Source: an uncultured Alteromonas sp. | GTDB taxonomy: Bacteria > Pseudomonadota > Gammaproteobacteria > Enterobacterales > Alteromonadaceae | Length of the DNA stretch: 64,000 bases | Reading direction: 5' to 3' | Assembly: GCF_913058315.1 (NCBI RefSeq) | Contig: NZ_CAJXQY010000001.1 | Span: forward strand, 1 to 64,000 | Shown here: piece after piece, positions 1-64,000 of the stretch | Layout: every line of letters begins with the position of its first letter | Position numbering within the stretch: position 1 is the first letter of the stretch | Program-made: the position numbers and the translations under genes | The notes under the pieces: generated by a model | What the model was told of the DNA's origin: nothing | Database searches by the model: none | Seen by the model: only the letters and a program-made list of their open reading frames with translations

Positions 1-489
1 GCTAATCAAAGAAAGAACCGTCATCCCGGAAAGCACGCAGTGCTTATCCGGGACCCCCATCGTGCAACCGTAGAGTTAAAAAAGCACCGAATACAGCGCT
101 AATCAAAGAAAGAACCGTCATCCCGGAAAGCACGCAGTGCTTATCCGGGACCTCCCTCGTACAACCGTAGAGTTAAAAAACGCACCGAATACAGCGCTAA
201 TAAAACAAAGAACCGTCATCCCGGAAAGTACGCAGTGCTTATCCGGGACCTCCCTCGTACAACCGTAGAGTTAAAAAGCGCACCGTACTAATCGCTAATC
301 AAACAAAGAACCGTCATCCCGGAAAGTACGCAGTACTTATCCGGGACCCCCATCGTACAACCGTAGAGTTAAAAAACGCACCGAATATAGCGCTAATAAA
401 ACAAAGAACCGTCATCCCGGAAAGTACGCAGTACTTATCCGGGATCTCCTTGGTACAACCGTAGAGTTAAAAAACGCACCGCATCAAGC
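1..489. repeat. Five tandem 97-98 bp repeats, each with a REP-like hairpin
   Basis: Units start at about 1, 98, 196, 294 and 392, each opening with GCTAAT(C/A)AAA. A decayed sixth copy follows at about 490-522. Each unit contains an imperfect palindrome, TCCCGGA-AAGYAC-GCA-GTRCTT-ATCCGGGA, then a conserved CAACCGTAGAGTTAAAAA tail. The hairpin arms differ between copies in a way that keeps pairing. The array starts at the window edge, so more copies may lie upstream. There is no spacer diversity, so it is not a CRISPR array. Confidence 0.92.
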
Positions 490-581
490 GCACATAAAAA
501 CAAAGAACAGCCTCTACCCCGGAGGAATAATAAAACGTATAGTGCGAACTTAAAAATAAAGGGACGTTAGTACCAGGAAAT

Positions 582-1685
582 ATGAAGTTAAGTACGGTTT
601 TATACGTTGTTCAGTCGCGGATTGCAGCGCTCAAATATCCTCTTTACCGACGACTGCATCAGCAGCAAAGTGCGGTGCCTAAGGTTAAACTGGTAGCAAT
701 AGCCAAAAACGAAGCCGCTTACTTGCCAGAGTGGATTTGCCATCATCTGTACTTCGGTTTTGCTGCTATTGATGTACATTATAACGGCTGCAATGATAAT
801 ACCCTTGAAGTCGCTGAAGCGTTTAAAGCTGATCCCGTTAACTTTATAAATGCCGATGATATATTCGAAAACTCTAAGGCTAAGCCACAAATAGAAGTCT
901 ATCGTAGTGCTTTTCGTCAAGCTAAAAACGAAGGTTTTGATCACGTTATGTTTTTGGATATTGATGAGTTTTGGGTGCCCTATGATCTCAATACATCTAT
1001 TAGTGAATTTATCCGCTCTGCGCCCTATTTTGATGTACTAAGTTTTCAATGGGCGAATAGAGTGTTTGACCATGAGCCTTTTTCTTCGGCTATTAATGAG
1101 CGGGTTAGTGTGCAGCCAGCGCGGCAGTTAAAATCCGTCTATAAATCGTTCATTACTCCCGGTCTGCTCAACCCACATAATATATTGGATAATGCTCTCG
1201 TCAGGCTGGAATCCTCTTTGAGACCCTTCGTCCCCTCCAATCGTTTCCATTCGCTGGCGGCAGAAGAAAAGTTAGCGCCTAACGCATTTATTATGCACAG
1301 AAAATATCGCAGTCAGTTAGAGTATATTGTCAGTTTAGACAGAGGTGTACTCGGGCGTGGCAAGAGCCAGATATCTCAGTTTAAGAGTAATCGCGCTGGC
1401 TTCGAGAATAAGAAAACGTTTGAGTGTATTGAGTTTCCTTCACAAGCCCTGGCTAGCTACCAGAAGTCAGTAGCAGACAGGCTACGGCCATTGGAAACTG
1501 AAGGTATACTGCTCCGCGCCAGAGATGGCGTGATGCAGCGTTTCTTTGATGTGCTGAATAATATCCGCAGTGCGCCATCCAGTGAATCAGTTGTAATAAA
1601 CAAAATATTGCGCAATGTCACCCTTGATGAAGTGACCGAGGCCGTTGAAGAGTATCAGCAGCGCACCCATAGCAGACAGGCCTGA
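582..1685 (+). CDS. Glycosyltransferase, GT92 / GT2-like (DUF23-type)
   Basis: A 367-residue protein of the glycosyltransferase 2-like / GT92 type, which moves a sugar from a nucleotide donor to a glycan acceptor. The fold signature begins near residue 37 with VAIAKNEAAYLPEW, and the acidic metal/nucleotide-binding stretch FLDIDEFW lies at 124-131. I see no signal peptide or clear membrane segment, so it probably acts on the cytoplasmic face. AGGA four bases before the ATG supports this start. It stands alone between the repeat array and an oxygenase pseudogene, so its acceptor cannot be inferred. Membership of the broad family is fairly sure, but the exact substrate is unknown. Confidence 0.8.
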   Translation: MKLSTVLYVVQSRIAALKYPLYRRLHQQQSAVPKVKLVAIAKNEAAYLPEWICHHLYFGFAAIDVHYNGCNDNTLEVAEAFKADPVNFINADDIFENSKAKPQIEVYRSAFRQAKNEGFDHVMFLDIDEFWVPYDLNTSISEFIRSAPYFDVLSFQWANRVFDHEPFSSAINERVSVQPARQLKSVYKSFITPGLLNPHNILDNALVRLESSLRPFVPSNRFHSLAAEEKLAPNAFIMHRKYRSQLEYIVSLDRGVLGRGKSQISQFKSNRAGFENKKTFECIEFPSQALASYQKSVADRLRPLETEGILLRARDGVMQRFFDVLNNIRSAPSSESVVINKILRNVTLDEVTEAVEEYQQRTHSRQA

Positions 1686-1742
1686 AGCTGCTATCGAAAA
1701 GCCTGATAATTGCCGGTATTAACCGGCAACTGATACCAATTC

Positions 1743-2450
1743 CTACAGTGGTGTTGCTCTGAACCAGCCGGTCACTGATAGTCTCGGCGTTAACGAAAAT
1801 GGCGTGATGTAAGTAACACTATGAATGTGTTCCACATCGAAAATACTTAAGCTGTTGAAACCAGGCGCCCAGGCATCTCTTGGTGTACCGTTTTTTTCGT
1901 AGAACTGTAATAGCCCGCCCCAGTCAGGATGCCAGTTTGGCAAGAAGCTCAACACATAAGCAAGCCGGCGTTGCTCGGTGCTGTGGGTATCCATATGACG
2001 AGTTAAGAACTGGCCCGGCGTGTAACCTGTAGCCTGGGCACTGGCGGCAACAATATCCTGATGACCACTCATTTTACGCGCCCAATCCAACACGTCTTCG
2101 CTGTTTAACCACTGATGCAGTGCTGCCAGGTTAGGAATGGACTCACGCTGATTAGACAGCTGATACCTGCCATAAATGAAACCGACCCCCTTAGCCGCAT
2201 TTTGCATGGTTTCAGTATGAATACTTTGTTATTGATCTGTGGGTAATCGCTTCCACTCGTTATCAGCCAGTGTTGTTGGCCGGCCATTGCGAAGCAGCGC
2301 CAGGCTGTAAGGCGTTTCTTTGCTAAGACTAGTATAGAGCTACTCAGCCTGATCCATGGGAATTAAACTTTGTATTCTTACGCGCTTATCGTGCTGGTAT
2401 TCTGCATTTATTGCTGCAAAGTTGATGTCGGGATGAAAAGTAATCTGCAA
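1743..2450 (-). pseudogene. 2OG-Fe(II) oxygenase, broken by two in-frame stops
   Basis: The ORF track shows only the 154-residue C-terminal part (1743-2207). Reading the same minus-strand frame upstream gives a continuous oxygenase-like sequence, from about 2450 (TTG preceded by AGGA) through YQHDKRVRIQ, QAE-stop, SKETPYSLALLRNG, PTDQ-stop, QSIHTE and then the ORF. The stops are TAG at 2340-2342 and TAA at 2229-2231. The C-terminal half keeps the likely iron ligands (HxD in RHMDTHS, His in EHIHSV) and the 2-oxoglutarate-binding Arg near PRLSV. Intact relatives hydroxylate peptides or small molecules. A restart at the ATG at 2207 would give a core domain, but I see no ribosome binding site there. 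No frameshift was needed to join the parts, which suggests recent decay. Confidence 0.82.
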
Positions 2451-2727
2451 TGTGCTTCCTGTAATTGGTAATTATCGCTATCAGCCAGGATCTCACCTTC
2501 AATTTTTACTAACTGGGTGGTTAAAACTATATAAAAATCTGTTAGAGCTGCCAAGTTATCCCAGGATATCGTGATTTATCCTAGAGTCTAATTTCCGAAC
2601 TGCAATTTCCGGGTAATCAGTATATAGTATTGGAGCGTAGCTGTGATCTTAATAATAAAACACAGATGGTACACGCGCTTGTTGCCTTAGCCGTGTATAT
2701 AACAGGGATTCTTTCGGAGTTTTTTCA

Positions 2728-5709
2728 ATGACAAAAAATAATAATTCGCTAATTCGGCGCAAGCCATTAGCGTTAATAATTGGTGCGTTGTTAGCACCTC
2801 AAATGGCTTTTGCACAAGAAGCCGATTTAACGACAGCAGACGAAGCAGAAGAAGTAACAGAAAAAATTACCGTTACCGGTTCTCGTATCCGCTCAGGTGG
2901 ATTCGATGAAGCGCGACCGGTCGACATCATTGATGCTGATATGGCAATCGATCAGGGGTTAACCTCTATCGGTTCATTACTGCAAGCATCTACGGTTGCC
3001 GCGGGTTCTCCCCAGGTAACTGCTGCATCATCCATTGCGTTTAACACCAATGGTGGTGCTGGCTCACAAACACTTTCATTACGTGGCCTTGGTGCTAACC
3101 GTACATTGGTATTATTAAACGGTCGTCGTGCCGGACCTGCGGGTACCCGTGGTGGTGTAAGTTCTTTCGACTTTAACACACTGCCTATTTCTACCATTCA
3201 GCGTGTTGAAATCCTTAAAGATGGTGCATCGTCAGTTTACGGTTCAGACGCTGTAGCAGGTGTTGTAAATATCATCACTAAAAAAGATACTGGCGGTCAG
3301 TTTGACGTCTTTGCATCACAGCCCACAGAAAGCGGTGGTGAGCAATATCGTATCAGCGGTACTTATGGCAAGGCGCTCGATAAAGGCTTCTTTAGCCTGA
3401 CAGCCGATTATCAGTTAGACCGCGAATTAGCCAAAGGCGATCGCGACTACTTTAATTGTGGCGAGCGCTACGTTTTTGATCCAGCTACCGGACAGCGAGC
3501 CGACAATATCGATCCTCGTACCGGCAAGTACCACTGTAATGATCTGTTATGGGGCCACGTTTGGCTTTATGACTACCAGGATGGCGGCGCTACCGACAAC
3601 GTTCCTAATGGTGCCAAAGCCCAGTACGATTACGACGGTGATCTGGGCCAGTATATCCCTGGATTTAATCCAATCCCGGGTAACCCAAATAACATGAGAA
3701 CCCCTCCGGGATGGTTCCCGGTAAACTACGACGATGCATCTGATGCCGTGTCTAATGCCGACCACCCTTTCCAGGATACCTCTTCACTTATTCCTGAAAC
3801 AGAGAAAATTACCCTGTTTGGTCAGGCCGAGTACGAACTGAATGACCACACTCAACTGTATGCCGAAGCGCTGTTAAATCGTCGTACTACCGAGTCTAAC
3901 GGTTATCGTCAGTACTGGAGCTACATCTACAACGAAAACTTCTTTGCCGGTAACCCGTTAAGCGAAGGTTGGAGAGGTGCACAGTGGTTAAGCCCTACGG
4001 CGATTACCGACCACGCAGATGATAAGATTACCGTTGAATATCAGCGCTATGTTGCCGGTATTACTGGTGATATTGCCGGTACCGATTGGTACTACGATGT
4101 CAGCTATCAATACAGTAACAGTGATGGCGACTACGGCGGCGACATCATTTATGATGACGCGATCAGCGATCAGAACTTCCTGTCTGGCTCTTGTGCCGGT
4201 ACTACCACATCAGTTCGTGGCGTGGATTGTGTTGATATTCCATGGCTGGATCCGCAACTGCTGGCAGGTAATATCTCTCAGCAAGTCCGCGACTTTATGT
4301 TTGGTTACGAAGTGGGTAACACCAAGTATACCCAACAAACCTTTGAAGGTTTTGTATCTGGTCCGGTATTTGAATTACCGGCAGGTGAAGTCGGTGCAGT
4401 ATTCGGTGCGAGCTTCCAGAAAGACCGCATTAAGGATACTCCCGGAGAAGCAACCCTGGCACAAAATACCTGGGGCTCTTCAGCGGCTGGCATTACCTCT
4501 GGTAGTGACGAGACCAAAGCGGTCTTTACCGAGCTGAATATTCCGGTTATCAGTGATGTATTCCTGGCTCAGTTTATCGACGTAGAGTTATCAGCGCGTT
4601 ATACCGATGTGAAATCGTCAGGCGACGATACCACGTTCAAAATTGGTGTTAACTGGCAGATTGATGATCAGTTCCGTATTCGTGCATCGCGCGGTACATC
4701 GTTCCGTTCACCGGCATTGTTTGAGCTGTACCTGGCCGATCAAACCGGCTTCCTTGGGCAGCGCTCAGTCGATCCTTGTGTTAACTGGGGTAATAACCTG
4801 ACCGACGGCAGTATTTCACAGGCTCTTGCCGATAACTGTGCGGCAGATGGCATTCCTTCCGACTTTACCGGTGGCGCGATCTCGGCAACCACGGTAACTG
4901 GCGGTGGCTTTGGTGTACTTGAACCTGAAACGTCCGTGGCTAAAACCCTGGGTTTGGTGTGGACGCCAGAATTTGCTGACTTAAGCGTGTCGATCGATTA
5001 CTTTGACTTCTTAATTGAAGGGGAAGTTACTCAAATCGGTGCGGCCAATATCGTTAGCCGCTGTTATAACTCAGACTTCTTCCCAACCGATCCTATCTGT
5101 AGTCAGTTCGATCGTGATCCGGTAGATAACCGCATCACCGAAATCCGCGATAGCTTTATCAACGTTGCTGAACAAAGCAACCGTGGTTATGACATCGCGT
5201 TAAACTACAACGTGGATGTGGGTTACGGTGAAGTGACCTTTGATATGCAGCACACCTTCCAGAAAGAAGCCAGACAAGGCTTGTTCGAAGATACTGTTAT
5301 CGACACCAACGGTGAGTTTGGTGATCCTACACACGTAGCTAACTATAACCTGCGCTTCGACCGTAACAACTGGTCAGTAAACTGGCGGGTTAACTACATT
5401 GGCGCCGTGTCCAATGTCGACAGCTACTTCCAGCGCTCGGGCGACTACACTGCCACGGTTCGTGGTGATGAGGTTGACGTAGTATTGGCTTCAGACAGTG
5501 TTATGTATCACGCTTTCTCATTCACTTATGACTTTGCAGAAGATGGCCTGAAAACCACTCTGGGTGTGTCTAATGCATTCAATAAGAAGCCACCTCGGGT
5601 GACTACATTGAATCTGGGTGAGCTAAACACCGAAGGTAACTCTGCGTTCTACAGTCAGTATGACTGGTACGGACGCCGTATCTTCCTGAACGCTACATAC
5701 CAGTTCTAA
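2728..5709 (+). CDS. TonB-dependent outer-membrane receptor
   Basis: A 993-residue TonB-dependent receptor. It has a signal peptide (residues 1 to about 29, ending AFAQ), a TonB-box-like ITVTGSRI stretch, then a plug domain with VLLNGRRAG and VEILKDGASSVYGSDAVAGVVNI. A long 22-strand barrel follows and ends in the terminal phenylalanine (YQF) typical of outer-membrane proteins. Such receptors import large or scarce ligands using energy passed on by TonB. The plug resembles receptors often found beside tryptophan-halogenase-like genes in Alteromonadales and Caulobacterales, and such genes lie immediately downstream. The ligand cannot be read from sequence. GGAG nine bases before the ATG supports the start. 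Confidence 0.93.
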   Translation: MTKNNNSLIRRKPLALIIGALLAPQMAFAQEADLTTADEAEEVTEKITVTGSRIRSGGFDEARPVDIIDADMAIDQGLTSIGSLLQASTVAAGSPQVTAASSIAFNTNGGAGSQTLSLRGLGANRTLVLLNGRRAGPAGTRGGVSSFDFNTLPISTIQRVEILKDGASSVYGSDAVAGVVNIITKKDTGGQFDVFASQPTESGGEQYRISGTYGKALDKGFFSLTADYQLDRELAKGDRDYFNCGERYVFDPATGQRADNIDPRTGKYHCNDLLWGHVWLYDYQDGGATDNVPNGAKAQYDYDGDLGQYIPGFNPIPGNPNNMRTPPGWFPVNYDDASDAVSNADHPFQDTSSLIPETEKITLFGQAEYELNDHTQLYAEALLNRRTTESNGYRQYWSYIYNENFFAGNPLSEGWRGAQWLSPTAITDHADDKITVEYQRYVAGITGDIAGTDWYYDVSYQYSNSDGDYGGDIIYDDAISDQNFLSGSCAGTTTSVRGVDCVDIPWLDPQLLAGNISQQVRDFMFGYEVGNTKYTQQTFEGFVSGPVFELPAGEVGAVFGASFQKDRIKDTPGEATLAQNTWGSSAAGITSGSDETKAVFTELNIPVISDVFLAQFIDVELSARYTDVKSSGDDTTFKIGVNWQIDDQFRIRASRGTSFRSPALFELYLADQTGFLGQRSVDPCVNWGNNLTDGSISQALADNCAADGIPSDFTGGAISATTVTGGGFGVLEPETSVAKTLGLVWTPEFADLSVSIDYFDFLIEGEVTQIGAANIVSRCYNSDFFPTDPICSQFDRDPVDNRITEIRDSFINVAEQSNRGYDIALNYNVDVGYGEVTFDMQHTFQKEARQGLFEDTVIDTNGEFGDPTHVANYNLRFDRNNWSVNWRVNYIGAVSNVDSYFQRSGDYTATVRGDEVDVVLASDSVMYHAFSFTYDFAEDGLKTTLGVSNAFNKKPPRVTTLNLGELNTEGNSAFYSQYDWYGRRIFLNATYQF

Positions 5710-5724
5710 GCATTACTTAACGCA

Positions 5725-5759
5725 GAAAGCCGGCTGACAGTGTTAGCCGGCTTTCTTTT
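5725..5759 (+). terminator. Intrinsic terminator after the TonB receptor
   Basis: Eleven-base stem GAAAGCCGGCT / AGCCGGCTTTC with a 9-nt loop, followed by TTTTA, 15 bases after the receptor stop codon. It separates the receptor from the sulfotransferase-halogenase pair, which therefore needs its own promoter or readthrough. Confidence 0.85.
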
Positions 5760-5799
5760 ATGTTATGTATAACCGCATAGTTCGCTACAACAGATAATA

Positions 5800-6591
5800 A
5801 TGAATCCTCGAATTTACGCGAAAAGCGATAACCTCAATGAATTAAATGCCGATTACGAACAAACCCCATTGCAACAAGGGGTGTTTTTAAATTCGGTGCC
5901 TAAATGTGGAACTCACCTGCTACGCAATATATTCCGGATGTTTGTGCCGGTTGAGCAGCAATACCACAACGACTTTATTCAATTTCCCACGTTGCCAAAA
6001 AACATGGCGGCGTTTGATCCGGCCAGCCCAAAGTTAAGCTGGGGACATCTGCTATTTTCCGATCAGTCTGCGTTGGCGCTCAGCACGGTTAAACAGGTAT
6101 TAATTGTCCGCGACCCCTACGACTGGGTACTGGCCCGCGCCCGGTTCTTTTTGTCAGATACCTTTCAGGCGCAGCTGGATCACCTCAAATCGGGCAAGCT
6201 GAATATTGAGGAAATACTCAATATGATGATTTTTGGTATTCATCAGCGGGTGCCGGACTTAAAAGATATATTTACCCACAACGGTGTAGCCTGGCTGGGT
6301 ACCGGGGTAAAACTGGTGCGCTATGAAGACTTGATCTGCCACCTCAACGATCTGAACAGTAAGCGGGCACAAGCCTACTTTACCGATTTACTGTCGGTGC
6401 TGGGCATTAACGAGTTGCCGGCAGACTGGCAACAACGTGTGGCAACTGGCGCCGACCGCAAACAAAGCGGTACCGCCAGAGAGAACCTCAAAGAGGTCAG
6501 TCACGAGATCCCGGCAATATTGCCGCCGGCTCAGCGTCAGCTGGTTGACTTTGCCGCACCGGGTTTACGTCAGATCCTGGGGTATAACTAA
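5800..6591 (+). CDS. Sulfotransferase-like protein
   Basis: A 263-residue protein with sulfotransferase features. NSVPKCGTHLL (residues 31-41) matches the loop that binds the 5'-phosphosulfate of PAPS, and VRDPYDW near residue 103 matches the 3'-phosphate-binding motif. Such enzymes move a sulfuryl group from PAPS to a hydroxyl or amine on a sugar, lipid or small molecule. No signal peptide is visible. Only 3 bases separate it from the halogenase gene, so the two are almost certainly co-transcribed and may modify the same product. There is no strong Shine-Dalgarno before the ATG at 5800. The acceptor is unknown. Confidence 0.78.
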   Translation: MNPRIYAKSDNLNELNADYEQTPLQQGVFLNSVPKCGTHLLRNIFRMFVPVEQQYHNDFIQFPTLPKNMAAFDPASPKLSWGHLLFSDQSALALSTVKQVLIVRDPYDWVLARARFFLSDTFQAQLDHLKSGKLNIEEILNMMIFGIHQRVPDLKDIFTHNGVAWLGTGVKLVRYEDLICHLNDLNSKRAQAYFTDLLSVLGINELPADWQQRVATGADRKQSGTARENLKEVSHEIPAILPPAQRQLVDFAAPGLRQILGYN

Positions 6592-6594
6592 GCA

Positions 6595-8205
6595 ATGACT
6601 AAACGACTTGCGATAATCGGAGGCGGCTCGGCAGGCTGGATGGCTGCGGCCTACCTACATAGTATACTTAACGCCCGGGGCCAGCAGCAAAATGTTAGCA
6701 TTGAGCTGGTCGAGTCGCCGGATATCCCGCGCATTTCAGTGGGTGAAGCAACGGTGCCATCCATCCGGCATTTGCTGAGTGTTATCGGTATCGACGAAAT
6801 TGAGTTTATGCGTGCTACCGATGCTTCCTTCAAGCAGTCTATAAAGTACGTAAACTGGGTGCACAATAACAACACTTTTTATCATCATCCTTTTACCAGT
6901 ATGCGCGTCCAACCGGTCGACTTTGCGGGAATAAACTGGCTCAAAAGCGATCGTTCCATTCCCTTTATGGACACCTGCTCTACGCAGCCGCTAATTTGCG
7001 AGTGGGGGCTGGCCCCTAAAGTCATAAAGCCCGGCGCCAGTACCCCTCTGAAATATGCGTATCATATGAATGCGCAAAAATTTGCCGATTACCTGCGCGA
7101 TATTTCGGTTGCCAGAGGGGTAACGCATACCCGGGCCAATATAGGTGAGGTAAAAACAGCTGCCAATGGTCACATTCAGTCGGTGGCACTGGATAATGGT
7201 CAGTCGGTGCAGGCGGATTTATACGTTGATTGCACCGGCTTTAAAGCCTTACTGATGGAAAAGACCCTGGCTGAGCCTTTTGTTTCGTTGTCACAATATC
7301 TCTTGTGCGACAGGGCAGTGACCATGCATGTCCCTTACGACACGCATTACCCGGGGATGGTGCGGCCCTATACCACGGCTACAGCCATGTCGAATGGCTG
7401 GATATGGGACATCCCTATGGCCAATCAGCGCTCAGTGGGCTATGTCCATGCCAGTCAGTTTATTTCTAAAGAAGCGGCCGAACGAGAGTTAAGGGCTTAT
7501 CAGGGCCCCAATACTGAAAACCTGTCGCCACGCTTTGTCGATTTTAAAGTGGGTCATCGTAAACGGCACTGGGTAAACAATTGCATTGCCATTGGCTTAA
7601 GTGGTGGTTTTATTGAACCGCTGGAATCTACCGGGCTGTTTCTGGCTGATATGGGGGCGGTCATGCTGGCCGAACATTTCCCGCACAGTGCCGACGATAT
7701 GACCGTGTTAGCCGAACGCTACAATCGCCTGATGAGCAATCGCTACTATGAGATCCTCGATTTCATCAATATGCATTATTGCTTAACTCAGCGTACCGAC
7801 ACGGCTTTTTGGCAGGCTGTTCAACAACCTGAACACATTAATCCGCGTTTACAGGCCAAGCTGGATTACTGGAAACATAAACCGCCTTCGCCATCTGATT
7901 TTGAAGATCAGATGCTGCCAGGAATGGATCATGCTGCCCGTTTCAACGGCAGAGTTATTACTGATACGGCGGGACTATGGAATCACGAAAGTTACGAGTG
8001 CATTTTATACGGCATGCACTTCGCCGCTGACCATTACCGGCAAAAGTTTGGCAATACGGGTAAACCTGTCAGTATGAATCAGGAGATCCTGATGCGCCTG
8101 AAAGCGGCCCGCCAGGGCTTACCGCCTCACGCGATTTGGCTGGAACAAAGGGCGGGTAAAGCGATGTATCAAACGGCCTATACACCTCATGGTTGGGTGG
8201 CTTAA
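6595..8205 (+). CDS. Flavin-dependent tryptophan-halogenase family protein
   Basis: A 536-residue FAD-dependent halogenase homologue. The FAD-binding GGGSAGW is at residues 9-15. SVGEATVP follows, then ASFKQSIKYVNW, whose K80 lines up with the catalytic lysine (K79) of PrnA and RebH. The halogenase signature WxWxIP is present as WIWDIP (269-274), and PLESTG supplies the conserved glutamate region. All key residues are therefore retained. The family uses FADH2 from a partner flavin reductase plus halide to halogenate aromatic rings. No reductase gene is visible here, and environmental members next to TonB receptors mostly lack a proven substrate. It is cotranscribed with the sulfotransferase. 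Confidence 0.88.
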   Translation: MTKRLAIIGGGSAGWMAAAYLHSILNARGQQQNVSIELVESPDIPRISVGEATVPSIRHLLSVIGIDEIEFMRATDASFKQSIKYVNWVHNNNTFYHHPFTSMRVQPVDFAGINWLKSDRSIPFMDTCSTQPLICEWGLAPKVIKPGASTPLKYAYHMNAQKFADYLRDISVARGVTHTRANIGEVKTAANGHIQSVALDNGQSVQADLYVDCTGFKALLMEKTLAEPFVSLSQYLLCDRAVTMHVPYDTHYPGMVRPYTTATAMSNGWIWDIPMANQRSVGYVHASQFISKEAAERELRAYQGPNTENLSPRFVDFKVGHRKRHWVNNCIAIGLSGGFIEPLESTGLFLADMGAVMLAEHFPHSADDMTVLAERYNRLMSNRYYEILDFINMHYCLTQRTDTAFWQAVQQPEHINPRLQAKLDYWKHKPPSPSDFEDQMLPGMDHAARFNGRVITDTAGLWNHESYECILYGMHFAADHYRQKFGNTGKPVSMNQEILMRLKAARQGLPPHAIWLEQRAGKAMYQTAYTPHGWVA

Positions 8206-8387
8206 ATCGCCGCCCAACAGTGAATATATGTTATTTCTAATAGTGATAAGCCTTTAAATCAAACGCTTAGAGAATGGTTTTACCAACTTTTCACAATATA
8301 CATCCGCCTTGTTTTTGCCTTTAACCAAATTGCTACAACTCCCGTGATATCTACCACCTAGGTCTTATATATACTTTTGGTTAAGTC

Positions 8388-8460
8388 TATAAAGTGTCAG
8401 TTTTTGCGGCTGTCCTGCCGCACTTAAACGCACCTTTTTCACACTCTGGTGCGTTCTTTT
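8388..8460 (+). promoter_or_regulatory. Candidate leader with two hairpins before the CoA transferase
   Basis: A TATAAA box at 8388-8393 would start a leader of about 90 nt. The leader contains GCGGC-TGTCCT-GCCGC (8406-8421) and an 8-bp stem AACGCACC / GGTGCGTT (8427-8455), followed by CTTTTCCTTTT. The second hairpin looks like an intrinsic terminator about 30 bases before the start codon. It could be an attenuator or the late terminator of the halogenase operon. No matching antiterminator was identified. Confidence 0.4.
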
Positions 8461-8486
8461 CCTTTTCTGTTAAGTATGGAGCTTTC

Positions 8487-10007
8487 ATGTTTTCTCATTC
8501 CAGAATTCTGTGCCCTGAATTACAACAAAAAATCATGACCGCCGAACAGGCTGCCGATTTTATCCAGGACGGTGATACCGTCGGTATGAGTGGTTTTACC
8601 GGAGCGGGTTACCCCAAAGCTCTGCCCGGAGCATTAGTGAATAAAGCTCAGATTCAACGCGATCTGAAAAAACCGTTCAAAATTAATTTATGGACCGGCG
8701 CCTCCACGGCCCCGGAGCTGGATGGTGTGCTGGCCGATGCCGAGGGAATTAATCTGCGCTTACCGTATCAGTCGGATCCCATTTGCCGTCAACAGATTAA
8801 CAGCGGTCAGATGCACTATATCGATTTGCATCTGTCTGAAGTGTCTCAGTATGCCTGGTCTGGCTTTTTGGGCGATCTGAATGTGGCTGTTATCGAAGTT
8901 GCGGGCATTCACAAAGATGGCCGTATTATTCCGTCTTCATCGGTAGGAAATAACAAAACCTGGGTAGAGCAGGCCGATAAAATTATCCTGGAGGTGAATA
9001 GTCAGCAGAGCCTCAAGTTGGAAGGCATGCACGATATTTATTATGGCACGGCTTTACCGCCACATCGCAAACCCATTTTGCTTAATGAGCCTGCCGATCG
9101 CATTGGCAGCCAGTATCTGGATATTCCCAAAGACAAAATTGTCGCTGTGGTTGAAACCTCAGCGCCGGATCGCAACAGTCCGTTCTCGCCGCCTGATGCA
9201 GTATCAGAGCAAATTGCCGCCAATATTCTGGAGTTCTTTGAGCACGAGATTAACAAGGGCCGTTTACCGGCTAACCTGCTACCGCTGCAGTCCGGGGTAG
9301 GCAATATACCCAACGCGGTACTCAGCGGTCTGGATAATGGCGGCTATAAAAACCTATCGGCTTACACCGAAGTGATTCAGGATGGGATGTTGCAAATGCT
9401 CAAAAGCGGCACCTTATCGGTGGCTTCAGCAACCGCATTCTCATTGAGCCCGGATGCGCTGGTTGAGTTGAATGAGAATATCGACTTTTACCGTGAAAAA
9501 ATCATTCTGCGCCAGCAGGACATCAGTAACCACCCGGAGATCGCTCGGCGCCTGGGGATTATTGCTATGAATGGTCTGATTGAGGCTGACATCTACGGTA
9601 ACGTGAACTCCACCCATGTAATGGGCACGCGTATGATGAACGGCATTGGTGGCTCGGGCGACTTTGCCCGCAATGGCTATCTGTCTATTTTCATGACGCC
9701 ATCCACCGCTAAAAATGGCGCTATCTCGGCCATAGTGCCTATGGTTTCCCATGTGGATCACACCGAGCATGACGTAAAAGTGGTAGTGACTGAACAAGGG
9801 CTGGCGGACTTAAGAGGGCTATCGCCCCGTCAGCGGGCGCGAGTCATCATTAATCATTGCGCCCATCCTGACTTTAGAGATCAGTTACTCGATTATTATG
9901 AGCGCGCCTGTGCCAGTGGCCGGGGTATGCATACCCCGCATTTACTTAACGAAGCGTTGAGTTGGCATGAGCGGTTTGAACAAACCGGCTCTATGCACCC
10001 AGCCTAA
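8487..10007 (+). CDS. Acetyl-CoA hydrolase/transferase family, succinate CoA transferase type
   Basis: A 506-residue class I CoA transferase, closest by eye to the YgfH / succinate:acetate CoA-transferase subfamily. It moves CoA between carboxylic acids in the cytoplasm (for example acetyl- or propionyl-CoA and succinate). The N-terminal half has GDTVGMSGFTGAGYPKALP. The C-terminal half has AYTEVIQDGML, whose Glu probably forms the glutamyl-CoA intermediate, and GGSGDFARNGYLS. The ORF track begins at GTG 8394, but ATG 8487 is preferred because GGAG lies six bases upstream and family homology begins there. Its 3' end overlaps the convergent polB gene by 4 bases. The exact acyl substrate is unresolved. 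Confidence 0.88.
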   Translation: MFSHSRILCPELQQKIMTAEQAADFIQDGDTVGMSGFTGAGYPKALPGALVNKAQIQRDLKKPFKINLWTGASTAPELDGVLADAEGINLRLPYQSDPICRQQINSGQMHYIDLHLSEVSQYAWSGFLGDLNVAVIEVAGIHKDGRIIPSSSVGNNKTWVEQADKIILEVNSQQSLKLEGMHDIYYGTALPPHRKPILLNEPADRIGSQYLDIPKDKIVAVVETSAPDRNSPFSPPDAVSEQIAANILEFFEHEINKGRLPANLLPLQSGVGNIPNAVLSGLDNGGYKNLSAYTEVIQDGMLQMLKSGTLSVASATAFSLSPDALVELNENIDFYREKIILRQQDISNHPEIARRLGIIAMNGLIEADIYGNVNSTHVMGTRMMNGIGGSGDFARNGYLSIFMTPSTAKNGAISAIVPMVSHVDHTEHDVKVVVTEQGLADLRGLSPRQRARVIINHCAHPDFRDQLLDYYERACASGRGMHTPHLLNEALSWHERFEQTGSMHPA

Positions 10008-12355
10008 AAAAGCCCGAGTTGCTGGCCGGCCAGTGACTCAAAATCCCCGCCAATGGCTGGCAGTATACTGTCGGCGATTGGCCTGATTTGCTTTTCTATG
10101 TAGTGGTCGTAATCCAGCGGCTGGCGGCAATATTCAACCACCTGCGGGCCTGTGGTGGTCATTACATAACGAATTTTAGTGCGTTTCTGGTAGCGCAACG
10201 GTTTACCTGAACGGGCATTTTCTTCATCGGCATGGCGCGCGGCTTTAACATGAGGCGGTGCCGTTTTGGTGTATTCCTTTAAGGGTTTGCGTAACTGTTT
10301 GGTGTATATGAGCCCCTCGTCAAATTCACCCTGTTTGATACCGCTAATGATTCGCATCACATAATCGTCGACCGGCTGATCGTTGAATATTCGGGTATAT
10401 AGCTCCATCTGAAAGTCTTTAGCCAGTTGGGTCCAGTCTGAACGCACATTTTCCAGCCCCTTAAACACCAGTTCAGTTTTACCCTCACGGCGAATTAAAC
10501 CGGCGTAGCGTTTTTTGCTACCCGCTTCAGAGCCGCGAATCGTGGGCATAAAAAAACGCTCGTAGTGGGTTTCAAACTCAATTTCCAGCTCGCAGGTTAG
10601 ATCAAACTCCTCGCGGATGCGTTGCTGCCAGCGTTGGTTAATGTCCTGTTCTAATTGTTTACCAATGTCCCACGCTTGCTCTGCGGATACGTCATCAGCA
10701 ATGTGTACAAAAGTGGAGTCGGTATCGCCGTAGATCACGTCATAACCCGATGCTTTGATCCACTCGGCGGTCAGCTGCATAATTTCATGGCCGCGCATGG
10801 TAATGGAGCTGGCAAGGCGCGGATCGTAAAAAGGGCAGCCACCACTGCCAAGCACCCCGTAAAAGGAATTCATAAGAATTTTGATAGCCTGGGAGCGCGG
10901 TTTATCCTGTTGGCGCTTGGCTTCGTCGCGCTGCTGCCAGAGGTTGGTAATTATGTCCGGCAGAAAGTGCTGGCTACGGTGAAAGCTGGCCCCTTTAAAG
11001 CCGGGAATGGCGGTTTCGGGTGACTTGAGCCCTTCTACCAGACCCAGCGGATCGATTTTAAACGTCCGGATAATCGAGGGATACAGGCTCTTAAAGTCCA
11101 GTACCAGTACATTCTGATAGAGTCCGGGCTTGGAGCTCATCACATAACCACCGGGGCTGGCCAGGCCGCCGTCGGCCGGACGATTCGGCGATATGTAGCC
11201 CGCCCGGTGTAACTTCGGCAGGTATAAATTGACAAATGAGGCAACCGAACCACCGGGGCGACCCAGGCGCAGGCCGGTTAGTTCACTGCGCAAAATCAGA
11301 AAATCAATCAGCCGTACCTGTTCAGCAATGTCATTCACCAGCACGCAGTCTTCAAAGTTATATTTGGCTAAAGCGAGCTTATCATGCTTAAACAGGTGCT
11401 TAATTGCCCCGAGTTTGTCGGGATCTTCGATGAGCTTGCGCTTCCCCAGTAATTCGCTGGCAACGTTATCCAGGGCAAAAGAGTCGAACTGAAAGGTCAT
11501 GGTTTTCAGTCCTTCAATGCCATCAATTATGGCCCGTCCCGGGACATCCACCAAAGCCCGGTTATCCTCGAATACTTTAATATCCACCTTGCTGCGATGA
11601 CGCCCGAGCGCAAGCTTAACGCCGCAGCGGGTCGCTGCATCATGTAAAACCGGCAGGTCGAATTGTTTAATATTCCAGCCAATCAGTAAGTCGGGATCGT
11701 GGTGCTGAATGAGCCCGATAAAATGCGTTAACAACGCCGTTTCGTCAGCGCACCAGACTATTTCGAAAGGCACCTCAGCGTCTTCAGGCTCGCCGATCAT
11801 CAGCACAACATTTAACGCAGGGGAGGCGATGCCGATGGAATATAAATGGCCATGTTCGTCGCATTCTATATCAAAGGAAAAGGCGCTCAGATCGCAGCGA
11901 TAGGCCGATGGCTTTAAGCGGGCCTCGGTCACTGTGTTGTCGTGCTGCTGAGCAACGCCCTGATAGTGCACACCGCTGGTTATGAACCGCTCCATAAAAA
12001 AGCGATCCGGGGTTTTGATATCCGCCTCGAAGAGTGTCACGCCTTGTTCTTCACAGTGGCGCCGAAGGATATGCAGTTGCCGGTCCTGTGGGCATTTAAC
12101 CACACTCACCGGCTCGTGCTCGAAGGTGCTAAGAGGCAGGGCTTTAAGGCTCGCCCTTAATTGCTGAGCCTGGCTAATAGCGGTGATAGTGCCGACCGCA
12201 GTTTGTTCTGTAAAACAGGTTGCCGGTTGCACCGGCGTGATCAATTTAACCGGCCCGTTTTCGGTGGCCAGCCAAATTTCGAGGGTTTGCTGTGAACCGG
12301 TTGGCACTACCCGGGCGGTCAGCACCATGCCCTGACCGGTTAACGTGGTCGTCAT
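10004..12355 (-). CDS. polB: DNA polymerase II
   Basis: A 783-residue family B DNA polymerase, the same length as E. coli Pol II. It shows the 3'-5' exonuclease motifs (FDIE at 161-164, then LIGWNIKQFDLP, then YNFEDCVLVNDI). It also has the polymerase motifs DFKSLYPSII (motif A), KILMNSFYGVLGS (motif B) and YGDTDSTF (motif C). The enzyme acts in SOS-linked translesion synthesis and replication restart. It is divergent from the metallo-hydrolase gene and overlaps the CoA transferase by 4 bases tail to tail. No full LexA box was found before the start, only a CTGT half-site. Confidence 0.96.
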   Translation of the reverse strand: MTTTLTGQGMVLTARVVPTGSQQTLEIWLATENGPVKLITPVQPATCFTEQTAVGTITAISQAQQLRASLKALPLSTFEHEPVSVVKCPQDRQLHILRRHCEEQGVTLFEADIKTPDRFFMERFITSGVHYQGVAQQHDNTVTEARLKPSAYRCDLSAFSFDIECDEHGHLYSIGIASPALNVVLMIGEPEDAEVPFEIVWCADETALLTHFIGLIQHHDPDLLIGWNIKQFDLPVLHDAATRCGVKLALGRHRSKVDIKVFEDNRALVDVPGRAIIDGIEGLKTMTFQFDSFALDNVASELLGKRKLIEDPDKLGAIKHLFKHDKLALAKYNFEDCVLVNDIAEQVRLIDFLILRSELTGLRLGRPGGSVASFVNLYLPKLHRAGYISPNRPADGGLASPGGYVMSSKPGLYQNVLVLDFKSLYPSIIRTFKIDPLGLVEGLKSPETAIPGFKGASFHRSQHFLPDIITNLWQQRDEAKRQQDKPRSQAIKILMNSFYGVLGSGGCPFYDPRLASSITMRGHEIMQLTAEWIKASGYDVIYGDTDSTFVHIADDVSAEQAWDIGKQLEQDINQRWQQRIREEFDLTCELEIEFETHYERFFMPTIRGSEAGSKKRYAGLIRREGKTELVFKGLENVRSDWTQLAKDFQMELYTRIFNDQPVDDYVMRIISGIKQGEFDEGLIYTKQLRKPLKEYTKTAPPHVKAARHADEENARSGKPLRYQKRTKIRYVMTTTGPQVVEYCRQPLDYDHYIEKQIRPIADSILPAIGGDFESLAGQQLGLF

Positions 12356-12451
12356 TTTATAGTACAGCCCGGTAAATCTAACGCACAGTGGCAGAAGTCA
12401 TGAAATGGCAATGGTATAGTAAACGCAGATTTGTTTAATGTTGTAGTCCTA

Positions 12452-13471
12452 ATGATAACGCCAAGTACCCATTCGATACCAGCCTCGGGCAGTTTTTGCA
12501 AGGTCGCCGCCGGCGTTTACTGGCTTCGCATGCCGCTACCGTTTGCTCTCGACCATATCAACCTGTACCTGCTGGAAGCCGATGAAGGCCTTTATATCGT
12601 GGATACCGGTGTGCAAAGCGAGCATAGCAAGACAATCTGGCAACAGGTGTTAAACGCCCTGAATAAACCGGTTGCCGGCGTTATAGCTACCCATATGCAC
12701 CCGGATCATTGCGGGCTGGCAGGGTGGTTGTGTCAGCAGTTCAAAGTGCCGCTCTATATGAGTGCGCTGGAATATTACGGGGCAATTGCTTATTTCTCAC
12801 CTAATCCTGGCGCGGATACGTCGGTAGAAGTAGATTATTTTGTCAGGGCGGGTCTAAGTCAGGCCGAGGCAGAGAGCTATGTGAGCGATCACAGTCGCTA
12901 TGCAGAGTCTGTTGCCCCAATTCCCCTGGCTTACCAGCGCCTGCAAGCGGGTAAGTCACTGACCATTGGCAACCGGCAATGGCAGATTCTTACTTATGGT
13001 GGTCACTCGCCGGAGCACGTTTGTTTGTTCGACGCCGAGGCCAGATTGCTAATCGGCGGCGACCAGATATTGCCTTATATATCGCCTAATATCGGCGTCT
13101 ATAGCCGCGAGCCGGAGGCCGAGCCGTTAACAGATTATTTGTATAGCCTGCAGCAACTCAAACAGTTGCCCGCAGATACTCTGGTGCTACCTGCTCACAA
13201 CCAGCCGTATACCGGGCTCCCTACTCGCTGTGATGAACTCACCAGCCATCATCTTAAATTGCTGGACCGCCTGTTAAAGCATTGTGCAACACCGCAATCC
13301 TTACAGAGTTGTTTACCAAAGCTTTATCGACGAACCTTAACCGGCCAGATGTTATTTTTTGCCCTGGCAGAAGGTCTCGCTCACCTCAACCATCTGGTAA
13401 AAGCAGGCCGGGTAACACGCTCGCTCGATGAGCAGGGCGTATATCGTTACCAGGCCTGTGAAACCAATTAA
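12452..13471 (+). CDS. Metallo-beta-lactamase-fold hydrolase
   Basis: A 339-residue MBL-fold protein. The zinc-binding HxHxDH motif is present as THMHPDHCGLAG, with further ligands in the GGHSPEHVC and PAHNQPYTG regions. IYLLEADEGLYIVDTG-like strands precede the motif, as in glyoxalase II and related hydrolases, and a C-terminal helical domain follows. No signal peptide is seen, so it is probably cytoplasmic and acts on a thioester, lactone or phosphodiester. The ORF track uses TTG at 12431. ATG at 12452 is a more ordinary start, although neither has a strong ribosome binding site. It overlaps the convergent TPR gene by 4 bases. Confidence 0.85.
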   Translation: MITPSTHSIPASGSFCKVAAGVYWLRMPLPFALDHINLYLLEADEGLYIVDTGVQSEHSKTIWQQVLNALNKPVAGVIATHMHPDHCGLAGWLCQQFKVPLYMSALEYYGAIAYFSPNPGADTSVEVDYFVRAGLSQAEAESYVSDHSRYAESVAPIPLAYQRLQAGKSLTIGNRQWQILTYGGHSPEHVCLFDAEARLLIGGDQILPYISPNIGVYSREPEAEPLTDYLYSLQQLKQLPADTLVLPAHNQPYTGLPTRCDELTSHHLKLLDRLLKHCATPQSLQSCLPKLYRRTLTGQMLFFALAEGLAHLNHLVKAGRVTRSLDEQGVYRYQACETN

Positions 13472-14526
13472 CCGTCTATTGCACTACCGGTTAGCCGACG
13501 AATTTTGCTAAGCAACTGTTCGTCATTAAATGACTTGGCCTGTTGCCAGTTAATGTTGGCCCAGTGCAGCGCTTGTTGAGGCTCAGCGGCAAGGTGCAGG
13601 TAATAAAGCGCCACTTCGGCGGCATGAGTAGTGTCGCCGCGCTGTTCGCGAACCAACACCCGCTCGGCCATCGCCGTTGTCCACTTTTCCCCGGCGCCGG
13701 TTTGCTGTTCGGCAAGAGCCAGATACAGTAAAGCGCTGTCGTTCGGGGCCGGATTGTTGGCTATTTTGGGTGACAGCCGGGCCAGAATATCTTCGCCTTG
13801 CTGTAAGGCCAGTTTAGCTTTCGACCACGCCACCCAACTGCTGATGGGCCATTCGCTGTCGGGTTGTTGTTCAATATGGCTAATGGCAATGGCGGGCTCA
13901 CCGGCAAATAATGCCAGGTCAGCCAGTACCTCATTAACCCATAGCGCTACGTCTTTGGAAGCGGCAGGAAACTTCTCACTAATATTGTGCAACTGCGAGT
14001 AATACTGAGTCGACGGCGATAGTTGCATGGTCGCCTCCAGCAAACAGGTGGCCATGACCAACTCCGATGTTGTGCCCATGAGTTGTAAGCAGGTTTGCCT
14101 TGCCAGGGCAGGCTCGCCCTGATTGAGCTGAACATTCGCTCGTAGTAACAACGCAGCAGGCTGGTTGGGGCGTTCTGTTAGCAGCGTATCGAGTTCTTTT
14201 AAGGCGGCGGCGAAGTTGTGCTGATGCTGCAGGAGCCGGGCGTAAACCAGCCGCTCCTGATGAGTAATCCGCTCAGCTTCAGCCAGCGTCTTAAGCGTTG
14301 CCATGACCGGTGCCAGCTCCTGTTCATTAAAGTCAGGGTGAGTGCTCTGGTTTACCAGCTCGCTCATCTGTGCGGCGGTCATGGTCACCGGTTTGACCGG
14401 CTTATGGCTATGATAAGTGTGGGCAACCGCTTGCTTTACACCAATCAGGGCCAGCGCAATAAAGGTAACTACCGAGGCGGTAAGTAAACCGGTAAGTGTC
14501 AGGCTGATGGGGAAAATACGTTTCAT
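13468..14526 (-). CDS. Membrane-anchored TPR protein of the DUF4331 operon
   Basis: A 352-residue protein with one N-terminal membrane segment or uncleaved signal (residues about 9-32, LTLTGLLTASVVTFIALAL). An exported region follows that is rich in helix pairs of tetratricopeptide type, for example RLVYARLLQHQHNFAAALKE and PAALLLRANVQLNQGEPALA. TPR arrays hold protein complexes together, and the arrangement resembles the TPR part of CcmH-like factors, but no haem or catalytic motif is seen. AAGGAG seven bases before the ATG supports the start. It is the last gene of the DUF4331-lipoprotein-TPR operon, so it probably assists those exported proteins. Its specific role is unknown. Confidence 0.72.
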   Translation of the reverse strand: MKRIFPISLTLTGLLTASVVTFIALALIGVKQAVAHTYHSHKPVKPVTMTAAQMSELVNQSTHPDFNEQELAPVMATLKTLAEAERITHQERLVYARLLQHQHNFAAALKELDTLLTERPNQPAALLLRANVQLNQGEPALARQTCLQLMGTTSELVMATCLLEATMQLSPSTQYYSQLHNISEKFPAASKDVALWVNEVLADLALFAGEPAIAISHIEQQPDSEWPISSWVAWSKAKLALQQGEDILARLSPKIANNPAPNDSALLYLALAEQQTGAGEKWTTAMAERVLVREQRGDTTHAAEVALYYLHLAAEPQQALHWANINWQQAKSFNDEQLLSKIRRLTGSAIDG

Positions 14527-14565
14527 ATCACTGCTCCTTAAAGGTCGCCATCCCTGGCTTACGGT

Positions 14566-15063
14566 TTAATTGTTGAGTAAATCGTCAAACTCAGCAGGAT
14601 TGGTTGTATCCTGAATATAGAGCCGACCATTTACCGCCAGCGGTGTATCACCAGCGTTTTGGTTAAACGCAGAACGCACTGCTGTGGAGACCCCTACTTC
14701 AAGGGCTTCAATGGCAATCGTTACGTTACCGGTTACCGCAAAAGCGGTGCCATCGGAAACCGTAAACGAAAAGCTATCGGTGCCAGTGACTTCCGCATTA
14801 GGCGTGTAAGTAAACTCGCCGTTACCCGCCACGCTAACCGTGCCCAGTGACGGCTCGGCAGACAGTGCGTAAGTCAGTCCGTCACCGTCGGCATCGGTGG
14901 CACTTAACATGTCGGTGACCGGTGTTTCGGTCTGGGTGATAATATCCAGATCGTTGGCCACGGGTGCCTGGTTAATATCGTCATAGCGGTCTTTGTTGTC
15001 GTTACTGTCAAAACAACCTGTCATCACGATACTCAGGGCACATACTGGTATGAACTTATTCAT
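14566..15063 (-). CDS. Small lipoprotein with a cadherin-like / Big_9 repeat
   Basis: A 165-residue exported protein. The N-terminus ends in a lipobox-like VMTGC near residue 17, so it is likely a lipoprotein. The core is one bacterial cadherin/Ig-like module: NQAPVANDL, then SATDADGDGLTYAL, then GEFTYTPNAEVTGTDSFSFTVSDG. This repeat is common in adhesins and RTX-type proteins and often binds calcium. The C-terminal 35 residues (GRLYIQDTTNPAEFDDLLNN) are unassigned. A strong AAGGAGGT precedes the ATG. It starts 11 bases after the DUF4331 gene and 39 bases before the TPR gene, so all three are probably one transcript. Confidence 0.75.
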   Translation of the reverse strand: MNKFIPVCALSIVMTGCFDSNDNKDRYDDINQAPVANDLDIITQTETPVTDMLSATDADGDGLTYALSAEPSLGTVSVAGNGEFTYTPNAEVTGTDSFSFTVSDGTAFAVTGNVTIAIEALEVGVSTAVRSAFNQNAGDTPLAVNGRLYIQDTTNPAEFDDLLNN

Positions 15064-15074
15064 TACGACCTCCT

Positions 15075-16652
15075 TTATTCTGAGCCAGGCAGAGGGGTTG
15101 CCAGATACGGAAAGCTGCTGTCCATCATGCTGGCATCAAGCGGTGCGCCGTCAGTAAAAGGCACATTGCCAACACTGGCGTCGCTGCTGTCGCATAATCC
15201 TAAATCAGTGTCTTCACCGTTAACGGGGATGGGGTAACACAGACGGCCCATTACCACCCGCAGAGCGATATCAACCACGTCATCGCCGGGGCGACGGCCG
15301 TTCGGGAAGCCCGCCAGATCATCACCAGCCACTCCAGCCCAGGATTGATCAGCCGCCGGGGTTGCCGGTATAGCCGTATTTAAACGCAGCATCTCAGATG
15401 GCGTTACGGTCGCCAGTTGGTTAACCCCCGGGAAGCCGGTTAAAAACGCGGTAACCAGATCGGTACGCGGAAAGTTGGTAGGGGCCAGGGTCGCTATGTC
15501 TGTACCCAATGTGGAGTTGACCGCGTCACGAAACAGAATGTTCAGCAGTTCAGGCAGTGCCGGGTGCGTGACGTAATCGGCGAATTGACCATCATCCGCT
15601 GGATGTGATGACGAAAATTTATCTTTATCACCAATACCAATCACCAGTTCGTTGACCAGCGGATTGCCCAGGCGTGATACCTGCGTCATCGCGCCGCCCT
15701 GTACTTCGGGTTTGCTAAAGGAGGCATTTGGATTCAGTATTCTGGCCTGTGGCAGGCTGGCGGTGGTCCAGGCACCAATAGTGCCGTTCCCGTCACCGGT
15801 TACACAGCTCGCGGGTACTTCAATAGCAATACTGGTGACGTTCTTGTCAGCCAGATCATCATTACCGTCTGACTGCGTTATGCCACCCGGAAAACCGTTA
15901 CCATCGCCAGCGCCCGGCATGCTGTCACCCTCAACCGGTACATAGTTGACCAAATCAAACGTTTTGCCCAAATTAACCACGAAAGGGTCTTTACGCTGGC
16001 CAACAAATACCCTGGCCGGCATCTCGCAGCCAGGCAGCATCACATCATAGACATACTGGTCGGCATAACGCTGATATTCGGTGGTGCTGGTGAAGGTTTT
16101 ATTGCCGATGTAATCGAGCGGTTTAGCAAAGTACATGGCATCCATCGGCATTATTTCGGTTCGGGTGCCGGAGCGCATATTGCCCTCAACCATCTCGAGC
16201 GAGTAGTGCTCAGAAAAGTTAACCGCACTCATGTCTTCGGCACTGACCGGACCAACATTCTTAAGCGGCACTTTTACGCTGCGCTGATTGCCTTCCGGTC
16301 CGACGGTCAGGGCAACGCCCTGGTTATCCGCAGCCAGCATGGGCGTGAATTTTAAGGCAAAACTGATGTCTTCCATGGCGTCGCCATCGTTATCAATGTG
16401 GATGGCATATTCAGCAGCCGGATCCATAGCAAAGTAATTCGGTCCGCCGTAAGCATCCTGTAACGGGATGTAGTTAGCAATTAGTGTTACGTAGCCTTCG
16501 CGGCCGCTTTCATAGCTGTTAAACGCATAGAAATCGGTACTGTCCAGAGCCGGTGCGCGCGCAATGCTGGGCGCTTCACGGTGGCTGGATGCCTGTGCAG
16601 TTGTTGCAGCCAGTGCGCTGCCGATCATTACTGAGAGTATTAATTTTTGCAT
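15075..16652 (-). CDS. DUF4331 family secreted protein
   Basis: A 525-residue protein of the DUF4331 family. A signal peptide (about 1-21, ending TAQA) is followed by the family's hallmark start SSHREAPSIARAPALDSTDFYAFNS. It also contains DIDNDGD-like acidic turns and a C-terminal region with GRRPGDDVVDIALRVVMG. The biochemical role of DUF4331 is not established. The protein is probably periplasmic or secreted. It is first in a three-gene operon. Its upstream region carries TGCATCC-N13-AATCGTT, identical in sequence blocks and spacing to the one before the neighbouring ECF sigma gene, so it is the likely main target of that sigma factor. Confidence 0.88.
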   Translation of the reverse strand: MQKLILSVMIGSALAATTAQASSHREAPSIARAPALDSTDFYAFNSYESGREGYVTLIANYIPLQDAYGGPNYFAMDPAAEYAIHIDNDGDAMEDISFALKFTPMLAADNQGVALTVGPEGNQRSVKVPLKNVGPVSAEDMSAVNFSEHYSLEMVEGNMRSGTRTEIMPMDAMYFAKPLDYIGNKTFTSTTEYQRYADQYVYDVMLPGCEMPARVFVGQRKDPFVVNLGKTFDLVNYVPVEGDSMPGAGDGNGFPGGITQSDGNDDLADKNVTSIAIEVPASCVTGDGNGTIGAWTTASLPQARILNPNASFSKPEVQGGAMTQVSRLGNPLVNELVIGIGDKDKFSSSHPADDGQFADYVTHPALPELLNILFRDAVNSTLGTDIATLAPTNFPRTDLVTAFLTGFPGVNQLATVTPSEMLRLNTAIPATPAADQSWAGVAGDDLAGFPNGRRPGDDVVDIALRVVMGRLCYPIPVNGEDTDLGLCDSSDASVGNVPFTDGAPLDASMMDSSFPYLATPLPGSE

Positions 16653-16685
16653 GGTGTTACCCCTTTTTGTTGGTGTATTAAGCCA

Positions 16686-16712
16686 AACGATTAACCCGGG
16701 GCAGTGGATGCA
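16686..16712 (-). promoter_or_regulatory. Predicted ECF-sigma promoter of the DUF4331 operon
   Basis: Minus strand reads TGCATCC-N13-AATCGTT, with 33 bases between its last T and the DUF4331 ATG. Both blocks and the spacing are identical to the motif at 18091-18117. Two exact matches at the two genes expected to share control argue against chance. Confidence 0.78.
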
Positions 16713-16775
16713 AAATAATTTAAAAATAAATAAAAGTTAGATTTTATTTTATTTGAGCTGGTTTCAGGACAGGAG

Positions 16776-16806
16776 AAAAAATAATGGCCTCCGGTTGGAG
16801 GCCATT
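16776..16806 (-). terminator. Intrinsic terminator after the anti-sigma gene
   Basis: Perfect ten-base stem AATGGCCTCC / GGAGGCCATT with a four-base loop, followed on the minus strand by ATTTTTTC. It lies 12 bases past the anti-sigma stop, so the sigma/anti-sigma transcript should end before the DUF4331 operon. Confidence 0.9.
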
Positions 16807-16817
16807 GTGCAGGCAGG

Positions 16818-17525
16818 TTAGACTGCGCTGATTGGTGCGATATAAAGGACTTCGGTTGGTGAGCCGGTTGGCGAACCGCCATTCGGTTCAAGGCTAACCG
16901 CCAGGGCGGCGATGTCGCCTAAATCAAACCAGTCCGGACGGCTGATAGCCAACTGGCCGCCTTCTGGTAGCAGGCCCAGTGAAATCGGTGCGCCGCCATC
17001 GGCAGGTACCATCCACAGCTCGAAGTCTTTGTCGGTTCTGGCGGTAAGATTTGCGGTACTTCTGACCGCCAGAGTAGAAGTACTGATTTCTATTAACCAC
17101 AGCGGCTTGGCTTCTGCATCAGTGACAACCGCAATATCGGTAACCGGCGCTTTGACCGGCGGCGTAGCCGGCATGAGTACAACGGCCAGTATAATGGCTG
17201 CTGCCGTAGCCAGCCCGGCAATCGCTTGCCAGATAACGGGTTTTGATGATTTCGCCACAGGCAGATTCACCACATTACTGGTGGCGGTGTCGCCAGCGAA
17301 CCCCAACTGACGCTCGATGGTCTGCCAAACGGTTGCTGGTGGCTCTACCGGTTGTACGTTCTGGCCCAGTCCGTTAAGGTACTGCTCCCACATCCAGGTT
17401 GTCTCGGTAATTAACTGGCTTTCCATCATCAATTGTTGGTAGCGCCGGCGGGCGCCACCACGCAACGTGCCCAATACGTATTCTGCAGCCAGCGCGTTGC
17501 GTAACGTTTCGTTTTTATAATTCAT
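16818..17525 (-). CDS. Anti-sigma factor, RskA family
   Basis: A 235-residue membrane anti-sigma factor. The N-terminal sigma-binding helices (LAAEYVLGTLRGGARRRYQQLM, then TTWMWEQYLNGLG) match the zinc-free RskA-type domain. One membrane helix follows (WQAIAGLATAAAIILAVVLM, about 95-115), then a periplasmic RskA-type beta domain (ELWMVPADGGAPISLGLLP). It holds the ECF factor inactive until a periplasmic signal triggers proteolysis. ATG 17525 is chosen because it overlaps the sigma stop as ATGA. The ORF track's start, four codons earlier, is possible. Confidence 0.9.
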   Translation of the reverse strand: MNYKNETLRNALAAEYVLGTLRGGARRRYQQLMMESQLITETTWMWEQYLNGLGQNVQPVEPPATVWQTIERQLGFAGDTATSNVVNLPVAKSSKPVIWQAIAGLATAAAIILAVVLMPATPPVKAPVTDIAVVTDAEAKPLWLIEISTSTLAVRSTANLTARTDKDFELWMVPADGGAPISLGLLPEGGQLAISRPDWFDLGDIAALAVSLEPNGGSPTGSPTEVLYIAPISAV

Positions 17526-18055
17526 ACCGACAAACACCTTTGTAAACTTTGCAGGCCCCGGCGGATCCAGCTCTTAATAGTGCCTAATGGCGACGCCAGG
17601 TGATCAACAACTTCCTGATGCGACAGACCGTTAAAGTAGGCCAGATGAATTGCCTGACGTTGCTGATTATCCAGCTCATCCATGCATTCACTTAACTTCG
17701 GATGATCCAGCTCACTGGCAGCAATATGCGTGCTTTCATAAGGGTGGGTGTCATCGTCGTCCAGTGAGGTTTCTTTTCTGACCTTATGGTGGCGCATCAG
17801 ATCCAGCGCCCGATAGCGGGCAATGCTGATGATCCAGGTGAGTACGGTTCCCTTACCGCGCTGATAACTGGCTGCATTGTGCCAGACTTTTATATAGGCA
17901 TCCTGCGTGGCTTCCTCGGCAAGAGCGCTGTTCTGCAACATCTTCAGTACCACGGCATAGACCTGCCCGCTGGTGATTTTATAGAGCTTTGCAAAGTCTT
18001 GTTTTTGTCCCTGAGCTGTTCCACACAACAAAGGTAATAAGGTTTCCTGTTCCAT
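17522..18055 (-). CDS. ECF RNA polymerase sigma factor, SigK-like
   Basis: A 177-residue extracytoplasmic-function sigma factor. Region 2 shows SALAEEATQDAYIKVWHNA followed by GTVLTWIISIARYRALDLMR. Region 4 shows DELDNQQRQAIHLAYFNGLSHQEVVDHL and GTIKSWIRRGLQSLQRCL. With an RskA-type partner it fits the SigK/RskA (ECF19-like) group. Its own promoter region carries TGCATCC-N13-AATCGTT, consistent with autoregulation. The gene starts 31 bases after the histidine kinase gene stop, and its promoter motif overlaps that gene's 3' end. The gene overlaps the anti-sigma start for translational coupling. Target specificity is inferred from the shared motif only. Confidence 0.93.
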   Translation of the reverse strand: MEQETLLPLLCGTAQGQKQDFAKLYKITSGQVYAVVLKMLQNSALAEEATQDAYIKVWHNAASYQRGKGTVLTWIISIARYRALDLMRHHKVRKETSLDDDDTHPYESTHIAASELDHPKLSECMDELDNQQRQAIHLAYFNGLSHQEVVDHLASPLGTIKSWIRRGLQSLQRCLSV

Positions 18056-18086
18056 TGTTTCCTCAATATTTGTGAGCCTGTTTGGC

Positions 18087-19394
18087 TTATAACGATTCAG
18101 TACTCGGATCGGATGCAGTTTTATCCTCTTCTTTTGCTTCTTTAAGTAATGGCAGGCGTACCTCGATAACCGTGCCTTTTCCTTCTCGGCTATTAATCAC
18201 CAGTTTGCCTTTGTGTTTTTCGATGGCGGAATAGGCCACCGAGAGGCCAAGACCCTGGCCTTTTCCTTCCGGGCGGGTGGTGAAAAAGGGTTCAAAGACC
18301 CGCTTCAGGTGGCCTTCTTTGATACCGCAGCCGGTATCCACTATTTTGATGGCTATACCGCTGGTGGTTTGTCGGATATCGAGCATAACCAGACCGGTAT
18401 CGTTGATCGACTGGGCCGCATTCATCATCAGATTGGTGAGTGCCTGTTTCAGGCTGGCAGACTCACAGTACCATTTTAGCTGTTCAGGCTCACAGGTTAC
18501 TTTGTATTTAGGCCGTTTGAATTGCGTGCTGATAAGTTGTACCAGCTGGTTCGCCGTTTCCTGTAAGTTCAGGTAGCCCCAGGAGTGCTGGGGTTCCTCG
18601 GCAAAAGAGCGCAGCGTAGACACAATTTCACTGACCCGCTTCAGGCCATCCTTAGACTCCTTGATCAGCGGGCCCATATCTTCTTCGATAAGCTCTACAT
18701 GGGAAGCATCAAACAGATCTTCCAGTGCTTCAATATGCTCTGGTGCATGACTGGCAACCAGCTTTTTGGTCGCCTGACAGGTTTCCAGCAAATTTTGTGC
18801 GTACTGTTCCAGCGTATTTAAATTGGCCGTTACAAAACCCATGGGGTTGTTAATTTCGTGCGCAATGCCAGCGGCAAGCTGACCGGTGGAGGCCATTTTT
18901 TCTGCCTGAATAAGCTGTGACTGGGCTCTGTCGAGCTTGCGAATGAGTTTACGCTGGGCTTCATGTTCTGTTTTTAATGCTTCGGCGAGCTGGGCCTGGG
19001 CTTTAAAATAACTGGCCTGAGCGGTGACATCCTGAATCAGAATGCAGGCGTACTGCTGGCCGGTTTCGGCATCTTTATGGGGTACAATTTCCATATTTTG
19101 TACCATCTGGGTTTCTTCGCCGGTAATCGGGCGACTGCTCTTGAAAGGAAAGATGTGCGGACGCTGTTCCCAATAGCTAAAACTGGGATGTTTAAGAATA
19201 AAAACCGATTTTATGCGCCGCTTAAGAAACTTAATTTGCTCGGGAAACACATCGGCCAAGGGTTTGCCTAAGGCATCCCCCCGGAGTTCAACCGGCATGC
19301 GGTCGAGAAAAAATGCGTTCAAAGAGACAATTTCATACGCTTCATTTACCAGACAAATTCCAACTGGCAGTTTATCCAGCAACGGGTTATTCAT
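18087..19394 (-). CDS. PAS-domain sensor histidine kinase, soluble
   Basis: A 435-residue histidine kinase without membrane segments. An N-terminal PAS-like sensor (about 1-125, beginning DKLPVGICLVNEAYEIVSLNAFFLDRMP) is followed by a coiled coil, the phospho-acceptor box GIAHEINNPMGF, and an ATPase domain with N-box LMMNAAQSI, G1 DTGCGI and G2 EGKGQGLGLSVAY. It should autophosphorylate on His and phosphorylate a receiver, most simply the one encoded two genes upstream. It starts 6 bases after the CheC gene, so the three genes form one operon. A 3' portion carries the promoter of the sigma gene. The signal sensed is unknown. Confidence 0.92.
   Translation of the reverse strand: MNNPLLDKLPVGICLVNEAYEIVSLNAFFLDRMPVELRGDALGKPLADVFPEQIKFLKRRIKSVFILKHPSFSYWEQRPHIFPFKSSRPITGEETQMVQNMEIVPHKDAETGQQYACILIQDVTAQASYFKAQAQLAEALKTEHEAQRKLIRKLDRAQSQLIQAEKMASTGQLAAGIAHEINNPMGFVTANLNTLEQYAQNLLETCQATKKLVASHAPEHIEALEDLFDASHVELIEEDMGPLIKESKDGLKRVSEIVSTLRSFAEEPQHSWGYLNLQETANQLVQLISTQFKRPKYKVTCEPEQLKWYCESASLKQALTNLMMNAAQSINDTGLVMLDIRQTTSGIAIKIVDTGCGIKEGHLKRVFEPFFTTRPEGKGQGLGLSVAYSAIEKHKGKLVINSREGKGTVIEVRLPLLKEAKEEDKTASDPSTESL
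18091..18117 (-). promoter_or_regulatory. Predicted autoregulatory ECF promoter of the sigma gene
   Basis: Minus strand reads TGCATCC-N13-AATCGTT, with 35 bases between its last T and the sigma ATG. It is identical in both blocks and spacing to the DUF4331 promoter motif. It is embedded in the last codons of the upstream histidine kinase gene. Confidence 0.75.
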
Positions 19395-19400
19395 AAAGGA

Positions 19401-19985
19401 CTAGCCCAGTAACTCGTCGAGCGTCGATTTTAGCCGCGTCAATGAAGCATCGTCCAGACAAAACACCACGCGCATGGTGAACGATGAAATTTGAATGTCG
19501 AACTTTACTTCCATTATCAGGCTGTGTTGCCAGTCGTATTGTGAAAAGTCACTTTTTTGCGGTGCGAATAAGGTTGGCATCTGCAGGTTGGTGGCTAATT
19601 CTAACTGTTCAGACAGCCCGGCCAGACAAGCCCCGGCAAGAATGTTGGAAAGCTCCAGAATCGTCTCGTTTATGTCGTTCTCTGAAAGAGGCTGTTCATA
19701 TTCGAGCAATTCAGCCACTTCTGCCAATCCATGGCGGGTAAGAATGGACATCACCTCACCATGAATATCGCCCATAAAAGACTGACGGGTGTAGTAAGCC
19801 TGTTGATTGTGACTGACTAAATCATATAGCCCTGCGGGGGTAACGGCGGTAATGTTTGGAATCGAAATTCCTATCTTGGTTTCGATTAAATGAGCCAGAC
19901 TATTGGCCGCCTGACCCATGGAAATGTTCATCAGTTCCTGTAAGGCATCCCGCTGGTCTTCAGACAGGGCAATGGCATCGTTCAT
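19401..19985 (-). CDS. cheC: CheC-type phosphatase with two active centres
   Basis: A 194-residue CheC/CheX/FliY-family protein that should dephosphorylate a response regulator. Two copies of the catalytic pattern E-x2-N-x22-P are present: E17-N20-P43 (with D13) and E111-N114-P137. Both sites therefore look intact. Only the first keeps the leading D/S residue. It lies between a receiver gene (4-base overlap) and a histidine kinase gene, not in a chemotaxis cluster. The three probably form a kinase-receiver-phosphatase module in the cytoplasm. The symbol is used in the family sense only. Confidence 0.85.
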   Translation of the reverse strand: MNDAIALSEDQRDALQELMNISMGQAANSLAHLIETKIGISIPNITAVTPAGLYDLVSHNQQAYYTRQSFMGDIHGEVMSILTRHGLAEVAELLEYEQPLSENDINETILELSNILAGACLAGLSEQLELATNLQMPTLFAPQKSDFSQYDWQHSLIMEVKFDIQISSFTMRVVFCLDDASLTRLKSTLDELLG

Positions 19986-20347
19986 AGATAACCCAACTCA
20001 AATAAGGTCATTGCCAACTCTTCCTTATCCAGTGGTTTACGTAAAAACCGTTTGGCGCCCAGCGACATCACTATGCGCTGTTTCTCCGGCTGGAAATCGG
20101 CACTGATAACAATTACATCCGGTGATGAAGGCTGCTCAGAAAGGTATTCAAGCACGCCAACACCATCAATTTCTGGCATGGTCAAATCAAGCAAAACCAA
20201 TTGCACCGATGTACCGGACAAGATCTCGATGGCTTCTTTTCCATTGGCGGCTTCAATGACCGTGGTTTCAAGCTCGGGTGGCAACGCCCGCACGACGCTG
20301 CGTCTGGAGAGCTTTGAATCATCTGCCACCAATACTGTTAAACTCAT
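19982..20347 (-). CDS. Single-domain response regulator
   Basis: A 121-residue CheY-like receiver with no output domain. It has the acidic pocket VADDSKLSRR near the N-terminus, the phospho-acceptor Asp in LVLLDLTMPEIDGV (about residue 54), and the conserved Lys in FLRKPLDKEE. It probably works by protein-protein contact, like CheY. It is the first gene of the receiver / CheC / histidine kinase operon, overlapping CheC by 4 bases. GGAG six bases before the ATG supports the start. Which process it controls is not visible. Confidence 0.92.
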   Translation of the reverse strand: MSLTVLVADDSKLSRRSVVRALPPELETTVIEAANGKEAIEILSGTSVQLVLLDLTMPEIDGVGVLEYLSEQPSSPDVIVISADFQPEKQRIVMSLGAKRFLRKPLDKEELAMTLFELGYL

Positions 20348-20570
20348 AAAGGACTCCGACTTCCGGTTTCATATAAGTATTTGCCATTTTTACAATCCTG
20401 CAAGTCTGAAGTTGTCATTTATATATCGCTTAAAATGCCATTTTCGAACGTTAAATAAGTGACAAATGTGACTATTAGTTATTTTGCGGGGTGAAATGAC
20501 GGGGTGTTTATCTAATCTGATACTTAAGTATTCAGGATAATAAGTGAAGTGGGCGTGAAAGAACCAAAGG

Positions 20571-20593
20571 ATCCGGCTCATGAAGAGCCGGAT
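20571..20593 (-). terminator. Terminator after the phytase gene
   Basis: Perfect nine-base stem ATCCGGCTC / GAGCCGGAT with a five-base loop, 8 bases past the phytase stop. The minus-strand tail CCTTTGGTTCTTTC is only moderately T-rich, so efficiency is uncertain. Confidence 0.6.
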
Positions 20594-20601
20594 TGGCGGG
20601 G

Positions 20602-22491
20602 TTAGCGCTGCTGGCGAATAAACGCGGCCAGTTTGCTGCCATTGATCAGCTTAAAATTTTGCGGTGCGCCTGGCATAACGTTACGGCCATCCTGTACCAC
20701 CATGAGGCCGTCAGGAAACTGCGGGCCAAGCGCCAGTGATGTCACTTCGAGGCCATCCGTTTCTGATACACCATCAATCTGTTGGGCACTGTTGATACCC
20801 ACCCGGAAGGTTCCGAGCAGACGGTTTCCGTCGTCCAGAGCATAAACGGCAAACCGGTTGTTACCCTGACTGGAGGCCACCAGGAAGCGTTCACCGTCGA
20901 GGCGGTAAATCCCCATACCTTCAATGTCGGCTTCAACACCTTGTCCAATCGACGTAATTTGACGTGGCGTGCTGAGTGGTTGAGACAGTGATTTCTGCCA
21001 GATGCCAGCCGCTTCTTCACCCATAAAGAGTATTTGGTTTACATCATCAACCACACACCCCTCGGGCTGACTGGGCAGACTAAATTCGCTGATAAGTGCT
21101 GCGGAAGGGCCATCTTCAGTGAAAGTGAAAGCATATTGCTGGTAGCGACCGTCGGTGTCGTTAATAAAGGTATGTAACTGACCGTCGACTACACCGTTAC
21201 ATAAACCGTACACATCCGACAGGCTGGTCGGTAATTCAGCTTGGTGAGTCACCGTGCCGGTTGCCGAGATGTAATACACCGATAACGTTTGTGATGAGCG
21301 ATTGCTGGCAACGGCAATATCCTGTTTGCCGTCGGGCGTGTCTATCTGATAGCGCACATCCACATTGTTTACCCGCCCGGCAGGCAATGATTGCAACTGC
21401 TCACCGCTGAGCGAATAAACATTCAGCCCGTATTTTTTATCGGTGCCCAATACCAGGCTGGCCGCAGGATTAAGCCGGTTTACCCAGATGGCCGGATCGT
21501 CAGCGGCATCGCCATAACGGTTGACCGGTGTGGTTTGCACGTCGGCGTTCAGCGTGTATACCTTATCTGCGGTGCTGATTGAAGGCGCTTCATTGCTGAG
21601 TGCAGCGGCGAGCAATTCGCCGCTGGCTTCATCGAAAGCACCAATGTAAAGCGTATCGCCTGCCACCGCAGCACTGACCGATTTAAGCTCGCGCTCGGCC
21701 GCCAATGGCCATTGGCGATGGCGCTGACCACGTTGATACAACAGTGGCTCGTCGGTTGCCACCACAAAATAGCGGCCATCGTCCAGCGCTGCCACGGATT
21801 CGATTTCCGGGCCGCTGGGGAAATAGTCGAGGGTGCGGGTATTTTCACCCTCCGCATTGCCACTGTAGTGCCAGATGCCGGTGGTCTCTTCAGCAATCAG
21901 CAGCGTATTGCTCTGGTCCGTCACCGCGCAGGAGGACAGGTTTGGGCCTACCAGCATTTGCCGGATTGGACTGAGTTGCCAGTTTGTCTCAGTCATCACC
22001 AGGTAATGAGACATCAGCCCGCGGGCATCTGAACTGAATAAATGCAGAGCGTCATCCTGGAGGCTCAGGCACAGAGTTTCGCGGTCGGCAATCTCAGAAG
22101 CCTCAGACGCCTGCAAGTGGAATTCACCGGTGGTGGTATTGAGCGTAACCAGGTGCAGGGCTGAAGAATTCTGGTCGATGGCGGCAATGGCAATTAAGTT
22201 GTCTGAACCGGGCAGTACACGCCAGTCTGCCTGAGCGATATGGCCGCTAAACTGATTGATTGGCTGACCTTCAGGTGAAACCCAGATTAGGCCTTCTGCT
22301 TCGCTGGTTACCAGATAACCCTGGAATGTACCGATGACCACAGGCTTCAGGCTTTCCCCTGCTACAGGCATTGCACGCAGAGTCAGTGATGTTGCTGGCT
22401 CTGATGTTTGCGTGCCTCTCGGTTCGCTGGCAGTGCAGCCGCACAGCGTCAGGCTGGCAATCAGTCCCAAAGTAAATTTAAGGGTTTTCAT
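20602..22491 (-). CDS. Beta-propeller 3-phytase lipoprotein
   Basis: A 629-residue exported lipoprotein (lipobox LTLCGC, Cys about 19). It has two propeller halves. The C-terminal one carries phytase features: DDPAIWVNRLNPAASLVLGTDKK, GRVNNVDVRY, ASNRSSQTLSVY, VEADIEGMGIYRL and DGLMVVQDG. The N-terminal half is a diverged propeller. Beta-propeller phytases release phosphate from inositol hexaphosphate, using calcium. The ATG overlaps the phosphatase stop (ATGA), and GGGAG precedes it. It is the last gene of a TonB receptor-acid phosphatase-phytase operon, consistent with phytate scavenging in the periplasm or at the outer membrane. Confidence 0.9.
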   Translation of the reverse strand: MKTLKFTLGLIASLTLCGCTASEPRGTQTSEPATSLTLRAMPVAGESLKPVVIGTFQGYLVTSEAEGLIWVSPEGQPINQFSGHIAQADWRVLPGSDNLIAIAAIDQNSSALHLVTLNTTTGEFHLQASEASEIADRETLCLSLQDDALHLFSSDARGLMSHYLVMTETNWQLSPIRQMLVGPNLSSCAVTDQSNTLLIAEETTGIWHYSGNAEGENTRTLDYFPSGPEIESVAALDDGRYFVVATDEPLLYQRGQRHRQWPLAAERELKSVSAAVAGDTLYIGAFDEASGELLAAALSNEAPSISTADKVYTLNADVQTTPVNRYGDAADDPAIWVNRLNPAASLVLGTDKKYGLNVYSLSGEQLQSLPAGRVNNVDVRYQIDTPDGKQDIAVASNRSSQTLSVYYISATGTVTHQAELPTSLSDVYGLCNGVVDGQLHTFINDTDGRYQQYAFTFTEDGPSAALISEFSLPSQPEGCVVDDVNQILFMGEEAAGIWQKSLSQPLSTPRQITSIGQGVEADIEGMGIYRLDGERFLVASSQGNNRFAVYALDDGNRLLGTFRVGINSAQQIDGVSETDGLEVTSLALGPQFPDGLMVVQDGRNVMPGAPQNFKLINGSKLAAFIRQQR

Positions 22492-23489
22492 TGGGCTGAC
22501 TCCCTGCTTTTATCCAGTACATACTGGTAAATGACTTCGCCCTTATCATTAATGAATTCAAGGGTGAACTGTTGTTGATTAACCCGCACTACGGCAAAGC
22601 CGGCGGATGATTGGGCAAACGCGGTAAATTCGCGCTGTGCTACCGGGCGGATCTCAGAGCCGCCGCCAGACACAAAGTGTTCCACACGGCTGCCGGCTGG
22701 TTTGTTATGTTGCAGATCATGCTCGTGACCGGCGATGTAGGCATCCACCTCATACTCTTCCAGCAGTGGCTCTATCACCCCGCGCACCGCGCTGGTTTTA
22801 CCATAACGCTTGCCGCTGGAATACAGTGGGTGGTGGCCAATCACTATGGTCCAGTCAGCGTCGGTATTGCGCTGCAGAGTTTGCTCAAACCACGCCAGTT
22901 GCGCTTTGCTATCCTGACGCTGGGTTTCCTGATATTTGGCTTCGTGCTGATAGTCCGGATTCAGCGGGCTGGTATCCAAAAAGACCAGATGCACCGTACC
23001 GCCTTCTTCCAGTGTGATGAGCTTGTCAAAATACTGGGCAGGCATATGCCAGCGACGGCTAACGGCAGAGTAATCGATTTGCGCCTGCCAGTTGCCGCGG
23101 TAATCGTGATTGCCTAATACCACATACCAGTCGATAAACAGGTGCGGGCCGTGATAAATGGTTTCATAGGAAGACTGCCAGTACGGATCATTAACCGAAG
23201 CTACGCCGTTGTCGTAAAAATTATCCCCGGTGGAAATGATCATCTCAGCATCGAACTGATAAGCCGCAATATCCATCCATTTTGCTACGCTGCGCTGAGC
23301 AAAGTGGCCGTTGCGGCCCCAGTCGCCGACCACCAGAAACGAATAATCATCACCGCTCTCGGTGAGTGAAGACTGGATCTGATGGGTCTGGTAATAGTGC
23401 TCACCAAAGACTTCCTGCTGAGCAGACTGAGCTAGTGCCAGTGGCGCGCAAAGCAATGTGGTGAGCGTGAGTAATTGTATGAGTTTCAT
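22488..23489 (-). CDS. Secreted purple-acid-phosphatase-type metallophosphoesterase
   Basis: A 333-residue calcineurin-like phosphoesterase with a signal peptide (about 1-20, ending ALA). The metal-binding motifs are in order: VVGDWGRNG, ISTGDNFYDNG, VLGNHDYRG, IGHHPLYSSG and IAGHEHDLQH. The pattern is that of type-5 / tartrate-resistant acid phosphatases, which remove phosphate from monoesters. It follows the TonB receptor gene by 52 bases and overlaps the phytase gene by 4, so it probably finishes the dephosphorylation of inositol phosphates released by the phytase. Confidence 0.92.
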   Translation of the reverse strand: MKLIQLLTLTTLLCAPLALAQSAQQEVFGEHYYQTHQIQSSLTESGDDYSFLVVGDWGRNGHFAQRSVAKWMDIAAYQFDAEMIISTGDNFYDNGVASVNDPYWQSSYETIYHGPHLFIDWYVVLGNHDYRGNWQAQIDYSAVSRRWHMPAQYFDKLITLEEGGTVHLVFLDTSPLNPDYQHEAKYQETQRQDSKAQLAWFEQTLQRNTDADWTIVIGHHPLYSSGKRYGKTSAVRGVIEPLLEEYEVDAYIAGHEHDLQHNKPAGSRVEHFVSGGGSEIRPVAQREFTAFAQSSAGFAVVRVNQQQFTLEFINDKGEVIYQYVLDKSRESAQ

Positions 23490-23541
23490 TGAAAACCTTA
23501 AGATTCAGGCGGGCATCAGCCCGCCTAATTGCCGATAGCGC

Positions 23542-26235
23542 TTAGAGCTGCCAGTTAAAACCAATTTCGAAAGTACGGCCGTACTCTTCGTACTGGGCAT
23601 TCTGGCTCCGACGGTCGAAGTAGTGATAATAAGGCTCATCGTTAATATTGATGGCGTTGAAATACACTGTCAGATCCTGGTTGATATAGTATTTACCCAT
23701 AAAATCGAACTGCTGGTGGGCGTCTTCCATACGCAGCATGTCACCGTCGATTTCTTCCAGGTTCTTGCTCTTGTAGGTCATCGCCAGGCGCAGGCTCCAG
23801 TCGTTGTCTTCGTAACCTACGGTCAGGTTACCAACGGTGTCAGACTGGTTAGGCAAGCTGGTTTTGTATTCTTCACCATCCAGCAGCGTGGTGGCATCAG
23901 AAGACGAGAACGTCCCGTTAGCAGAAAGCAGCAGGCCGTTATCAAAGGCTTTAACCCAGGAAAGCTCTAAACCGGTGAGGTCGGCGGTTTCACCATTACG
24001 TGGCTGAATAACCTCATCGTAGCCTTCCCAGCCCTGCATGCCTGCTACATCGGCGTATATGACGAAGTTGTCGATTTGCTTGTAGAACAAGCCGGCCGAC
24101 AATACGCCAATCTGGCCAGGATAGTATTCCACCGACAGGTCGAAGTTATCTGACTCATAAGGCAGCAGTTGCGGGTTGCCGACTTCGGCTTCACGCTCGG
24201 TTACGAACACGCCATCGTCTTCTTCGGTTTTGCTTTCAATAATCTGGAAAGCGGCCGATTCTTCAAAACCCGGGCGGGAAATGGTTTGAGTGAAAGCGCC
24301 ACGCACAATCAGTTTTTCCGAGATATTGTACTTAACGTTTATGCTCGGCAGGAAGTGGTCGTAACTACGCTCAGACTGCCACGGCGTGTTAACCACATCT
24401 TCCACGTCATTTTGCTCATCTTCAATCAGCTCAACGCGCATGCCGGCGGTATCGAAATCGGTTTTCTCATAACGCACACCAGCCACAATGTGCACATCGT
24501 TAATATCGAAGGTGCCCATAAAGTAGGCGGCAAAAATGTCTTCGTTAGTTTCGTAGGACGCACCGTTTGACTCTAATTCTGAGTCAAGATCGGCCAGCTC
24601 CAGTGAGCTGCGGTTCTGATTGAAATAGGTGCGCATTGCGCTGCGGTTTAGGCCTGGTCCAAAGTCACCGAGTCCCCAGTCTGCGTCGCTGGTGGCGAAT
24701 TGCGAGGCATCCATACCGTCAAAGTCACCGTCGTAAATGTAGATGTTGCTGTCGACCGTTTTGGTTCGGGTGCGGTACTTAACACCGGCTTTAATTTCGC
24801 TGAGGTAGGGGTCCTGGGCAAAGGTTTTGCTCAGGTTCGCTTTAATACTGTTTTCAGTATCTTTGGTGTAGTTATCTTCAAAGCTGATCTCATCCACTTC
24901 ATAATTATTGAAGTCGTTGACTGAATCTGCATAAGTAATGCTGGGGATCACGCGCTGCATATCACCGTCGATGCTGTCATCTTCGGTGATAAAAGTGTAG
25001 TAAAGTGCATCCGGCTCACTTTCATCAGACTTGGCGTAACCGAGTTGATAATCGAAAGTCCACTCGCCTCGCACATGTTCACCGCCGGCAGCGATGGTGA
25101 GGATGGATTGCTCCTCATAACGGTCTTTGGACTCCCGCTCAACTTCTGAGTCTTCGCCATCAAACACGAAAGTATTGCGCTGACGGTACTCTTGGTCAGA
25201 AAACTCGCTGTACAGGGAGCGCAGGAAATAGGCGTTGTTAAAATCCGGGCGGTAGTCGAGGTTAAGCGCTGCGCCCAAACGTTCACGGGTAATGGTGTAA
25301 TGACGCTGTTCAATTTCGTCATCGGCGTTTGACTCGATATTGTCAGAGCCAAAGTCTCGTTTTAGGTAAGACAGTGCCGCAGCCACACCAAACGTATCGT
25401 TCCACAGGTTAGTATAGGTACCTGACAGTTTAGGGCTCATCTCATCACGTAATTCGTTCTGGCTTAACTGACCAGACAGGCTGGCGGTTTGCCCCTTACG
25501 GTCGAAGGCACTCACTGATTTTACTTCTACCGAACCACCAATGGCGTCACCGTCCATATCTGACGTTACAGACTTGGAGACTTCCAGAGTCTGAATCAGC
25601 TCAGAAGGAATAACATCAAGGGCTACCGAACGAACGCCACCTTCTGGTGACGGCACGTTCAAACCGTTAATGGTAACGTTATTGAGGTTAGGATCGATAC
25701 CACGAATGCCCACAAAGCGACCTTCCCCCTGGTCGCGTTCGATAGACAGACCCGGCAAGCGTTGCAGTGATTCAGCCGCGTTTTGATCCGGGAACTGACC
25801 AATGGCATCAGCGGAAACGATAGATTTGATATTGTCGGCCATGCGCTGTTGATTGATGGCGCTGGCCTGGCCGCCGCGCTGTCCGCGAACCATGACTTCT
25901 TCCAGTGACTCGCTGGCACCTTCCAGGGTAATTACCGGTGTGATGTTTTCGCCTTCGGTCAGTGTAATCTTGCGACTCACTGGCTCCGCGCCCAGGTAGG
26001 TTACCAGCAGAGTGTATTGACCGGCTGGCAGATTGCTGAAGCGAAACGTACCGTCACGACGGGAAACAGTTTCTTTGCCTAACTCGGTGATCTCAATTTT
26101 TGCCCCGGCAAAAACGCGGTCCTGGGCGTCATTCGTCAGTTGGCCAATTAAGCCGGCATTATCTGCGGCGACCGAAGCAAACGAGCAACAAACGGTACTC
26201 ACCGCCAACGCCAGGCTGGAAAAACGATTCTTCAT
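23542..26235 (-). CDS. TonB-dependent receptor of the phytate operon
   Basis: An 897-residue TonB-dependent receptor. It has a signal peptide (about 1-24), then a carboxypeptidase-regulatory-like domain (GLIGQLTNDAQDRVFAGAKIEI...) and a plug with SADAIGQFPDQNAAESLQRLPG and VAGIRG-like FVGIRGIDPNLNNV. A barrel follows, ending GFNWQL. This class commonly sits with phytases or other phosphatases in Alteromonadales and probably imports phytate or its breakdown products. It is the first gene of the operon. A candidate Pho box lies about 52-69 bases before the ATG, pointing to induction under phosphate limitation. Confidence 0.93.
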   Translation of the reverse strand: MKNRFSSLALAVSTVCCSFASVAADNAGLIGQLTNDAQDRVFAGAKIEITELGKETVSRRDGTFRFSNLPAGQYTLLVTYLGAEPVSRKITLTEGENITPVITLEGASESLEEVMVRGQRGGQASAINQQRMADNIKSIVSADAIGQFPDQNAAESLQRLPGLSIERDQGEGRFVGIRGIDPNLNNVTINGLNVPSPEGGVRSVALDVIPSELIQTLEVSKSVTSDMDGDAIGGSVEVKSVSAFDRKGQTASLSGQLSQNELRDEMSPKLSGTYTNLWNDTFGVAAALSYLKRDFGSDNIESNADDEIEQRHYTITRERLGAALNLDYRPDFNNAYFLRSLYSEFSDQEYRQRNTFVFDGEDSEVERESKDRYEEQSILTIAAGGEHVRGEWTFDYQLGYAKSDESEPDALYYTFITEDDSIDGDMQRVIPSITYADSVNDFNNYEVDEISFEDNYTKDTENSIKANLSKTFAQDPYLSEIKAGVKYRTRTKTVDSNIYIYDGDFDGMDASQFATSDADWGLGDFGPGLNRSAMRTYFNQNRSSLELADLDSELESNGASYETNEDIFAAYFMGTFDINDVHIVAGVRYEKTDFDTAGMRVELIEDEQNDVEDVVNTPWQSERSYDHFLPSINVKYNISEKLIVRGAFTQTISRPGFEESAAFQIIESKTEEDDGVFVTEREAEVGNPQLLPYESDNFDLSVEYYPGQIGVLSAGLFYKQIDNFVIYADVAGMQGWEGYDEVIQPRNGETADLTGLELSWVKAFDNGLLLSANGTFSSSDATTLLDGEEYKTSLPNQSDTVGNLTVGYEDNDWSLRLAMTYKSKNLEEIDGDMLRMEDAHQQFDFMGKYYINQDLTVYFNAININDEPYYHYFDRRSQNAQYEEYGRTFEIGFNWQL

Positions 26236-26548
26236 GTGTGTTCTCTTAAGTTGTGTGTATGTTGGCGGCTACGGTAAAAAGCAAAAATGACAAATCGATG
26301 ACGACCCAAGGCCGTGTCGTTGGAATAACAGTCAGAACTGCCTGAAAAAGCACTTTTTTATAACTCGCTGAGCTCAAATGACCCCCACGCAAGCCTTTGT
26401 TTAATGGTGAAAAAATTGAGTGAAAGGCGGAGAAGAGGAAAATGCATCACCCCAGTGTCATATTCCTGAGCCAGAATGACCCCTAAGATTACCGGCGTCT
26501 CCAATAACAATAGGCGCAGGTAAATATGTTTTACATGCGGAAAAGATA
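26236..26548. other. Divergent intergenic region with candidate control sites
   Basis: A 313-base gap between the divergent phytate operon and the GGDEF gene. It holds a candidate Pho box and two near-copies of CTGAGCyMrAATGACCCC (26368-26386 and 26466-26483), 98 bases apart in the same orientation. No ORF or RNA gene was recognised. Confidence 0.6.
26287..26304 (-). promoter_or_regulatory. Candidate Pho box
   Basis: Minus strand reads TCGTCAT-CGAT-TTGTCAT. That is two heptamers resembling CTGTCAT (5/7 and 6/7) at the four-base spacing of the PhoB consensus. The context (phytase operon) fits. The -10 element downstream is not convincing. Confidence 0.5.
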
Positions 26549-27448
26549 ATGGATTTTAGTTTGTTAACACGTCACCGCGGCTTACTGGCATTTGTGTTGT
26601 TGGTATCAGGCCTGGCTGTGACATTATGCGTAACCAATGGTCAGCTAAAAGAGCTTGGAGAAGTCGAATGGCTGGATGTGGTAGGGGAGGGCAGTATTTG
26701 TTTGCTCACGCTGTGCTGGATGACGGCGGTGATGATCAGTCGCCCACCGGGCCAGGTTACCGGATTGCTGGTTGCCGGACTGTCTTTTTTTAACTTCTCC
26801 GCCATGCTCGACCTGTTCGATGAATTTACCTTTTACAGTGATGCTGCCCATTGGCTGAGCGTTGTTGAGTCTATCCCGGCCGCGTTGGGAATGATTGTAA
26901 TGACGATTGCATTGTACTTGTGGCATCAGGAGCAACTGGCGCTCAACAAGCAACTCCAACGCCGGGAAATGTGGTATCGCGCTCACGATCAAATCGATGT
27001 GATCACTCAGTTGTACCGGGCTGATTACTGGCGAGCCAGAGCCATGGAACTGCAGGAGCAGGGCATACAGGCTGCTGTAGTAGTACTGGACATCAATGAC
27101 TTCTCTCAATTTAACTTACGTTACGGCCATGCCGAAGGCGACCGCTTTTTACGGGAAATATCACAGTTAATCGTAATGAACCTCAGAGCGGTAGACCTGG
27201 CATGTCGCTATGCCGGGGATCGCTTCGTTATTTTAATGCCAGAAATCGCGATTGCCGAAGCAAATGAATTTGCCTGTCAGCTAGAGTGTAGTATTCGCAA
27301 TGTAGCGTTTAAAAGTGGCGGCCAGACAACGGCCATTTTTCATTCGGTGCGTAGCGTTTGCTCCCAGTTACAACAGCAGGTCACACTAGCCGAAATGATG
27401 GCGGGTTTAAATCGCCAGTTAGATGAGACATCTCAGCAGGTTGCCTGA
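26549..27448 (+). CDS. Membrane protein with degenerate GGDEF domain
   Basis: A 299-residue protein with about four N-terminal membrane helices (residues about 12-125: LAFVLLVSGLAVTLCV, ICLLTLCWMTAVMI, VTGLLVAGLSFFNFSAML, ALGMIVMTIALYL) and a C-terminal GGDEF domain. The signature is changed to AGDRF. The catalytic Glu is replaced by Arg, so diguanylate cyclase activity is unlikely. RAVD, an RxxD inhibitory-site motif, sits exactly five residues before it, as in c-di-GMP-binding cyclases. It may be a c-di-GMP receptor. The stop overlaps the AraC regulator start (TGATG), so the two are translationally coupled. Confidence 0.85.
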   Translation: MDFSLLTRHRGLLAFVLLVSGLAVTLCVTNGQLKELGEVEWLDVVGEGSICLLTLCWMTAVMISRPPGQVTGLLVAGLSFFNFSAMLDLFDEFTFYSDAAHWLSVVESIPAALGMIVMTIALYLWHQEQLALNKQLQRREMWYRAHDQIDVITQLYRADYWRARAMELQEQGIQAAVVVLDINDFSQFNLRYGHAEGDRFLREISQLIVMNLRAVDLACRYAGDRFVILMPEIAIAEANEFACQLECSIRNVAFKSGGQTTAIFHSVRSVCSQLQQQVTLAEMMAGLNRQLDETSQQVA

Positions 27449-28452
27449 TGACGCATAACGCTCTGCTTACCCGTACTGACAAAGCACTGCCTGCCAGGCA
27501 GCTTGCTCAAAGCCTGGTGCAGGTTGCTGTAGCCCGGGGCGCTCCAGAGCATAAGTTACTGCGCGGAACGGGTATTTTTAGTGAAGACTTACTTACGGCA
27601 AAACCTTTAAGTTGTAATCAGCTGCAACGCCTGTGCAGCAACGCAACTCAACATTACAAAGGCTTCGATCTGGCCTTTCGGTTTGGCCAACATTTAGTCT
27701 CGGCGTTTGTAAGTGACGCCCTGCCGTACTTTACCCATGCGCGGGATTTTGGGGAGTGTTTGCGGGCATTGCCGTCTTTTCAGACCCGTCTTTATCCGTT
27801 TGTATCAGCCTTTCGCTATGACGAAGGCGACACACAGCTGCTGGTGTTACAGGATGCCATGGGGAGCGGCAAGCAATTTCGGTTTATGGCCGAAGCCTAT
27901 TGTGCGGCGCTGGTGGCGCTGGCCAGGCATTGCACCGGTAAGCGGCTGGCGCTGCATTTTTCTTTCCCGTTTGCCCGCCCGCGGCAGATTCAGGAATATG
28001 AAGAAGGACTGGGATTCAGATTATCGTTTAACCAACCCTTTTTTACCATTAAGGTGGCCAGACAGGCATTGGCAACGCCCTGTTTGCAAGCTAACCGCAC
28101 GTTTAAGCAATTTGCGTTAAGACGATTTTTGGAGCAGCGGGAATACCGCTTAACCCTGCTCGATGCGGTACGCTATCACTTGCGTGGCTGTTCAAACTCT
28201 ACCTTACCGGACATTGCCGGTGAGCTGGGATTAAGCCCGGCATCTCTGAAGCGCAAGCTGGCGGATCACGACACTACCTTTAGTTTGCTGCACGATGATA
28301 TTCGCCGCCAGCAGGCCATTTACTACCTGCAGGTGCAAAAACTGAATAATGAGCAGAGTGCGTTGAAAATGGCTTTTACCGATATTACCAATTTTCGTCG
28401 CGCAGTGAAGCGCTGGACCGGTTTAACGCCCAGTCAGCTGCGCGAAGTCTAG
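27448..28452 (+). CDS. AraC-family transcriptional regulator
   Basis: A 334-residue regulator. The N-terminal two thirds match the arabinose-binding-like domain of the OruR/ArgR-like AraC group (VARGAPEHKLLRGTGIF, then a long alpha/beta region). The C-terminal 100 residues form the AraC DNA-binding domain, with a first HTH near LPDIAGELGLSPASLKRKL and a second near ALKMAFTDITNFRRAVKRWTGLTPSQLRE. Its start overlaps the stop of the degenerate GGDEF gene, which suggests that membrane or c-di-GMP input is linked to this regulator. Targets are not evident. Confidence 0.88.
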   Translation: MTHNALLTRTDKALPARQLAQSLVQVAVARGAPEHKLLRGTGIFSEDLLTAKPLSCNQLQRLCSNATQHYKGFDLAFRFGQHLVSAFVSDALPYFTHARDFGECLRALPSFQTRLYPFVSAFRYDEGDTQLLVLQDAMGSGKQFRFMAEAYCAALVALARHCTGKRLALHFSFPFARPRQIQEYEEGLGFRLSFNQPFFTIKVARQALATPCLQANRTFKQFALRRFLEQREYRLTLLDAVRYHLRGCSNSTLPDIAGELGLSPASLKRKLADHDTTFSLLHDDIRRQQAIYYLQVQKLNNEQSALKMAFTDITNFRRAVKRWTGLTPSQLREV

Positions 28453-28456
28453 AAAC

Positions 28457-28486
28457 AACAAAGCCATCGATAACGATGGCTTTGTT
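28457..28486. terminator. Bidirectional terminator between convergent genes
   Basis: Perfect 13-base stem AACAAAGCCATCG / CGATGGCTTTGTT with an ATAA loop, between the AraC and malic enzyme genes. The T-rich end of the stem serves either direction. Confidence 0.75.
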
Positions 28487-28492
28487 AAAGTG

Positions 28493-29731
28493 TTATTGAT
28501 AGTCCGGTATATCTTCCAGCCGGGCCACACCTGAGTCAATAGCAGCCTGAGCTACAGCTCTCGCTATGCGGCCACATAAGCGCGGATCCATGGGTTTAGG
28601 AATAATATAATCCTTGCCAAAGGTCAGGCTATCCACATTGCTGGCTTTCAACACCGATTCAGGTACCGGTTCTTTTGAAACGGAGCGAAGCGCTTCAACC
28701 GCTGCCACTTTCATTTCATCGTTGATGGCCGTTGCCCGAACATCCAGTGCACCGCGGAAAATAAACGGGAAGCACAGCACGTTGTTTACCTGATTAGGGT
28801 AATCTGAGCGGCCGGTAGCCATGATCAAATCGGAACGGGTGGCCAGCGCCACTTCCGGTTTAATTTCCGGATCGGGGTTAGAACAGGCGAACACAATCGG
28901 ATTCGGCGCCATGAGTTCAAGGGCTTCAGGGTGCAGTAAGTCGGGGCCGGATACGCCAACGAAAATATCCGCACCTTCCATGACATCTTCCAGGGTGCGT
29001 TTATCGGTATTGTTAGCAAACAACATTTTGTGCGGCGTGAGATCGTCACGACGGGTATGAATTACCCCTTTGCGGTCGAGCATATAAATGCGCTCACGCT
29101 GGGCACCACACTTTATTAATAATTCCATACAGGCCACGGCGGCAGCGCCGGCGCCCATACAAACAATTTTAGCATCGCCAATTTCTTTGCCCTGAATTTC
29201 CAGCGCGTTGAGCATACCTGCGGCCGTTACAATAGCGGTACCGTGTTGGTCATCATGAAACACCGGGATCTTACAGCGTTTAATGAGCTCCTGTTCAATC
29301 TCAAAGCACTCCGGCGCTTTAATATCTTCCAGGTTAATGCCGCCGAAGGTATCGGCGATGTTGGCAACGGTATTAATAAACTCTTCAGTAGTACGGTGTT
29401 TTACTTCGATATCAATCGAATCGAGACCGGCGAAGCGCTTAAATAATAAAGCCTTACCTTCCATAACCGGTTTAGAGGCCAGCGGGCCGAGATTACCGAG
29501 GCCAAGGATAGCGGTACCGTTACTGATAACGGCGACCATGTTGCCTTTACCGGTATAGGTATAAGCGGCGTTAGGATCTTCGGCGATTTCGCGGCAGGGT
29601 TCTGCCACTCCCGGGCTATAAGCCAGGGCGAGGTCATCAACACTTTCTGCCGGTTTGGAGAGTTCTACGCGGATCTTGCCCGGCGTAGGTTTAGCGTGGT
29701 AGTCGAGGGCACGTTGGCGAAAATCTGACAT
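28493..29731 (-). CDS. NAD(P)-dependent malic enzyme
   Basis: A 412-residue malic enzyme of the short bacterial type, lacking the phosphotransacetylase domain of MaeB. It decarboxylates malate to pyruvate with reduction of NAD(P) in the cytoplasm. Visible features are LAYSPGVAEPCREI, the lysine region KGNMVAVISNGTAILGLGNLG, metal-binding FGGINLEDIKAPECF with VFHDDQHGTA, and the nucleotide-binding VCMGAGAAAVACMELL. The start is set at MSDFRQRALDYH (29731), where family similarity begins. The ORF track's 24-residue extension is not typical. AGGA eight bases upstream supports this choice. Confidence 0.93.
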   Translation of the reverse strand: MSDFRQRALDYHAKPTPGKIRVELSKPAESVDDLALAYSPGVAEPCREIAEDPNAAYTYTGKGNMVAVISNGTAILGLGNLGPLASKPVMEGKALLFKRFAGLDSIDIEVKHRTTEEFINTVANIADTFGGINLEDIKAPECFEIEQELIKRCKIPVFHDDQHGTAIVTAAGMLNALEIQGKEIGDAKIVCMGAGAAAVACMELLIKCGAQRERIYMLDRKGVIHTRRDDLTPHKMLFANNTDKRTLEDVMEGADIFVGVSGPDLLHPEALELMAPNPIVFACSNPDPEIKPEVALATRSDLIMATGRSDYPNQVNNVLCFPFIFRGALDVRATAINDEMKVAAVEALRSVSKEPVPESVLKASNVDSLTFGKDYIIPKPMDPRLCGRIARAVAQAAIDSGVARLEDIPDYQ

Positions 29732-30053
29732 TTTGTAAGTCCTGTAATTTTTATCTTGTAAGCCAGTCGCTAGGTTATTGTTATTATAGGCGAACTGTAT
29801 CACAGCGCATGTCTTATGGCATGGTATCTATCAACCGAAAAATCGATAGCACCTTACAAACTTGTGAATTATTCCTAACATAACGCGAACCGGCGCTGAA
29901 CGCCACGTTGCCGTATAAATAATCGTAATTTGTTTTAATGATGGAAAATGGTTTTACCATTAGCTGAATCAATTAACATGATGATAAAATACAGGCATAA
30001 AAAAAGCGCCGTAAAGGCGCTTTTTCTTCAAGGTTGTTTCTTCAAGATGGGGC
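29732..30053. other. Intergenic region between malic enzyme and rpmE
   Basis: 322 bases without a gene. It contains a TATAAT on the minus strand (29783-29788) that could serve malic enzyme, though no good -35 was found, and the rpmE terminator near its right end. Nothing else was recognised. Confidence 0.5.
30001..30025 (-). terminator. rpmE terminator
   Basis: Stem AAAAAGCGCC / GGCGCTTTTT with a GTAAA loop and a run of seven T on the minus strand, 29 bases past the rpmE stop. Confidence 0.88.
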
Positions 30054-30266
30054 TTATTTTTTGCCCAGTGCGCCAAAACGCTTCTTGAAGCGATCAACAC
30101 GACCACCAGTGTCAACGTTACGTTGCTTACCAGTGTAGAAAGGGTGACAAGCTGAACATACGTCCAGGCTGATGTCTTTGCCCAGTGTTGAACGAACTTT
30201 GATTTCGTTACCGCAAGAACAGCTGGCAGTAATTTCTTCGTATTTAGGATGGATATCTTGTTTCAT
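30054..30266 (-). CDS. rpmE: 50S ribosomal protein L31
   Basis: A 70-residue zinc-containing (C+) form of ribosomal protein L31. Cysteines in the C16-x-C18 and C37-x2-C40 pattern (SCSCGNE and [11 protein letters not shown]) bind zinc. It sits in the large subunit near the bridge to the small one and can serve as a zinc store. The gene is divergent from priA, as in E. coli and many other gammaproteobacteria, which helps confirm both calls. Confidence 0.97.
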
Positions 30267-30489
30267 GGGATTACCTCAAAATAAGGCCGTATCGCTAACC
30301 AACCCGAAGTTGGCCACCATACGTGACTAATTTTCACTACAAGCGACACAGCGCCTGCTTTTTAGAGCGGCGCATATTAATGGATGTCGAATAATCAATC
30401 AAGGTTTTTCGTGCAATACTTTGCTATCTGCATGTTAGGATAACCACTATTCAACTTCTGCCAAATAGGTCCGTTGGTCAAAATTCACT

Positions 30490-32682
30490 ATGCCAATCAT
30501 TGATGTAGCCGTACCGGTACCACTTCGACAAACCTTTAGTTACACCTGCGAGCAAAAGCCAGAGCCGGGTGTGCGGGTGAGTGTGCCCTTTGGTCGTCGC
30601 CAGTTAATGGGGGTGGTAACGGCAAGTTACGACGATCCGGCCGATGAGACGAAATCAGAGGTTAAACTAAAAGCGGTAACGGAAGTCCTCGATGAGCAAC
30701 CGCTGTTTGATGCAACTTTGCAAACGTTAACTCAGTGGCTGTCGACCTATTATCACCATCCTATTGGTGAAGTGTGGGCAACCATCATGCCGTCGAGACT
30801 GCGTAAAGGCGGCGCGCTGAGTGATAGTGTTCCGGCATTAATGCTGACCGATGCTGGCCAGGCTGAGGCAGCAACGCCTACCCTAAGGGGGAAAAAGCAA
30901 CTGGAATGCATTGCAATGCTGGCGCAAGGGCCGCTGGCAAGAGAAGAAATCAAAACCCGGTTTTCTAACGTGGTATTAAAAGCACTGGCAGATAAAGCGC
31001 TGACCACGGATACCAGCATTCGCCTCACCGAAAAGCAGGACTGGGCGTCATTTAGTTTACAGCAAACACCGCCTACCGCATCAACCGAGCAGGGCGTTGC
31101 GATTGCGGCCATCAACCAGCAAGCCAGCCATTTTGTACCGTTTTTATTAGACGGTGTCACCGGCAGTGGTAAAACCGAGGTGTACCTGCAGGTGATTGAG
31201 CCGGTGCTCAAACAAGGAAAGCAGGTGCTTATTCTGGTTCCTGAAATAGGGCTTACGCCGCAAACAGTAGGACGTTTTGAGCGTCGCTTTGGCATAAGCG
31301 TTGGTGTGCTGCATTCCCAAATGACAGACCTCGCTCGCCTCAAGGTATGGCAACAGGCCCGACGCGGCGAGTTGGGGATCATCATTGGTACCCGGTCAGC
31401 GATTTTTACGCCGCTCAAACGGCCGGGCATGATCATTGTGGATGAAGAGCATGATGAGTCTTTTAAACAACAGGATGGTTTGCGTTATCACGCCAGGGAT
31501 CTGGCCGTAAAACGGGCGCATACCGAAAATGTACCCTTGATTCTGGGCAGTGCCACGCCGTCGTTGGAAAGCCTTAATAATGCGCTGAATAAGCGTTATA
31601 CCCATTTAACCTTAAGTCAGCGGGCGGGTGGGGCAAGCCACACCCAGTTAAAGGTGCTCGACTCCCGTGATCAGCCGCTTCATGCCGGGATTGCTCAGGG
31701 CCTGATAAGTATTATGCGTAGTCATTTACAGCAGGGCAATCAGGTGCTGGTATTTTTAAACCGTCGTGGTTTTGCGCCTGCGGTGTTATGCCATCATTGT
31801 GGCCAGACGGTTGACTGCAAAAGTTGCGAACGTCCTTTTACCTACCATAAATCTCAGGGCCGACTACAGTGTCATCACTGTGGTGCGAGCCGGCGAATGC
31901 CCGAGCAGTGCAGTGAATGCCACAGTCACGACCTGCAAACCTCTGGGATTGGCACCGAGCAGCTTGAACAGGGGCTGGGCCAGCTCTTTGAGGATGTTGC
32001 GCAGGTCAGAATCGACAGTGATGCAGTAAAAGGTAAAGACAAGCTCATCACCCGGCTGGATGAAATCAATGCGCGCAAATATCAGTTGCTGGTGGGTACG
32101 CAGATTCTTTCGAAGGGGCATCATTTCCCCCATGTTACCCTGGTGGTAGTGCTCGACTGCGACGGCGCGTTATTCTCTGCCGATTTTCGTGCGGCTGAAA
32201 AGCTCGCGCAGTTAATCACGCAGTTGGCTGGTCGTGCCGGGCGCGCCAGTAAACCCGGCGAAATGTGGCTGCAAACCGACAATCCAGGTCATCCGCTGCT
32301 ACAGGATTTAATCAATAATGGCTTTGCCCATTTTGCCCGTCAGGCATTACAAGAGCGCCAACTCGGTGAGCTGCCGCCCTACAGCAGTCAGGCGATTTTT
32401 CGCGCCGAAGGCAATGAGGCCGGGCTGGTTGCTCACTTTTTGCAACAGGTCAGAGATTGTTATCGGCCCAGTGTGCATGCCGCAAAAGGCAACTTTATCG
32501 GGCCCTTGCCTTGTTTAATAGAAAAGCGTCAGGGCCGCTTTAGGTATATGTTGGTGCTGCAATGTCAGCAGCGTGCCGCCCTGCACAGTTGGCTTAAGCA
32601 TCACTTGTCTGAAGTGGAATCGTTGCCGCTTACCAGCAAAGTGCGCTGGAGTCTGGACATTGATCCGGTGGATTTCAGTTAG
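30490..32682 (+). CDS. priA: Primosomal protein N', replication restart helicase
   Basis: A 730-residue superfamily 2 helicase that reloads the replisome at stalled forks. The N-terminal DNA-binding domain (VPVPLRQTFSY) is followed by Walker A GVTGSGKTEVYL, Walker B DEEHD with SFKQQDGLRYHARD, and GSATPSLE. Next come the zinc-binding cysteines (CHHCGQTVDCKSC, CHHCGASRRMPEQCSECH) and the late helicase motif GTQILSKGHHF. The length matches E. coli PriA (732). It lies divergent from rpmE and upstream of ftsN, the usual gammaproteobacterial order. The ATG start is assigned on homology. Confidence 0.97.
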   Translation: MPIIDVAVPVPLRQTFSYTCEQKPEPGVRVSVPFGRRQLMGVVTASYDDPADETKSEVKLKAVTEVLDEQPLFDATLQTLTQWLSTYYHHPIGEVWATIMPSRLRKGGALSDSVPALMLTDAGQAEAATPTLRGKKQLECIAMLAQGPLAREEIKTRFSNVVLKALADKALTTDTSIRLTEKQDWASFSLQQTPPTASTEQGVAIAAINQQASHFVPFLLDGVTGSGKTEVYLQVIEPVLKQGKQVLILVPEIGLTPQTVGRFERRFGISVGVLHSQMTDLARLKVWQQARRGELGIIIGTRSAIFTPLKRPGMIIVDEEHDESFKQQDGLRYHARDLAVKRAHTENVPLILGSATPSLESLNNALNKRYTHLTLSQRAGGASHTQLKVLDSRDQPLHAGIAQGLISIMRSHLQQGNQVLVFLNRRGFAPAVLCHHCGQTVDCKSCERPFTYHKSQGRLQCHHCGASRRMPEQCSECHSHDLQTSGIGTEQLEQGLGQLFEDVAQVRIDSDAVKGKDKLITRLDEINARKYQLLVGTQILSKGHHFPHVTLVVVLDCDGALFSADFRAAEKLAQLITQLAGRAGRASKPGEMWLQTDNPGHPLLQDLINNGFAHFARQALQERQLGELPPYSSQAIFRAEGNEAGLVAHFLQQVRDCYRPSVHAAKGNFIGPLPCLIEKRQGRFRYMLVLQCQQRAALHSWLKHHLSEVESLPLTSKVRWSLDIDPVDFS

Positions 32683-32806
32683 CCTTTTTAAGTCGCTTGT
32701 AAACTTTCATATTTAACCACATATTATGGCAGCAATTTTGAGTCAGAGCAGGTACACTGCCTGCTGATAATAATAATCATCCACACAGGGAAATCGATAC
32801 AGCATT

Positions 32807-33388
32807 ATGTCTCAACGCGATTACGTTTCTCGTGGACGTGCGCCACAAAAGAAAAATACCAAAAAAACAAAAAGCAAAACCAGCGCCAAACGAGGCAGCC
32901 ATCAGCAGGAACCTCAGGTAACCGTGCCATGGGTAACGGTTGCGGTAGTTGTTGCATTGTTACTGGGTTTTGCCTGGTTCCTGTGGTCAATTAAAGATAA
33001 TGCCGATCCGGATACTGCACAGCCGCTCACGGTAGAGCCCGCGCCTATTGAAGATGAGTTGCCGGAGCTGCCAGAGGAAGAGTGGGAGTATATTAAGACC
33101 CTGCCCGGTTATGAGGTAGAAGTCGAAGTTGCCGAGCAGGAAAAATCTGACAAGCGTTACTTAATGCAGTGTGCCTCATTCAGAACCCGGGCTCAGGCCG
33201 ACGAAATGCGCGCCAAGATTGCGTTTCAGGGGCTGGAAGCGCAAATCAGGCACAGCGACGGCGCTAATGGCGAATGGTTCCGTGTGATCCTTGGCCCTTT
33301 TGACGCCAAGCGCGACGCTGAGCGTGCCAAACACGCACTACGCAAAGTGAATATCACCACCTGTCAGATTTGGTTCTGGAATTTGTAG
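32807..33388 (+). CDS. ftsN: SPOR-domain cell division protein, FtsN
   Basis: A 193-residue bitopic membrane protein. A basic cytoplasmic tail (about 1-42, rich in Lys/Arg) is followed by one membrane helix (VTVAVVVALLLGFAWFLW), an acidic Pro-rich linker, and a C-terminal SPOR domain (about 118-193: YLMQCASFRTRAQADEMRAKIAFQG ... FRVILGPFDAKRDAERAKHAL). SPOR domains bind denuded peptidoglycan at the septum, and FtsN activates septal wall synthesis. The priA-ftsN-hslV position is the conserved one. It is shorter than E. coli FtsN (319), mainly in the linker. Confidence 0.9.
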   Translation: MSQRDYVSRGRAPQKKNTKKTKSKTSAKRGSHQQEPQVTVPWVTVAVVVALLLGFAWFLWSIKDNADPDTAQPLTVEPAPIEDELPELPEEEWEYIKTLPGYEVEVEVAEQEKSDKRYLMQCASFRTRAQADEMRAKIAFQGLEAQIRHSDGANGEWFRVILGPFDAKRDAERAKHALRKVNITTCQIWFWNL

Positions 33389-33395
33389 AATAACG

Positions 33396-33420
33396 AAAGC
33401 CGGCCATCGCCGGCTTTTTT
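33396..33420 (+). terminator. ftsN terminator
   Basis: Nine-base stem AAAGCCGGC / GCCGGCTTT with a CATC loop and a TTTTTT tail, 8 bases past the ftsN stop. Confidence 0.92.
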
Positions 33421-33460
33421 AATTGCCCTGTAACCGCCGGCGGATATTCACTTTTTAAGT

Positions 33461-33488
33461 CTTGAAAAAACGCCAAGTTCCCCCACCT
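33461..33488 (+). promoter_or_regulatory. Sigma32-type heat-shock promoter for hslVU
   Basis: CTTGAAA-N13-CCCCACCT matches the sigma32 consensus CTTGAAA / CCCCATNT at 7/7 and 7/8. It lies 67 bases before the hslV start. HslVU is a classical heat-shock operon. Confidence 0.85.
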
Positions 33489-33555
33489 ACTATTCATTGT
33501 CAACGCACAGACCGCGAACCGGTATGCTGTGCCAAACCACTACAGTGGAGTAAAC

Positions 33556-34080
33556 GTGACTACAATAGTATCAGTCAGACGAGATAATCAGGTTGTTATG
33601 GCCGGCGATGGCCAGGTGTCATTGGGCAATACAGTGATGAAAGGTAATGCCCGTAAAGTACGCCGCCTTTACCAAAACAAAGTACTGGCCGGTTTTGCCG
33701 GTGGCACCGCCGATGCGTTTACCTTATTTGAACGCTTCGAAGCGAAACTGGAACTGCATCAGGGCCACTTAACCAAGGCGGCAGTAGAACTGGCCAAAGA
33801 CTGGCGGACCGATCGCATGTTGCGTCGCCTTGAAGCCTTACTGGCCGTGGCCGATGAAACGGCTTCGTTTATTATCACCGGTAATGGTGATGTGGTGCAG
33901 CCGGAGCAGGATTTAATCGCTATCGGTTCGGGTGGCAACTATGCTCAGGCAGCGGCTACGGCGTTGCTCAACAATACGCAGTTAACGGCACACGAAATTG
34001 CCACGCAAAGTTTATCTATTGCAGGCGATATTTGCGTGTTCACCAACCATAATCAAACGGTTGAAGTACTCGATTATTAA
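33556..34080 (+). CDS. hslV: ATP-dependent protease peptidase subunit HslV
   Basis: A 174-residue proteasome-like peptidase of the HslVU (ClpQY) complex. Its mature N-terminal Thr (TTIVSVRRD, after Met removal) is the nucleophile, and [23 protein letters not shown] and [17 protein letters not shown] are family hallmarks. GTG 33556 is chosen over the ORF track's upstream start because it places the catalytic Thr at position 2 and has GGAG five bases upstream. A sigma32-type promoter precedes it, and hslU follows after 72 bases. Confidence 0.97.
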
Positions 34081-34152
34081 ATGAATTGTGATGGCAGTGG
34101 CTAAAAAGCGGCTGCCATACTGACCTTCGTCAGTTTTACATAAGGGTTAATT

Positions 34153-35487
34153 ATGTCTGAAATGACACCAAGAGAAATTGTCCATGAACTGGACCGCCAT
34201 ATCATTGGTCAGCAAAGCGCTAAGCGCGCTGTCGCCATTGCACTTCGTAACCGCTGGCGCCGAATGCAGTTAGAGCCAGAGCTGCGTCAGGAAGTGACCC
34301 CTAAAAACATCTTAATGATTGGTCCAACAGGGGTCGGTAAAACCGAAATTGCCCGTCGTCTGGCCAAGCTGGCGAATGCGCCGTTTATTAAGGTTGAAGC
34401 GACAAAGTTCACTGAAGTGGGCTACGTTGGCAAGGAAGTAGAAACGATTATCCGTGACCTTGCAGACATCGCCGTTAAAATGACCAAAGAGCAGGAAATG
34501 GAAAAAGTGCGCTATCGCGCCGAGGAAGCCGCCGAAGAGCGAATTCTGGATATCCTTATCCCGCCGGCGGAAAATGCCTGGGGTGAAAAAGAGCGCTCGG
34601 AAGATCGCGGCACCCGTCAGTCTTTCCGTAAAAAGCTGCGTGAAGGTAGCCTCGACGACAAAGAAATTGAAATCGATGTGTCCCAGCAGCAAATTGGTGT
34701 AGAGATTATGGCACCGCCGGGCATGGAAGAAATGACTAACCAGTTGCAGGGAATGTTTGAAAACCTGTCTTCTTCCGGCTCGCAGAAAAAGAAAAAGAAA
34801 ATGCGCATTCGGGATGCCATGAAAGTGCTGATTGAAGAAGAAGCCGCACGACTGGTAAACAAAGAAGATCTTAAAGAAAAAGCCCTTGAAGCGGTGGAAC
34901 AACACGGCATCGTATTTGTGGATGAAATCGATAAGATCTGTAAGCGTGAAGGCGCCAACTCAGCAGATGTTTCCCGTGAAGGCGTACAACGCGACTTGCT
35001 GCCGCTGGTAGAAGGTTCAACGGTGTCTACCAAGCACGGTATGATCAAAACCGACCATATTTTGTTTGTTGCATCGGGTGCCTTCCAGATGAGCAAACCG
35101 TCGGACCTGATCCCTGAATTACAGGGGCGTCTGCCTATCCGCGTTGAATTGTCGGCACTCAAAGTGGAAGACTTCAAACGTATTCTTACTGAGCCTAATG
35201 CCTCGCTTACCGAGCAGTACATAGAGCTGATGAAAACCGAGGGCGTAACCGTGGAGTTTGCCGAAAGCGGAATTCAGCGTATCGCCGAGGCCGCCTGGCA
35301 GGTGAATGAGAAAACCGAAAATATCGGTGCTCGTCGTTTGCACACGGTATTAGAGCGTTTGATGGAAGATATTTCATACGATGCTTCCGAAAAGCAGGGC
35401 GAAACCTACACCATTGATGCAGATTATGTAAACCTGCATCTGGAAACCTTAGTGGATAACGAAGACTTAAGCCGCTTCATCCTCTAA
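34153..35487 (+). CDS. hslU: HslU ATPase subunit of HslVU protease
   Basis: A 444-residue AAA+ unfoldase that feeds substrates to HslV. It has Walker [18 protein letters not shown] (near residue 57), an inserted I-domain (about 110-240, rich in charged residues), and Walker [14 protein letters not shown]. Sensor-2 [18 protein letters not shown] follows, with a C-terminal SRFIL tail that docks into HslV. The length equals that of E. coli HslU within one residue. It is cotranscribed with hslV under the heat-shock promoter. Confidence 0.98.
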
Positions 35488-35503
35488 CGTAAACAGACAA
35501 ACC

Positions 35504-35525
35504 GGCCGGTACCTCTGTACCGGCC
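35504..35525 (+). terminator. Hairpin after hslU
   Basis: Perfect nine-base stem GGCCGGTAC / GTACCGGCC with a CTCT loop, 16 bases past hslU. No T-run follows, so termination is uncertain. It separates hslU from the convergent regulator gene. Confidence 0.5.
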
Positions 35526-35549
35526 AGGCTTCACTTGCCACATTCCCCA

Positions 35550-35792
35550 TTACACCGTAGGAATTTGCGTGTACAGCGTTCTGAAATAACGGGCCATTAA
35601 TGCAGCCCGGTTACGGATTTCCAGTTTGCGGTAAATATTGGCGCAATGAAACTTTACCGTTCGCTCACTGATAAACAATTGCGAGGCAATGGTTTTATTC
35701 GGTAAGCCTTCGATAATTTTATGCGCCACCTGAAGTTCACGTTTAGACAACTGTTCCAAATGTTCAGGGCTTAATAACTCTTGATCAAACAT
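35550..35792 (-). CDS. Small LuxR-type HTH regulator
   Basis: An 80-residue protein that is little more than a LuxR/GerE DNA-binding domain: LSKRELQVAHKIIEGLPNKTIASQLFISERTVKFHCANIYRKL. No receiver or sensor domain is present, so DNA binding is either constitutive or controlled by a partner. It overlaps the 3' end of the exporter gene by 8 bases and is therefore the last gene of the HlyD-ABC-regulator operon, the likely target of its regulation. Confidence 0.88.
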   Translation of the reverse strand: MFDQELLSPEHLEQLSKRELQVAHKIIEGLPNKTIASQLFISERTVKFHCANIYRKLEIRNRAALMARYFRTLYTQIPTV

Positions 35793-37956
35793 GATGATCT
35801 CCTTGTTGAGTGGGGGTTGGTAAATCAGGCGTGTAATTGATGGCTACTTCCGTCAGCTGGCCGCCTGCCAGGTGATACCGCTGATGGGCCATTTGAATGG
35901 TTTCCCGCCGGTGGGCGATAACCACCCGGGTCATGGGTAACCGGGAAAGGTGTGTATTGATGAGCTTTTCACTGTTGGCGTCCAGATGACTGCTGGCCTC
36001 ATCGAGTAACAGCAGTGCCGGTTGCTGATACAGCGCCCGGGCCAGAAACAGGCGTTGGAGTTGGCCGCCACTAAAGTTGCTGCCACCTTCCTGCAGTAGG
36101 GTGTAATACTGCATGGGCAGGCTGGTTATAGTGTTATGCAGGTTTGCCAGTTGGCAGCACTCTATCAGGCGCGGCATATCAAGGTGCTGTTGAAAGCCGC
36201 TGACATTGTCGATAATGGTCCCGGACAGGCACATATCATCCTGCATGACAGCGCTAATTCGCTGGCTCGGGTCGCGGCTGTTCAGCGGTTTATTGTCAAT
36301 CAGAACCTGGCCTGCGGTGACTGGAAGTAAACCGGTCAGGCATTTTGCCAGGCTTGATTTGCCGCTGCCGCTCACCCCGGTTATCACCACCATTTCTCCC
36401 GGGGGGACTGTCAGGTTCAAATGTTCGAAAAGCAGTGGCTGACCCTGGTAGCCAAAGCTTACATCATGCAGAGACAGTTTGTGCGCTACCGGTAAGCTGG
36501 CCACCGGACTCGTCGATGCGGCAGCCAGTGAGTCAAAAGCCACCGGTGTTTGAACAATATCTGCCAGTCTGTCGAGATGGAGTCGCAATAAACGCCACTG
36601 AAGCAATTGCTCTAACAGGCCGTGGATTGCCGTGTTAAAGCGGTTTTTATAACTGGTAAATGCGTAAAGCATACCCACGGTAAATGCCTGCTCCATTACC
36701 AGCGACGCGGCAAGATAAACCACCAGCAGGTTTTCAAGACCAAACAACAACAGGTGAACAATACTGAATCCCATTTCCCAGCGGCGTAAGCGAATATCCC
36801 GGTTCAATGTATCGGTCAGTAAATGCTGCCAGCCGTGCAGACGAAAGGACTCCAGCTTGAGCATTCTGATTGACTGAATGCCACGCAGTGTTTCAATAAA
36901 GTGGCTGTTTTCCTTCGCAGCACAGGTAATTTTTTCTTGCTGCAAGCGCTGCACGGGGCCAAGCAAAATTAACCGTAAAGCCAGAAAAATCAGCGCGACG
37001 CCTACTACAACAAGCATTAGCTTAATGCTGTACAGTGCCATCAAAACCAGTGTACATAGTAAGATGAGCGTATCTAAAATAAGCGCGACTATGCCCTGAC
37101 TGATAAACCGCCTGACTTCCTGCAAGCTGCCAAAGCGCGCCACCATATCGCCAATATGACGTTGTGAAAAATAACTGAAGGGCAGCCGGATTAAATGAGT
37201 AAAGACATTCACCGACAACTGCTGAGCAAGGTGTCCGGACATCGAGATGCCGGTAGTCTGGCGGGTGAGGTTGGTAATCGCCTCTACCACCATCAGCAGA
37301 AAGAAACCCAGAAACAGTACATTGAGTAGCGAGGCATCGTTATTGACGATGACGGAGTCGATCACCAGTTGCATGTAGTAGGGCGAAGCCAAAGCGAAAC
37401 ATTGCAACAGCAGAGACAACATAAACAGCACCAGTAAGGAACGCTTAATACCAATAATTCGCTGCCATAACTGGCTGAGCTTAAGCGGCTGACGCAGATT
37501 TTGTGGGGTAAAGTTACTGCCTGGCTGCAACTCAAGGGCTATGCCGGTAAATGCATCACTCACCTGTGGCCAGGTAAGGCGACGTTTGCCGCAGGCCGGG
37601 TCCTGGATTTCAACGCCGTTGGTTGTCACTTTTGTCAATACTACGAAGTGCTGCATATTCCAGTGCAGAATACAGGGCAGTTGCAGGTCGGCCATATCTT
37701 CGGGTTCCAGCTTCAGTGCCCGGCTGTTGAGATTCAGTGAATGGGCAAAATCAATCAGCTGTTTAAGGTTAGCGCCTTGCTGGCTGAAAGCGCGCATGCT
37801 ACGCAGTTTTGCCAGGTCTATATTTAGTCCGTGATACCCCGCCACCATGGCTATACAGGCCAGTCCGCATTCCGCGTTTTCTGCTTGCAGAACCTGTGGG
37901 GTGGCGCGTCGCCAGTTGAGTTGCAATGGCAATTTGAACAGCGTTGCGGTGCTCAT
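35785..37956 (-). CDS. Peptidase-containing ABC transporter (C39, bacteriocin-type)
   Basis: A 723-residue transporter that clips and exports peptides. The N-terminal C39 peptidase (about 15-145) keeps its catalytic Cys (QAENAECGLACIAMVAGYHG), His (HWNMQHFVVL) and Asp (QDPA). A six-helix membrane domain follows (about 165-440), then an ATPase with Walker A TGVSGSGKSSLAK, signature FSGGQLQRLFLARAL and Walker B LLLLDEASSHLD. Such proteins cut after a Gly-Gly leader. Its start overlaps the HlyD gene by 4 bases, so the two make a two-part inner-membrane exporter. No leader peptide gene is visible nearby. Confidence 0.94.
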   Translation of the reverse strand: MSTATLFKLPLQLNWRRATPQVLQAENAECGLACIAMVAGYHGLNIDLAKLRSMRAFSQQGANLKQLIDFAHSLNLNSRALKLEPEDMADLQLPCILHWNMQHFVVLTKVTTNGVEIQDPACGKRRLTWPQVSDAFTGIALELQPGSNFTPQNLRQPLKLSQLWQRIIGIKRSLLVLFMLSLLLQCFALASPYYMQLVIDSVIVNNDASLLNVLFLGFFLLMVVEAITNLTRQTTGISMSGHLAQQLSVNVFTHLIRLPFSYFSQRHIGDMVARFGSLQEVRRFISQGIVALILDTLILLCTLVLMALYSIKLMLVVVGVALIFLALRLILLGPVQRLQQEKITCAAKENSHFIETLRGIQSIRMLKLESFRLHGWQHLLTDTLNRDIRLRRWEMGFSIVHLLLFGLENLLVVYLAASLVMEQAFTVGMLYAFTSYKNRFNTAIHGLLEQLLQWRLLRLHLDRLADIVQTPVAFDSLAAASTSPVASLPVAHKLSLHDVSFGYQGQPLLFEHLNLTVPPGEMVVITGVSGSGKSSLAKCLTGLLPVTAGQVLIDNKPLNSRDPSQRISAVMQDDMCLSGTIIDNVSGFQQHLDMPRLIECCQLANLHNTITSLPMQYYTLLQEGGSNFSGGQLQRLFLARALYQQPALLLLDEASSHLDANSEKLINTHLSRLPMTRVVIAHRRETIQMAHQRYHLAGGQLTEVAINYTPDLPTPTQQGDHHV

Positions 37957-39221
37957 AGCAGGCCTCCGCGTAATTTATAAAGTGGTTCGAATAGCCATTG
38001 CATCAGATTGCGTTCACGTATCGCTATTTCAGCCGCAAAGGTCATCCCGGCGCGCAGCGCAATGCGTTGGTTAAAATGCTCAATGCTGGTGGCTTGCAGA
38101 GTGGCCCTGGCCAGATAAACGGGGGTATTTACGGTTAAGGGTTTTTGCGCTACCTCCTGAGGCAGCAACAGATGTGCAGAGACTGAATCGACGGTTGCCT
38201 TATAGGTTCCAAACTGCGTATGGGGAAACGCATCGTAGCGTAAACTGATGGATTGCCCTGCTGATATCTGGCCCGCCGCCGCCACCGGAATTAACAGTTG
38301 GGCAGTTACTTCGGCATTCAGTGGCATGAGTGACAGAAGCGGCACACTAGTTTGCGTGCGTTGTCCTGGTTTCGCATTCAGGTTGGTTACCCTGCCGTCA
38401 GCGGCTGCAACAATAATAACCTCGCGCTGACTGTACTGCTGATCGAGGCTTTTCTGAAGTTCACTGATTTGGTTTTCAATGTTCAGTAGCTGCAGTTGAT
38501 GGGAGTGTTCCGCTTCGCTAAGTGCAAACTGGTTGTCTTCGATGGCTTGTAATGTGCCAATCCATTCACGCTCCAGGCGCTGGCGCTGATAGGTTTCGTC
38601 GATACGCTGAGTGTTTAGCGACTGTAGCTGTTGCTGGCTCGAAAACCCCTGCTGGGTTAATGCTGCGACAGACTCAATTTGCTTGTTCAGCAATGTCATT
38701 TTTTCATCCAGCAATTGGCGCATTGCCCCAAGACGGGCATGATCTTCCGTCAGTCGGGATCCGGTTTTGTTTAAACGTTGTTGCTGAGTAACGAAACCTT
38801 TCTCGGTAAGTGAGTACTGACTTTTAAGGCGCGCTATCTGGCTGGCCAGTTCCTCAATAAGGGCATCATTGATACTCTGGCCGTTATGAAAAATGGCGTC
38901 ACGGGTGAGTCTGATTAGGGGCGTGCCTTTTTTTACCCGGGCGTTTTCGCTAACTAACACGTTGCTGACAATAGCGCCGGAAGCCGGTCCGTATACGGGG
39001 GTAATGCCATTTGCCGGTTCCAGCCAGCCGGTGACCGTTTGGGTGTAGGTATAGCGCCCGGTCAGTAACCAACTCATTACGCCTATTAACCAGCTGCACA
39101 GCAGCACGGTAATAACAAGCGTAGGAAGCCTGGGTTTAAGTAATATCGAGCCATCGATTTTTTGCTGCTGTGAAACGACGGCCTGTTGGCGAAATAATGT
39201 TTGGCTTTGCATGGCGTCCAT
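37953..39221 (-). CDS. HlyD-family membrane fusion protein
   Basis: A periplasmic adaptor of about 422 residues that links the ABC exporter to an outer-membrane channel. It begins with a short cytoplasmic part (LFRQQAVVSQQQKIDGSILLKP), then one membrane helix (LVITVLLCSWLIGVMSWLL) and a biotinyl-lipoyl-like piece (GPASGAIVSNVLVSENARVKKGTPLI). A long coiled coil (about 115-265) and a beta-barrel domain follow. The ORF track begins at TTG 39383. Family similarity starts near MDAMQSQTLFRQ, so ATG 39221 (or 39212) is preferred, without a clear ribosome binding site. It is the first gene of the exporter operon. Confidence 0.85.
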   Translation of the reverse strand: MDAMQSQTLFRQQAVVSQQQKIDGSILLKPRLPTLVITVLLCSWLIGVMSWLLTGRYTYTQTVTGWLEPANGITPVYGPASGAIVSNVLVSENARVKKGTPLIRLTRDAIFHNGQSINDALIEELASQIARLKSQYSLTEKGFVTQQQRLNKTGSRLTEDHARLGAMRQLLDEKMTLLNKQIESVAALTQQGFSSQQQLQSLNTQRIDETYQRQRLEREWIGTLQAIEDNQFALSEAEHSHQLQLLNIENQISELQKSLDQQYSQREVIIVAAADGRVTNLNAKPGQRTQTSVPLLSLMPLNAEVTAQLLIPVAAAGQISAGQSISLRYDAFPHTQFGTYKATVDSVSAHLLLPQEVAQKPLTVNTPVYLARATLQATSIEHFNQRIALRAGMTFAAEIAIRERNLMQWLFEPLYKLRGGLL

Positions 39222-39485
39222 TCCGGCTGTGGGTGATGATTCAACCTTATGACCGAAGACGCTGAACCACGGTGAAAGCCAGGCCGGGTGGGCTTTTTGA
39301 GGGGACGATGGATAGCAGGTGTCCCAAATAGTCAGGGCCTGGCTCATTTGTGCAGGACTGGTCTGCCTGTTGTGGCAGGTCAAAGGCAGGCTGACGTTGG
39401 CTTTCCTAAACCGGATTGTTAATATATTGTGGTTGGCAAAGAAAGCTCTACACTTGATGTATGTTTTGCCAAGGAAGCCGTAGTT

Positions 39486-41030
39486 ATGTTTATTCCCAGT
39501 ATTTTACTCCGCCAGTTGTACACCCATGGAAGCCTTACTCAAACCGAAGACGGCTTGCAGTTTATGCTTAAAAACCGGCTTAAAGATGCCGTGCTCAAGC
39601 AGGTCGACAGTATTGCCATTGACGGAGAAGTCATTGCGCCTGAAAACGTTACGCTGCAGGTTGGCCCCGAGCAAATCATGTCGATGGCAGAGCTTAACGA
39701 AAGCGGTGAAGTGCCTTTTGCACTCAAGCAGGCCATTACGGTTTATCTAAATAAAACCCTGCCGGTGAGCCCGGAAAAGCATACTATCGAGCTGGTGTTC
39801 AGGGCCTCACCTTTCGGCAAACTTAAATTCAGTGTGGAAGATAATGTGTCGGCGCCGAATCTGGCCGAGGGCCATATTCCCCGCGATCCTCACGATGACT
39901 ACGCACCGGGCATTATTGAAAAGCGCCAGAAGTTTTTTGAGCACTTCTCCGGCGCCAACATCCACCATGTTGGTCAGTATTCGATTGATCCAAACACTTT
40001 ACGAGGCAATGTAGAGCATTTCATCGGGGTTGCTCAGGTGCCAATTGGTATGGCTGGCCCGGTTACTATTGATGGCGAACATGCCAAGGGCGACTTTGTG
40101 ATCCCGCTGGCCACTACTGAGGGCACTTTGGTTGCCTCTTATAACCGCGGTATGAAGCTGCTCAATATGAGTGGGGGGATTAAATCCACCGTGGTGGACG
40201 ATGCCATGCAACGCGCCCCGGTATTTGTATTTTCCGATGCCCGCGGCGCACGGGATTTCGTTGCCTGGGTAAACGAGAACATCGACAAAATTCGTGAGGA
40301 AGCCGAAGCCACCTCATCCATTGCCAAGCTCACTTATATTGATAGTTTCCTGTCTACCAAGTTTGCCTTTTTGCGCTTCAATTACCGTACCGGTGATGCG
40401 GCCGGACAAAACATGGTGGGGCGCGCTACGTTTGCCGCCTGTGGCTGGATCCTCGATCATTACGAGGGTATCGAGAACTTCTATCTGGAGTCGAACTTCG
40501 CTACCGATAAAAAAGCCTCGCAAATTAATATTATGCGTACCCGGGGTAAACGGGTCATTGCCGAGGCCACTATTAAGCGTGAGCATTTGCTGTCGGTTAT
40601 GCGGGTGGACCCTAAACAGATTGATTACCATAGCCGCGTGGCGGGGGTAGGATCGTTTTTATCCGGGGTCAATAATACCGGATTGCATTCGCCCAATGGC
40701 ATCACCGCGATGTTTATTGCCACCGGGCAGGATGTTGCCAATGTCTCTGAGTCATCAGCCGGTATTATGTACTCGGAGCTGACCGATGAAGGTGATCTGT
40801 ATATCTCACTGACCATTCCATCGCTGATTGTGGCGACCTACGGTGGTGGCACCGGTATAGGCACTCAGCGTGAGTGTCTGGAATTACTGGGCTGTTATGG
40901 CCGGGACAGAGTGTACAAGTTTGCCGAAATTGTTGGCGCGGTGGCTCTGGCCGGGGAGATCTCACTGGCCTCGGCGATCTCTAGTTCCGACTGGGTATCC
41001 TCCCACGAGCAGTATGGCCGTAACCGGTAA
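39486..41030 (+). CDS. Hydroxymethylglutaryl-CoA reductase, class I type
   Basis: A 514-residue HMG-CoA reductase. Class I motifs are visible: FIGVAQVPIGMAGPV, the catalytic Glu in TTEGTLVASYNRG, Lys in the DKK of FATDKKASQIN, Asp in ATGQDVANVSESS, TYGGGTGIGTQRECLELLG, and the terminal His in SSHEQYGR. The enzyme reduces HMG-CoA to mevalonate with NADPH. Most gammaproteobacteria make isoprenoids by the MEP route, although some Vibrio also carry this gene. No other mevalonate gene is in the window. ATG 39486, with AAGGAA upstream, is preferred to GTG 39429. Confidence 0.93.
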   Translation: MFIPSILLRQLYTHGSLTQTEDGLQFMLKNRLKDAVLKQVDSIAIDGEVIAPENVTLQVGPEQIMSMAELNESGEVPFALKQAITVYLNKTLPVSPEKHTIELVFRASPFGKLKFSVEDNVSAPNLAEGHIPRDPHDDYAPGIIEKRQKFFEHFSGANIHHVGQYSIDPNTLRGNVEHFIGVAQVPIGMAGPVTIDGEHAKGDFVIPLATTEGTLVASYNRGMKLLNMSGGIKSTVVDDAMQRAPVFVFSDARGARDFVAWVNENIDKIREEAEATSSIAKLTYIDSFLSTKFAFLRFNYRTGDAAGQNMVGRATFAACGWILDHYEGIENFYLESNFATDKKASQINIMRTRGKRVIAEATIKREHLLSVMRVDPKQIDYHSRVAGVGSFLSGVNNTGLHSPNGITAMFIATGQDVANVSESSAGIMYSELTDEGDLYISLTIPSLIVATYGGGTGIGTQRECLELLGCYGRDRVYKFAEIVGAVALAGEISLASAISSSDWVSSHEQYGRNR

Positions 41031-41136
41031 TTTGTCTGGTGCTGATCAGGAGGGCTTGCCTTCCTGGTTGGCCTTATTTTCCCGCGAAAACGATCCGAAC
41101 ACCCCGTCTTCGGCGTTAAAAAGGTAACTAAACTCA

Positions 41137-41718
41137 ATGGTTATCACGATGAATGACAATAAGGCTCGCTGGTCTTTCCCTTTCCGGGGAGTGCTGGTGT
41201 TTTTATTTTGCGCCTGGCTAGCCGGCTGTGCCAGCAACAAACCACAAATCAAAATGCGCGAAGAAACTCACTTCGCCGCGCTGAAAACCTTTTATGTTCA
41301 GCCACCGCTTAACTCATTTAACCCCACCCTGGAGCAGCATATGGCGTCGACCATCACTACTGTGTTGCAAGGCAAGGGGCTGACCGCGGCAGGCGAAGAC
41401 GAAGCCGATATAAAAGTGGGCTTTTTTCCCTCCAGCCGGGTGGAAGAAGGGGGCTCATCGGTCAGTATCGGGCTTGGCACCGGCGTGTTTGGCCGTTCTG
41501 GTGGAATATCACTGGGCAGCATCTTTAGCGTGCCGGTGGGTGAACAGGTCACTGAGTATCAGAATCTGCAGATTGAAGTGGTGCAGGACGGTGAGTTTAT
41601 CTATAGCGCTGCCGGTAGCGCCGAGCTGGAAGCTAACGACAGCATAAGTGTGCAGCAGGCATTATCGGAACTGGTCGTTACATTGCTGCAGCCTTTCCCC
41701 GCCAACCGGTCAAACTAG
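41137..41718 (+). CDS. DUF4136 lipoprotein
   Basis: A 193-residue predicted lipoprotein. The signal peptide ends in lipobox LAGC (Cys about 31), followed by a DUF4136-type domain: FAALKTFYVQPP, EQHMASTITTVLQGKGL, DIKVGFF and a glycine-rich stretch SIGLGTGVFGRSGG. The function of the family is unknown; it is common in gammaproteobacterial envelopes. It stands alone about 100 bases after HMG-CoA reductase. The start is either 41137 or the ATG four codons later (41149). Confidence 0.82.
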   Translation: MVITMNDNKARWSFPFRGVLVFLFCAWLAGCASNKPQIKMREETHFAALKTFYVQPPLNSFNPTLEQHMASTITTVLQGKGLTAAGEDEADIKVGFFPSSRVEEGGSSVSIGLGTGVFGRSGGISLGSIFSVPVGEQVTEYQNLQIEVVQDGEFIYSAAGSAELEANDSISVQQALSELVVTLLQPFPANRSN

Positions 41719-41813
41719 CTGCGAAGTGTCAGAATCGCACGGCCAGTGGGATTGTTAAAGTGTGTTTAGTCCCCAGATTTATACATCGATTCATAATTAG
41801 ATGAGGGCACCTT

Positions 41814-42341
41814 ATGACACGTCATTTTGAACAGGCCGAAGGCTTGTACGAACAAAAAGATCCGGCCACCGACGGTTTTGTATTTAATCAGACTATGTTA
41901 CGTATAGCGGATCCGGTTCGTTCGCTGGATTTTTACACCCGGGTTATGGGCATGACCTTGCTGAGAAAACTGGATTTTCCGGAAATGAAATTCAGTTTGT
42001 ATTTTCTCACCACTGGCGAGGATTTCTCTGATATCAGCGAAGATCAGGCACAGCGCACGGCACAAACCTTTGGCCGTCCGGCAATGCTCGAATTAACCTA
42101 CAACTGGGGGGATACCGCCGAGTCTACCCGTTATCACAACGGTAACAGCGATCCCCGTGGTTTTGGTCATATTGGTTTTCATGTACCGGATCTGCAAGGG
42201 GCGTGTCAGCGCTTTGAGGAGCTGGGCGTTGAATTTCAGAAGCGTCTTGAAGACGGCAGTATGAATAATCTCGCGTTCATTAAAGATCCCGACGGTTACT
42301 GGATTGAGATCTTTGATGCTAACGGCATGGCCGGCAAATAG
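41814..42341 (+). CDS. gloA: Lactoylglutathione lyase (glyoxalase I)
   Basis: A 175-residue glyoxalase I that converts the methylglyoxal-glutathione adduct to S-lactoylglutathione. Two VOC halves are visible. [24 protein letters not shown] carries the first metal ligand region, MLELTYNWG holds a Glu ligand, and [11 protein letters not shown] and [13 protein letters not shown] hold the later His and Glu. The length and the extended N-terminus are those of the eukaryote-like, Zn-type enzymes rather than the short E. coli GloA. It is a single gene with no clear operon partner. Confidence 0.94.
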
Positions 42342-42398
42342 CGGTTTAAGTCCGGCTCATGGGAGGGAAACCTCATCCTCCTGTGGGCTGGTGAATGA

Positions 42399-43292
42399 CT
42401 AGTTTTCCTGAAATGCTGCATAGATGGCCTCTACCACACCGGTATATCTGGCGGGCAGGGCGCGGTAACGGGAACGCAGCAGGTAAAGTGGTTCAGAAAC
42501 GGTTGTAGCTGAGGGGTATACCGCAATGCTGCCTCCGTGGCCGGCAAACTTCTCCACACTGGCTGGTAATACAGTAAAGCCGACTCCCGCACTCACCGGC
42601 AATAGTATTTGCGATAGCTGGTTAACGTAACCGGTGCGGTTTAGTTTGGGTACCTCAAGGCTGGCCAGCTCTTGTTCGCCACAATGATCGCAATAAAGCT
42701 GCAAGTAGTGGGCGGCATCCGGGTGATCAATCAGCCCGAGTTGACGAAGCGTTGCACTAATATCGGTGAAATCATTAATCGTAGCGGGTAAGAACAAGCT
42801 TAATGCTTCTTCTGCCAGATAGTCTGCACTGAGGGATTCATCCGCCGGTGTATGTGTCACAATGCCAATATCAATAGCCCCCTGTTTCAAACAGTTCACG
42901 ATGCGATGCCGGGGAGCGACTTCCAGGTGAATTGCCAAAGCAGGGTGTTGGGCCTGCAAGGCGGTGAGCTTTGGATATATTCGCAGGGCCACAGCGCCTG
43001 AGCAGGCAATGGTGCAGCGCCCCGAATGGGGCTCATCAAATTTTAACTGTTCGAGAAACTGCTGTTGTCTGGCTTCGTCTTGTTTGGCATAGCGGTAAAC
43101 CTGCCGCCCCTGTTCGGTGAGTTCAATGCCCTTTCCTAACCGAACCAGTAATTCGCACTCGCAGCTTTGCTCCAGCTTTTTCACATGCTGGCTAACACCG
43201 GGTTGAGTCATAAACAACCGCTCTGCGGTGTTGGTGAAGCTGCCAGTTTCCGCCAGGGTTATAAAGGTTTTAAGGTGTTTGGGATTCAGCAT
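42399..43292 (-). CDS. LysR-family transcriptional regulator
   Basis: A 297-residue LysR-type regulator. The N-terminal winged HTH is clear (LKTFITLAETGSFTNTAERLFMTQPGVSQHVKKLEQ, about 5-40), followed by a periplasmic-binding-like effector domain (GRCTIACSGAVALRIYPKL onward). ATG 43292 is used because the ORF track's TTG start adds only a short extension. It is divergent from a VOC-family gene with 99 bases between start codons, and an AT-rich inverted repeat sits in that gap, the usual layout for a LysR regulator and its target. Confidence 0.92.
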   Translation of the reverse strand: MLNPKHLKTFITLAETGSFTNTAERLFMTQPGVSQHVKKLEQSCECELLVRLGKGIELTEQGRQVYRYAKQDEARQQQFLEQLKFDEPHSGRCTIACSGAVALRIYPKLTALQAQHPALAIHLEVAPRHRIVNCLKQGAIDIGIVTHTPADESLSADYLAEEALSLFLPATINDFTDISATLRQLGLIDHPDAAHYLQLYCDHCGEQELASLEVPKLNRTGYVNQLSQILLPVSAGVGFTVLPASVEKFAGHGGSIAVYPSATTVSEPLYLLRSRYRALPARYTGVVEAIYAAFQEN

Positions 43293-43305
43293 ATTATAAA
43301 TATAA

Positions 43306-43332
43306 ATTATCAATTTAAGAAAATATGATAAT
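43306..43332. promoter_or_regulatory. Candidate LysR operator
   Basis: Perfect inverted repeat ATTATCA-N13-TGATAAT between the divergent LysR and VOC genes, 14 bases above the LysR ATG and 59 before the VOC ATG. LysR-type sites are often T-N11-A dyads in such gaps. Confidence 0.55.
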
Positions 43333-43391
43333 TTTATGTTTTGGTTATGTCCAGTTACTCTGACGCCATCGTCATCACTCAGGAGTTAACC

Positions 43392-43907
43392 ATGACAGAC
43401 AATAGTCAAAAACCTTACCCTCGCACTTTTTCGCATCTCGGTATTTCAGTACCAGACCTGGACGCTGCCGTTAAATTCTACACCGAGGTCCTCGGCTGGT
43501 ATCTCATTATGAAACCCACCGAAATTGTTGAAGATACCTCAGCCATTGGTGAGATGTGCACCGATGTGTTTGGTGCGGGATGGGAGAAGTTTCGCATTGC
43601 GCATTTATCCACGGGTGACCGGGTTGGTGTGGAAATTTTTGAATTTAAGGATCAGCAAAATCCGGAGAATAATTTTGAGTACTGGAAAACCGGTATTTTC
43701 CATTTCTGTGTACAAGACCCGGATGTGGAAGGACTGGCAGAACGAATTGTGGCTGCCGGTGGTAAAAAGCGCATGAAAGCGCCGCGGTATTATTATCCGG
43801 GTGAGAAGCCCTACCGCATGATTTATATGGAAGATCCGTTTGGTAATATTCTGGAGATCTACAGCCATAGCTACGAGCTGCACTATGCCAGTGGTGCTTA
43901 TCAATAG
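43392..43907 (+). CDS. VOC-family (glyoxalase/dioxygenase-like) protein
   Basis: A 171-residue vicinal-oxygen-chelate protein. The metal-ligand positions look present: FSHLGISVPDLDAAVKFYTEVLGW (His), FEF/EIFEF (Glu), TGIFHFCVQDPD (His) and MEDPFGNILEIYSHSYEL (Glu). Members are lyases, dioxygenases or fosfomycin-type transferases, and the specific reaction cannot be told. ATG 43392 has AGGAG six bases upstream, so the ORF track's upstream start is rejected. Its divergent LysR neighbour probably controls it. Confidence 0.85.
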   Translation: MTDNSQKPYPRTFSHLGISVPDLDAAVKFYTEVLGWYLIMKPTEIVEDTSAIGEMCTDVFGAGWEKFRIAHLSTGDRVGVEIFEFKDQQNPENNFEYWKTGIFHFCVQDPDVEGLAERIVAAGGKKRMKAPRYYYPGEKPYRMIYMEDPFGNILEIYSHSYELHYASGAYQ

Positions 43908-43927
43908 GTTGTTAAAGGCATAAAGGA

Positions 43928-43955
43928 AAAAGCCGGAACATAGGTTCCGGCTTTT
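43928..43955. terminator. Bidirectional terminator between convergent genes
   Basis: Perfect 12-base stem AAAAGCCGGAAC / GTTCCGGCTTTT with an ATAG loop, between the VOC gene and the convergent amidohydrolase gene. Confidence 0.9.
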
Positions 43956-43961
43956 GGGTTT

Positions 43962-46900
43962 TTAGTGGTTGGTATGCTTCCAGTGATACTGGTGCGCCTT
44001 GGCATCCACTTCGGCCGCTGTTTGCTGCGGCATAAAGGCTTTATTATTACCTTCAAAGAAGAACGGCTGGCGCTTTTGCTTGCTACCCATTTCGTTCATG
44101 GTGGCAACGTCATACACGCGGCCGTTAATCACGGTGTAGGTTACATATTCACTGCGGCGAATGTCGTTAAGCACGTCGCCATCGGTGATCATCAGGTCGG
44201 CCAGTTTACCCGGCTCAATGCTGCCGAGGTCCTTGCCCATGCCCAGATGCGTTGCGCCATCAATGGTAGCACCGCGCAGGGCTTCCCAGGGCGTAAAGCC
44301 GCCCTGATCCATCAACCACATTTCCCAGTGAGCGGCTAACCCTTCGCGCTGACCGTGCGCACCAATGTGCACACTTACGCCATTATCGCGCAGTTCTTTC
44401 GCGTAAGACGCTACATTTACGTGGTTGTACTGATCATCCGGCGCCGTAGGGCGGCGAATAGCACGGGCATCCAGAATGGTAGATGGCACATAACGCAGCA
44501 GGCGCTCGTTGTTCCACACTTCGGTGCGATCGTACCAGTATTCTTCACCCATCAGGCCACCGTAAGACACCACAAAGGTTGGCGTGTAACCAAAATCAGT
44601 GGCTTTCCATAGCTGGGTCAGGTCGTCGTAGCCACGGGCAATGGGCAATGAATGCTCAAGGCCGGTATGGCCGTCAACCAGCATGGTCAGGTTTTGCTGA
44701 AACTTGCCGCCGCCTTCCGGTACCACCATCATTTGCTGATTATTAGCCGCCCATAACACTTGCTGGCGTTGATCCCGGCGTGGCTGGTTATAGCTTTTCA
44801 CCGAGATAGCGCCGCTGTCTTTCAGGCGCTGAACATGGAAGTAAGCATCGTCATAGTTGTTAATTTGTGCCTTATAGCCAATACCTTCTGCACCGTACAA
44901 AATAGTCCCGGTAGAGTAGATGCGCGGTGCTACGCGTTCACCTGCACGTTGAAGCTCCGACGCGGCAAAGATCTCAGTGGTATCGTTAGACGGATCGTGA
45001 ATGGTGGTCACACCGAACGACAGGTTGGAATATTGCATCCAGTTTTGTTGCGGAATGATCTCACTGCGGCCTTGTCCGCCGTGGGCGTGGGTATCCACTA
45101 ATCCGGGCAGAACGGTTTTACCTGAGGCATCAATCAACATAGCGTCGCCGGGGATATCTACTTCTCCGCGCTTACCTACGGCGGCAATGCGGTTATCCAG
45201 GATCAGTACCACACCATCCTCGATAACTTCCCGGGTATTATCAGCATCACGCATGGTGACTACCGTACCCCCTACCAGTGCCTTATAACCGCCGGGCTTG
45301 TCGCTGGTGGCGGTGAAGCTCAAATCGAGGCCCTCAGCCAGCGGGTCGGGCAACTCATCGGCCGCTTTATCACCGGCAAAGGCAAACGCGTCTTCCAGCT
45401 TACGTTCAAAATAGTAGGGGCCATGGAACCAGCCCACACTGCTGCTGTCTGGTGCCCAGGTGAGGTACTCACCGGCGCGATCAGATAGCTGAGTAACCGG
45501 CAGAGACGACATATTCGGGCCAATAGTGACTTTCTTACCATTGTCTACGTATGGCGTTACATAGGTATTAAACTGATGAACAAATGCGACCCATTTGCGA
45601 TCCGGCGACAGGCGGTATTCCGCTACTTTGTCGGCGCCGTACAGGTGTACCCGGTGATCGTCGCCATGCAGGTTTACACTCGCCAGCTGTGTTGCACCGT
45701 AGGGCGAGTCATAACTGCGTTCAGTAAAGAATAAACGCTCGCTATCACCGGCGAAATGCGGTTGCATGCCTGAACTGCTGACCTTTTTCGGCTCGCCTTT
45801 ATCCAGGTCCATCACGTATAAGCCTGGCTCTACCGAATACTTGGGATCAAGCAGGTAGCCGCCGGTAAATTTACGGTAGGTAACTAATTCGCCGTCTGGT
45901 GAAAACGCCGGCTCTACGTAGTGCCCCGGCTCAGGGGTTATTACTTTACCCTTACCACCACGGGCAGAGACGATGCGTACATCGCCTAATTTCTGGTCGT
46001 TCCAGGTGGTGTAGATAATCCGCTTACCGTCGGCAGAATAGCGCGGGTAGTATTCATCATGCTCATCCTGACGGGTAAGGCGTTTTGATTTACCGCTTTT
46101 TAAATCTTTGACGTACAGTTTGCCCAGCGCCTGAAACAGCACCGATTTGCCGTCCGGCGATTTCTGCGACCAGCGGATCATCTTTACATTGAAGGTGTCC
46201 GGGGCTACGTCTACATCAAAACGCAATGCATCGGCATATTGCAGCTTGGCTTCAACGGCGATATCGATGGTGTCTACCGATTGGTCTTTTATATTGAGCT
46301 TATGAAACTTTCCGCCGGCCCAGTAAACAATGGCTTTGCTGTCTGGCGTCCAGTCAAAATAGGCATAATAGCCTTCTATGCCAAAACCTTCCTGCATGTC
46401 GCGCTCCATTTCACGGCTTAGCAGGCTTTCTTCACCGGTGGCCAGATCTTTGATAAACAGCGCGGTGTCGTACTTCACCCGACGTAAAAAAGCGATGTAC
46501 TTACCGTCTGGCGAAGGGGTTGGTACTACGGCGCCGCCAGTGCCGGAGATAACGCGGTCTTCTTCACCGGTACTGCGATCAAAGCGGGTAATGGCAAAAA
46601 TGCCTTCCAGCGGGTCGCGATTGTAGTCAAAGCGGTAGCCGCCAGAGGTACTCTGGGTGTAGTAGATATACTTGCCGTCGTGGGAGAACACCGGATCGGT
46701 AATGTTGTTTTGTTCACGTTTGCCGGATACCCGTTCTTTAATGGGCAGACCGCTACCGCCGGAATGATGATAAATCCAGATTTCGCCGGCCGGAATACTG
46801 CGGGTAGACGTTATGCCTTTGGTGACCACAATATATTCGCCATCCGGACTCCATTTAGGCGAGTGGATAGTGTTATTTTTCTCTTTAGTTACCTGGCGCA

Positions 46901-47312
46901 GGTTGTCACCGTTGGCATCCATCACCCACACGTTGGATACGCCGCCACGGTCAGAGATAAACGCAATTTTGCTGCCGTCGGGTGAAATAGCCGGGTGAAT
47001 ATTCCAGGCGAAGTCCTGAGTTAACGGCTGAGCGTTGCCGCCGTCGAGGTCAGCTTTATAAATATCACCAAGCATGTCGAACAGGAAGTATTCGCCATCA
47101 GGTGCTACGTCGAGGCTCGACCAGGTGGTTTCGGAAGTGTTGATGGTGACATCGTGCAAAGGATAGGGTGGGTTAGTCACTTCCCACTTGTCCTCGGCAT
47201 CACTTTCTTGTGCGGCCAGCGGGGCGCTGAGCAGACAAAGTGAGGTGAATACCGAAGCACTCAATAAGGTTAATTTTTGCTTAGGGGTGTGCAGATTTGT
47301 CGTTAGCTTCAT
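43962..47312 (-). CDS. Secreted beta-propeller / amidohydrolase fusion
   Basis: An 1116-residue exported protein (signal peptide about 1-34, ending PLAAQ). Residues about 60-650 form TolB/PD40-type propeller blades, with repeated SPDGK/SPDGE motifs (ISPDGSKIAFISDRGG, WSPDGEYIVV, PSPDGKYIAFLRR). Residues about 680-1070 are a metal-dependent amidohydrolase with LPGLVDTHAHGGQGR (HxH), HIGAHGQ and GSIEPGKLADLMITDGD. Such fusions resemble tricorn-linked peptidases or imidazolonepropionase-like enzymes and probably cleave cyclic amides or dipeptides in the periplasm. The substrate is unknown. Confidence 0.9.
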   Translation of the reverse strand: MKLTTNLHTPKQKLTLLSASVFTSLCLLSAPLAAQESDAEDKWEVTNPPYPLHDVTINTSETTWSSLDVAPDGEYFLFDMLGDIYKADLDGGNAQPLTQDFAWNIHPAISPDGSKIAFISDRGGVSNVWVMDANGDNLRQVTKEKNNTIHSPKWSPDGEYIVVTKGITSTRSIPAGEIWIYHHSGGSGLPIKERVSGKREQNNITDPVFSHDGKYIYYTQSTSGGYRFDYNRDPLEGIFAITRFDRSTGEEDRVISGTGGAVVPTPSPDGKYIAFLRRVKYDTALFIKDLATGEESLLSREMERDMQEGFGIEGYYAYFDWTPDSKAIVYWAGGKFHKLNIKDQSVDTIDIAVEAKLQYADALRFDVDVAPDTFNVKMIRWSQKSPDGKSVLFQALGKLYVKDLKSGKSKRLTRQDEHDEYYPRYSADGKRIIYTTWNDQKLGDVRIVSARGGKGKVITPEPGHYVEPAFSPDGELVTYRKFTGGYLLDPKYSVEPGLYVMDLDKGEPKKVSSSGMQPHFAGDSERLFFTERSYDSPYGATQLASVNLHGDDHRVHLYGADKVAEYRLSPDRKWVAFVHQFNTYVTPYVDNGKKVTIGPNMSSLPVTQLSDRAGEYLTWAPDSSSVGWFHGPYYFERKLEDAFAFAGDKAADELPDPLAEGLDLSFTATSDKPGGYKALVGGTVVTMRDADNTREVIEDGVVLILDNRIAAVGKRGEVDIPGDAMLIDASGKTVLPGLVDTHAHGGQGRSEIIPQQNWMQYSNLSFGVTTIHDPSNDTTEIFAASELQRAGERVAPRIYSTGTILYGAEGIGYKAQINNYDDAYFHVQRLKDSGAISVKSYNQPRRDQRQQVLWAANNQQMMVVPEGGGKFQQNLTMLVDGHTGLEHSLPIARGYDDLTQLWKATDFGYTPTFVVSYGGLMGEEYWYDRTEVWNNERLLRYVPSTILDARAIRRPTAPDDQYNHVNVASYAKELRDNGVSVHIGAHGQREGLAAHWEMWLMDQGGFTPWEALRGATIDGATHLGMGKDLGSIEPGKLADLMITDGDVLNDIRRSEYVTYTVINGRVYDVATMNEMGSKQKRQPFFFEGNNKAFMPQQTAAEVDAKAHQYHWKHTNH

Positions 47313-47462
47313 TGTTATTCTCTACGTCTTTTTTGTTGTAATGTTCGGGCCTGAGCCCGCAGCAAAGTCAATCTTCCCTGGATTGTTAATAGTCAGTATA
47401 AAGTATGTTTAGGGTGAGATGTTGCAGTTCATCGGATAAGTTTGGAAGGTAAACTGCGGGGC

Positions 47463-48992
47463 TTATTGCGGGTCGGGGAATTGGCCACGAATGGCGGTAA
47501 CGGACGCAAAATTAGCCAGCAACAAATCGACCAGACGGGGATCAAACTGCTTGCTTCGTTGTTCAGTGAAGTAGTCCCGTATTTGCTCTTCAGACCAGGG
47601 GCCCTTATAGCACCGTTTACTGCCCAGGGCGTCAAACACATCTGCTACGGCTACAATGCGCCCGGCAACAGAAATGGCATTTTCGCTCAGGCCGTTAGGG
47701 TAGCCAGTGCCGTCCCAGCATTCATGATGTTCGCAGGCAATGGTGGCGCCAAGCTGTAAAATGGGGTTATCACTTTTACACAGCATGTCGTACCCGGCTT
47801 TGGCATGAGTCTGCATGATCTGCCGTTCTTCATCGGTGTGAGGACCTGGTTTGTTCAGGATCACATCCGGAATGGCTACCTTGCCCACATCGTGGAGCGG
47901 CGACGCCAGTTTGATCATTTCTGCCTCATTGTCGGGTAAGCCATAATACCTGGCCAGTAAAGCACTGATATGCGCTACCCGCCTGACATGGGAGCCGGTC
48001 TCTTTCGAGCGAATCTCTACCGCCTCACCGATGATGTAAGATAGTTCCCGTTGTGAGTCGCGGATCACCTCGCGCAGTTTCAGGTTCTCGTGGGATACTG
48101 CGATATTGTTGGCAAAGAACGATAACAAATGGTGCTGTACCGGCTCCAGCGGTTCGTTTTTCGCCACGTACAGCACATTTTCCATCCCTCTGCGGGTGGT
48201 AAAATAACTCACAAAGTAATCGCTGCCCTGAATGTTACTGTGTTGGCTCAGCGCTTCTTCAATGCGCGTTTGCACAGTAGCAGGGATTATCGATATCGAT
48301 TGGCCCTGTAAGCTGGTAGCCAGAATTTTGTATCGGTTACCGGAATTAATGTACCGGGAAATGGCGCAGCAGATAATTTCCGAACTTTCGATACCGAGCA
48401 GTACGGATATTTGATTGAGTATGGCGGAAGCAAACTGCGGCAGGGTGTCGCACTCGATAAACTGGGTGGTGGCGCTGATGATTTTTTCCAGGCCCTGGCG
48501 GTGGCGCTCAATCAGGCGAATATCGCGATAAGCCCGCAGCGCAGCATAGATACTGGTTTTCAGTCTTAATGCCGTCAGCTCAGTTTTGTTTTTATAATCG
48601 TTGATATCGTAATCACGGATAACCCGTTCTTCCGGCGCTTCGCCGGGTTGACCGGTGCGCAAAATGAGCCGGATAACGTGGTTGTTCAACGTTTCACGCA
48701 CCCAGTGCACCAGTTCCAGGCCCGCCTGTGTGGTTTCCATCACCACATCGATAATGGCTACAGCAATGGTGTTATGTTTATCGGCTATTAAGATATCGCG
48801 GGCTTCAGCAGCACTGCTGGCGGTAATGATATTCAGTGGGCGTTGTTCAAAAACAAAATCACCCAGTACCATACGGGTAACGGCGTGGATTTCCGGCTCA
48901 TCATCAACCACCAGTATCGTCCAGGCCGTTAACAGCTCTTCTTCGAGATCGGTTTCGTCATCGTTGGTAAAAAGTAATTCGTCACCGAGCAT
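47463..48992 (-). CDS. Response regulator with DUF3369 and HD-GYP c-di-GMP phosphodiesterase
   Basis: A 509-residue cytoplasmic regulator. The receiver domain (about 24-155: ILVVDDEPEIH, phospho-acceptor in VAIIDVVME, RTGQPGEAPEERVIRDYDINDYKNKTEL) leads into a DUF3369 sensor-like domain and an HD-GYP domain. The catalytic signature is intact: LHDVGKVAIPD, THAKAGYDML, EHHECWDGTGYPNGL. It should break down c-di-GMP when activated. ATG 48992 is used because the ORF track's TTG start adds a non-family extension. It is monocistronic, and its kinase is not adjacent. Confidence 0.93.
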   Translation of the reverse strand: MLGDELLFTNDDETDLEEELLTAWTILVVDDEPEIHAVTRMVLGDFVFEQRPLNIITASSAAEARDILIADKHNTIAVAIIDVVMETTQAGLELVHWVRETLNNHVIRLILRTGQPGEAPEERVIRDYDINDYKNKTELTALRLKTSIYAALRAYRDIRLIERHRQGLEKIISATTQFIECDTLPQFASAILNQISVLLGIESSEIICCAISRYINSGNRYKILATSLQGQSISIIPATVQTRIEEALSQHSNIQGSDYFVSYFTTRRGMENVLYVAKNEPLEPVQHHLLSFFANNIAVSHENLKLREVIRDSQRELSYIIGEAVEIRSKETGSHVRRVAHISALLARYYGLPDNEAEMIKLASPLHDVGKVAIPDVILNKPGPHTDEERQIMQTHAKAGYDMLCKSDNPILQLGATIACEHHECWDGTGYPNGLSENAISVAGRIVAVADVFDALGSKRCYKGPWSEEQIRDYFTEQRSKQFDPRLVDLLLANFASVTAIRGQFPDPQ

Positions 48993-49154
48993 TATACGGT
49001 TACCTCGTCGCCACTGTGACAACCGCTTAGGAATTTAAGGGGCTGCAAATTAACTATAGTACGAGGTTGATGAATCCGCCTGGCCGTTTATGCCAGTAAC
49101 AACAGCAAATGCAGAGGTCATCATAGTGCCTCTGAATTCGCTGCCGTTTAGTGC

Positions 49155-50504
49155 TTATGCCATTGTGACGTATTCTTCGGCGCTGGTGGGGTGAATGGCA
49201 ATACAGGCATCAAAGTCAGCTTTGGTTGCGCCCATCTTAATCGCCACGCCGAAGCCTTGCAGGATTTCATCCATGGCGTAGCCAATGCCATGTAAACCCA
49301 CCACTTTCTGTTCTTCACCGGCACAAATCAGCTTCATACTGGTAAGTTGGCGATGATGGGTGACAGCGGTATACATGGCCGCAAAGTTAGAGCGGTAAAT
49401 GGTCAGGTTATCTTTACCGTACTTTGCTTCAGCCTCACTTTCAGTCATGCCTATGGTGCCAATGGGCGGATGGCTGAACACTACGGTGGGAATCAAATCA
49501 TAATCCAGATGAGCATTGGTCTGACCGTTAAACAGACGCTCGCTTAGCATTCGACCGGCTTTAACCGCGACCGGCGTTAATTCTGGCTGGCCGGTAATAT
49601 CACCTACGGCATAAACGCCCTCAACGTTGGTGTTCTGAAATTTATCCACCACAATCTGACCATTGTGACGCAGTTCTACGTCGGTGTTGTCCAGCCCAAT
49701 GGATGCGGTATTTGGCTTACGGCCGGTGGCCCAGATCAGGCAATCAACGGTAAGCGTATTGCCATCGGTTAACGCCAGTTCCAGGTCGCCGTTGTCCAGC
49801 TTAGTGACCTGTTTGATTTCGGTTTTTTCGTGAATATCGATGCCTTCTTCCAGCATCAGGGTTTTCAGCGTTTCCTGTAACATGGCGTCAAAGCCGCGCA
49901 AAGGTAACTCCTGACGTAAAATGGAATGGGTTTCACTGCCCAGTGCATGCAGGACACCCGCCAGTTCCACACCAATGTAACCACCACCTACAACCGCTAC
50001 GCGTCTTGGTTGCTCGTTGAGTTCGAAAAAACCGTCGGAATCGATGCCGTGCTCTGCTCCGGGAATATCCGGGCGGAAAGGCTTACCGCCAGTAGCGATT
50101 AAAATATGCGGGGCAGTGTACTGCTCACCGTCCACTTCTACGGTGGTGTTATTGACAAACCGGGCAAACCCTTTAAGCAGGGTCACCTGATTGTTGCCCA
50201 GCACCCGGTCATAGGAGGCATGGATGCGAGAAATGTACGCCTGACGATTTTTAATGAGCGTGGACCAGTCAAATTTATTGACCGTTACATCAAAGCCATA
50301 GTCCGGCCCGTACTTATGTATGGCCTCTGCCACCTGGGCACCGTACCACATGGCTTTTTTAGGCACGCAGCCCACATTCACGCAGGTACCGCCCACGGCT
50401 TTTGCTTCAATAAGCAGGACTTTCTTGCCGTGTTTTGCTGCCCGGTTAGCAGAAGCAATACCGCCGCTGCCGCCGCCAATACAGATATAGTCAAACTCTT
50501 GCAT
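49155..50504 (-). CDS. gor: Glutathione-disulfide reductase
   Basis: A 449-residue FAD flavoprotein that reduces oxidised glutathione with NADPH. The FAD-binding [14 protein letters not shown], redox-active disulfide [18 protein letters not shown]-binding [17 protein letters not shown], second FAD motif YAVGDITG and C-terminal HPTSAEE (catalytic His/Glu) are all present. ATG 50504 ([12 protein letters not shown]) is the family start. The ORF track adds 13 residues. The length matches E. coli Gor (450). It is divergent from dps, another oxidative-stress gene. Confidence 0.96.
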
Positions 50505-50870
50505 CGCAAATTCTCTCGTCTTAGTTGTGCTGCTATTGTGCATGATTTCGTATAACCGGACAAACTTACTCGCCGGTTCTTTGCAGGCATGCCTCTGCCC
50601 GGAGTTATCTTAAGGACCCGTTAGCCGGCTGTTTACTTTCAGTGGCTGCCCGACGCTCTGAACAATTTACAGGAGCATGCATAATTTACTTTGCGTCACG
50701 CTCATTTGTGACAGTTGGAAAACACGCCTGACGGCGCTGGAGGTCAGTCTTGATAAGGGGTTTAAGCATTTTGTGTCATTTCGGCACAGGCTATGCAACT
50801 TCCTAATCGTACAAATTTAAAAGGTTGAAACATTTCAGCCTTTACGCATTTTCAAAGAGCAGGAGGAATT
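50505..50870. other. Divergent gor-dps intergenic region
   Basis: 366 bases without a gene. It contains an inverted repeat GTCAC-N8-GTGAC (50695-50712) and a strong AGGAGG before dps. Joint control of gor and dps by an oxidative-stress regulator is plausible, but no OxyR-type site was recognised. Confidence 0.45.
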
Positions 50871-51383
50871 ATGAGCAACGTAAAAATTGCAGAATTTACC
50901 GCACCAGGCATTAAAGACAATGCAGCAAAAGATGTTATCTCTGTGCTTGATGACCGAATGGTCGCCCTGATTGATTTACAGCTTACGCTGAAACACATTC
51001 ACTGGAATGTGGTAGGTCCGAATTTTATTGGCGTGCACGAAATGCTCGACCCTCAGGTTGAGGCCGTACGTGAGATGACCGACACCATTGCAGAGCGTAT
51101 TGCCACCCTGGGCGGTGTGCCGGTGGGCACGCCAAAGGCTATTGTAGATCGTCGCCGCTGGGACGATTACTCAGTGGGTAAAGGTCTGGTAACCGACCAT
51201 CTCACTGCGCTGGACAAAGTGTATAACGGTGTCAACGAAGATCACCGTAAAGCGATTGATTCACTGGGTGAACTGGACCCGGTATCTGAAGACATGGTCA
51301 CCGGACAGCTGGCACAATTGGAACAATTCCAATGGTTTGTCCGAGCCCATATCGAATCGGCCACCGGCGAACTGAAAAGCTAG
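50871..51383 (+). CDS. dps: DNA-protecting ferritin-like protein Dps
   Basis: A 170-residue Dps-family protein that forms 12-mers, oxidises Fe(II) with hydrogen peroxide and shields DNA. The ferroxidase ligands lie in the family segment LTLKHIHWNVVGPNFIGVHEMLD followed by DTIAERIATLGG. The N-terminal tail (MSNVKIAEFTAPGIKDNAAKD) carries several lysines that could contact DNA. AGGAGG precedes the ATG. A strong intrinsic terminator follows the gene. It is divergent from gor. Confidence 0.95.
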   Translation: MSNVKIAEFTAPGIKDNAAKDVISVLDDRMVALIDLQLTLKHIHWNVVGPNFIGVHEMLDPQVEAVREMTDTIAERIATLGGVPVGTPKAIVDRRRWDDYSVGKGLVTDHLTALDKVYNGVNEDHRKAIDSLGELDPVSEDMVTGQLAQLEQFQWFVRAHIESATGELKS

Positions 51384-51430
51384 CCGTAAACAGTAACCTT
51401 TCTTTCTTCATGTGTGAAACTTCCCGTTTT

Positions 51431-51462
51431 GCCCGTAGCCATTTGGTTACGGGCTTTTTTTT
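51431..51462 (+). terminator. dps terminator
   Basis: Ten-base stem GCCCGTAGCC / GGTTACGGGC (one G-U pair) with an ATTT loop and eight T residues. Confidence 0.93.
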
Positions 51463-51499
51463 GCCTAAACAAACCCAACACCTGTATAGTGTAGTGCAT

Positions 51500-51508
51500 T
51501 GCTATAAT
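51500..51508 (+). promoter_or_regulatory. Extended -10 promoter for the ParD-like/map pair
   Basis: TGCTATAAT, an extended -10 (TGn followed by a perfect TATAAT), 28 bases before the ParD-like ATG. The -35 region is weak, as expected for extended -10 promoters. Confidence 0.65.
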
Positions 51509-51536
51509 ATGTAGCGAATTGAATGGTGAGGCTTGT

Positions 51537-51743
51537 ATGGGAATCGTAAAAATTTCAGACCAACTGCACGAGGAAGTGCGCAAGAACAGCCTGGTGATGG
51601 AACGCTCAATGAATTCTCAGGCTGAGTTCTGGATGAAAATAGGCCGGTTAGCAGAGCAAAATCCTTCGCTGACTTACGAACAAATTCTGGAGCAGGAGAT
51701 GCGCCAGCAGAAAGTACAAAAGGTCCGTCTCATTAATGAGTAA
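51537..51743 (+). CDS. ParD-like antitoxin-family small protein
   Basis: A 68-residue protein of the ParD-like family (MGIVKISDQLHEEVRKNSLVMERSMNSQAEFWMKIGRLAEQ...), whose ribbon-helix-helix N-terminus would bind DNA as a dimer. The start is set at 51537, with GGTGAGG upstream. The ORF track's six-residue extension is not supported. Instead of a ParE toxin, the next gene is a methionine aminopeptidase, overlapping by 8 bases. This ParD-like/MetAP arrangement recurs in gammaproteobacteria as far as I recall. Whether it is a toxin-antitoxin pair or just autoregulation is open. Confidence 0.8.
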   Translation: MGIVKISDQLHEEVRKNSLVMERSMNSQAEFWMKIGRLAEQNPSLTYEQILEQEMRQQKVQKVRLINE

Positions 51744-52524
51744 CGTGAAAATTAAAACGCCACAGGAAGTGGCTTTAATGCGTGAGGCCGGCCAGTTACT
51801 GGCCCGCGTATTTGGTGCGCTGGACGACTTCGTTGCCGCGGGAGTAACCACCATGGCAATCAACGACTTTGTGGAGCGCTACATTATGGATACGCTGCAA
51901 AGTCGCCCTGCCAGCAAAGGGCAGTATGGCTACGAATACGCGCTAAATACCTCGGTGAATGAGGTGATTTGTCATGGCGTACCGTCGGTAAGTAAAGCCC
52001 TTCGTAAGGGGGATATTGTTAATCTGGACATCACCCTGGAGAAAAACGGCTACATTGCAGATAGCAGTAAAATGTACTGTGTGGGGGAGGTTTCACCGCT
52101 CGCCCACAAGCTCGTAAAAGTGACCTACGAGGCGCTGTGGAAAGGGATTGAAGTCGTCAGACCGGGGGCCAGAGTCGGTGATATCGGCGATGCCGTACAA
52201 CGTCATGCTGAGCAGTACGGTTATAGTGTAGTAAGAGAGTATTGTGGCCATGGTATTGGCCGGGAAATGCATGAAGAGCCGCAAATTCTGCATGTAGGTA
52301 CACCCAACACCGGCCTGATTTTGCGTGAAGGGATGGTCTTTACCATTGAACCCATGATTAATCAGGGAACCCATAAAACCAAGCTGAAAAAAGACGGCTG
52401 GACAGTGATCACCCGGGATCGCAAGTTATCGGCACAATGGGAACACACCATTGCCGTCACAGCAGACGGATACGAAGTACTGACACTGCGTCCTGAAGAG
52501 GCGTTAACAAAAAACGTAAACTGA
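51736..52524 (+). CDS. map: Type I methionine aminopeptidase
   Basis: A 262-residue enzyme that removes the initiator Met from new proteins. The dinuclear metal ligands fall in the expected places: NLDITLEKNGYIADSSKMY (two Asp, although the second lies in an ADSS rather than the usual GDTS context), CGHGIGREMHEEP (His), FTIEPMIN (Glu) and SAQWEHTIAVT (Glu). The housekeeping copy in gammaproteobacteria usually lies beside rpsB, so this one, coupled to a ParD-like gene, is probably a second, conditional copy. Confidence 0.93.
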   Translation: MSNVKIKTPQEVALMREAGQLLARVFGALDDFVAAGVTTMAINDFVERYIMDTLQSRPASKGQYGYEYALNTSVNEVICHGVPSVSKALRKGDIVNLDITLEKNGYIADSSKMYCVGEVSPLAHKLVKVTYEALWKGIEVVRPGARVGDIGDAVQRHAEQYGYSVVREYCGHGIGREMHEEPQILHVGTPNTGLILREGMVFTIEPMINQGTHKTKLKKDGWTVITRDRKLSAQWEHTIAVTADGYEVLTLRPEEALTKNVN

Positions 52525-52566
52525 GCGGTGTGCGACAGCCAGATTTAAAGGCTGTCGCCGGCCGGG

Positions 52567-53859
52567 CTAAACCGTTTCCTCATTATTTTCATTTTCAATG
52601 ACTATCTCAAACTGACGTTTGTGCTCGCGCTCATATTGCTTCAACTTGCCAATGGTCGCCGCGGAAAAAACATGGCCTGCGGGCAATAGCAGAATATGAT
52701 TATCATTATACAGGTTATTGCCTAATACCATGCCTGCTGTCAGCTCGTCACTGGAGAGGTGATTCTCGATAAAGCTGGGCTTATCGATGTTATTATCGGT
52801 GAGCAATAAATCCAGAATTTCGCCGTCGTAGCGGGTATTGCGGTGTTTTTTGAGCTCAGCTTTAGCGTCTCTGGGTTCCATGCGCTGCGCACTCAAACGG
52901 CCGCTTACCAAACGCCAGTAGTCGCGCGCAATCGCATGAATGCGGGCACCCAGAGGGATTTCCTTGGCCACTTTGTGGTATAAACCGCTGCCATTGTAGT
53001 GTTCGAACTGAAATTCGATGATCTCACTAATGGGCTGCATATGTTCGGCCGGAGCCAGGATCATCTTCGCCAGATGCGTCTGTGACATATAATCTTTCTG
53101 CTGCTGATAAGTGAGCTTGGCAAAGGGCGGACGGAAATTCTCCGGTTGTAATCCTAGCAGTCCCAGTTCGCCTATCAGGCTGGCATAGGTATAAAGGTTT
53201 CTCTCGTCTGTGCTACAGCCAAGTTTCGCGGCCAGTTTTTTACTGAGCTCGCTAACCTCAATGGCAAATTTGCCATCGATATCAGGGTTAATGGAAATAA
53301 CATTAAACAGCACCTGCTCCAGAGCACGGTTGCGGGTTTCAATACGATTAAGCGCCGCCTTGATTTGCCGGGTACGTTTCTGGACCGTTTTTTCGAGGTC
53401 ATTATTGACTTCTTTTAACTTGGCATTCTGCAGGCGGGTAAGCTTTTGCAGGCGAGCATTCTCGTCCTTAAGCTTGATCCGTTCCAGCCCTTCTTCAATG
53501 GTATTAATCAACTCCTGATTATCCCAGGGTTTTTGCAGGTAACGATGTATACGGCCCCGGTTGACGGCTTTGATAGTGGCGTCGATATCCGCAAAGCCGG
53601 TCAGTACCACTCGAAACGTGTCAGGGTATTTGGCCGCGACCTTTTCGAGCAGCTCGGCACCGGTCATGTTGGGCATTTTCATGTCAGAAATCACGACATG
53701 CACGGTTTTCTGCTCCATGATAGCAAGGGCTTGTTCACCGCTCTCTGCCAGTGTCAGATCTATTTTTAACGAAAACAGCGCCCGCTTAATAGAGCGTAAA
53801 ATGTTCTGTTCGTCATCAACACAGAGTACGGAGTATCTGGGTGATTCGGTATTCGGCAT
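52567..53859 (-). CDS. Response regulator with degenerate HD-GYP output domain
   Basis: A 430-residue protein. The receiver (about 8-125) has VLCVDDEQNILRS, phospho-acceptor VVISDMKMPNMTG and LQKPWDNQEL. A coiled coil (about 135-185) leads to an HD-GYP-like domain in which the catalytic HD is replaced (LIGELGLLG where HDIGK is expected) and GYP reads GLY (FEHYNGSGLYHK). It is probably inactive on c-di-GMP and may act by binding. A C-terminal extension follows. GAGGAG five bases before ATG 53859 sets the start. It is the last gene of the signalling operon, 25 bases after the kinase gene. Confidence 0.87.
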   Translation of the reverse strand: MPNTESPRYSVLCVDDEQNILRSIKRALFSLKIDLTLAESGEQALAIMEQKTVHVVISDMKMPNMTGAELLEKVAAKYPDTFRVVLTGFADIDATIKAVNRGRIHRYLQKPWDNQELINTIEEGLERIKLKDENARLQKLTRLQNAKLKEVNNDLEKTVQKRTRQIKAALNRIETRNRALEQVLFNVISINPDIDGKFAIEVSELSKKLAAKLGCSTDERNLYTYASLIGELGLLGLQPENFRPPFAKLTYQQQKDYMSQTHLAKMILAPAEHMQPISEIIEFQFEHYNGSGLYHKVAKEIPLGARIHAIARDYWRLVSGRLSAQRMEPRDAKAELKKHRNTRYDGEILDLLLTDNNIDKPSFIENHLSSDELTAGMVLGNNLYNDNHILLLPAGHVFSAATIGKLKQYEREHKRQFEIVIENENNEETV

Positions 53860-53884
53860 AATAACTCCTCGATGAACCTGACCG

Positions 53885-55555
53885 CTAATTTTGCGTGACG
53901 GTTGGGTGTTGGTCATCCAGACCGTTAATAGGTAAAGCCAGTTCAAATACACTTCCTTCACCTGGCGTACTGGAGACATTAATCTGGCCACCATGCTCCT
54001 GAATAATGCCATAGGTAATAGACAAGCCCAGACCCGTGCCTTGTCCTTCGGGTTTGGTGGTAAAAAACGGATTAAACAGCTTGTCGATATTTTCCTGGCT
54101 TATTCCACACCCGGTGTCCTGAATCCGGACTTTTACGCTGTTGCCTTCCTGCTGTGTGCTGATACTGATAACGCCCTGTTTACCCGTGGCCTCAATTGCC
54201 TGGCCTGCATTAATCAGCAGGTTGGTAAAGACTTGCGTTAACTTGCCCAAATTAAAGTACACTTTCGGTAAATCTGCGAATTGCTTTTCAACCTTACAGA
54301 TATACTTCAATTTGTTATTAACCATTGTCAGTGTGGTGTTGAGGCAATGATTAAGGTCATAGTATTGCGACTCATCTGAGTCGATCCGGGAAAATATCTT
54401 AAGGCCTTTAACAATTTCACTGACCCGCTGAAGACCTTCTGTAGATTCTTCAATAAGGGGCCCGACATCTTCGCCGATAAAGTCCAGATCGTGCTGTGCA
54501 TAAAAAGCCTGAAGTTCGTCAACTCTGGCTTTCAATGCCTCAGTGGATTCATCGGCGTTGAGCTTTTTAGCCATATCCAGCAGGATCTGAAACAAAGACA
54601 AGTAATCTTTTAACGTGCTTAAATTACTGCTGACAAAGCCAATGGGGTTATTGATTTCATGGGCAACGCCCGCGGCCAACTGACCCACAGAAGCCATTTT
54701 TTCTGCCTGTAACAATTGTTGCTGGGTTTCTTTAAGGTGTTTGTTGGCATTTTCCAGCTCAGTATTTTTGTCACTTAATGCCTGGGTTCGTTCTTCAACG
54801 ATGTGTTCCAGTGAGCGGTTAAGTTCCCTGAGCTCATTCTGCGCCACACTTCGGTTCTCATATTCGACCGCCAGTGTATCGACCAGGGTATTAAATGACT
54901 GGGCCAGTTCTGATAGTTCATCTCGCCCTTTAATCTCAATGGAAACGCTTTTGTAGTGCTGCGTAGGGATAGCTTGCAGCATGTCCCTGGCACCCTGACG
55001 CAAGGATTTCAACTGGGATGTCAGATAAGTCCCCAGACCAAAGGAAAAGAGTGCCACTAACATCATTTCCAGCAGGGCCAGAGAAATGATCCAGTTACGA
55101 ATTTGGATCAGCGACGACTGAACGGATGTCACGTCGATACCAATCTGCACTTCACCGAAATACTCACCGGCTACGGTAATGGGTTCCCGGGTGTCATAAA
55201 TCGAATCGTCAATCCCCTTAACCGACGTATCCAGATTAAAGGGTCGCTCAGTAAGTCCTGCACGGTGACGTTGAGCGAGCATCCGTTGCTGGCTGTCGAT
55301 GACCCTGACATAAGCGATATCCGGGTTAGTCATGAGTTCTTCCACCGACGCTTCAAGGGATGCGAGATCGAGTGATAATAATGGATCCCGGGTTATAGAG
55401 GAGAACAGATTGGCCGTTGTTTGAGCTCGTTTCACCACGTTTTCTTCGATCAAATCATTAATAAAAGTGAGGCTGGTTATGATCAGCACAAGCAGCAGCG
55501 TCGCTTCAATGATTGCGGTACCGGCGATAGTTTTGGTGCGTAGTGAAAGGCGCAT
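53885..55555 (-). CDS. Membrane sensor histidine kinase (HAMP)
   Basis: A 556-residue kinase. Membrane helix 1 (about 9-33) is followed by a periplasmic CACHE-like sensor of about 120 residues, then membrane helix 2 (about 155-177), HAMP and a coiled coil. The H-box is VAHEINNPIGFV and the ATPase boxes are LLINAGQAI, DTGCGIS and GQGTGLGLSIT. It starts 9 bases after a periplasmic phosphonate-type binding protein gene, so the binding protein probably presents ligand to this kinase. The likely partners are the two receivers in the same operon and the divergent receiver-EAL. Its core closely resembles the kinase at 18087-19394. Confidence 0.93.
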   Translation of the reverse strand: MRLSLRTKTIAGTAIIEATLLLVLIITSLTFINDLIEENVVKRAQTTANLFSSITRDPLLSLDLASLEASVEELMTNPDIAYVRVIDSQQRMLAQRHRAGLTERPFNLDTSVKGIDDSIYDTREPITVAGEYFGEVQIGIDVTSVQSSLIQIRNWIISLALLEMMLVALFSFGLGTYLTSQLKSLRQGARDMLQAIPTQHYKSVSIEIKGRDELSELAQSFNTLVDTLAVEYENRSVAQNELRELNRSLEHIVEERTQALSDKNTELENANKHLKETQQQLLQAEKMASVGQLAAGVAHEINNPIGFVSSNLSTLKDYLSLFQILLDMAKKLNADESTEALKARVDELQAFYAQHDLDFIGEDVGPLIEESTEGLQRVSEIVKGLKIFSRIDSDESQYYDLNHCLNTTLTMVNNKLKYICKVEKQFADLPKVYFNLGKLTQVFTNLLINAGQAIEATGKQGVISISTQQEGNSVKVRIQDTGCGISQENIDKLFNPFFTTKPEGQGTGLGLSITYGIIQEHGGQINVSSTPGEGSVFELALPINGLDDQHPTVTQN

Positions 55556-55564
55556 GACGTCGAC

Positions 55565-56413
55565 TTAGTAGTCCGGTCTCGACAGTGAATTAATACCTAA
55601 CGCGCGGATATCATTCCAGTCTTTATCTGCTGCGGCATCGAGTCGATTGAAATTGAGTTGTTTAAGTAAGGCCCTGCCTTGTTCGGTGGTAACCAGCTTT
55701 TCAAACGCAGCGGTCAGTAATTGCTGGTGGGCAAGGGGGACCCTGCTGTGCGCAGCAATCGCATGGCTGGTATATGCTTTACTTTGCCATAATATCTTAA
55801 GTTGTGATCGTTGCGATTCTGGCAAATGTTCCAGTGATCGGATAATGCCCCCTCCCGCCACAAAGAGTTCTTTTATTACATTAAGATAGACCGAATCGTG
55901 AGAATTTACATAACGGGGGTTAATACTAATGCCGGCACGATTCAGTTCGGCGCGGGGGATAATGCTCGCTGCAAAAGCCGCCGGGGCCGGAAAAGCCAGC
56001 GTTGACCCCTGCAATTGCTCAATATTCGTTATGTTGCTGTCTTTGCGTGTAACGATAATGCCCCGCAAGCCTTTTTCTGAATCCCGTACCAGCGGCTGAT
56101 AGTCAGCGCGGCTATGGAAAACGACATAGTGATAGGGGTTCATGTAGGCCAGGTCATAGCTGGCACGCGTTAACTCATCCTCAAAACTGGGGATGTCTTT
56201 TGCAGTAATAAAGCTTAATGACAGACCGGTTTCTGCAGACAGGTGAGCCAGCAGAGGGGTCCACATCTGAGCCAGTCGGAAAGCGGATTGTTGCGGTACA
56301 ACGCCGAAGGTATATTGTGCTGGCTGTTCTTCGGCGGCTTGTTTGCCGTTGTCTGAGTTAGCAAAAGCTTTTGTTATTCCCAGTGTTATCAGAATAAGAA
56401 GCACTAATTTCAT
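55565..56413 (-). CDS. PhnD-like periplasmic substrate-binding protein
   Basis: A 282-residue exported binding protein (signal peptide about 1-18, ending AFA). It belongs to the PhnD / phosphate-phosphonate family: YTFGVVPQQSAFRLAQMWTPLL, YDLAYMNPYHYVVFH, GLRGIIVTRKDSNI, LAFPAPAAFAASIIPRAEL. There are no ABC permease or ATPase genes next to it. Instead it sits between a regulator and a histidine kinase, so it is more likely a ligand sensor than a transporter part, in the manner of LuxP or TorT. The actual ligand (phosphonate, phosphite or another anion) is not known. Confidence 0.87.
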   Translation of the reverse strand: MKLVLLILITLGITKAFANSDNGKQAAEEQPAQYTFGVVPQQSAFRLAQMWTPLLAHLSAETGLSLSFITAKDIPSFEDELTRASYDLAYMNPYHYVVFHSRADYQPLVRDSEKGLRGIIVTRKDSNITNIEQLQGSTLAFPAPAAFAASIIPRAELNRAGISINPRYVNSHDSVYLNVIKELFVAGGGIIRSLEHLPESQRSQLKILWQSKAYTSHAIAAHSRVPLAHQQLLTAAFEKLVTTEQGRALLKQLNFNRLDAAADKDWNDIRALGINSLSRPDY

Positions 56414-56439
56414 TTCGCTCTCCGCTACTGCTGGCAGGC

Positions 56440-57000
56440 TTACGCCTGCATAAACTCTTCAAACAACTGGGTCAGGTCGTGGTTTGAAAAAGGTTTGGTA
56501 AGCGTTGCATCGGCCCCCAGGTCTTTGGCTTTTGCCAGACTGGCGTCGTCGAGCGCCGAAATAACAATAATTTTCAGACCGCGCTGGGACTCTTGTTCAC
56601 GGGTGTATTGCAATACACTATAGCCGTCCATCCCGGGCATACTCAGATCGAGTGTCATGACTCTTGGTGAGTGCTGACTCAACATCATGCCTGCCTGGAA
56701 GCCACCCGTAGCAATAAGGGTGTCATAACCTGCTCGGCGTGCTACCCGCTGAATTGACTTAGCGACTGGCATTTCATCATCAACTATCAGAATGAGAGGC
56801 GATGCTTCAGGCTTCAGGCTATCCGGAATTGGCATATTGTGGCGTTCCAGAAAATCGATGAAATCGTTAATCAGAACCCGGTTATTCCCACGACCAGGCA
56901 ATTTAAAGCCTTTTAGTTTTCCGCTTTCCAGCCATCGGATAACCGTTCGGAGGTTAACGTCGCAGTATTCTGCGATTTCGCCGGATGTCAGTGTTTTCAC
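56440..57000 (-). CDS. Response regulator with N-terminal excisionase-type HTH
   Basis: A 186-residue protein with an unusual order: DNA-binding domain first, receiver second. The N-terminus (about 1-55: LTSGEIAEYCDVNLRTVIRWLESGKLKGFKLPGRGNNRVLINDFIDFL) is a MerR/excisionase-type winged helix. The receiver (about 70-186) has LIVDDEMPVAKS, phospho-acceptor VMTLDLSMPGMDG and LTKPFSNHDL. It is the first gene of the four-gene signalling operon and divergent from the receiver-EAL gene, so it may control both transcripts. Confidence 0.9.
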   Translation of the reverse strand: MKTLTSGEIAEYCDVNLRTVIRWLESGKLKGFKLPGRGNNRVLINDFIDFLERHNMPIPDSLKPEASPLILIVDDEMPVAKSIQRVARRAGYDTLIATGGFQAGMMLSQHSPRVMTLDLSMPGMDGYSVLQYTREQESQRGLKIIVISALDDASLAKAKDLGADATLTKPFSNHDLTQLFEEFMQA

Positions 57001-57083
57001 AGTTTATCCTCGTTGATTAAGGTTTAGACGAGCCACATTTATAGCACTATTAATCAAATATGGCAATTAAGCATTATGTATAA

Positions 57084-57118
57084 TTTGCGACATTAGTGAC
57101 ATTGTGTTAATTTGTGAC
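57084..57118. promoter_or_regulatory. Repeated TTnGYGAC sites in the divergent signalling promoter
   Basis: TTTGCGAC (57084), TTAGTGAC (57093) and TTTGTGAC (57111) are in the same orientation with 9- and 18-base steps, right after a TATAAT (57079-57084). They are candidate sites for the HTH-receiver regulator encoded alongside. Confidence 0.35.
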
Positions 57119-57190
57119 TGTCGAAAAATGAATATCTGTCTGCAAGGAGTCGCACGTCAGATTATTGTTATCATAAATGAGGTAGATAGC

Positions 57191-58882
57191 ATGGCTTGTG
57201 ATACCCAGGGCGCTAAAAAAGAAGCAGCGCTGAACTTACTGTTGGTTGATGACGAAAAAAACGTGGTAAACGCGCTGAAGCGTGAGCTAAAAGACCTTAA
57301 CTGCAGCATAACCACAACGACCTCCGGTCGCAAAGCCATGTCAGTATTGCGCGAGCAAGAGGTCGCCCTAATGATAACCGACCATAAAATGCCAGAAGTG
57401 AATGGCGTTGATCTGGTGCGCTTTGCCAGACAGTATTCGCCGGACACTCACGTATTTATGCTCAGCGGTGAAGGCGATTTACAGGCTGCCGTGGAGCTGC
57501 TGAATCAGCGTATGTTAACCAAATACCTGACCAAACCCTGGAACCGACAGGATTTACGGCATGAAGTGGTTAAAGTGCTTAACCAGTGTTGTGAGGTGGG
57601 GCAGAAGAGCGCCGCTCAGCAGCTTGCCGTGTTTACCCAGGAGACGGCGAAGCCTAATCTTCGTGACTACCAGTCCGTGGTGCTGATTAAATTGATGAAT
57701 GTCTCGGATATCAGCCTGGCCCACGGCGAGGCCGCATCGCTGGATACCGAAGCCTATATCGGTCAGCGTCTGGAAAACATGGTTACGCAGCCTCATCTGC
57801 TACAACGCGTCCAACCCGGTGTGTTTGCCCTGTATTTGAAAGAGTCTACTGCCGAGATTACCCGGTCGCTATGTTGTCAAATTCGCCAGCAGTTGCAGCG
57901 CACTTTCGCCATTAAGGGCTTATCGATATTTTGCCACGTGGGTGTGGGTTTTCGAAATCTCAGAGACTCCCAGCTCGAACACGATCTTCTGATCAGCACG
58001 CTCATCGACACTATCGTTCGCGACAGTCACCGCATCAGTATTTCACAACTGGATAATTCCACCATTAGTCAGTACCGCCGGCAGCAACAACTGAGTGCCG
58101 AGGTACAAAACGGACTAAGAAATCAGGAGTTTAAGCTGGCTTATCAGCCGAAAGTACAGCTCAGCTCGGGGATGATAAACAGTGCCGAAGTGTTGCTGCG
58201 CTGGGAGCACCATAGTCTGGGATGGGTTCCGCCGTCGGAATTTGTGCGGCTTGCTGAACTGGATGGTCAGATTGAAGCCATTGGCGAATGGGTGCTGGAT
58301 CAGGGGTTTAAGGTTGCCAGTGAACTCAGACGTTTCAGCGCCGAGTTAAGTAGTATTGCGATTAATATCTCTGCCAAACAATTACAGTCCTCGCATATTG
58401 TTGAGTTTATTGGCGAACGTTTGCAGCACTATTATCTGCCGCCTTCTTTTATTGAATTAGAGCTAACGGAAACCGCACTGGCTGAGAATTCACAGTATCT
58501 TGAAGAGCTGTTATGGCAGTTAAAATTACTCGGTGTGAGGCTGGCTGTGGACGATTTCGGCGCCGGCTTTACGTCGTTTTCGTATTTATCGAAGTTACCC
58601 ATCGATACGCTCAAACTCGATAAGGTGTTAATCGATAATCTGCATACTGACAGTCACCGACAGGAGTTTATTCATAACCTGATTGTCAGTTGTAAAAAAC
58701 TGGGGATTGAAGTGGTTGCCGAGGGCGTTGAGGAAGAGGCTGACCTACGCTGTCTTGAAGCCATGCGTTGCGACAAAGTTCAGGGCTATATTTACAGCCC
58801 GGCGGTCTCCCGTCAGGAGTTTGAGAAACTCATGATTCGCCAACCCTTCTATGCCAGGTTCAAGCATCAGCAAATGAGCTGA
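57191..58882 (+). CDS. Response regulator with EAL c-di-GMP phosphodiesterase
   Basis: A 563-residue protein. The receiver (about 15-130) has LLLVDDEKN, LMITDHKMPEVNG and LTKPWNRQDL. A middle region (about 150-300) looks like a strongly diverged GGDEF domain, and a C-terminal EAL domain follows. EAL reads EVL (SAEVLLRWE), and the other catalytic residues are kept: INISAKQ, ELTETAL, DDFGAGF, LKLDK, AEGVE and VQGY. It is predicted to be an active c-di-GMP phosphodiesterase. ATG 57191 has GAGGT upstream. The ORF track start is 29 codons earlier and not family-like. It is divergent from the signalling operon. Confidence 0.9.
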   Translation: MACDTQGAKKEAALNLLLVDDEKNVVNALKRELKDLNCSITTTTSGRKAMSVLREQEVALMITDHKMPEVNGVDLVRFARQYSPDTHVFMLSGEGDLQAAVELLNQRMLTKYLTKPWNRQDLRHEVVKVLNQCCEVGQKSAAQQLAVFTQETAKPNLRDYQSVVLIKLMNVSDISLAHGEAASLDTEAYIGQRLENMVTQPHLLQRVQPGVFALYLKESTAEITRSLCCQIRQQLQRTFAIKGLSIFCHVGVGFRNLRDSQLEHDLLISTLIDTIVRDSHRISISQLDNSTISQYRRQQQLSAEVQNGLRNQEFKLAYQPKVQLSSGMINSAEVLLRWEHHSLGWVPPSEFVRLAELDGQIEAIGEWVLDQGFKVASELRRFSAELSSIAINISAKQLQSSHIVEFIGERLQHYYLPPSFIELELTETALAENSQYLEELLWQLKLLGVRLAVDDFGAGFTSFSYLSKLPIDTLKLDKVLIDNLHTDSHRQEFIHNLIVSCKKLGIEVVAEGVEEEADLRCLEAMRCDKVQGYIYSPAVSRQEFEKLMIRQPFYARFKHQQMS

Positions 58883-58933
58883 ACAGGCGGGTTAAAAAAA
58901 CTTGATGTAGCGCAATAATTGACCTGCAGATGG

Positions 58934-58962
58934 CTTGAAACTACGCAGTTGGTTAACCATAT
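58934..58962 (+). promoter_or_regulatory. Sigma32-type promoter for hsp20
   Basis: CTTGAAA-N14-AACCATAT matches the sigma32 consensus at 7/7 and 6/8, about 100 bases before the Hsp20 start. It implies a 5' leader of about 90 nt. Confidence 0.75.
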
Positions 58963-59063
58963 TTAGGATGCAGGGAGCAAGAAATTTCGCCATCACGTAA
59001 AGATGACGGAATGGTACCTGAGGACAGGTTAGCCAACTATCGGTATCGATTAAGGAGGGGGTT

Positions 59064-59525
59064 ATGAGTTTATTCCCAAGTGTGTTTGGTCGTAATCACC
59101 CTGGTGCATTAAAAGGCGAAATTGATCGTGTTTTTGATGATTTCTTTGCGGGCTTCCCGGCCATGACAGGTTGGTCATCCGGTGATACTGGCTATATGCC
59201 GGCGCTGGATCTGAAAGAAACTAAAGAAGGGCTTGAGTTAACCGCAGACTTGCCAGCTATGAAAAGAGACGATATTCATCTTGAAATCCGGCAAGACCGA
59301 TTAATGCTCTCAGGTATGCGTAATCAGGAACAAGAGTCCAGAACAGACGAAGGCTTTCATGTCAGAGAACGTCACAGCGGCAGTTTCAGGCGGGTTATCG
59401 CCTTACCTTTCGCCGTTAATGACAATGCTGATGTGGTAGCACGGTATGACAACGGTGTGCTACGGGTTCTTATCCCTCGTCCGGCAACCCCGGCACAAAA
59501 TACGCAGCGTGTCATAATCAGTTAG
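59064..59525 (+). CDS. Hsp20 / alpha-crystallin family small heat-shock protein
   Basis: A 153-residue small heat-shock protein, an ATP-independent holdase that keeps unfolding proteins from aggregating. The alpha-crystallin domain (about 47-140) is clear: PALDLKETKEGLELTADLPAMKRDDIHLEI, then RERHSGSFRRVIALPF and ARYDNGVLRVLIPRP, where the GVL motif is typical. The N-terminal arm holds IDRVFDDFF. AAGGAGG precedes the ATG, and a sigma32-type promoter lies upstream. The neighbouring oligopeptidase A gene is downstream of a terminator. Confidence 0.94.
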   Translation: MSLFPSVFGRNHPGALKGEIDRVFDDFFAGFPAMTGWSSGDTGYMPALDLKETKEGLELTADLPAMKRDDIHLEIRQDRLMLSGMRNQEQESRTDEGFHVRERHSGSFRRVIALPFAVNDNADVVARYDNGVLRVLIPRPATPAQNTQRVIIS

Positions 59526-59623
59526 GCCGGCCCCAAGGGCATTTATTTTCGCGCGAATGTCAGCGCCATAAACAGAGATGCCAGCGACTGAACCAAATTG
59601 ATAAAATCACGTAAAAAGTACAG

Positions 59624-59656
59624 GCCCCCGCTAGCTGCGGGGCTTGTTTTTTTAGC
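59624..59656 (+). terminator. Terminator after hsp20
   Basis: GC-rich stem CCCCGC / GCGGGG, extended by outer G-C pairs around one bulged C, with loop TAGCT. It is followed by TTGTTTTTTT, about 100 bases past the hsp20 stop and before prlC. Confidence 0.75.
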
Positions 59657-59711
59657 CGGTGAACCCCATCACTACTGCAATAATAAACTGGCAACGGATC
59701 CTAAAACCACT

Positions 59712-61757
59712 ATGACTACACTTGCACTCGAACAGGTAGACAGCCTGCCTCTTTTTTCTCAAATAACCCCTGATCAGATAAAGCCTGCCGTCACTAAAGC
59801 GATAGATGATTGTAAGCAAACCATCGAGGCGGTAGTCGCCAGTGGCGATTATTCTTATGCCAATGTGGTTAGCAAAATTGATGAGGCGGATGATGTGCTG
59901 GGCAAAATATGGTCACCGGTTTCGCACATGAACTCGGTTGTCAGCAGTGATGAATTGCGAGAGGCTCACGATGCCTGCCTGCCGCTGTTATCGGAATACG
60001 GGACCTGGGTGGGTCAGCATGAAGGTTTATTCCAGGCTTATAAAGCGCTACGCGACAGTGAAGAATACCTCCAGCTAGAGGAGTCCGAGCGTAAGGTAAT
60101 TGATAACACGCTGCGCGATTTCACCTTGTCAGGCGTGGCTCTGCCGGGTGACAAGAAACAGCGCTTTGCTGAGATCCAGGCCCGATTATCTGAACTGTCT
60201 TCAACGTTCAGTAACAACGTGATGGACGCCACCATGGGGTGGACCAAACACATCACTGATGAGGCGGAGTTGGCCGGGTTACCCGAATCGGCGCTGGACG
60301 CAGCCCAACAAGCGGCTCATCAAAAAGATCTGCAGGGCTGGCTGTTTACACTGGATATCCCCAGTTACCTGCCGGTGATGTTATATGCCGATAACCGCGA
60401 ACTGCGCGAAGAAATGTATCGTGCCTACGCAACCCGCGCGTCCGATCAGGGGCCTAATGCAGGGCAGTGGGATAACACCGCGATTATTAACGAGACGCTG
60501 GCATTGCGCTCAGAAATTGCCACATTGCTGGGATTTGCGAGCTACGCAGAGCGTTCTCTGGCCACCAAGATGGCCACGTCTACCGGTCAGGTAGTCGGGT
60601 TCCTGCGCGATCTCGCCGCAAAATCCAAACCGCAAGCCGAAAAAGAATTGGCGGAAGTGCGAGCCTATGCTGCGCAAAAACATCAGATGGATGAACTTGA
60701 ATCCTGGGATGTGCCGTACTACAGCGAAAAGCTTAAGCAGGAGCGCTACAGTATTTCTGACGAAATACTGCGCCCTTATTTCCCCGAGAGTAAAGCCCTG
60801 GCCGGATTATTTACCGTAGTGGAAAAGCTCTACGGGCTGAATATTACGGAAGTCGAAAACGCCGATACGTGGCATAAAGATGTACGCCTGTTCTCCATTA
60901 CCGACCGGGATGGCACTCTGCGTGGCCAGTTCTATCTTGATTTGTACGCCCGCCCTAAAAAGCGTGGTGGCGCGTGGATGGACGAATGCCGAGTGCGCCG
61001 TTTTCAGGCTTCTGGCGAGTTACAAACGCCGGTGGCTTACCTTACCTGTAACTTTAACGGGCCGGTAGGCAAAAAGCCGGCGTTGTTTACACACGACGAA
61101 GTCGTAACGTTATTCCATGAGTTTGGCCATGGTATTCACCATATGCTTACTCAAATGTCGGTGCCGGGTGTGTCGGGTATTAACGGTGTACCCTGGGATG
61201 CCGTTGAGTTGCCCAGCCAGTTTCTGGAAAACTGGTGCTGGCAGGAAGAAGCGCTGGGCTTTATTTCCGGTCACTACGAAAGCGGTGAGCCCTTACCTAA
61301 AGAGCTCTTGGATAAAATGTTGGCGGCCCGCGACTATCAGGCTGCGATGCAGATGATTCGTCAGCTCGAATTCAGCTTATTTGACTTCCTGCTGCACATG
61401 GAAAACACCGGACAGGTAGACGTTCAGCAGGTACTTTCTCAGGTACGTAATGAAGTCGCGGTGATTCAGCCGCCCTCGTTTAACCGTTTCCAGCACAGTT
61501 TTGGACACATATTTGCCGGCGGTTATGCGGCGGGTTATTACAGCTATAAATGGGCTGAAGTGTTGTCGGCTGATGCATTTAGCCGATTCGAAGAGGAAGG
61601 GATCTTCAACCCACAAACCGGTGCCGATTTCCTGCACAACATTCTTGAAATGGGCGGCAGTCGCGAGCCGATGGATTTATTCGTGGCGTTCAGAGGACGA
61701 GAGCCCAAAGTCGATGCGCTGCTGCGCCATAACGGTATTGTGGCAACGGAGGCCTGA
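59712..61757 (+). CDS. prlC: Oligopeptidase A (M3 metallopeptidase)
   Basis: A 681-residue cytoplasmic zinc peptidase, essentially the length of E. coli PrlC (680). The zinc motif HEFGH is present in TLFHEFGHGIHHML, and the third ligand Glu in LPSQFLENWCWQEEAL. It breaks down peptides left by other proteases and cleaved signal peptides. ATG 59712 (MTTLALEQVDSLPLF) is the family start. The ORF track's 38-residue extension runs through the upstream terminator and is rejected. The stop overlaps the next gene's ATG (TGATG). Confidence 0.96.
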   Translation: MTTLALEQVDSLPLFSQITPDQIKPAVTKAIDDCKQTIEAVVASGDYSYANVVSKIDEADDVLGKIWSPVSHMNSVVSSDELREAHDACLPLLSEYGTWVGQHEGLFQAYKALRDSEEYLQLEESERKVIDNTLRDFTLSGVALPGDKKQRFAEIQARLSELSSTFSNNVMDATMGWTKHITDEAELAGLPESALDAAQQAAHQKDLQGWLFTLDIPSYLPVMLYADNRELREEMYRAYATRASDQGPNAGQWDNTAIINETLALRSEIATLLGFASYAERSLATKMATSTGQVVGFLRDLAAKSKPQAEKELAEVRAYAAQKHQMDELESWDVPYYSEKLKQERYSISDEILRPYFPESKALAGLFTVVEKLYGLNITEVENADTWHKDVRLFSITDRDGTLRGQFYLDLYARPKKRGGAWMDECRVRRFQASGELQTPVAYLTCNFNGPVGKKPALFTHDEVVTLFHEFGHGIHHMLTQMSVPGVSGINGVPWDAVELPSQFLENWCWQEEALGFISGHYESGEPLPKELLDKMLAARDYQAAMQMIRQLEFSLFDFLLHMENTGQVDVQQVLSQVRNEVAVIQPPSFNRFQHSFGHIFAGGYAAGYYSYKWAEVLSADAFSRFEEEGIFNPQTGADFLHNILEMGGSREPMDLFVAFRGREPKVDALLRHNGIVATEA

Positions 61758-62443
61758 TGGCAGCGGAAACCTTTGCCGCTATCTACGCTCGTGCGGCTGA
61801 ACGAAAAGGCGGCGAGCGAGGCCTCGAATCGATTGTCAGTCAGCCTTTGCCGGCGGCTGGCGTTAAGGCGCTGAGCGACGACCGGGTGTTGTCGGCGGTG
61901 ACTAAAAAAGTATTCCAGTCGGGATTTGTCTGGCGGATTATCGAACAAAAATGGCCGGAGTTTGAAGCGTTGTTTTTCAACTTCGACGTTGAGAAAGTAC
62001 TGTTGATGTCAGACGAAATGCTAGAACAACGGGCTACCGATAAACGCATTGTCCGTAATCTTAAAAAAGTCATGACAATCCGTGATAATGCTTTGATGCT
62101 TAACGATATCCGGATCTCCCACGGGAGCTTCGGGCAGTTTGCCAGTGAGTTTACCGGTGCCGGTATCATTGACCTGTGGGCTCACCTCAAAAAACACGGG
62201 GCAAGGCTGGGAGGCAATACCGGGCCTTATGCGCTGCGTGCGCTGGGGATAGATACGTTTTTGCTCAGTCGGGACGTAGAAGGGTACTTTCGCGCCTATG
62301 ACCTGATCAGTGGTGGTCTCACCTCCAAACAAAGTCTGACTACCATTGCCACCACATTTGCCGACTGGCAGGCGCAAAGCGGTCGGAGTTTGCAGGAGTT
62401 GAGTCAAATACTCGCTTATAGCTGCGGCGACAACCGGGTTTAA
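61757..62443 (+). CDS. DNA-3-methyladenine glycosylase I family protein
   Basis: A 228-residue protein of the Tag-type base-excision glycosylases, which remove 3-methyladenine from alkylated DNA. Supporting segments are FVWRIIEQKWPEFEALFFNFD, EMLEQRATDKRIVRNLKKVMTIRDNA and GPYALRALGIDTFLLSRDV. It lacks the N-terminal CxW zinc motif of E. coli Tag, so it is a diverged branch and its substrate range is less sure. Its ATG overlaps the prlC stop, and gph follows after 31 bases, giving a prlC-glycosylase-gph operon. Confidence 0.8.
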   Translation: MAAETFAAIYARAAERKGGERGLESIVSQPLPAAGVKALSDDRVLSAVTKKVFQSGFVWRIIEQKWPEFEALFFNFDVEKVLLMSDEMLEQRATDKRIVRNLKKVMTIRDNALMLNDIRISHGSFGQFASEFTGAGIIDLWAHLKKHGARLGGNTGPYALRALGIDTFLLSRDVEGYFRAYDLISGGLTSKQSLTTIATTFADWQAQSGRSLQELSQILAYSCGDNRV

Positions 62444-62474
62444 ACAACGCAAATACGCAAACAAGGCTATATCC

Positions 62475-63155
62475 ATGGAAGACAAGCAATATCCTTATGT
62501 GTTATTCGACCTCGACGGCACGCTGGTAGACAGCGTGCCCGATCTCGCTTACTGCGTTGATGAGGCTATGCTGGCGGCGGGGCTGCCTGCACGAGGCATC
62601 GAAGCGGTTCGATGCTGGGTTGGCAATGGCATTGAAAAGCTCATGAAGCGGGCCGTGACAGGAAGCATGGAGGATGAACCTGAACCCCATTTGTTTAACC
62701 AGGCTTATCAGGCTTTCCTGACTGCTTATAAAGCCCATAACGCTAAACGCAGCACGGTTTACGAGGGCGTGCAGCCAACCCTTGAATGGCTCTGTGCGAA
62801 CGGTTATCAGCTTGCGTGCGTAACCAATAAAGCCGAAGCGTTTACACTACCGTTGCTAGCCGAAAAAGGCCTCGCCGGTTATTTTTCTGTGGTGGTCAGT
62901 GGCGATACCTGTACCCATAAAAAACCTCACCCGCAACCACTGCTGTTTGCCCTCGATAAACTGGGCGGAGAACCTTCCAAGGCGCTGATGATCGGTGATT
63001 CTAAATCCGATATTCATGCCGCCAGAGCCGCCGGTTGTGCGGTATTTGCTCTGCCCTACGGTTATAATCACGGTGAAGATATTGAGAATTATCATCCGGA
63101 CCGGGTATTAGATTCGCTGGCCGAACTACCGGCTGTGTTTGTCACCGGTCAATAA
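62475..63155 (+). CDS. gph: Phosphoglycolate phosphatase
   Basis: A 226-residue HAD-superfamily phosphatase. Motif I is FDLDGTLVDSVPDL (Asp nucleophile), motif II is CVTNKAEA, and the motif III/IV region is THKKPHPQPL then MIGDSKSDIHAARAAGC. Cap-domain segments (WVGNGIEKLMKRA) are those of Gph. It removes 2-phosphoglycolate formed during repair of DNA ends, which fits its place after a DNA glycosylase gene. The length agrees with the family (E. coli Gph 252). Confidence 0.93.
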   Translation: MEDKQYPYVLFDLDGTLVDSVPDLAYCVDEAMLAAGLPARGIEAVRCWVGNGIEKLMKRAVTGSMEDEPEPHLFNQAYQAFLTAYKAHNAKRSTVYEGVQPTLEWLCANGYQLACVTNKAEAFTLPLLAEKGLAGYFSVVVSGDTCTHKKPHPQPLLFALDKLGGEPSKALMIGDSKSDIHAARAAGCAVFALPYGYNHGEDIENYHPDRVLDSLAELPAVFVTGQ

Positions 63156-63294
63156 CACTGGCAGTGACATTATGAACAGGATGGTAAGCGCCCACGGTTT
63201 TGGTTACACTTGCCGCATTGCATCAGCCGGCTCATCATTCTCTCTCACGCTATAAAGAAGTGAGAACCCGGACTCTAAAAAGAAGAACTTACCC

Positions 63295-64000
63295 ATGTCA
63301 GAACAACAAACACCAAACAGTGATGAAACCCGCCCATCTGAACAGTCGACCCATTTCGGGTTTAAAACTGTTGAGCGCACCCAAAAGGCGTCAATGGTGG
63401 CAGGTGTCTTTGATTCCGTAGCGGCTAAATACGATGTAATGAACGACTTTATGTCGATGGGGATTCATCGGTTATGGAAACGCTATACCATTGACTGTAG
63501 TGGTATTAAAAGCGGTCAAAAGGTCCTCGATCTGGCAGGTGGAACTGGCGATTTGGCTGCCCGGTTTTCTCGTCTGGTCGGCCCGTCCGGTCAGGTGGTT
63601 CTGGCCGATATCAACCATTCCATGCTGTCGGTAGGCCGCGACAAACTTCGCGACAAAGGCGTAGTGGGGAACGTGGATTATGTGCAGGCCAACGCCGAAG
63701 CCCTGCCATTCCCGGATAATCACTTTGATTTAGTCACCATGGCTTTTGGCCTGCGCAACGTGACCGACAAAGACAAAGCGCTGGCGTCTATATTCAGAAT
63801 TCTGAAGCCGGGCGGACGTTTGCTGGTGCTGGAATTTTCTAAGCCAACCAATGAGATGGTTTCGAAAACCTATGACTGGTATTCGTTTAATGTACTACCA
63901 ACCATGGGGCAACTGGTGGCTAATGATCGCGAGAGTTATCAGTACCTGGCTGAGTCTATTCGCATGCACCCGGATCAGGAAACCCTGAAATCCATGTTTG
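63295..64000 (+). CDS. ubiE: Ubiquinone/menaquinone methyltransferase UbiE (partial, runs off the window)
   Basis: The first 235 codons of UbiE, absent from the ORF track because no stop falls inside the window. It is an S-adenosylmethionine-dependent C-methyltransferase for ubiquinone and menaquinone. The SAM-binding [15 protein letters not shown], the [25 protein letters not shown] signature and [14 protein letters not shown] are clear. ATG 63295 begins [16 protein letters not shown], a plausible start. About 20-25 residues are missing if the length matches E. coli (251). It is separated from gph by 139 bases. Confidence 0.96.

Follow-up and report, generated by a model that had tools for sequence, protein, structure and literature searches.

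The window analysed here, a stretch of 64 kb, carries on its plus strand, in this order, the predicted genes of a TonB-dependent receptor (TBDT), a sulfotransferase (ST) and a halogenase (HAL), with a terminator-like hairpin between the first two (Table 1). Only 3 nt separate the ST stop codon from the HAL start codon on the same strand, and the arrangement given in the first-pass annotation, sulfotransferase and halogenase 3 bases apart with a TonB receptor adjoining them, is correct. Conservation of TBDT, ST and HAL extends in each case over hundreds of codons, so that none of them is a chance open reading frame. The decayed oxygenase that had been noted beside the set is also real, as two in-frame stop codons lie just upstream of the listed reading frame in the window and the frame is open in a near relative (locus L010). 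Its membership of the unit was considered and rejected, since among the relatives only L010 carries the oxygenase.

Table 1. Features of the TBDT-ST-HAL locus in the 64-kb window, and related tandems elsewhere in the same genome.
Feature	Position	Strand	Evidence	Remarks
TonB-dependent receptor (TBDT), 993 aa, plug and 22-stranded barrel	2728..5709	+	Pfam, AlphaFold2, PDB fold matches	core member
Intrinsic-terminator-like hairpin, 15 pairs and U-tract, between TBDT and ST	5724..5756	+		
Sulfotransferase (ST), unclassified family, 263 aa	5800..6591	+	fold search, model, 65 relatives, invariant K35/H83/R104	core member
Flavin-dependent halogenase (HAL), 536 aa, own clade	6595..8205	+		accessory member
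2OG-Fe(II) oxygenase remnant, pseudogene	1743..2207	-	Pfam 2OG-FeII_Oxy_4, in-frame stops	neighbour outside unit
TPR-sulfotransferase tandems	L123:1104-5868 (contig C43), L124:194-4313 (contig C173)			enzyme 73-91 bp behind TBDT, hairpin in gap

The receptor contains the Pfam Plug and TonB_dep_Rec_b-barrel domains. Its AlphaFold2 model (pLDDT 80; 22 strands in the barrel according to its DSSP string) has siderophore and vitamin B12 receptors as its best fold matches in the PDB.

No Pfam family matched the ST of the window at E<=0.001; Sulfotransfer_1 gave E 0.013 and 15.4 bits, below its gathering cut-off of 22, and the best E-value reached with Sulfotransfer_1, 2 or 3 among 36 members of the ST family was 2.2e-4. 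A sequence search of the solved chains in the PDB gave no relevant match. When the AlphaFold2 model of ST, built from 36 relatives (pLDDT 91.8), was compared with the PDB by Foldseek, the best match had an E-value of 5e-6 and a probability of 1.00, and all 50 of the matches listed are PAPS-dependent sulfotransferases and their relatives. Alignment of 36 sequences revealed invariant residues in the motifs PKxGTH (K35 and G37, with T38 conserved in at least 90%), WGHLLFSD (H83) and VRDP (R104), the equivalence of active-site positions being taken from these motifs. Within the 3'-phosphate site (RxPxDxxxS) R104 is invariant and the expected serine is an equally invariant Ala112. Given the absence of a Pfam match, the sulfotransferase fold, the retention of Lys, Gly, His and Arg and the change from Ser to Ala112, ST belongs, as far as sequence and model can tell, to an unclassified family of sulfotransferases whose PAPS cofactor site is nearly complete, and we infer that it uses PAPS. 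It defines a family of sulfotransferases that Pfam does not score. The first pass had proposed a PAPS-type enzyme and a look at its structure for the cofactor site; the fold matches bear this out, and the PAPS-type site (K35, H83, R104) is present in near-complete form.

HAL matches Pfam Trp_halogenase (PF04820) over residues 5-483 with 455.7 bits (cut-off 21) and a solved Trp 5-halogenase with E 4e-91. The window protein contains GGGSAGW (FAD), Lys80, GWIWDIP and Glu344-Ser345, so that the earlier description of a halogenase homologue with all catalytic residues holds; across the HAL alignment K80 is conserved in 44 of 46 sequences and E344 in all 46. By every sequence test applied HAL is a PF04820 flavin-dependent halogenase, and it can be predicted to halogenate. 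Compared with RebH, the C-terminal substrate segment, where residues bind the amino-acid part of Trp, differs and aligns poorly. The best NCBIfam matches, all far below cut-off, include QhpG, LodB and GoxB, which act on protein residues. Paralogues in the same genome are 31-37% identical to HAL, which forms a separate clade. Six genomes belonging to one family (G053, G091, G196, G226, G236 and G314; loci L088, L090 and L099-L102) have a tandem duplicate of HAL behind ST, and the second copies form a branch of their own.

A genome-wide search for ST found 65 relatives with 52-96% identity; they come from Alteromonadales and related groups, Woeseiaceae, Hyphomonadaceae and Brevundimonas. In 52 of these loci the gene immediately upstream of ST encodes a full-length TBDT, and the number with a linked TBDT rises to 59 when inverted arrangements and genes truncated by contig ends are included; HAL-type genes occur at 33. 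Arsukibacterium and Pseudidiomarina are examples of genera in which both ST and HAL are present. Among 395 genomes of the order, ST was found in 16, and these are exactly the genomes that have the matching TBDT clade (at least 54% identity); HAL was found in 11 of them and in no other genome. Under independence the chance of two identical sets would be 1/C(395,16) = 8e-29, a figure uncorrected for shared descent. TBDT and ST are side by side in all carriers of the order (15/16) except one genome, G304, in which TBDT and HAL lie together on contig C1 and ST alone on contig C9. Since ST has been retained there on a separate contig, the co-occurrence of TBDT and ST is not merely physical linkage.

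The same association was observed further afield. Of 384 genomes drawn from the phylum, six contained ST (one being that of the window), with TBDT adjoining it in all six, and no ST was found in those whose best TBDT was at most 40% identical. At six loci ST lies away from TBDT, at a contig end or behind an extra TBDT; each of these genomes has a related TBDT, which in L052 and L073 is no more than a partial match of 42-43%. Woeseiaceae, Hyphomonadaceae and Brevundimonas also carry the TBDT-ST pair, frequently without HAL. ST and HAL had been proposed as the conserved pair, with a search of relatives as the check. The two genes are indeed co-conserved, but HAL proved to be an optional accessory and TBDT the constant partner. 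A core of ST and HAL was rejected because HAL is missing from five of the 16 ST genomes of the order, and it is also contradicted by 11 of 12 further ST genomes, mostly from Alphaproteobacteria, in which no HAL was found at E<=1e-90.

The comparison showed, at the level of gene content, that a single TBDT clade is obligately paired in inheritance with a single ST family, a particular HAL clade being an optional third member. Across marine Proteobacteria the joint inheritance of TBDT and ST has almost no exceptions, and the two very probably constitute a functional unit. The outer neighbour genes vary among groups of ST loci around this constant core; the cassette is therefore conserved and its surroundings are not. 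No other gene is conserved with the pair across the ST loci, including any pathway gene, catabolic gene or inner-membrane transporter, and a test for a precursor peptide (RiPP) found no small ORF common to more than four of the loci. In a single case (L086:10932-11783) a DUF692 gene of the RiPP-modifying MbnB/TglH/ChrH type follows directly behind the pair. In Woeseiaceae (L041:4311-9604) the genes flanking ST and HAL encode an Asp/Asn beta-hydroxylase-like protein that stands alone and a TPR protein that also contains such a domain, and genes similar to these flankers occur in L034 and L048.

A hairpin with a T-rich tail was found between TBDT and ST in 44 of 52 loci, in both classes, compared with eight of 520 shuffled spacers. 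It probably limits read-through into ST and HAL. In many loci the start of ST lies only 20-45 nt beyond the hairpin, leaving little space for a promoter of its own, which suggests read-through. Comparable hairpins are located behind other TBDTs of the host genome; the element is therefore probably a general means of tuning the ratio of receptor to enzyme rather than special to TBDT and ST.

Five TBDTs without ST, of 42-47% identity and including a paralogue in the genome of the window (contig C9 of G000, L083), allowed the receptors to be compared by ST status. In the tree they nest within the ST-linked clade, so ST has probably been lost in them; supports on the path to them are mostly 0.94-1.0, with two nodes at 0.79 and 0.83 and the innermost at 0.28. 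An S9 prolyl-oligopeptidase-type gene lies 64 bp downstream of the paralogue (L083:7789-12766), and likewise in L092, which hints at peptide uptake. Fifteen TBDT columns are conserved in the presence of ST and changed in the five receptors without it. Seven of these 15 fall in the extracellular loops L2 (about residues 232-356) and L3 (391-431), compared with 31 of 219 other conserved columns (Fisher p 0.004, uncorrected for the kinship of the five). Most distinct among them are Tyr399 and Tyr401, the Tyr-x-Tyr of a YRQFWxYxY motif, which show 96-97% conservation in receptors with ST and are missing from all five that lack it; the count of Tyr in loop L3 is 4.4 with ST and 1.2 without. At one locus, L098, ST is kept and both tyrosines are lost, so these two cannot be the sole target. 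Tyr residues with acidic flanks are equally frequent in TBDTs with and without ST. A receptor Trp that follows the presence of HAL was considered as the HAL target and rejected, as no aromatic column of TBDT tracks HAL and the Trp content of the loops does not differ with it.

Related enzymes also occur beside other receptors of the same genome. Two further TBDT-sulfotransferase tandems (L123 and L124) carry an enzyme of a different type, TPR plus Sulfotransfer_3, which suggests a wider, unnamed theme of TBDTs with sulfotransferases. Halogenase paralogues of PF04820 were found in the arrangement TBDT-SapC-Cupin_8-HAL-HAL (L125), with a TBDT and GH9, GH10 and GH3 (L126), as HAL-HAL adjoining GH5 (L127) and with a TBDT, GH20 and LacI (L129). 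Some of these paralogues adjoin TBDTs in cellulose/xylan and hexosaminidase loci, where the ligands are presumably glycans and not aromatic. A Trp-type halogenase cannot halogenate glycans, which leaves the receptor as the common partner.

The explanation favoured here, with a probability of roughly 0.4, is that ST and HAL are dedicated, cytosolic tailoring enzymes of their own TBDT. The receptor would be made in excess, and ST and HAL in smaller amounts through read-through of the hairpin behind its gene. In the cytoplasm, before export, ST would move sulfate from PAPS onto aromatic side chains of TBDT and HAL would add halogen to such side chains. The modified residues would be borne by the extracellular ligand-binding loops L2 and L3, which are rich in Tyr and Trp, and would tune ligand binding. 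Modification of the receptor is favoured by the exact co-occurrence of TBDT and ST in the order and in the phylum draw, including the unlinked ST of G304, by the change of L2/L3 columns and of Tyr399 and Tyr401 in the absence of ST, by the PF04820 paralogues and TPR-sulfotransferases that accompany other TBDTs of the genome, and by the NCBIfam neighbours of HAL that act on protein residues. It is weakened by the fact that the receptors without ST form one clade, so that their loop changes could equally reflect a single ligand switch, and further by the loss of both tyrosines in L098, the lack of a column tracking HAL and the equal frequency of acidic-flanked Tyr. The TBDT chain as substrate is a weaker step than the existence of the unit. 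It is proposed still more tentatively that sulfation and halogenation of the extracellular loops before export belong to a system for receptor maturation; the many genes for halogenases, Cupin_8, SapC and TPR-sulfotransferases found next to TBDTs would then be additional cases of it. To our knowledge, sulfation or halogenation of an outer-membrane protein before Sec export has not been reported.

Second in rank, and rather unlikely, is a role of the enzymes after uptake: TBDT would import one conserved compound, aromatic or peptide-like, which ST, and HAL at the loci that have it, would sulfate and halogenate in the cytoplasm, so as to inactivate it or convert it into another product. The structural neighbours of ST, such as the SULT family and StaL, act mostly on small hydroxylated molecules, the columns that track ST sit in ligand-binding loops, and the S9 peptidase gene, which often adjoins ST-linked TBDTs of Hyphomonas and follows two of those without ST, would fit a peptide ligand. 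Doubt arises mainly because paralogous halogenases accompany TBDTs with presumed glycan ligands, and the pair has no conserved companion gene for catabolism or for transport across the inner membrane. The locus had been described as a small set for modifying or taking up an aromatic or peptide-like compound; the gene set stands, whereas an aromatic ligand is disfavoured by the paralogues in glycan loci and by the lack of a pathway or precursor gene.

The enzymes might instead decorate a small aromatic made by the cell itself, siderophore-like or a signal, which would be exported and taken up again through TBDT. The fold of TBDT, nearest to siderophore receptors, and the strict co-occurrence with ST would agree with such a cycle, but the cassette is not accompanied by an NRPS, a PKS, a precursor peptide or an exporter, and related halogenases lie in glycan loci, which makes this third reading improbable. 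Neutral hitch-hiking of ST and HAL, as unrelated enzymes moving with TBDT on transferred DNA, is disfavoured and appears very improbable: the patchy distribution of ST (found in 16 of 395 genomes and in none of the six listed genomes of the same genus) would fit block transfer or repeated loss, but ST has kept an invariant active site at 52-70% identity across two classes, has been retained unlinked in G304 and remains part of a constant core around which the flanking genes have changed.

The proposed modification of the receptor by ST and HAL would bear on the natural substrates of this type of halogenase, which is present in many environmental Proteobacteria. The one-to-one link between a TBDT clade and ST, together with natural versions that lack ST or HAL, makes the role of enzymes beside TonB receptors addressable on a single outer-membrane protein. 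A literature search found no paper describing the TBDT-ST pair or relevantly joining receptor, halogenase and sulfotransferase.

The nearest halogenases that have been discussed are the PF04820 enzymes at TBDT loci of the BrvH and Xcc4156 type: indole was judged possibly not to be the natural substrate of BrvH (PMC5945002), and the substrate suggested for Xcc4156 is a peptide or a larger derivative of Trp (PMC7336383). HAL belongs to the same superfamily but differs in forming a separate clade tied to the ST-TBDT pair. ST shares its fold, the PKxGT loop, the catalytic His and the 3'-phosphate Arg with the cytosolic SULT family and StaL, from which it differs in its low identity (12-18%), in the replacement of the 3'-phosphate Ser by invariant Ala112 and in scoring below the Pfam cut-offs. 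A protein Tyr, as proposed here for ST, is also the target of the bacterial PAPS sulfotransferase RaxST, the tyrosine sulfotransferase of Xanthomonas (PMC4216712), likened here by its description. The partners of RaxST are a secreted peptide and a type I secretion system, whereas that of ST is an outer-membrane receptor. The logic proposed for TBDT and ST, one cytosolic enzyme per outer-membrane protein with the genes adjacent, is that of the AAH/AIDA-I and HMW1C/HMW1 operons. In these, cytosolic glycosyltransferases modify the partner adhesin before its export; ST and HAL would sulfate and halogenate where AAH and HMW1C glycosylate.

Follow-up and report, generated by a model that had tools for sequence, protein, structure and literature searches.

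A predicted SigK-RskA regulon in Alteromonas whose exported targets may handle transition metals in the cell envelope

Among described systems, the closest to the locus analysed here is the mpt83-sigK-rskA cassette, which has been described, conserved SigK site included, from Actinobacteria and from Yersinia (PMC7509140). The Cys133-Cys183 disulfide stabilises the SigK-RskA complex and its reduction frees SigK (Shukla et al. 2014 as cited in PMC7509140); the same paper states that the signal acting on SigK is not known and that no function has been established for the SigK regulon, not even for that of M. tuberculosis (PMC7509140). A second body of work concerns the Ang-1 domain, which carries His1 and is joined to HupE/UreJ-2; one member binds Cu with a Kd of 74 nM and Ni with a Kd of 220 nM, and the neighbours reported for Ang-1 are DUF4198, indigoidine and PfkB, DUF4331 and SigK not being named (PMC12537917).

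The window, i.e. the whole stretch of 64,000 nucleotides that was analysed (uncultured Alteromonas sp., contig NZ_CAJXQY010000001.1, positions 1 to 64,000), contains a locus in which a SigK-type sigma factor and its anti-sigma factor stand next to an operon of exported proteins, as follows:

18091..18117, minus strand: P1, predicted SigK promoter TGCATCC-N13-AATCGTT, exact match, 35 nt 5' of the sigma ATG (18055)
17522..18055, minus strand: ECF sigma factor, SigK type, 177 aa (Pfam Sigma70_r2 and r4_2)
16818..17525, minus strand: RskA-type membrane anti-sigma factor, 235 aa (RskA_C PF10099, E 4e-22)
16783..16806, minus strand: intrinsic terminator after rskA, with a 10-bp GC-rich stem, a 4-nt loop and a T-rich tail
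16686..16712, minus strand: P2, predicted SigK promoter TGCATCC-N13-AATCGTT, exact match, 33 nt 5' of the DUF4331 ATG (16652)
15075..16652, minus strand: DUF4331 exported protein, 525 aa (PF14224, E 4e-149)
14566..15063, minus strand: lipoprotein, 165 aa, with lipobox MTGC17 and a Big_9 Ig-like domain (PF17963, E 6e-19)
13468..14526, minus strand: TPR protein, 352 aa, with an N-terminal signal/anchor (TPR_19 and TPR_16)

A sequence-only reading of this stretch had named an ECF sigma factor, an RskA anti-sigma factor, a DUF4331 protein, a lipoprotein and a TPR protein, and our analysis arrives at the same identities. The best PDB sequence match of the sigma factor is M. tuberculosis SigK (4NQW, E 4e-29), and its best NCBIfam model is SigK as well, at 155 bits, which is below the cut-off of 226. 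Its Cys124 and Cys174 align with Cys133 and Cys183 of SigK, a correspondence counted on the 4NQW alignment with an inferred 17-residue tag offset, and both cysteines are conserved in 76 of 77 sequences. The rskA gene overlaps the sigma gene by 4 nt and adjoins it in related loci too. Judged by these matches, the pair is a SigK-RskA system, putatively of ECF18/19 type.

A scan of the whole window for TGCATCC-N13-AATCGTT returned P1 and P2 as exact matches and no third exact copy, thereby bearing out what had been claimed earlier, namely that identical blocks with identical spacing precede the sigma and DUF4331 genes at similar distances from their start codons; the terminator said to part the two operons is present too, as a hairpin followed by a T-run (dG -18.1 kcal/mol, z -4.2). 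An A/T-rich stretch lies immediately 5' of P2, and P1 overlaps the final codons of the histidine-kinase gene (18087-19394) that precedes the sigma gene. When up to three mismatches are allowed, the window yields 10 matches against 6.4 expected, which is unremarkable; since so loose a scan stays at the level of chance, we used conservation as the real test of significance.

Searching species genomes with the DUF4331 protein as query gave 80 loci at 71-96% identity, from Alteromonas, Pseudoalteromonas, Colwellia, Paraglaciecola, Rheinheimera, Arsukibacterium, Catenovulum, Cellvibrio, Gilvimarinus, Photobacterium and others. The sigma, RskA, DUF4331 and lipoprotein genes co-occur in most of these loci, and the TPR gene is present in nearly all. 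Scored as TG[CA]ATC[CT]-N16-CGT[TA] within 300 nt upstream of the gene, the motif precedes DUF4331 in 76/80 loci and the sigma gene in 54 of the 76 related loci, so that the scan of the genome and its relatives which the sequence-only reading had proposed finds the motif conserved. Loci L014-L016 carry the site before DUF4331 with a spacer one base longer (17 nt), which leaves only L041 without it. On the sigma side, L045, L046, L048 and L082, read from the sequence, have a site at the usual position that differs by one base, and no evident site precedes 11 of the 76 genes, mostly from Colwellia, meaning that autoregulation is not universal.

Once the upstream regions are shuffled, the pattern turns up at a rate of 0.0009 per region, and the 80 loci together hold 144 pattern sites versus 7 for the reversed pattern, nearly all of the 144 standing before a DUF4331, sigma or TonB-receptor gene. 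In the -10 block, AAT is weakly conserved and the conserved core is CGTT or CGTA, and the sequence of the spacer diverges across genera while the spacing and position of the motif stay constant. The motif is better written TGCATCYA-N15-CGTT/A and, on this comparative evidence, is a real promoter motif, conservation across many genera making a chance origin of the shared copies very unlikely. The proposal that an ECF sigma/RskA pair shares its promoter with a DUF4331-lipoprotein-TPR operon of exported proteins is in this way backed across genera.

Deviations from the usual arrangement are also informative. Seven Alteromonas loci have a TonB-receptor gene directly before the sigma gene, and there the motif stands before the receptor gene with none before sigma. 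In A. lipotrueiana (L041), the single genome with a natural loss of SigK, DUF4331 lacks the motif, a search of the genome found no SigK ortholog, and the best ECF match is 36% identical. In A. confluentis (L023) the DUF4331 locus has no sigma gene, a 68% SigK ortholog lies on another contig, and the motif is present before both DUF4331 and this distant ortholog. These events are few and all agree with control by SigK; that SigK-RskA governs these genes through the shared promoter is, in our judgement, highly probable.

The regulon is not self-contained, as the sequence-only reading had supposed, since a third conserved promoter lies on another contig and relatives add HupE/UreJ-2 and sometimes a TonB receptor. 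This third promoter (contig C25, 43440-43466) is located 69 nt before the gene of a lipoprotein of 687 aa that contains an NHL repeat. The NHL-propeller lipoprotein was found in 29 of the 80 searched genomes, this Alteromonas genome included, with the motif upstream in 27 of the 29; in A. confluentis its gene directly follows SigK-RskA, and the motif is present there too. Because of the shared promoter and of this neighbourhood, we place the protein in the predicted regulon. The strict pattern has 8 matches in this Alteromonas genome; apart from the three promoters, the matches of this and of a relaxed pattern were rejected as promoters, being located inside genes, with the exception of C20:19015, which lies outside called ORFs, is not followed at short distance by the start of a called gene and is without A/G at position 8.

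As to the targets themselves, the DUF4331 protein has a signal peptide ending in AQA, a mature start SSHREAP and four conserved cysteines (cleavage sites in this protein, the TPR protein and HupE were judged by eye with the A-X-A rule). The A-SSHREAP start, with cleavage after the A, recurs in the DUF4331 loci examined from Alteromonas to Streptomyces, alphaproteobacterial plasmid copies included, and a Bacteroidota copy, whose cleavage site is unclear, retains SSSHREAP. A free N-terminus that reads X-X-His corresponds to the ATCUN pattern, which binds Cu(II) and Ni(II) (see PMC7701195 on ATCUN). Such an X-X-His start can alternatively be structural. An AlphaFold model of the DUF4331 protein with 30 homologs was poor (pLDDT 43.5) and its fold uninformative, and comparison with PDB sequences gave nothing for the single sequence and weak C3d matches (E 0.2) for a profile. 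No paper naming DUF4331 was found in the open-licence literature searched. In the lipoprotein, Cys17 is conserved in 81/82 sequences and the C-terminal tail F133..NGR147 is conserved; the TPR protein has a predicted mature start HTYHSH and invariant Cys146 and Cys161. A defence role was considered and set aside, being without PADLOC support, with only a weak Csm6-like match to the TPR protein.

Part of the lead towards metals comes from a gene that the window operon does not have. A HupE_UreJ_2 permease gene follows the TPR or the lipoprotein gene in 66 of the 80 loci (in L084 it was found by a frame search after the locus had first appeared HupE-less), and all 65 of the 65 scored cassette permeases, their N-termini read by eye, have His first after an A-type cleavage site. 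HupE/UreJ-2, the usual sixth gene, is absent from the window operon, and two further HupE_UreJ_2 genes, found elsewhere in this Alteromonas genome, were rejected as displaced partners, having no motif upstream. For the window operon the permease link thus runs via relatives, and the HupE/UreJ-2 substrate of the cassette subfamily is putative.

Together with ten close relatives, the window lacks HupE and has a TPR protein with a His-rich mature start (e.g., HTYHSH, HVHGHDD). Catenovulum agarivorans (L069) is likewise without HupE and its TPR protein starts HINTHDTHKHD, and Catenovulum sediminis (L056) has HupE and a TPR protein without a His-rich start. A His start of the TPR protein is seen in 12 of the 12 cassettes having TPR but no HupE versus one with HupE (L039). 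This possible swap of HupE for a His-rich TPR start probably reflects only two independent events and is suggestive, not proof. Transport genes of other kinds also accompany the module: a TonB-dependent receptor lies in or beside 25/80 cassettes, and a Streptomyces plasmid carries a module of DUF4331, TPR and a NicO/nickel-cobalt transporter, adjoining a fasciclin gene.

Taken together, these data point, with somewhat better than balanced confidence, to a SigK-RskA regulon whose targets handle a Cu/Ni/Co-class metal in the envelope; considered on its own, the idea that the targets bind a metal of the Cu/Ni class and hand it on is about an even call. Going by what is known of the family, the membrane anti-sigma factor RskA would hold SigK, and a redox signal or one from the envelope would release it, whereupon SigK with RNA polymerase would read CATCC/CGTT. 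SigK would then transcribe its own operon from P1, the DUF4331-lipoprotein-TPR operon from P2 and the NHL-propeller lipoprotein gene from its own promoter, and the target proteins would capture a Cu/Ni/Co-class transition metal and pass it on in the envelope. The last station of this metal path would, in most relatives, be a HupE/UreJ-2 permease of the inner membrane that carries an N-terminal His domain; the lineage of the window would have lost the permease gene from the operon, and here the His-rich TPR N-terminus may take over metal contact. As a more tentative generalisation, which we put a little below even, DUF4331 proteins could be secreted Cu/Ni-class proteins using X-X-His and belonging to a widespread module with TPR and HupE/UreJ-2 or NicO, under SigK-RskA control in marine Gammaproteobacteria, with permease loss matched by a His-rich TPR start.

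The same SigK-RskA regulon might instead serve redox or envelope stress, its targets acting in surface, adhesion or secreted-enzyme roles and not on metals, an alternative which may be likened to the possible role of the fasciclin proteins MPT70/MPT83 and which we consider rather unlikely. It draws on the two redox cysteines retained in the sigma factor, on the Ig-like and propeller lipoproteins being typical surface proteins, on the fasciclin gene adjoining the Streptomyces module and on the SigK regulon having no established function, M. tuberculosis included (PMC7509140); it leaves unexplained, however, the constant HupE/UreJ-2 partner with its N-terminal His, the NicO-type transporter of Streptomyces, the TonB receptors and the His-rich TPR starts in loci without HupE.

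The TonB receptors found in or beside 25 of the 80 cassettes, sometimes before sigma under the same promoter, might also speak for signalling of the FecI-FecR type, whereby a TonB receptor would sense a ligand and tell the anti-sigma factor, the operon serving iron-carrier uptake, and the best NCBIfam matches of the receptor are siderophore-receptor models, albeit below cut-off. We nonetheless hold this very improbable, the anti-sigma factor being of RskA type and not FecR, most cassettes having no TonB receptor, and the motif scan showing none under this promoter in this Alteromonas genome. Less credible still is that the two motif copies are a coincidence, or the operator of another regulator, and that the operons are not driven by SigK: although the three-mismatch window scan stays at chance and the sigma-side copy lies inside the end of a coding gene, the motif is conserved across genera at constant spacing and position, moves with the start of the operon, is lost jointly with SigK, and has a 16-nt gap from CATCC to CGTT, which is ECF -35/-10 geometry.

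Regulation by SigK-RskA with targets in envelope metal handling is, then, the interpretation that we carry forward, and it bears on the earlier description of the locus as a candidate for an undescribed stress or envelope system. The SigK-RskA system itself is known (PMC7509140), and what appears to be new is the target set of this regulon, undescribed in the open-licence literature searched; the wording stress or envelope is vague, and the data favour a role in handling metals in the envelope. In no organism has the role of the SigK regulon been settled, and this locus offers a compact, non-pathogenic case with a clear promoter, three target units and a metal hypothesis open to testing. If true, our interpretation would tie redox signalling through SigK-RskA to metal handling in the envelope and would provide a function class for DUF4331, a family found across Pseudomonadota, Actinomycetota and Bacteroidota.

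Set against known systems, the locus resembles FecI-FecR/TonB signalling in its ECF sigma factor, its membrane anti-sigma factor and the TonB receptor of some cassettes, and differs from it in an anti-sigma factor of RskA type, an optional receptor and a promoter class of its own; the window operon has no FecR-type anti-sigma and no TonB receptor. With the Ang-1/HupE-UreJ-2 "anglerases" (PMC12537917) it shares, through its relatives, permeases made of a His-1 non-cytoplasmic domain followed by HupE/UreJ-2, whereas the permease is absent from the window's own operon and the metal of the cassette subfamily is putative. With the mpt83-sigK-rskA cassette of M. tuberculosis and Yersinia enterocolitica (PMC7509140) it has in common a SigK-type sigma factor with two conserved cysteines, an adjacent RskA and, as predicted here, autoregulation together with a promoter read by SigK before nearby genes whose products are exported. 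A search for a fasciclin (MPT83-type) target of this regulon found none, PF02469 having no match in this Alteromonas genome. The target is a fasciclin lipoprotein in the mpt83 cassette, whereas here it would be the DUF4331-lipoprotein-TPR(-HupE) set together with a distant propeller lipoprotein.

A histidine-rich stretch follows the predicted signal peptide of the TPR proteins in all cassettes that have a TPR gene and lack the HupE permease, and such a start is very rare outside cassettes of this composition. The TPR proteins of the cassettes without HupE are the following.

Window 13468-14526 and loci L007-L016 and L069: TPR proteins with a histidine-rich start

In the window, the position taken by HupE in other genera is occupied by an MBL-fold hydrolase gene (12431-13471), which is convergent with the TPR gene and overlaps it by 4 nt. 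The same genome carries two more HupE_UreJ_2 genes (L215 and L216, on its contigs C30 and C87), neither of which has the motif; in both proteins histidine seems to follow directly after the signal peptide.

Immediately upstream of sigma lies a cluster of histidine kinase, CheC/CheX-like protein and response regulator (18087-20347), which is kept among close relatives, and the sigma promoter sits within the end of the histidine kinase gene. Alteromonas lipotrueiana (L041) retains DUF4331, lipoprotein, TPR and HupE but no longer has either a SigK ortholog or the promoter motif, and is thereby a natural knock-out.

At the end of contig C25, the genome's own contig with the third motif, the translation of L109 1661-1978 reads LLYTSPSPRDRQKS, which looks like a sequencing-adapter remnant in the assembly.

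DUF4331 also occurs on plasmids of other bacteria. Those of Paracoccus and Sulfitobacter (L231, L236) carry it without sigma, TPR or HupE; its neighbours there are a gene for a prepilin peptidase (A24) and genes of type II secretion. On a Streptomyces anulatus plasmid (L234, 5869-11882), the adjoining genes encode DUF4331, TPR, a NicO-type transporter and fasciclin, a group that brings the DUF4331 module together with the known SigK target family, that of the mpt83-sigK-rskA cassette.
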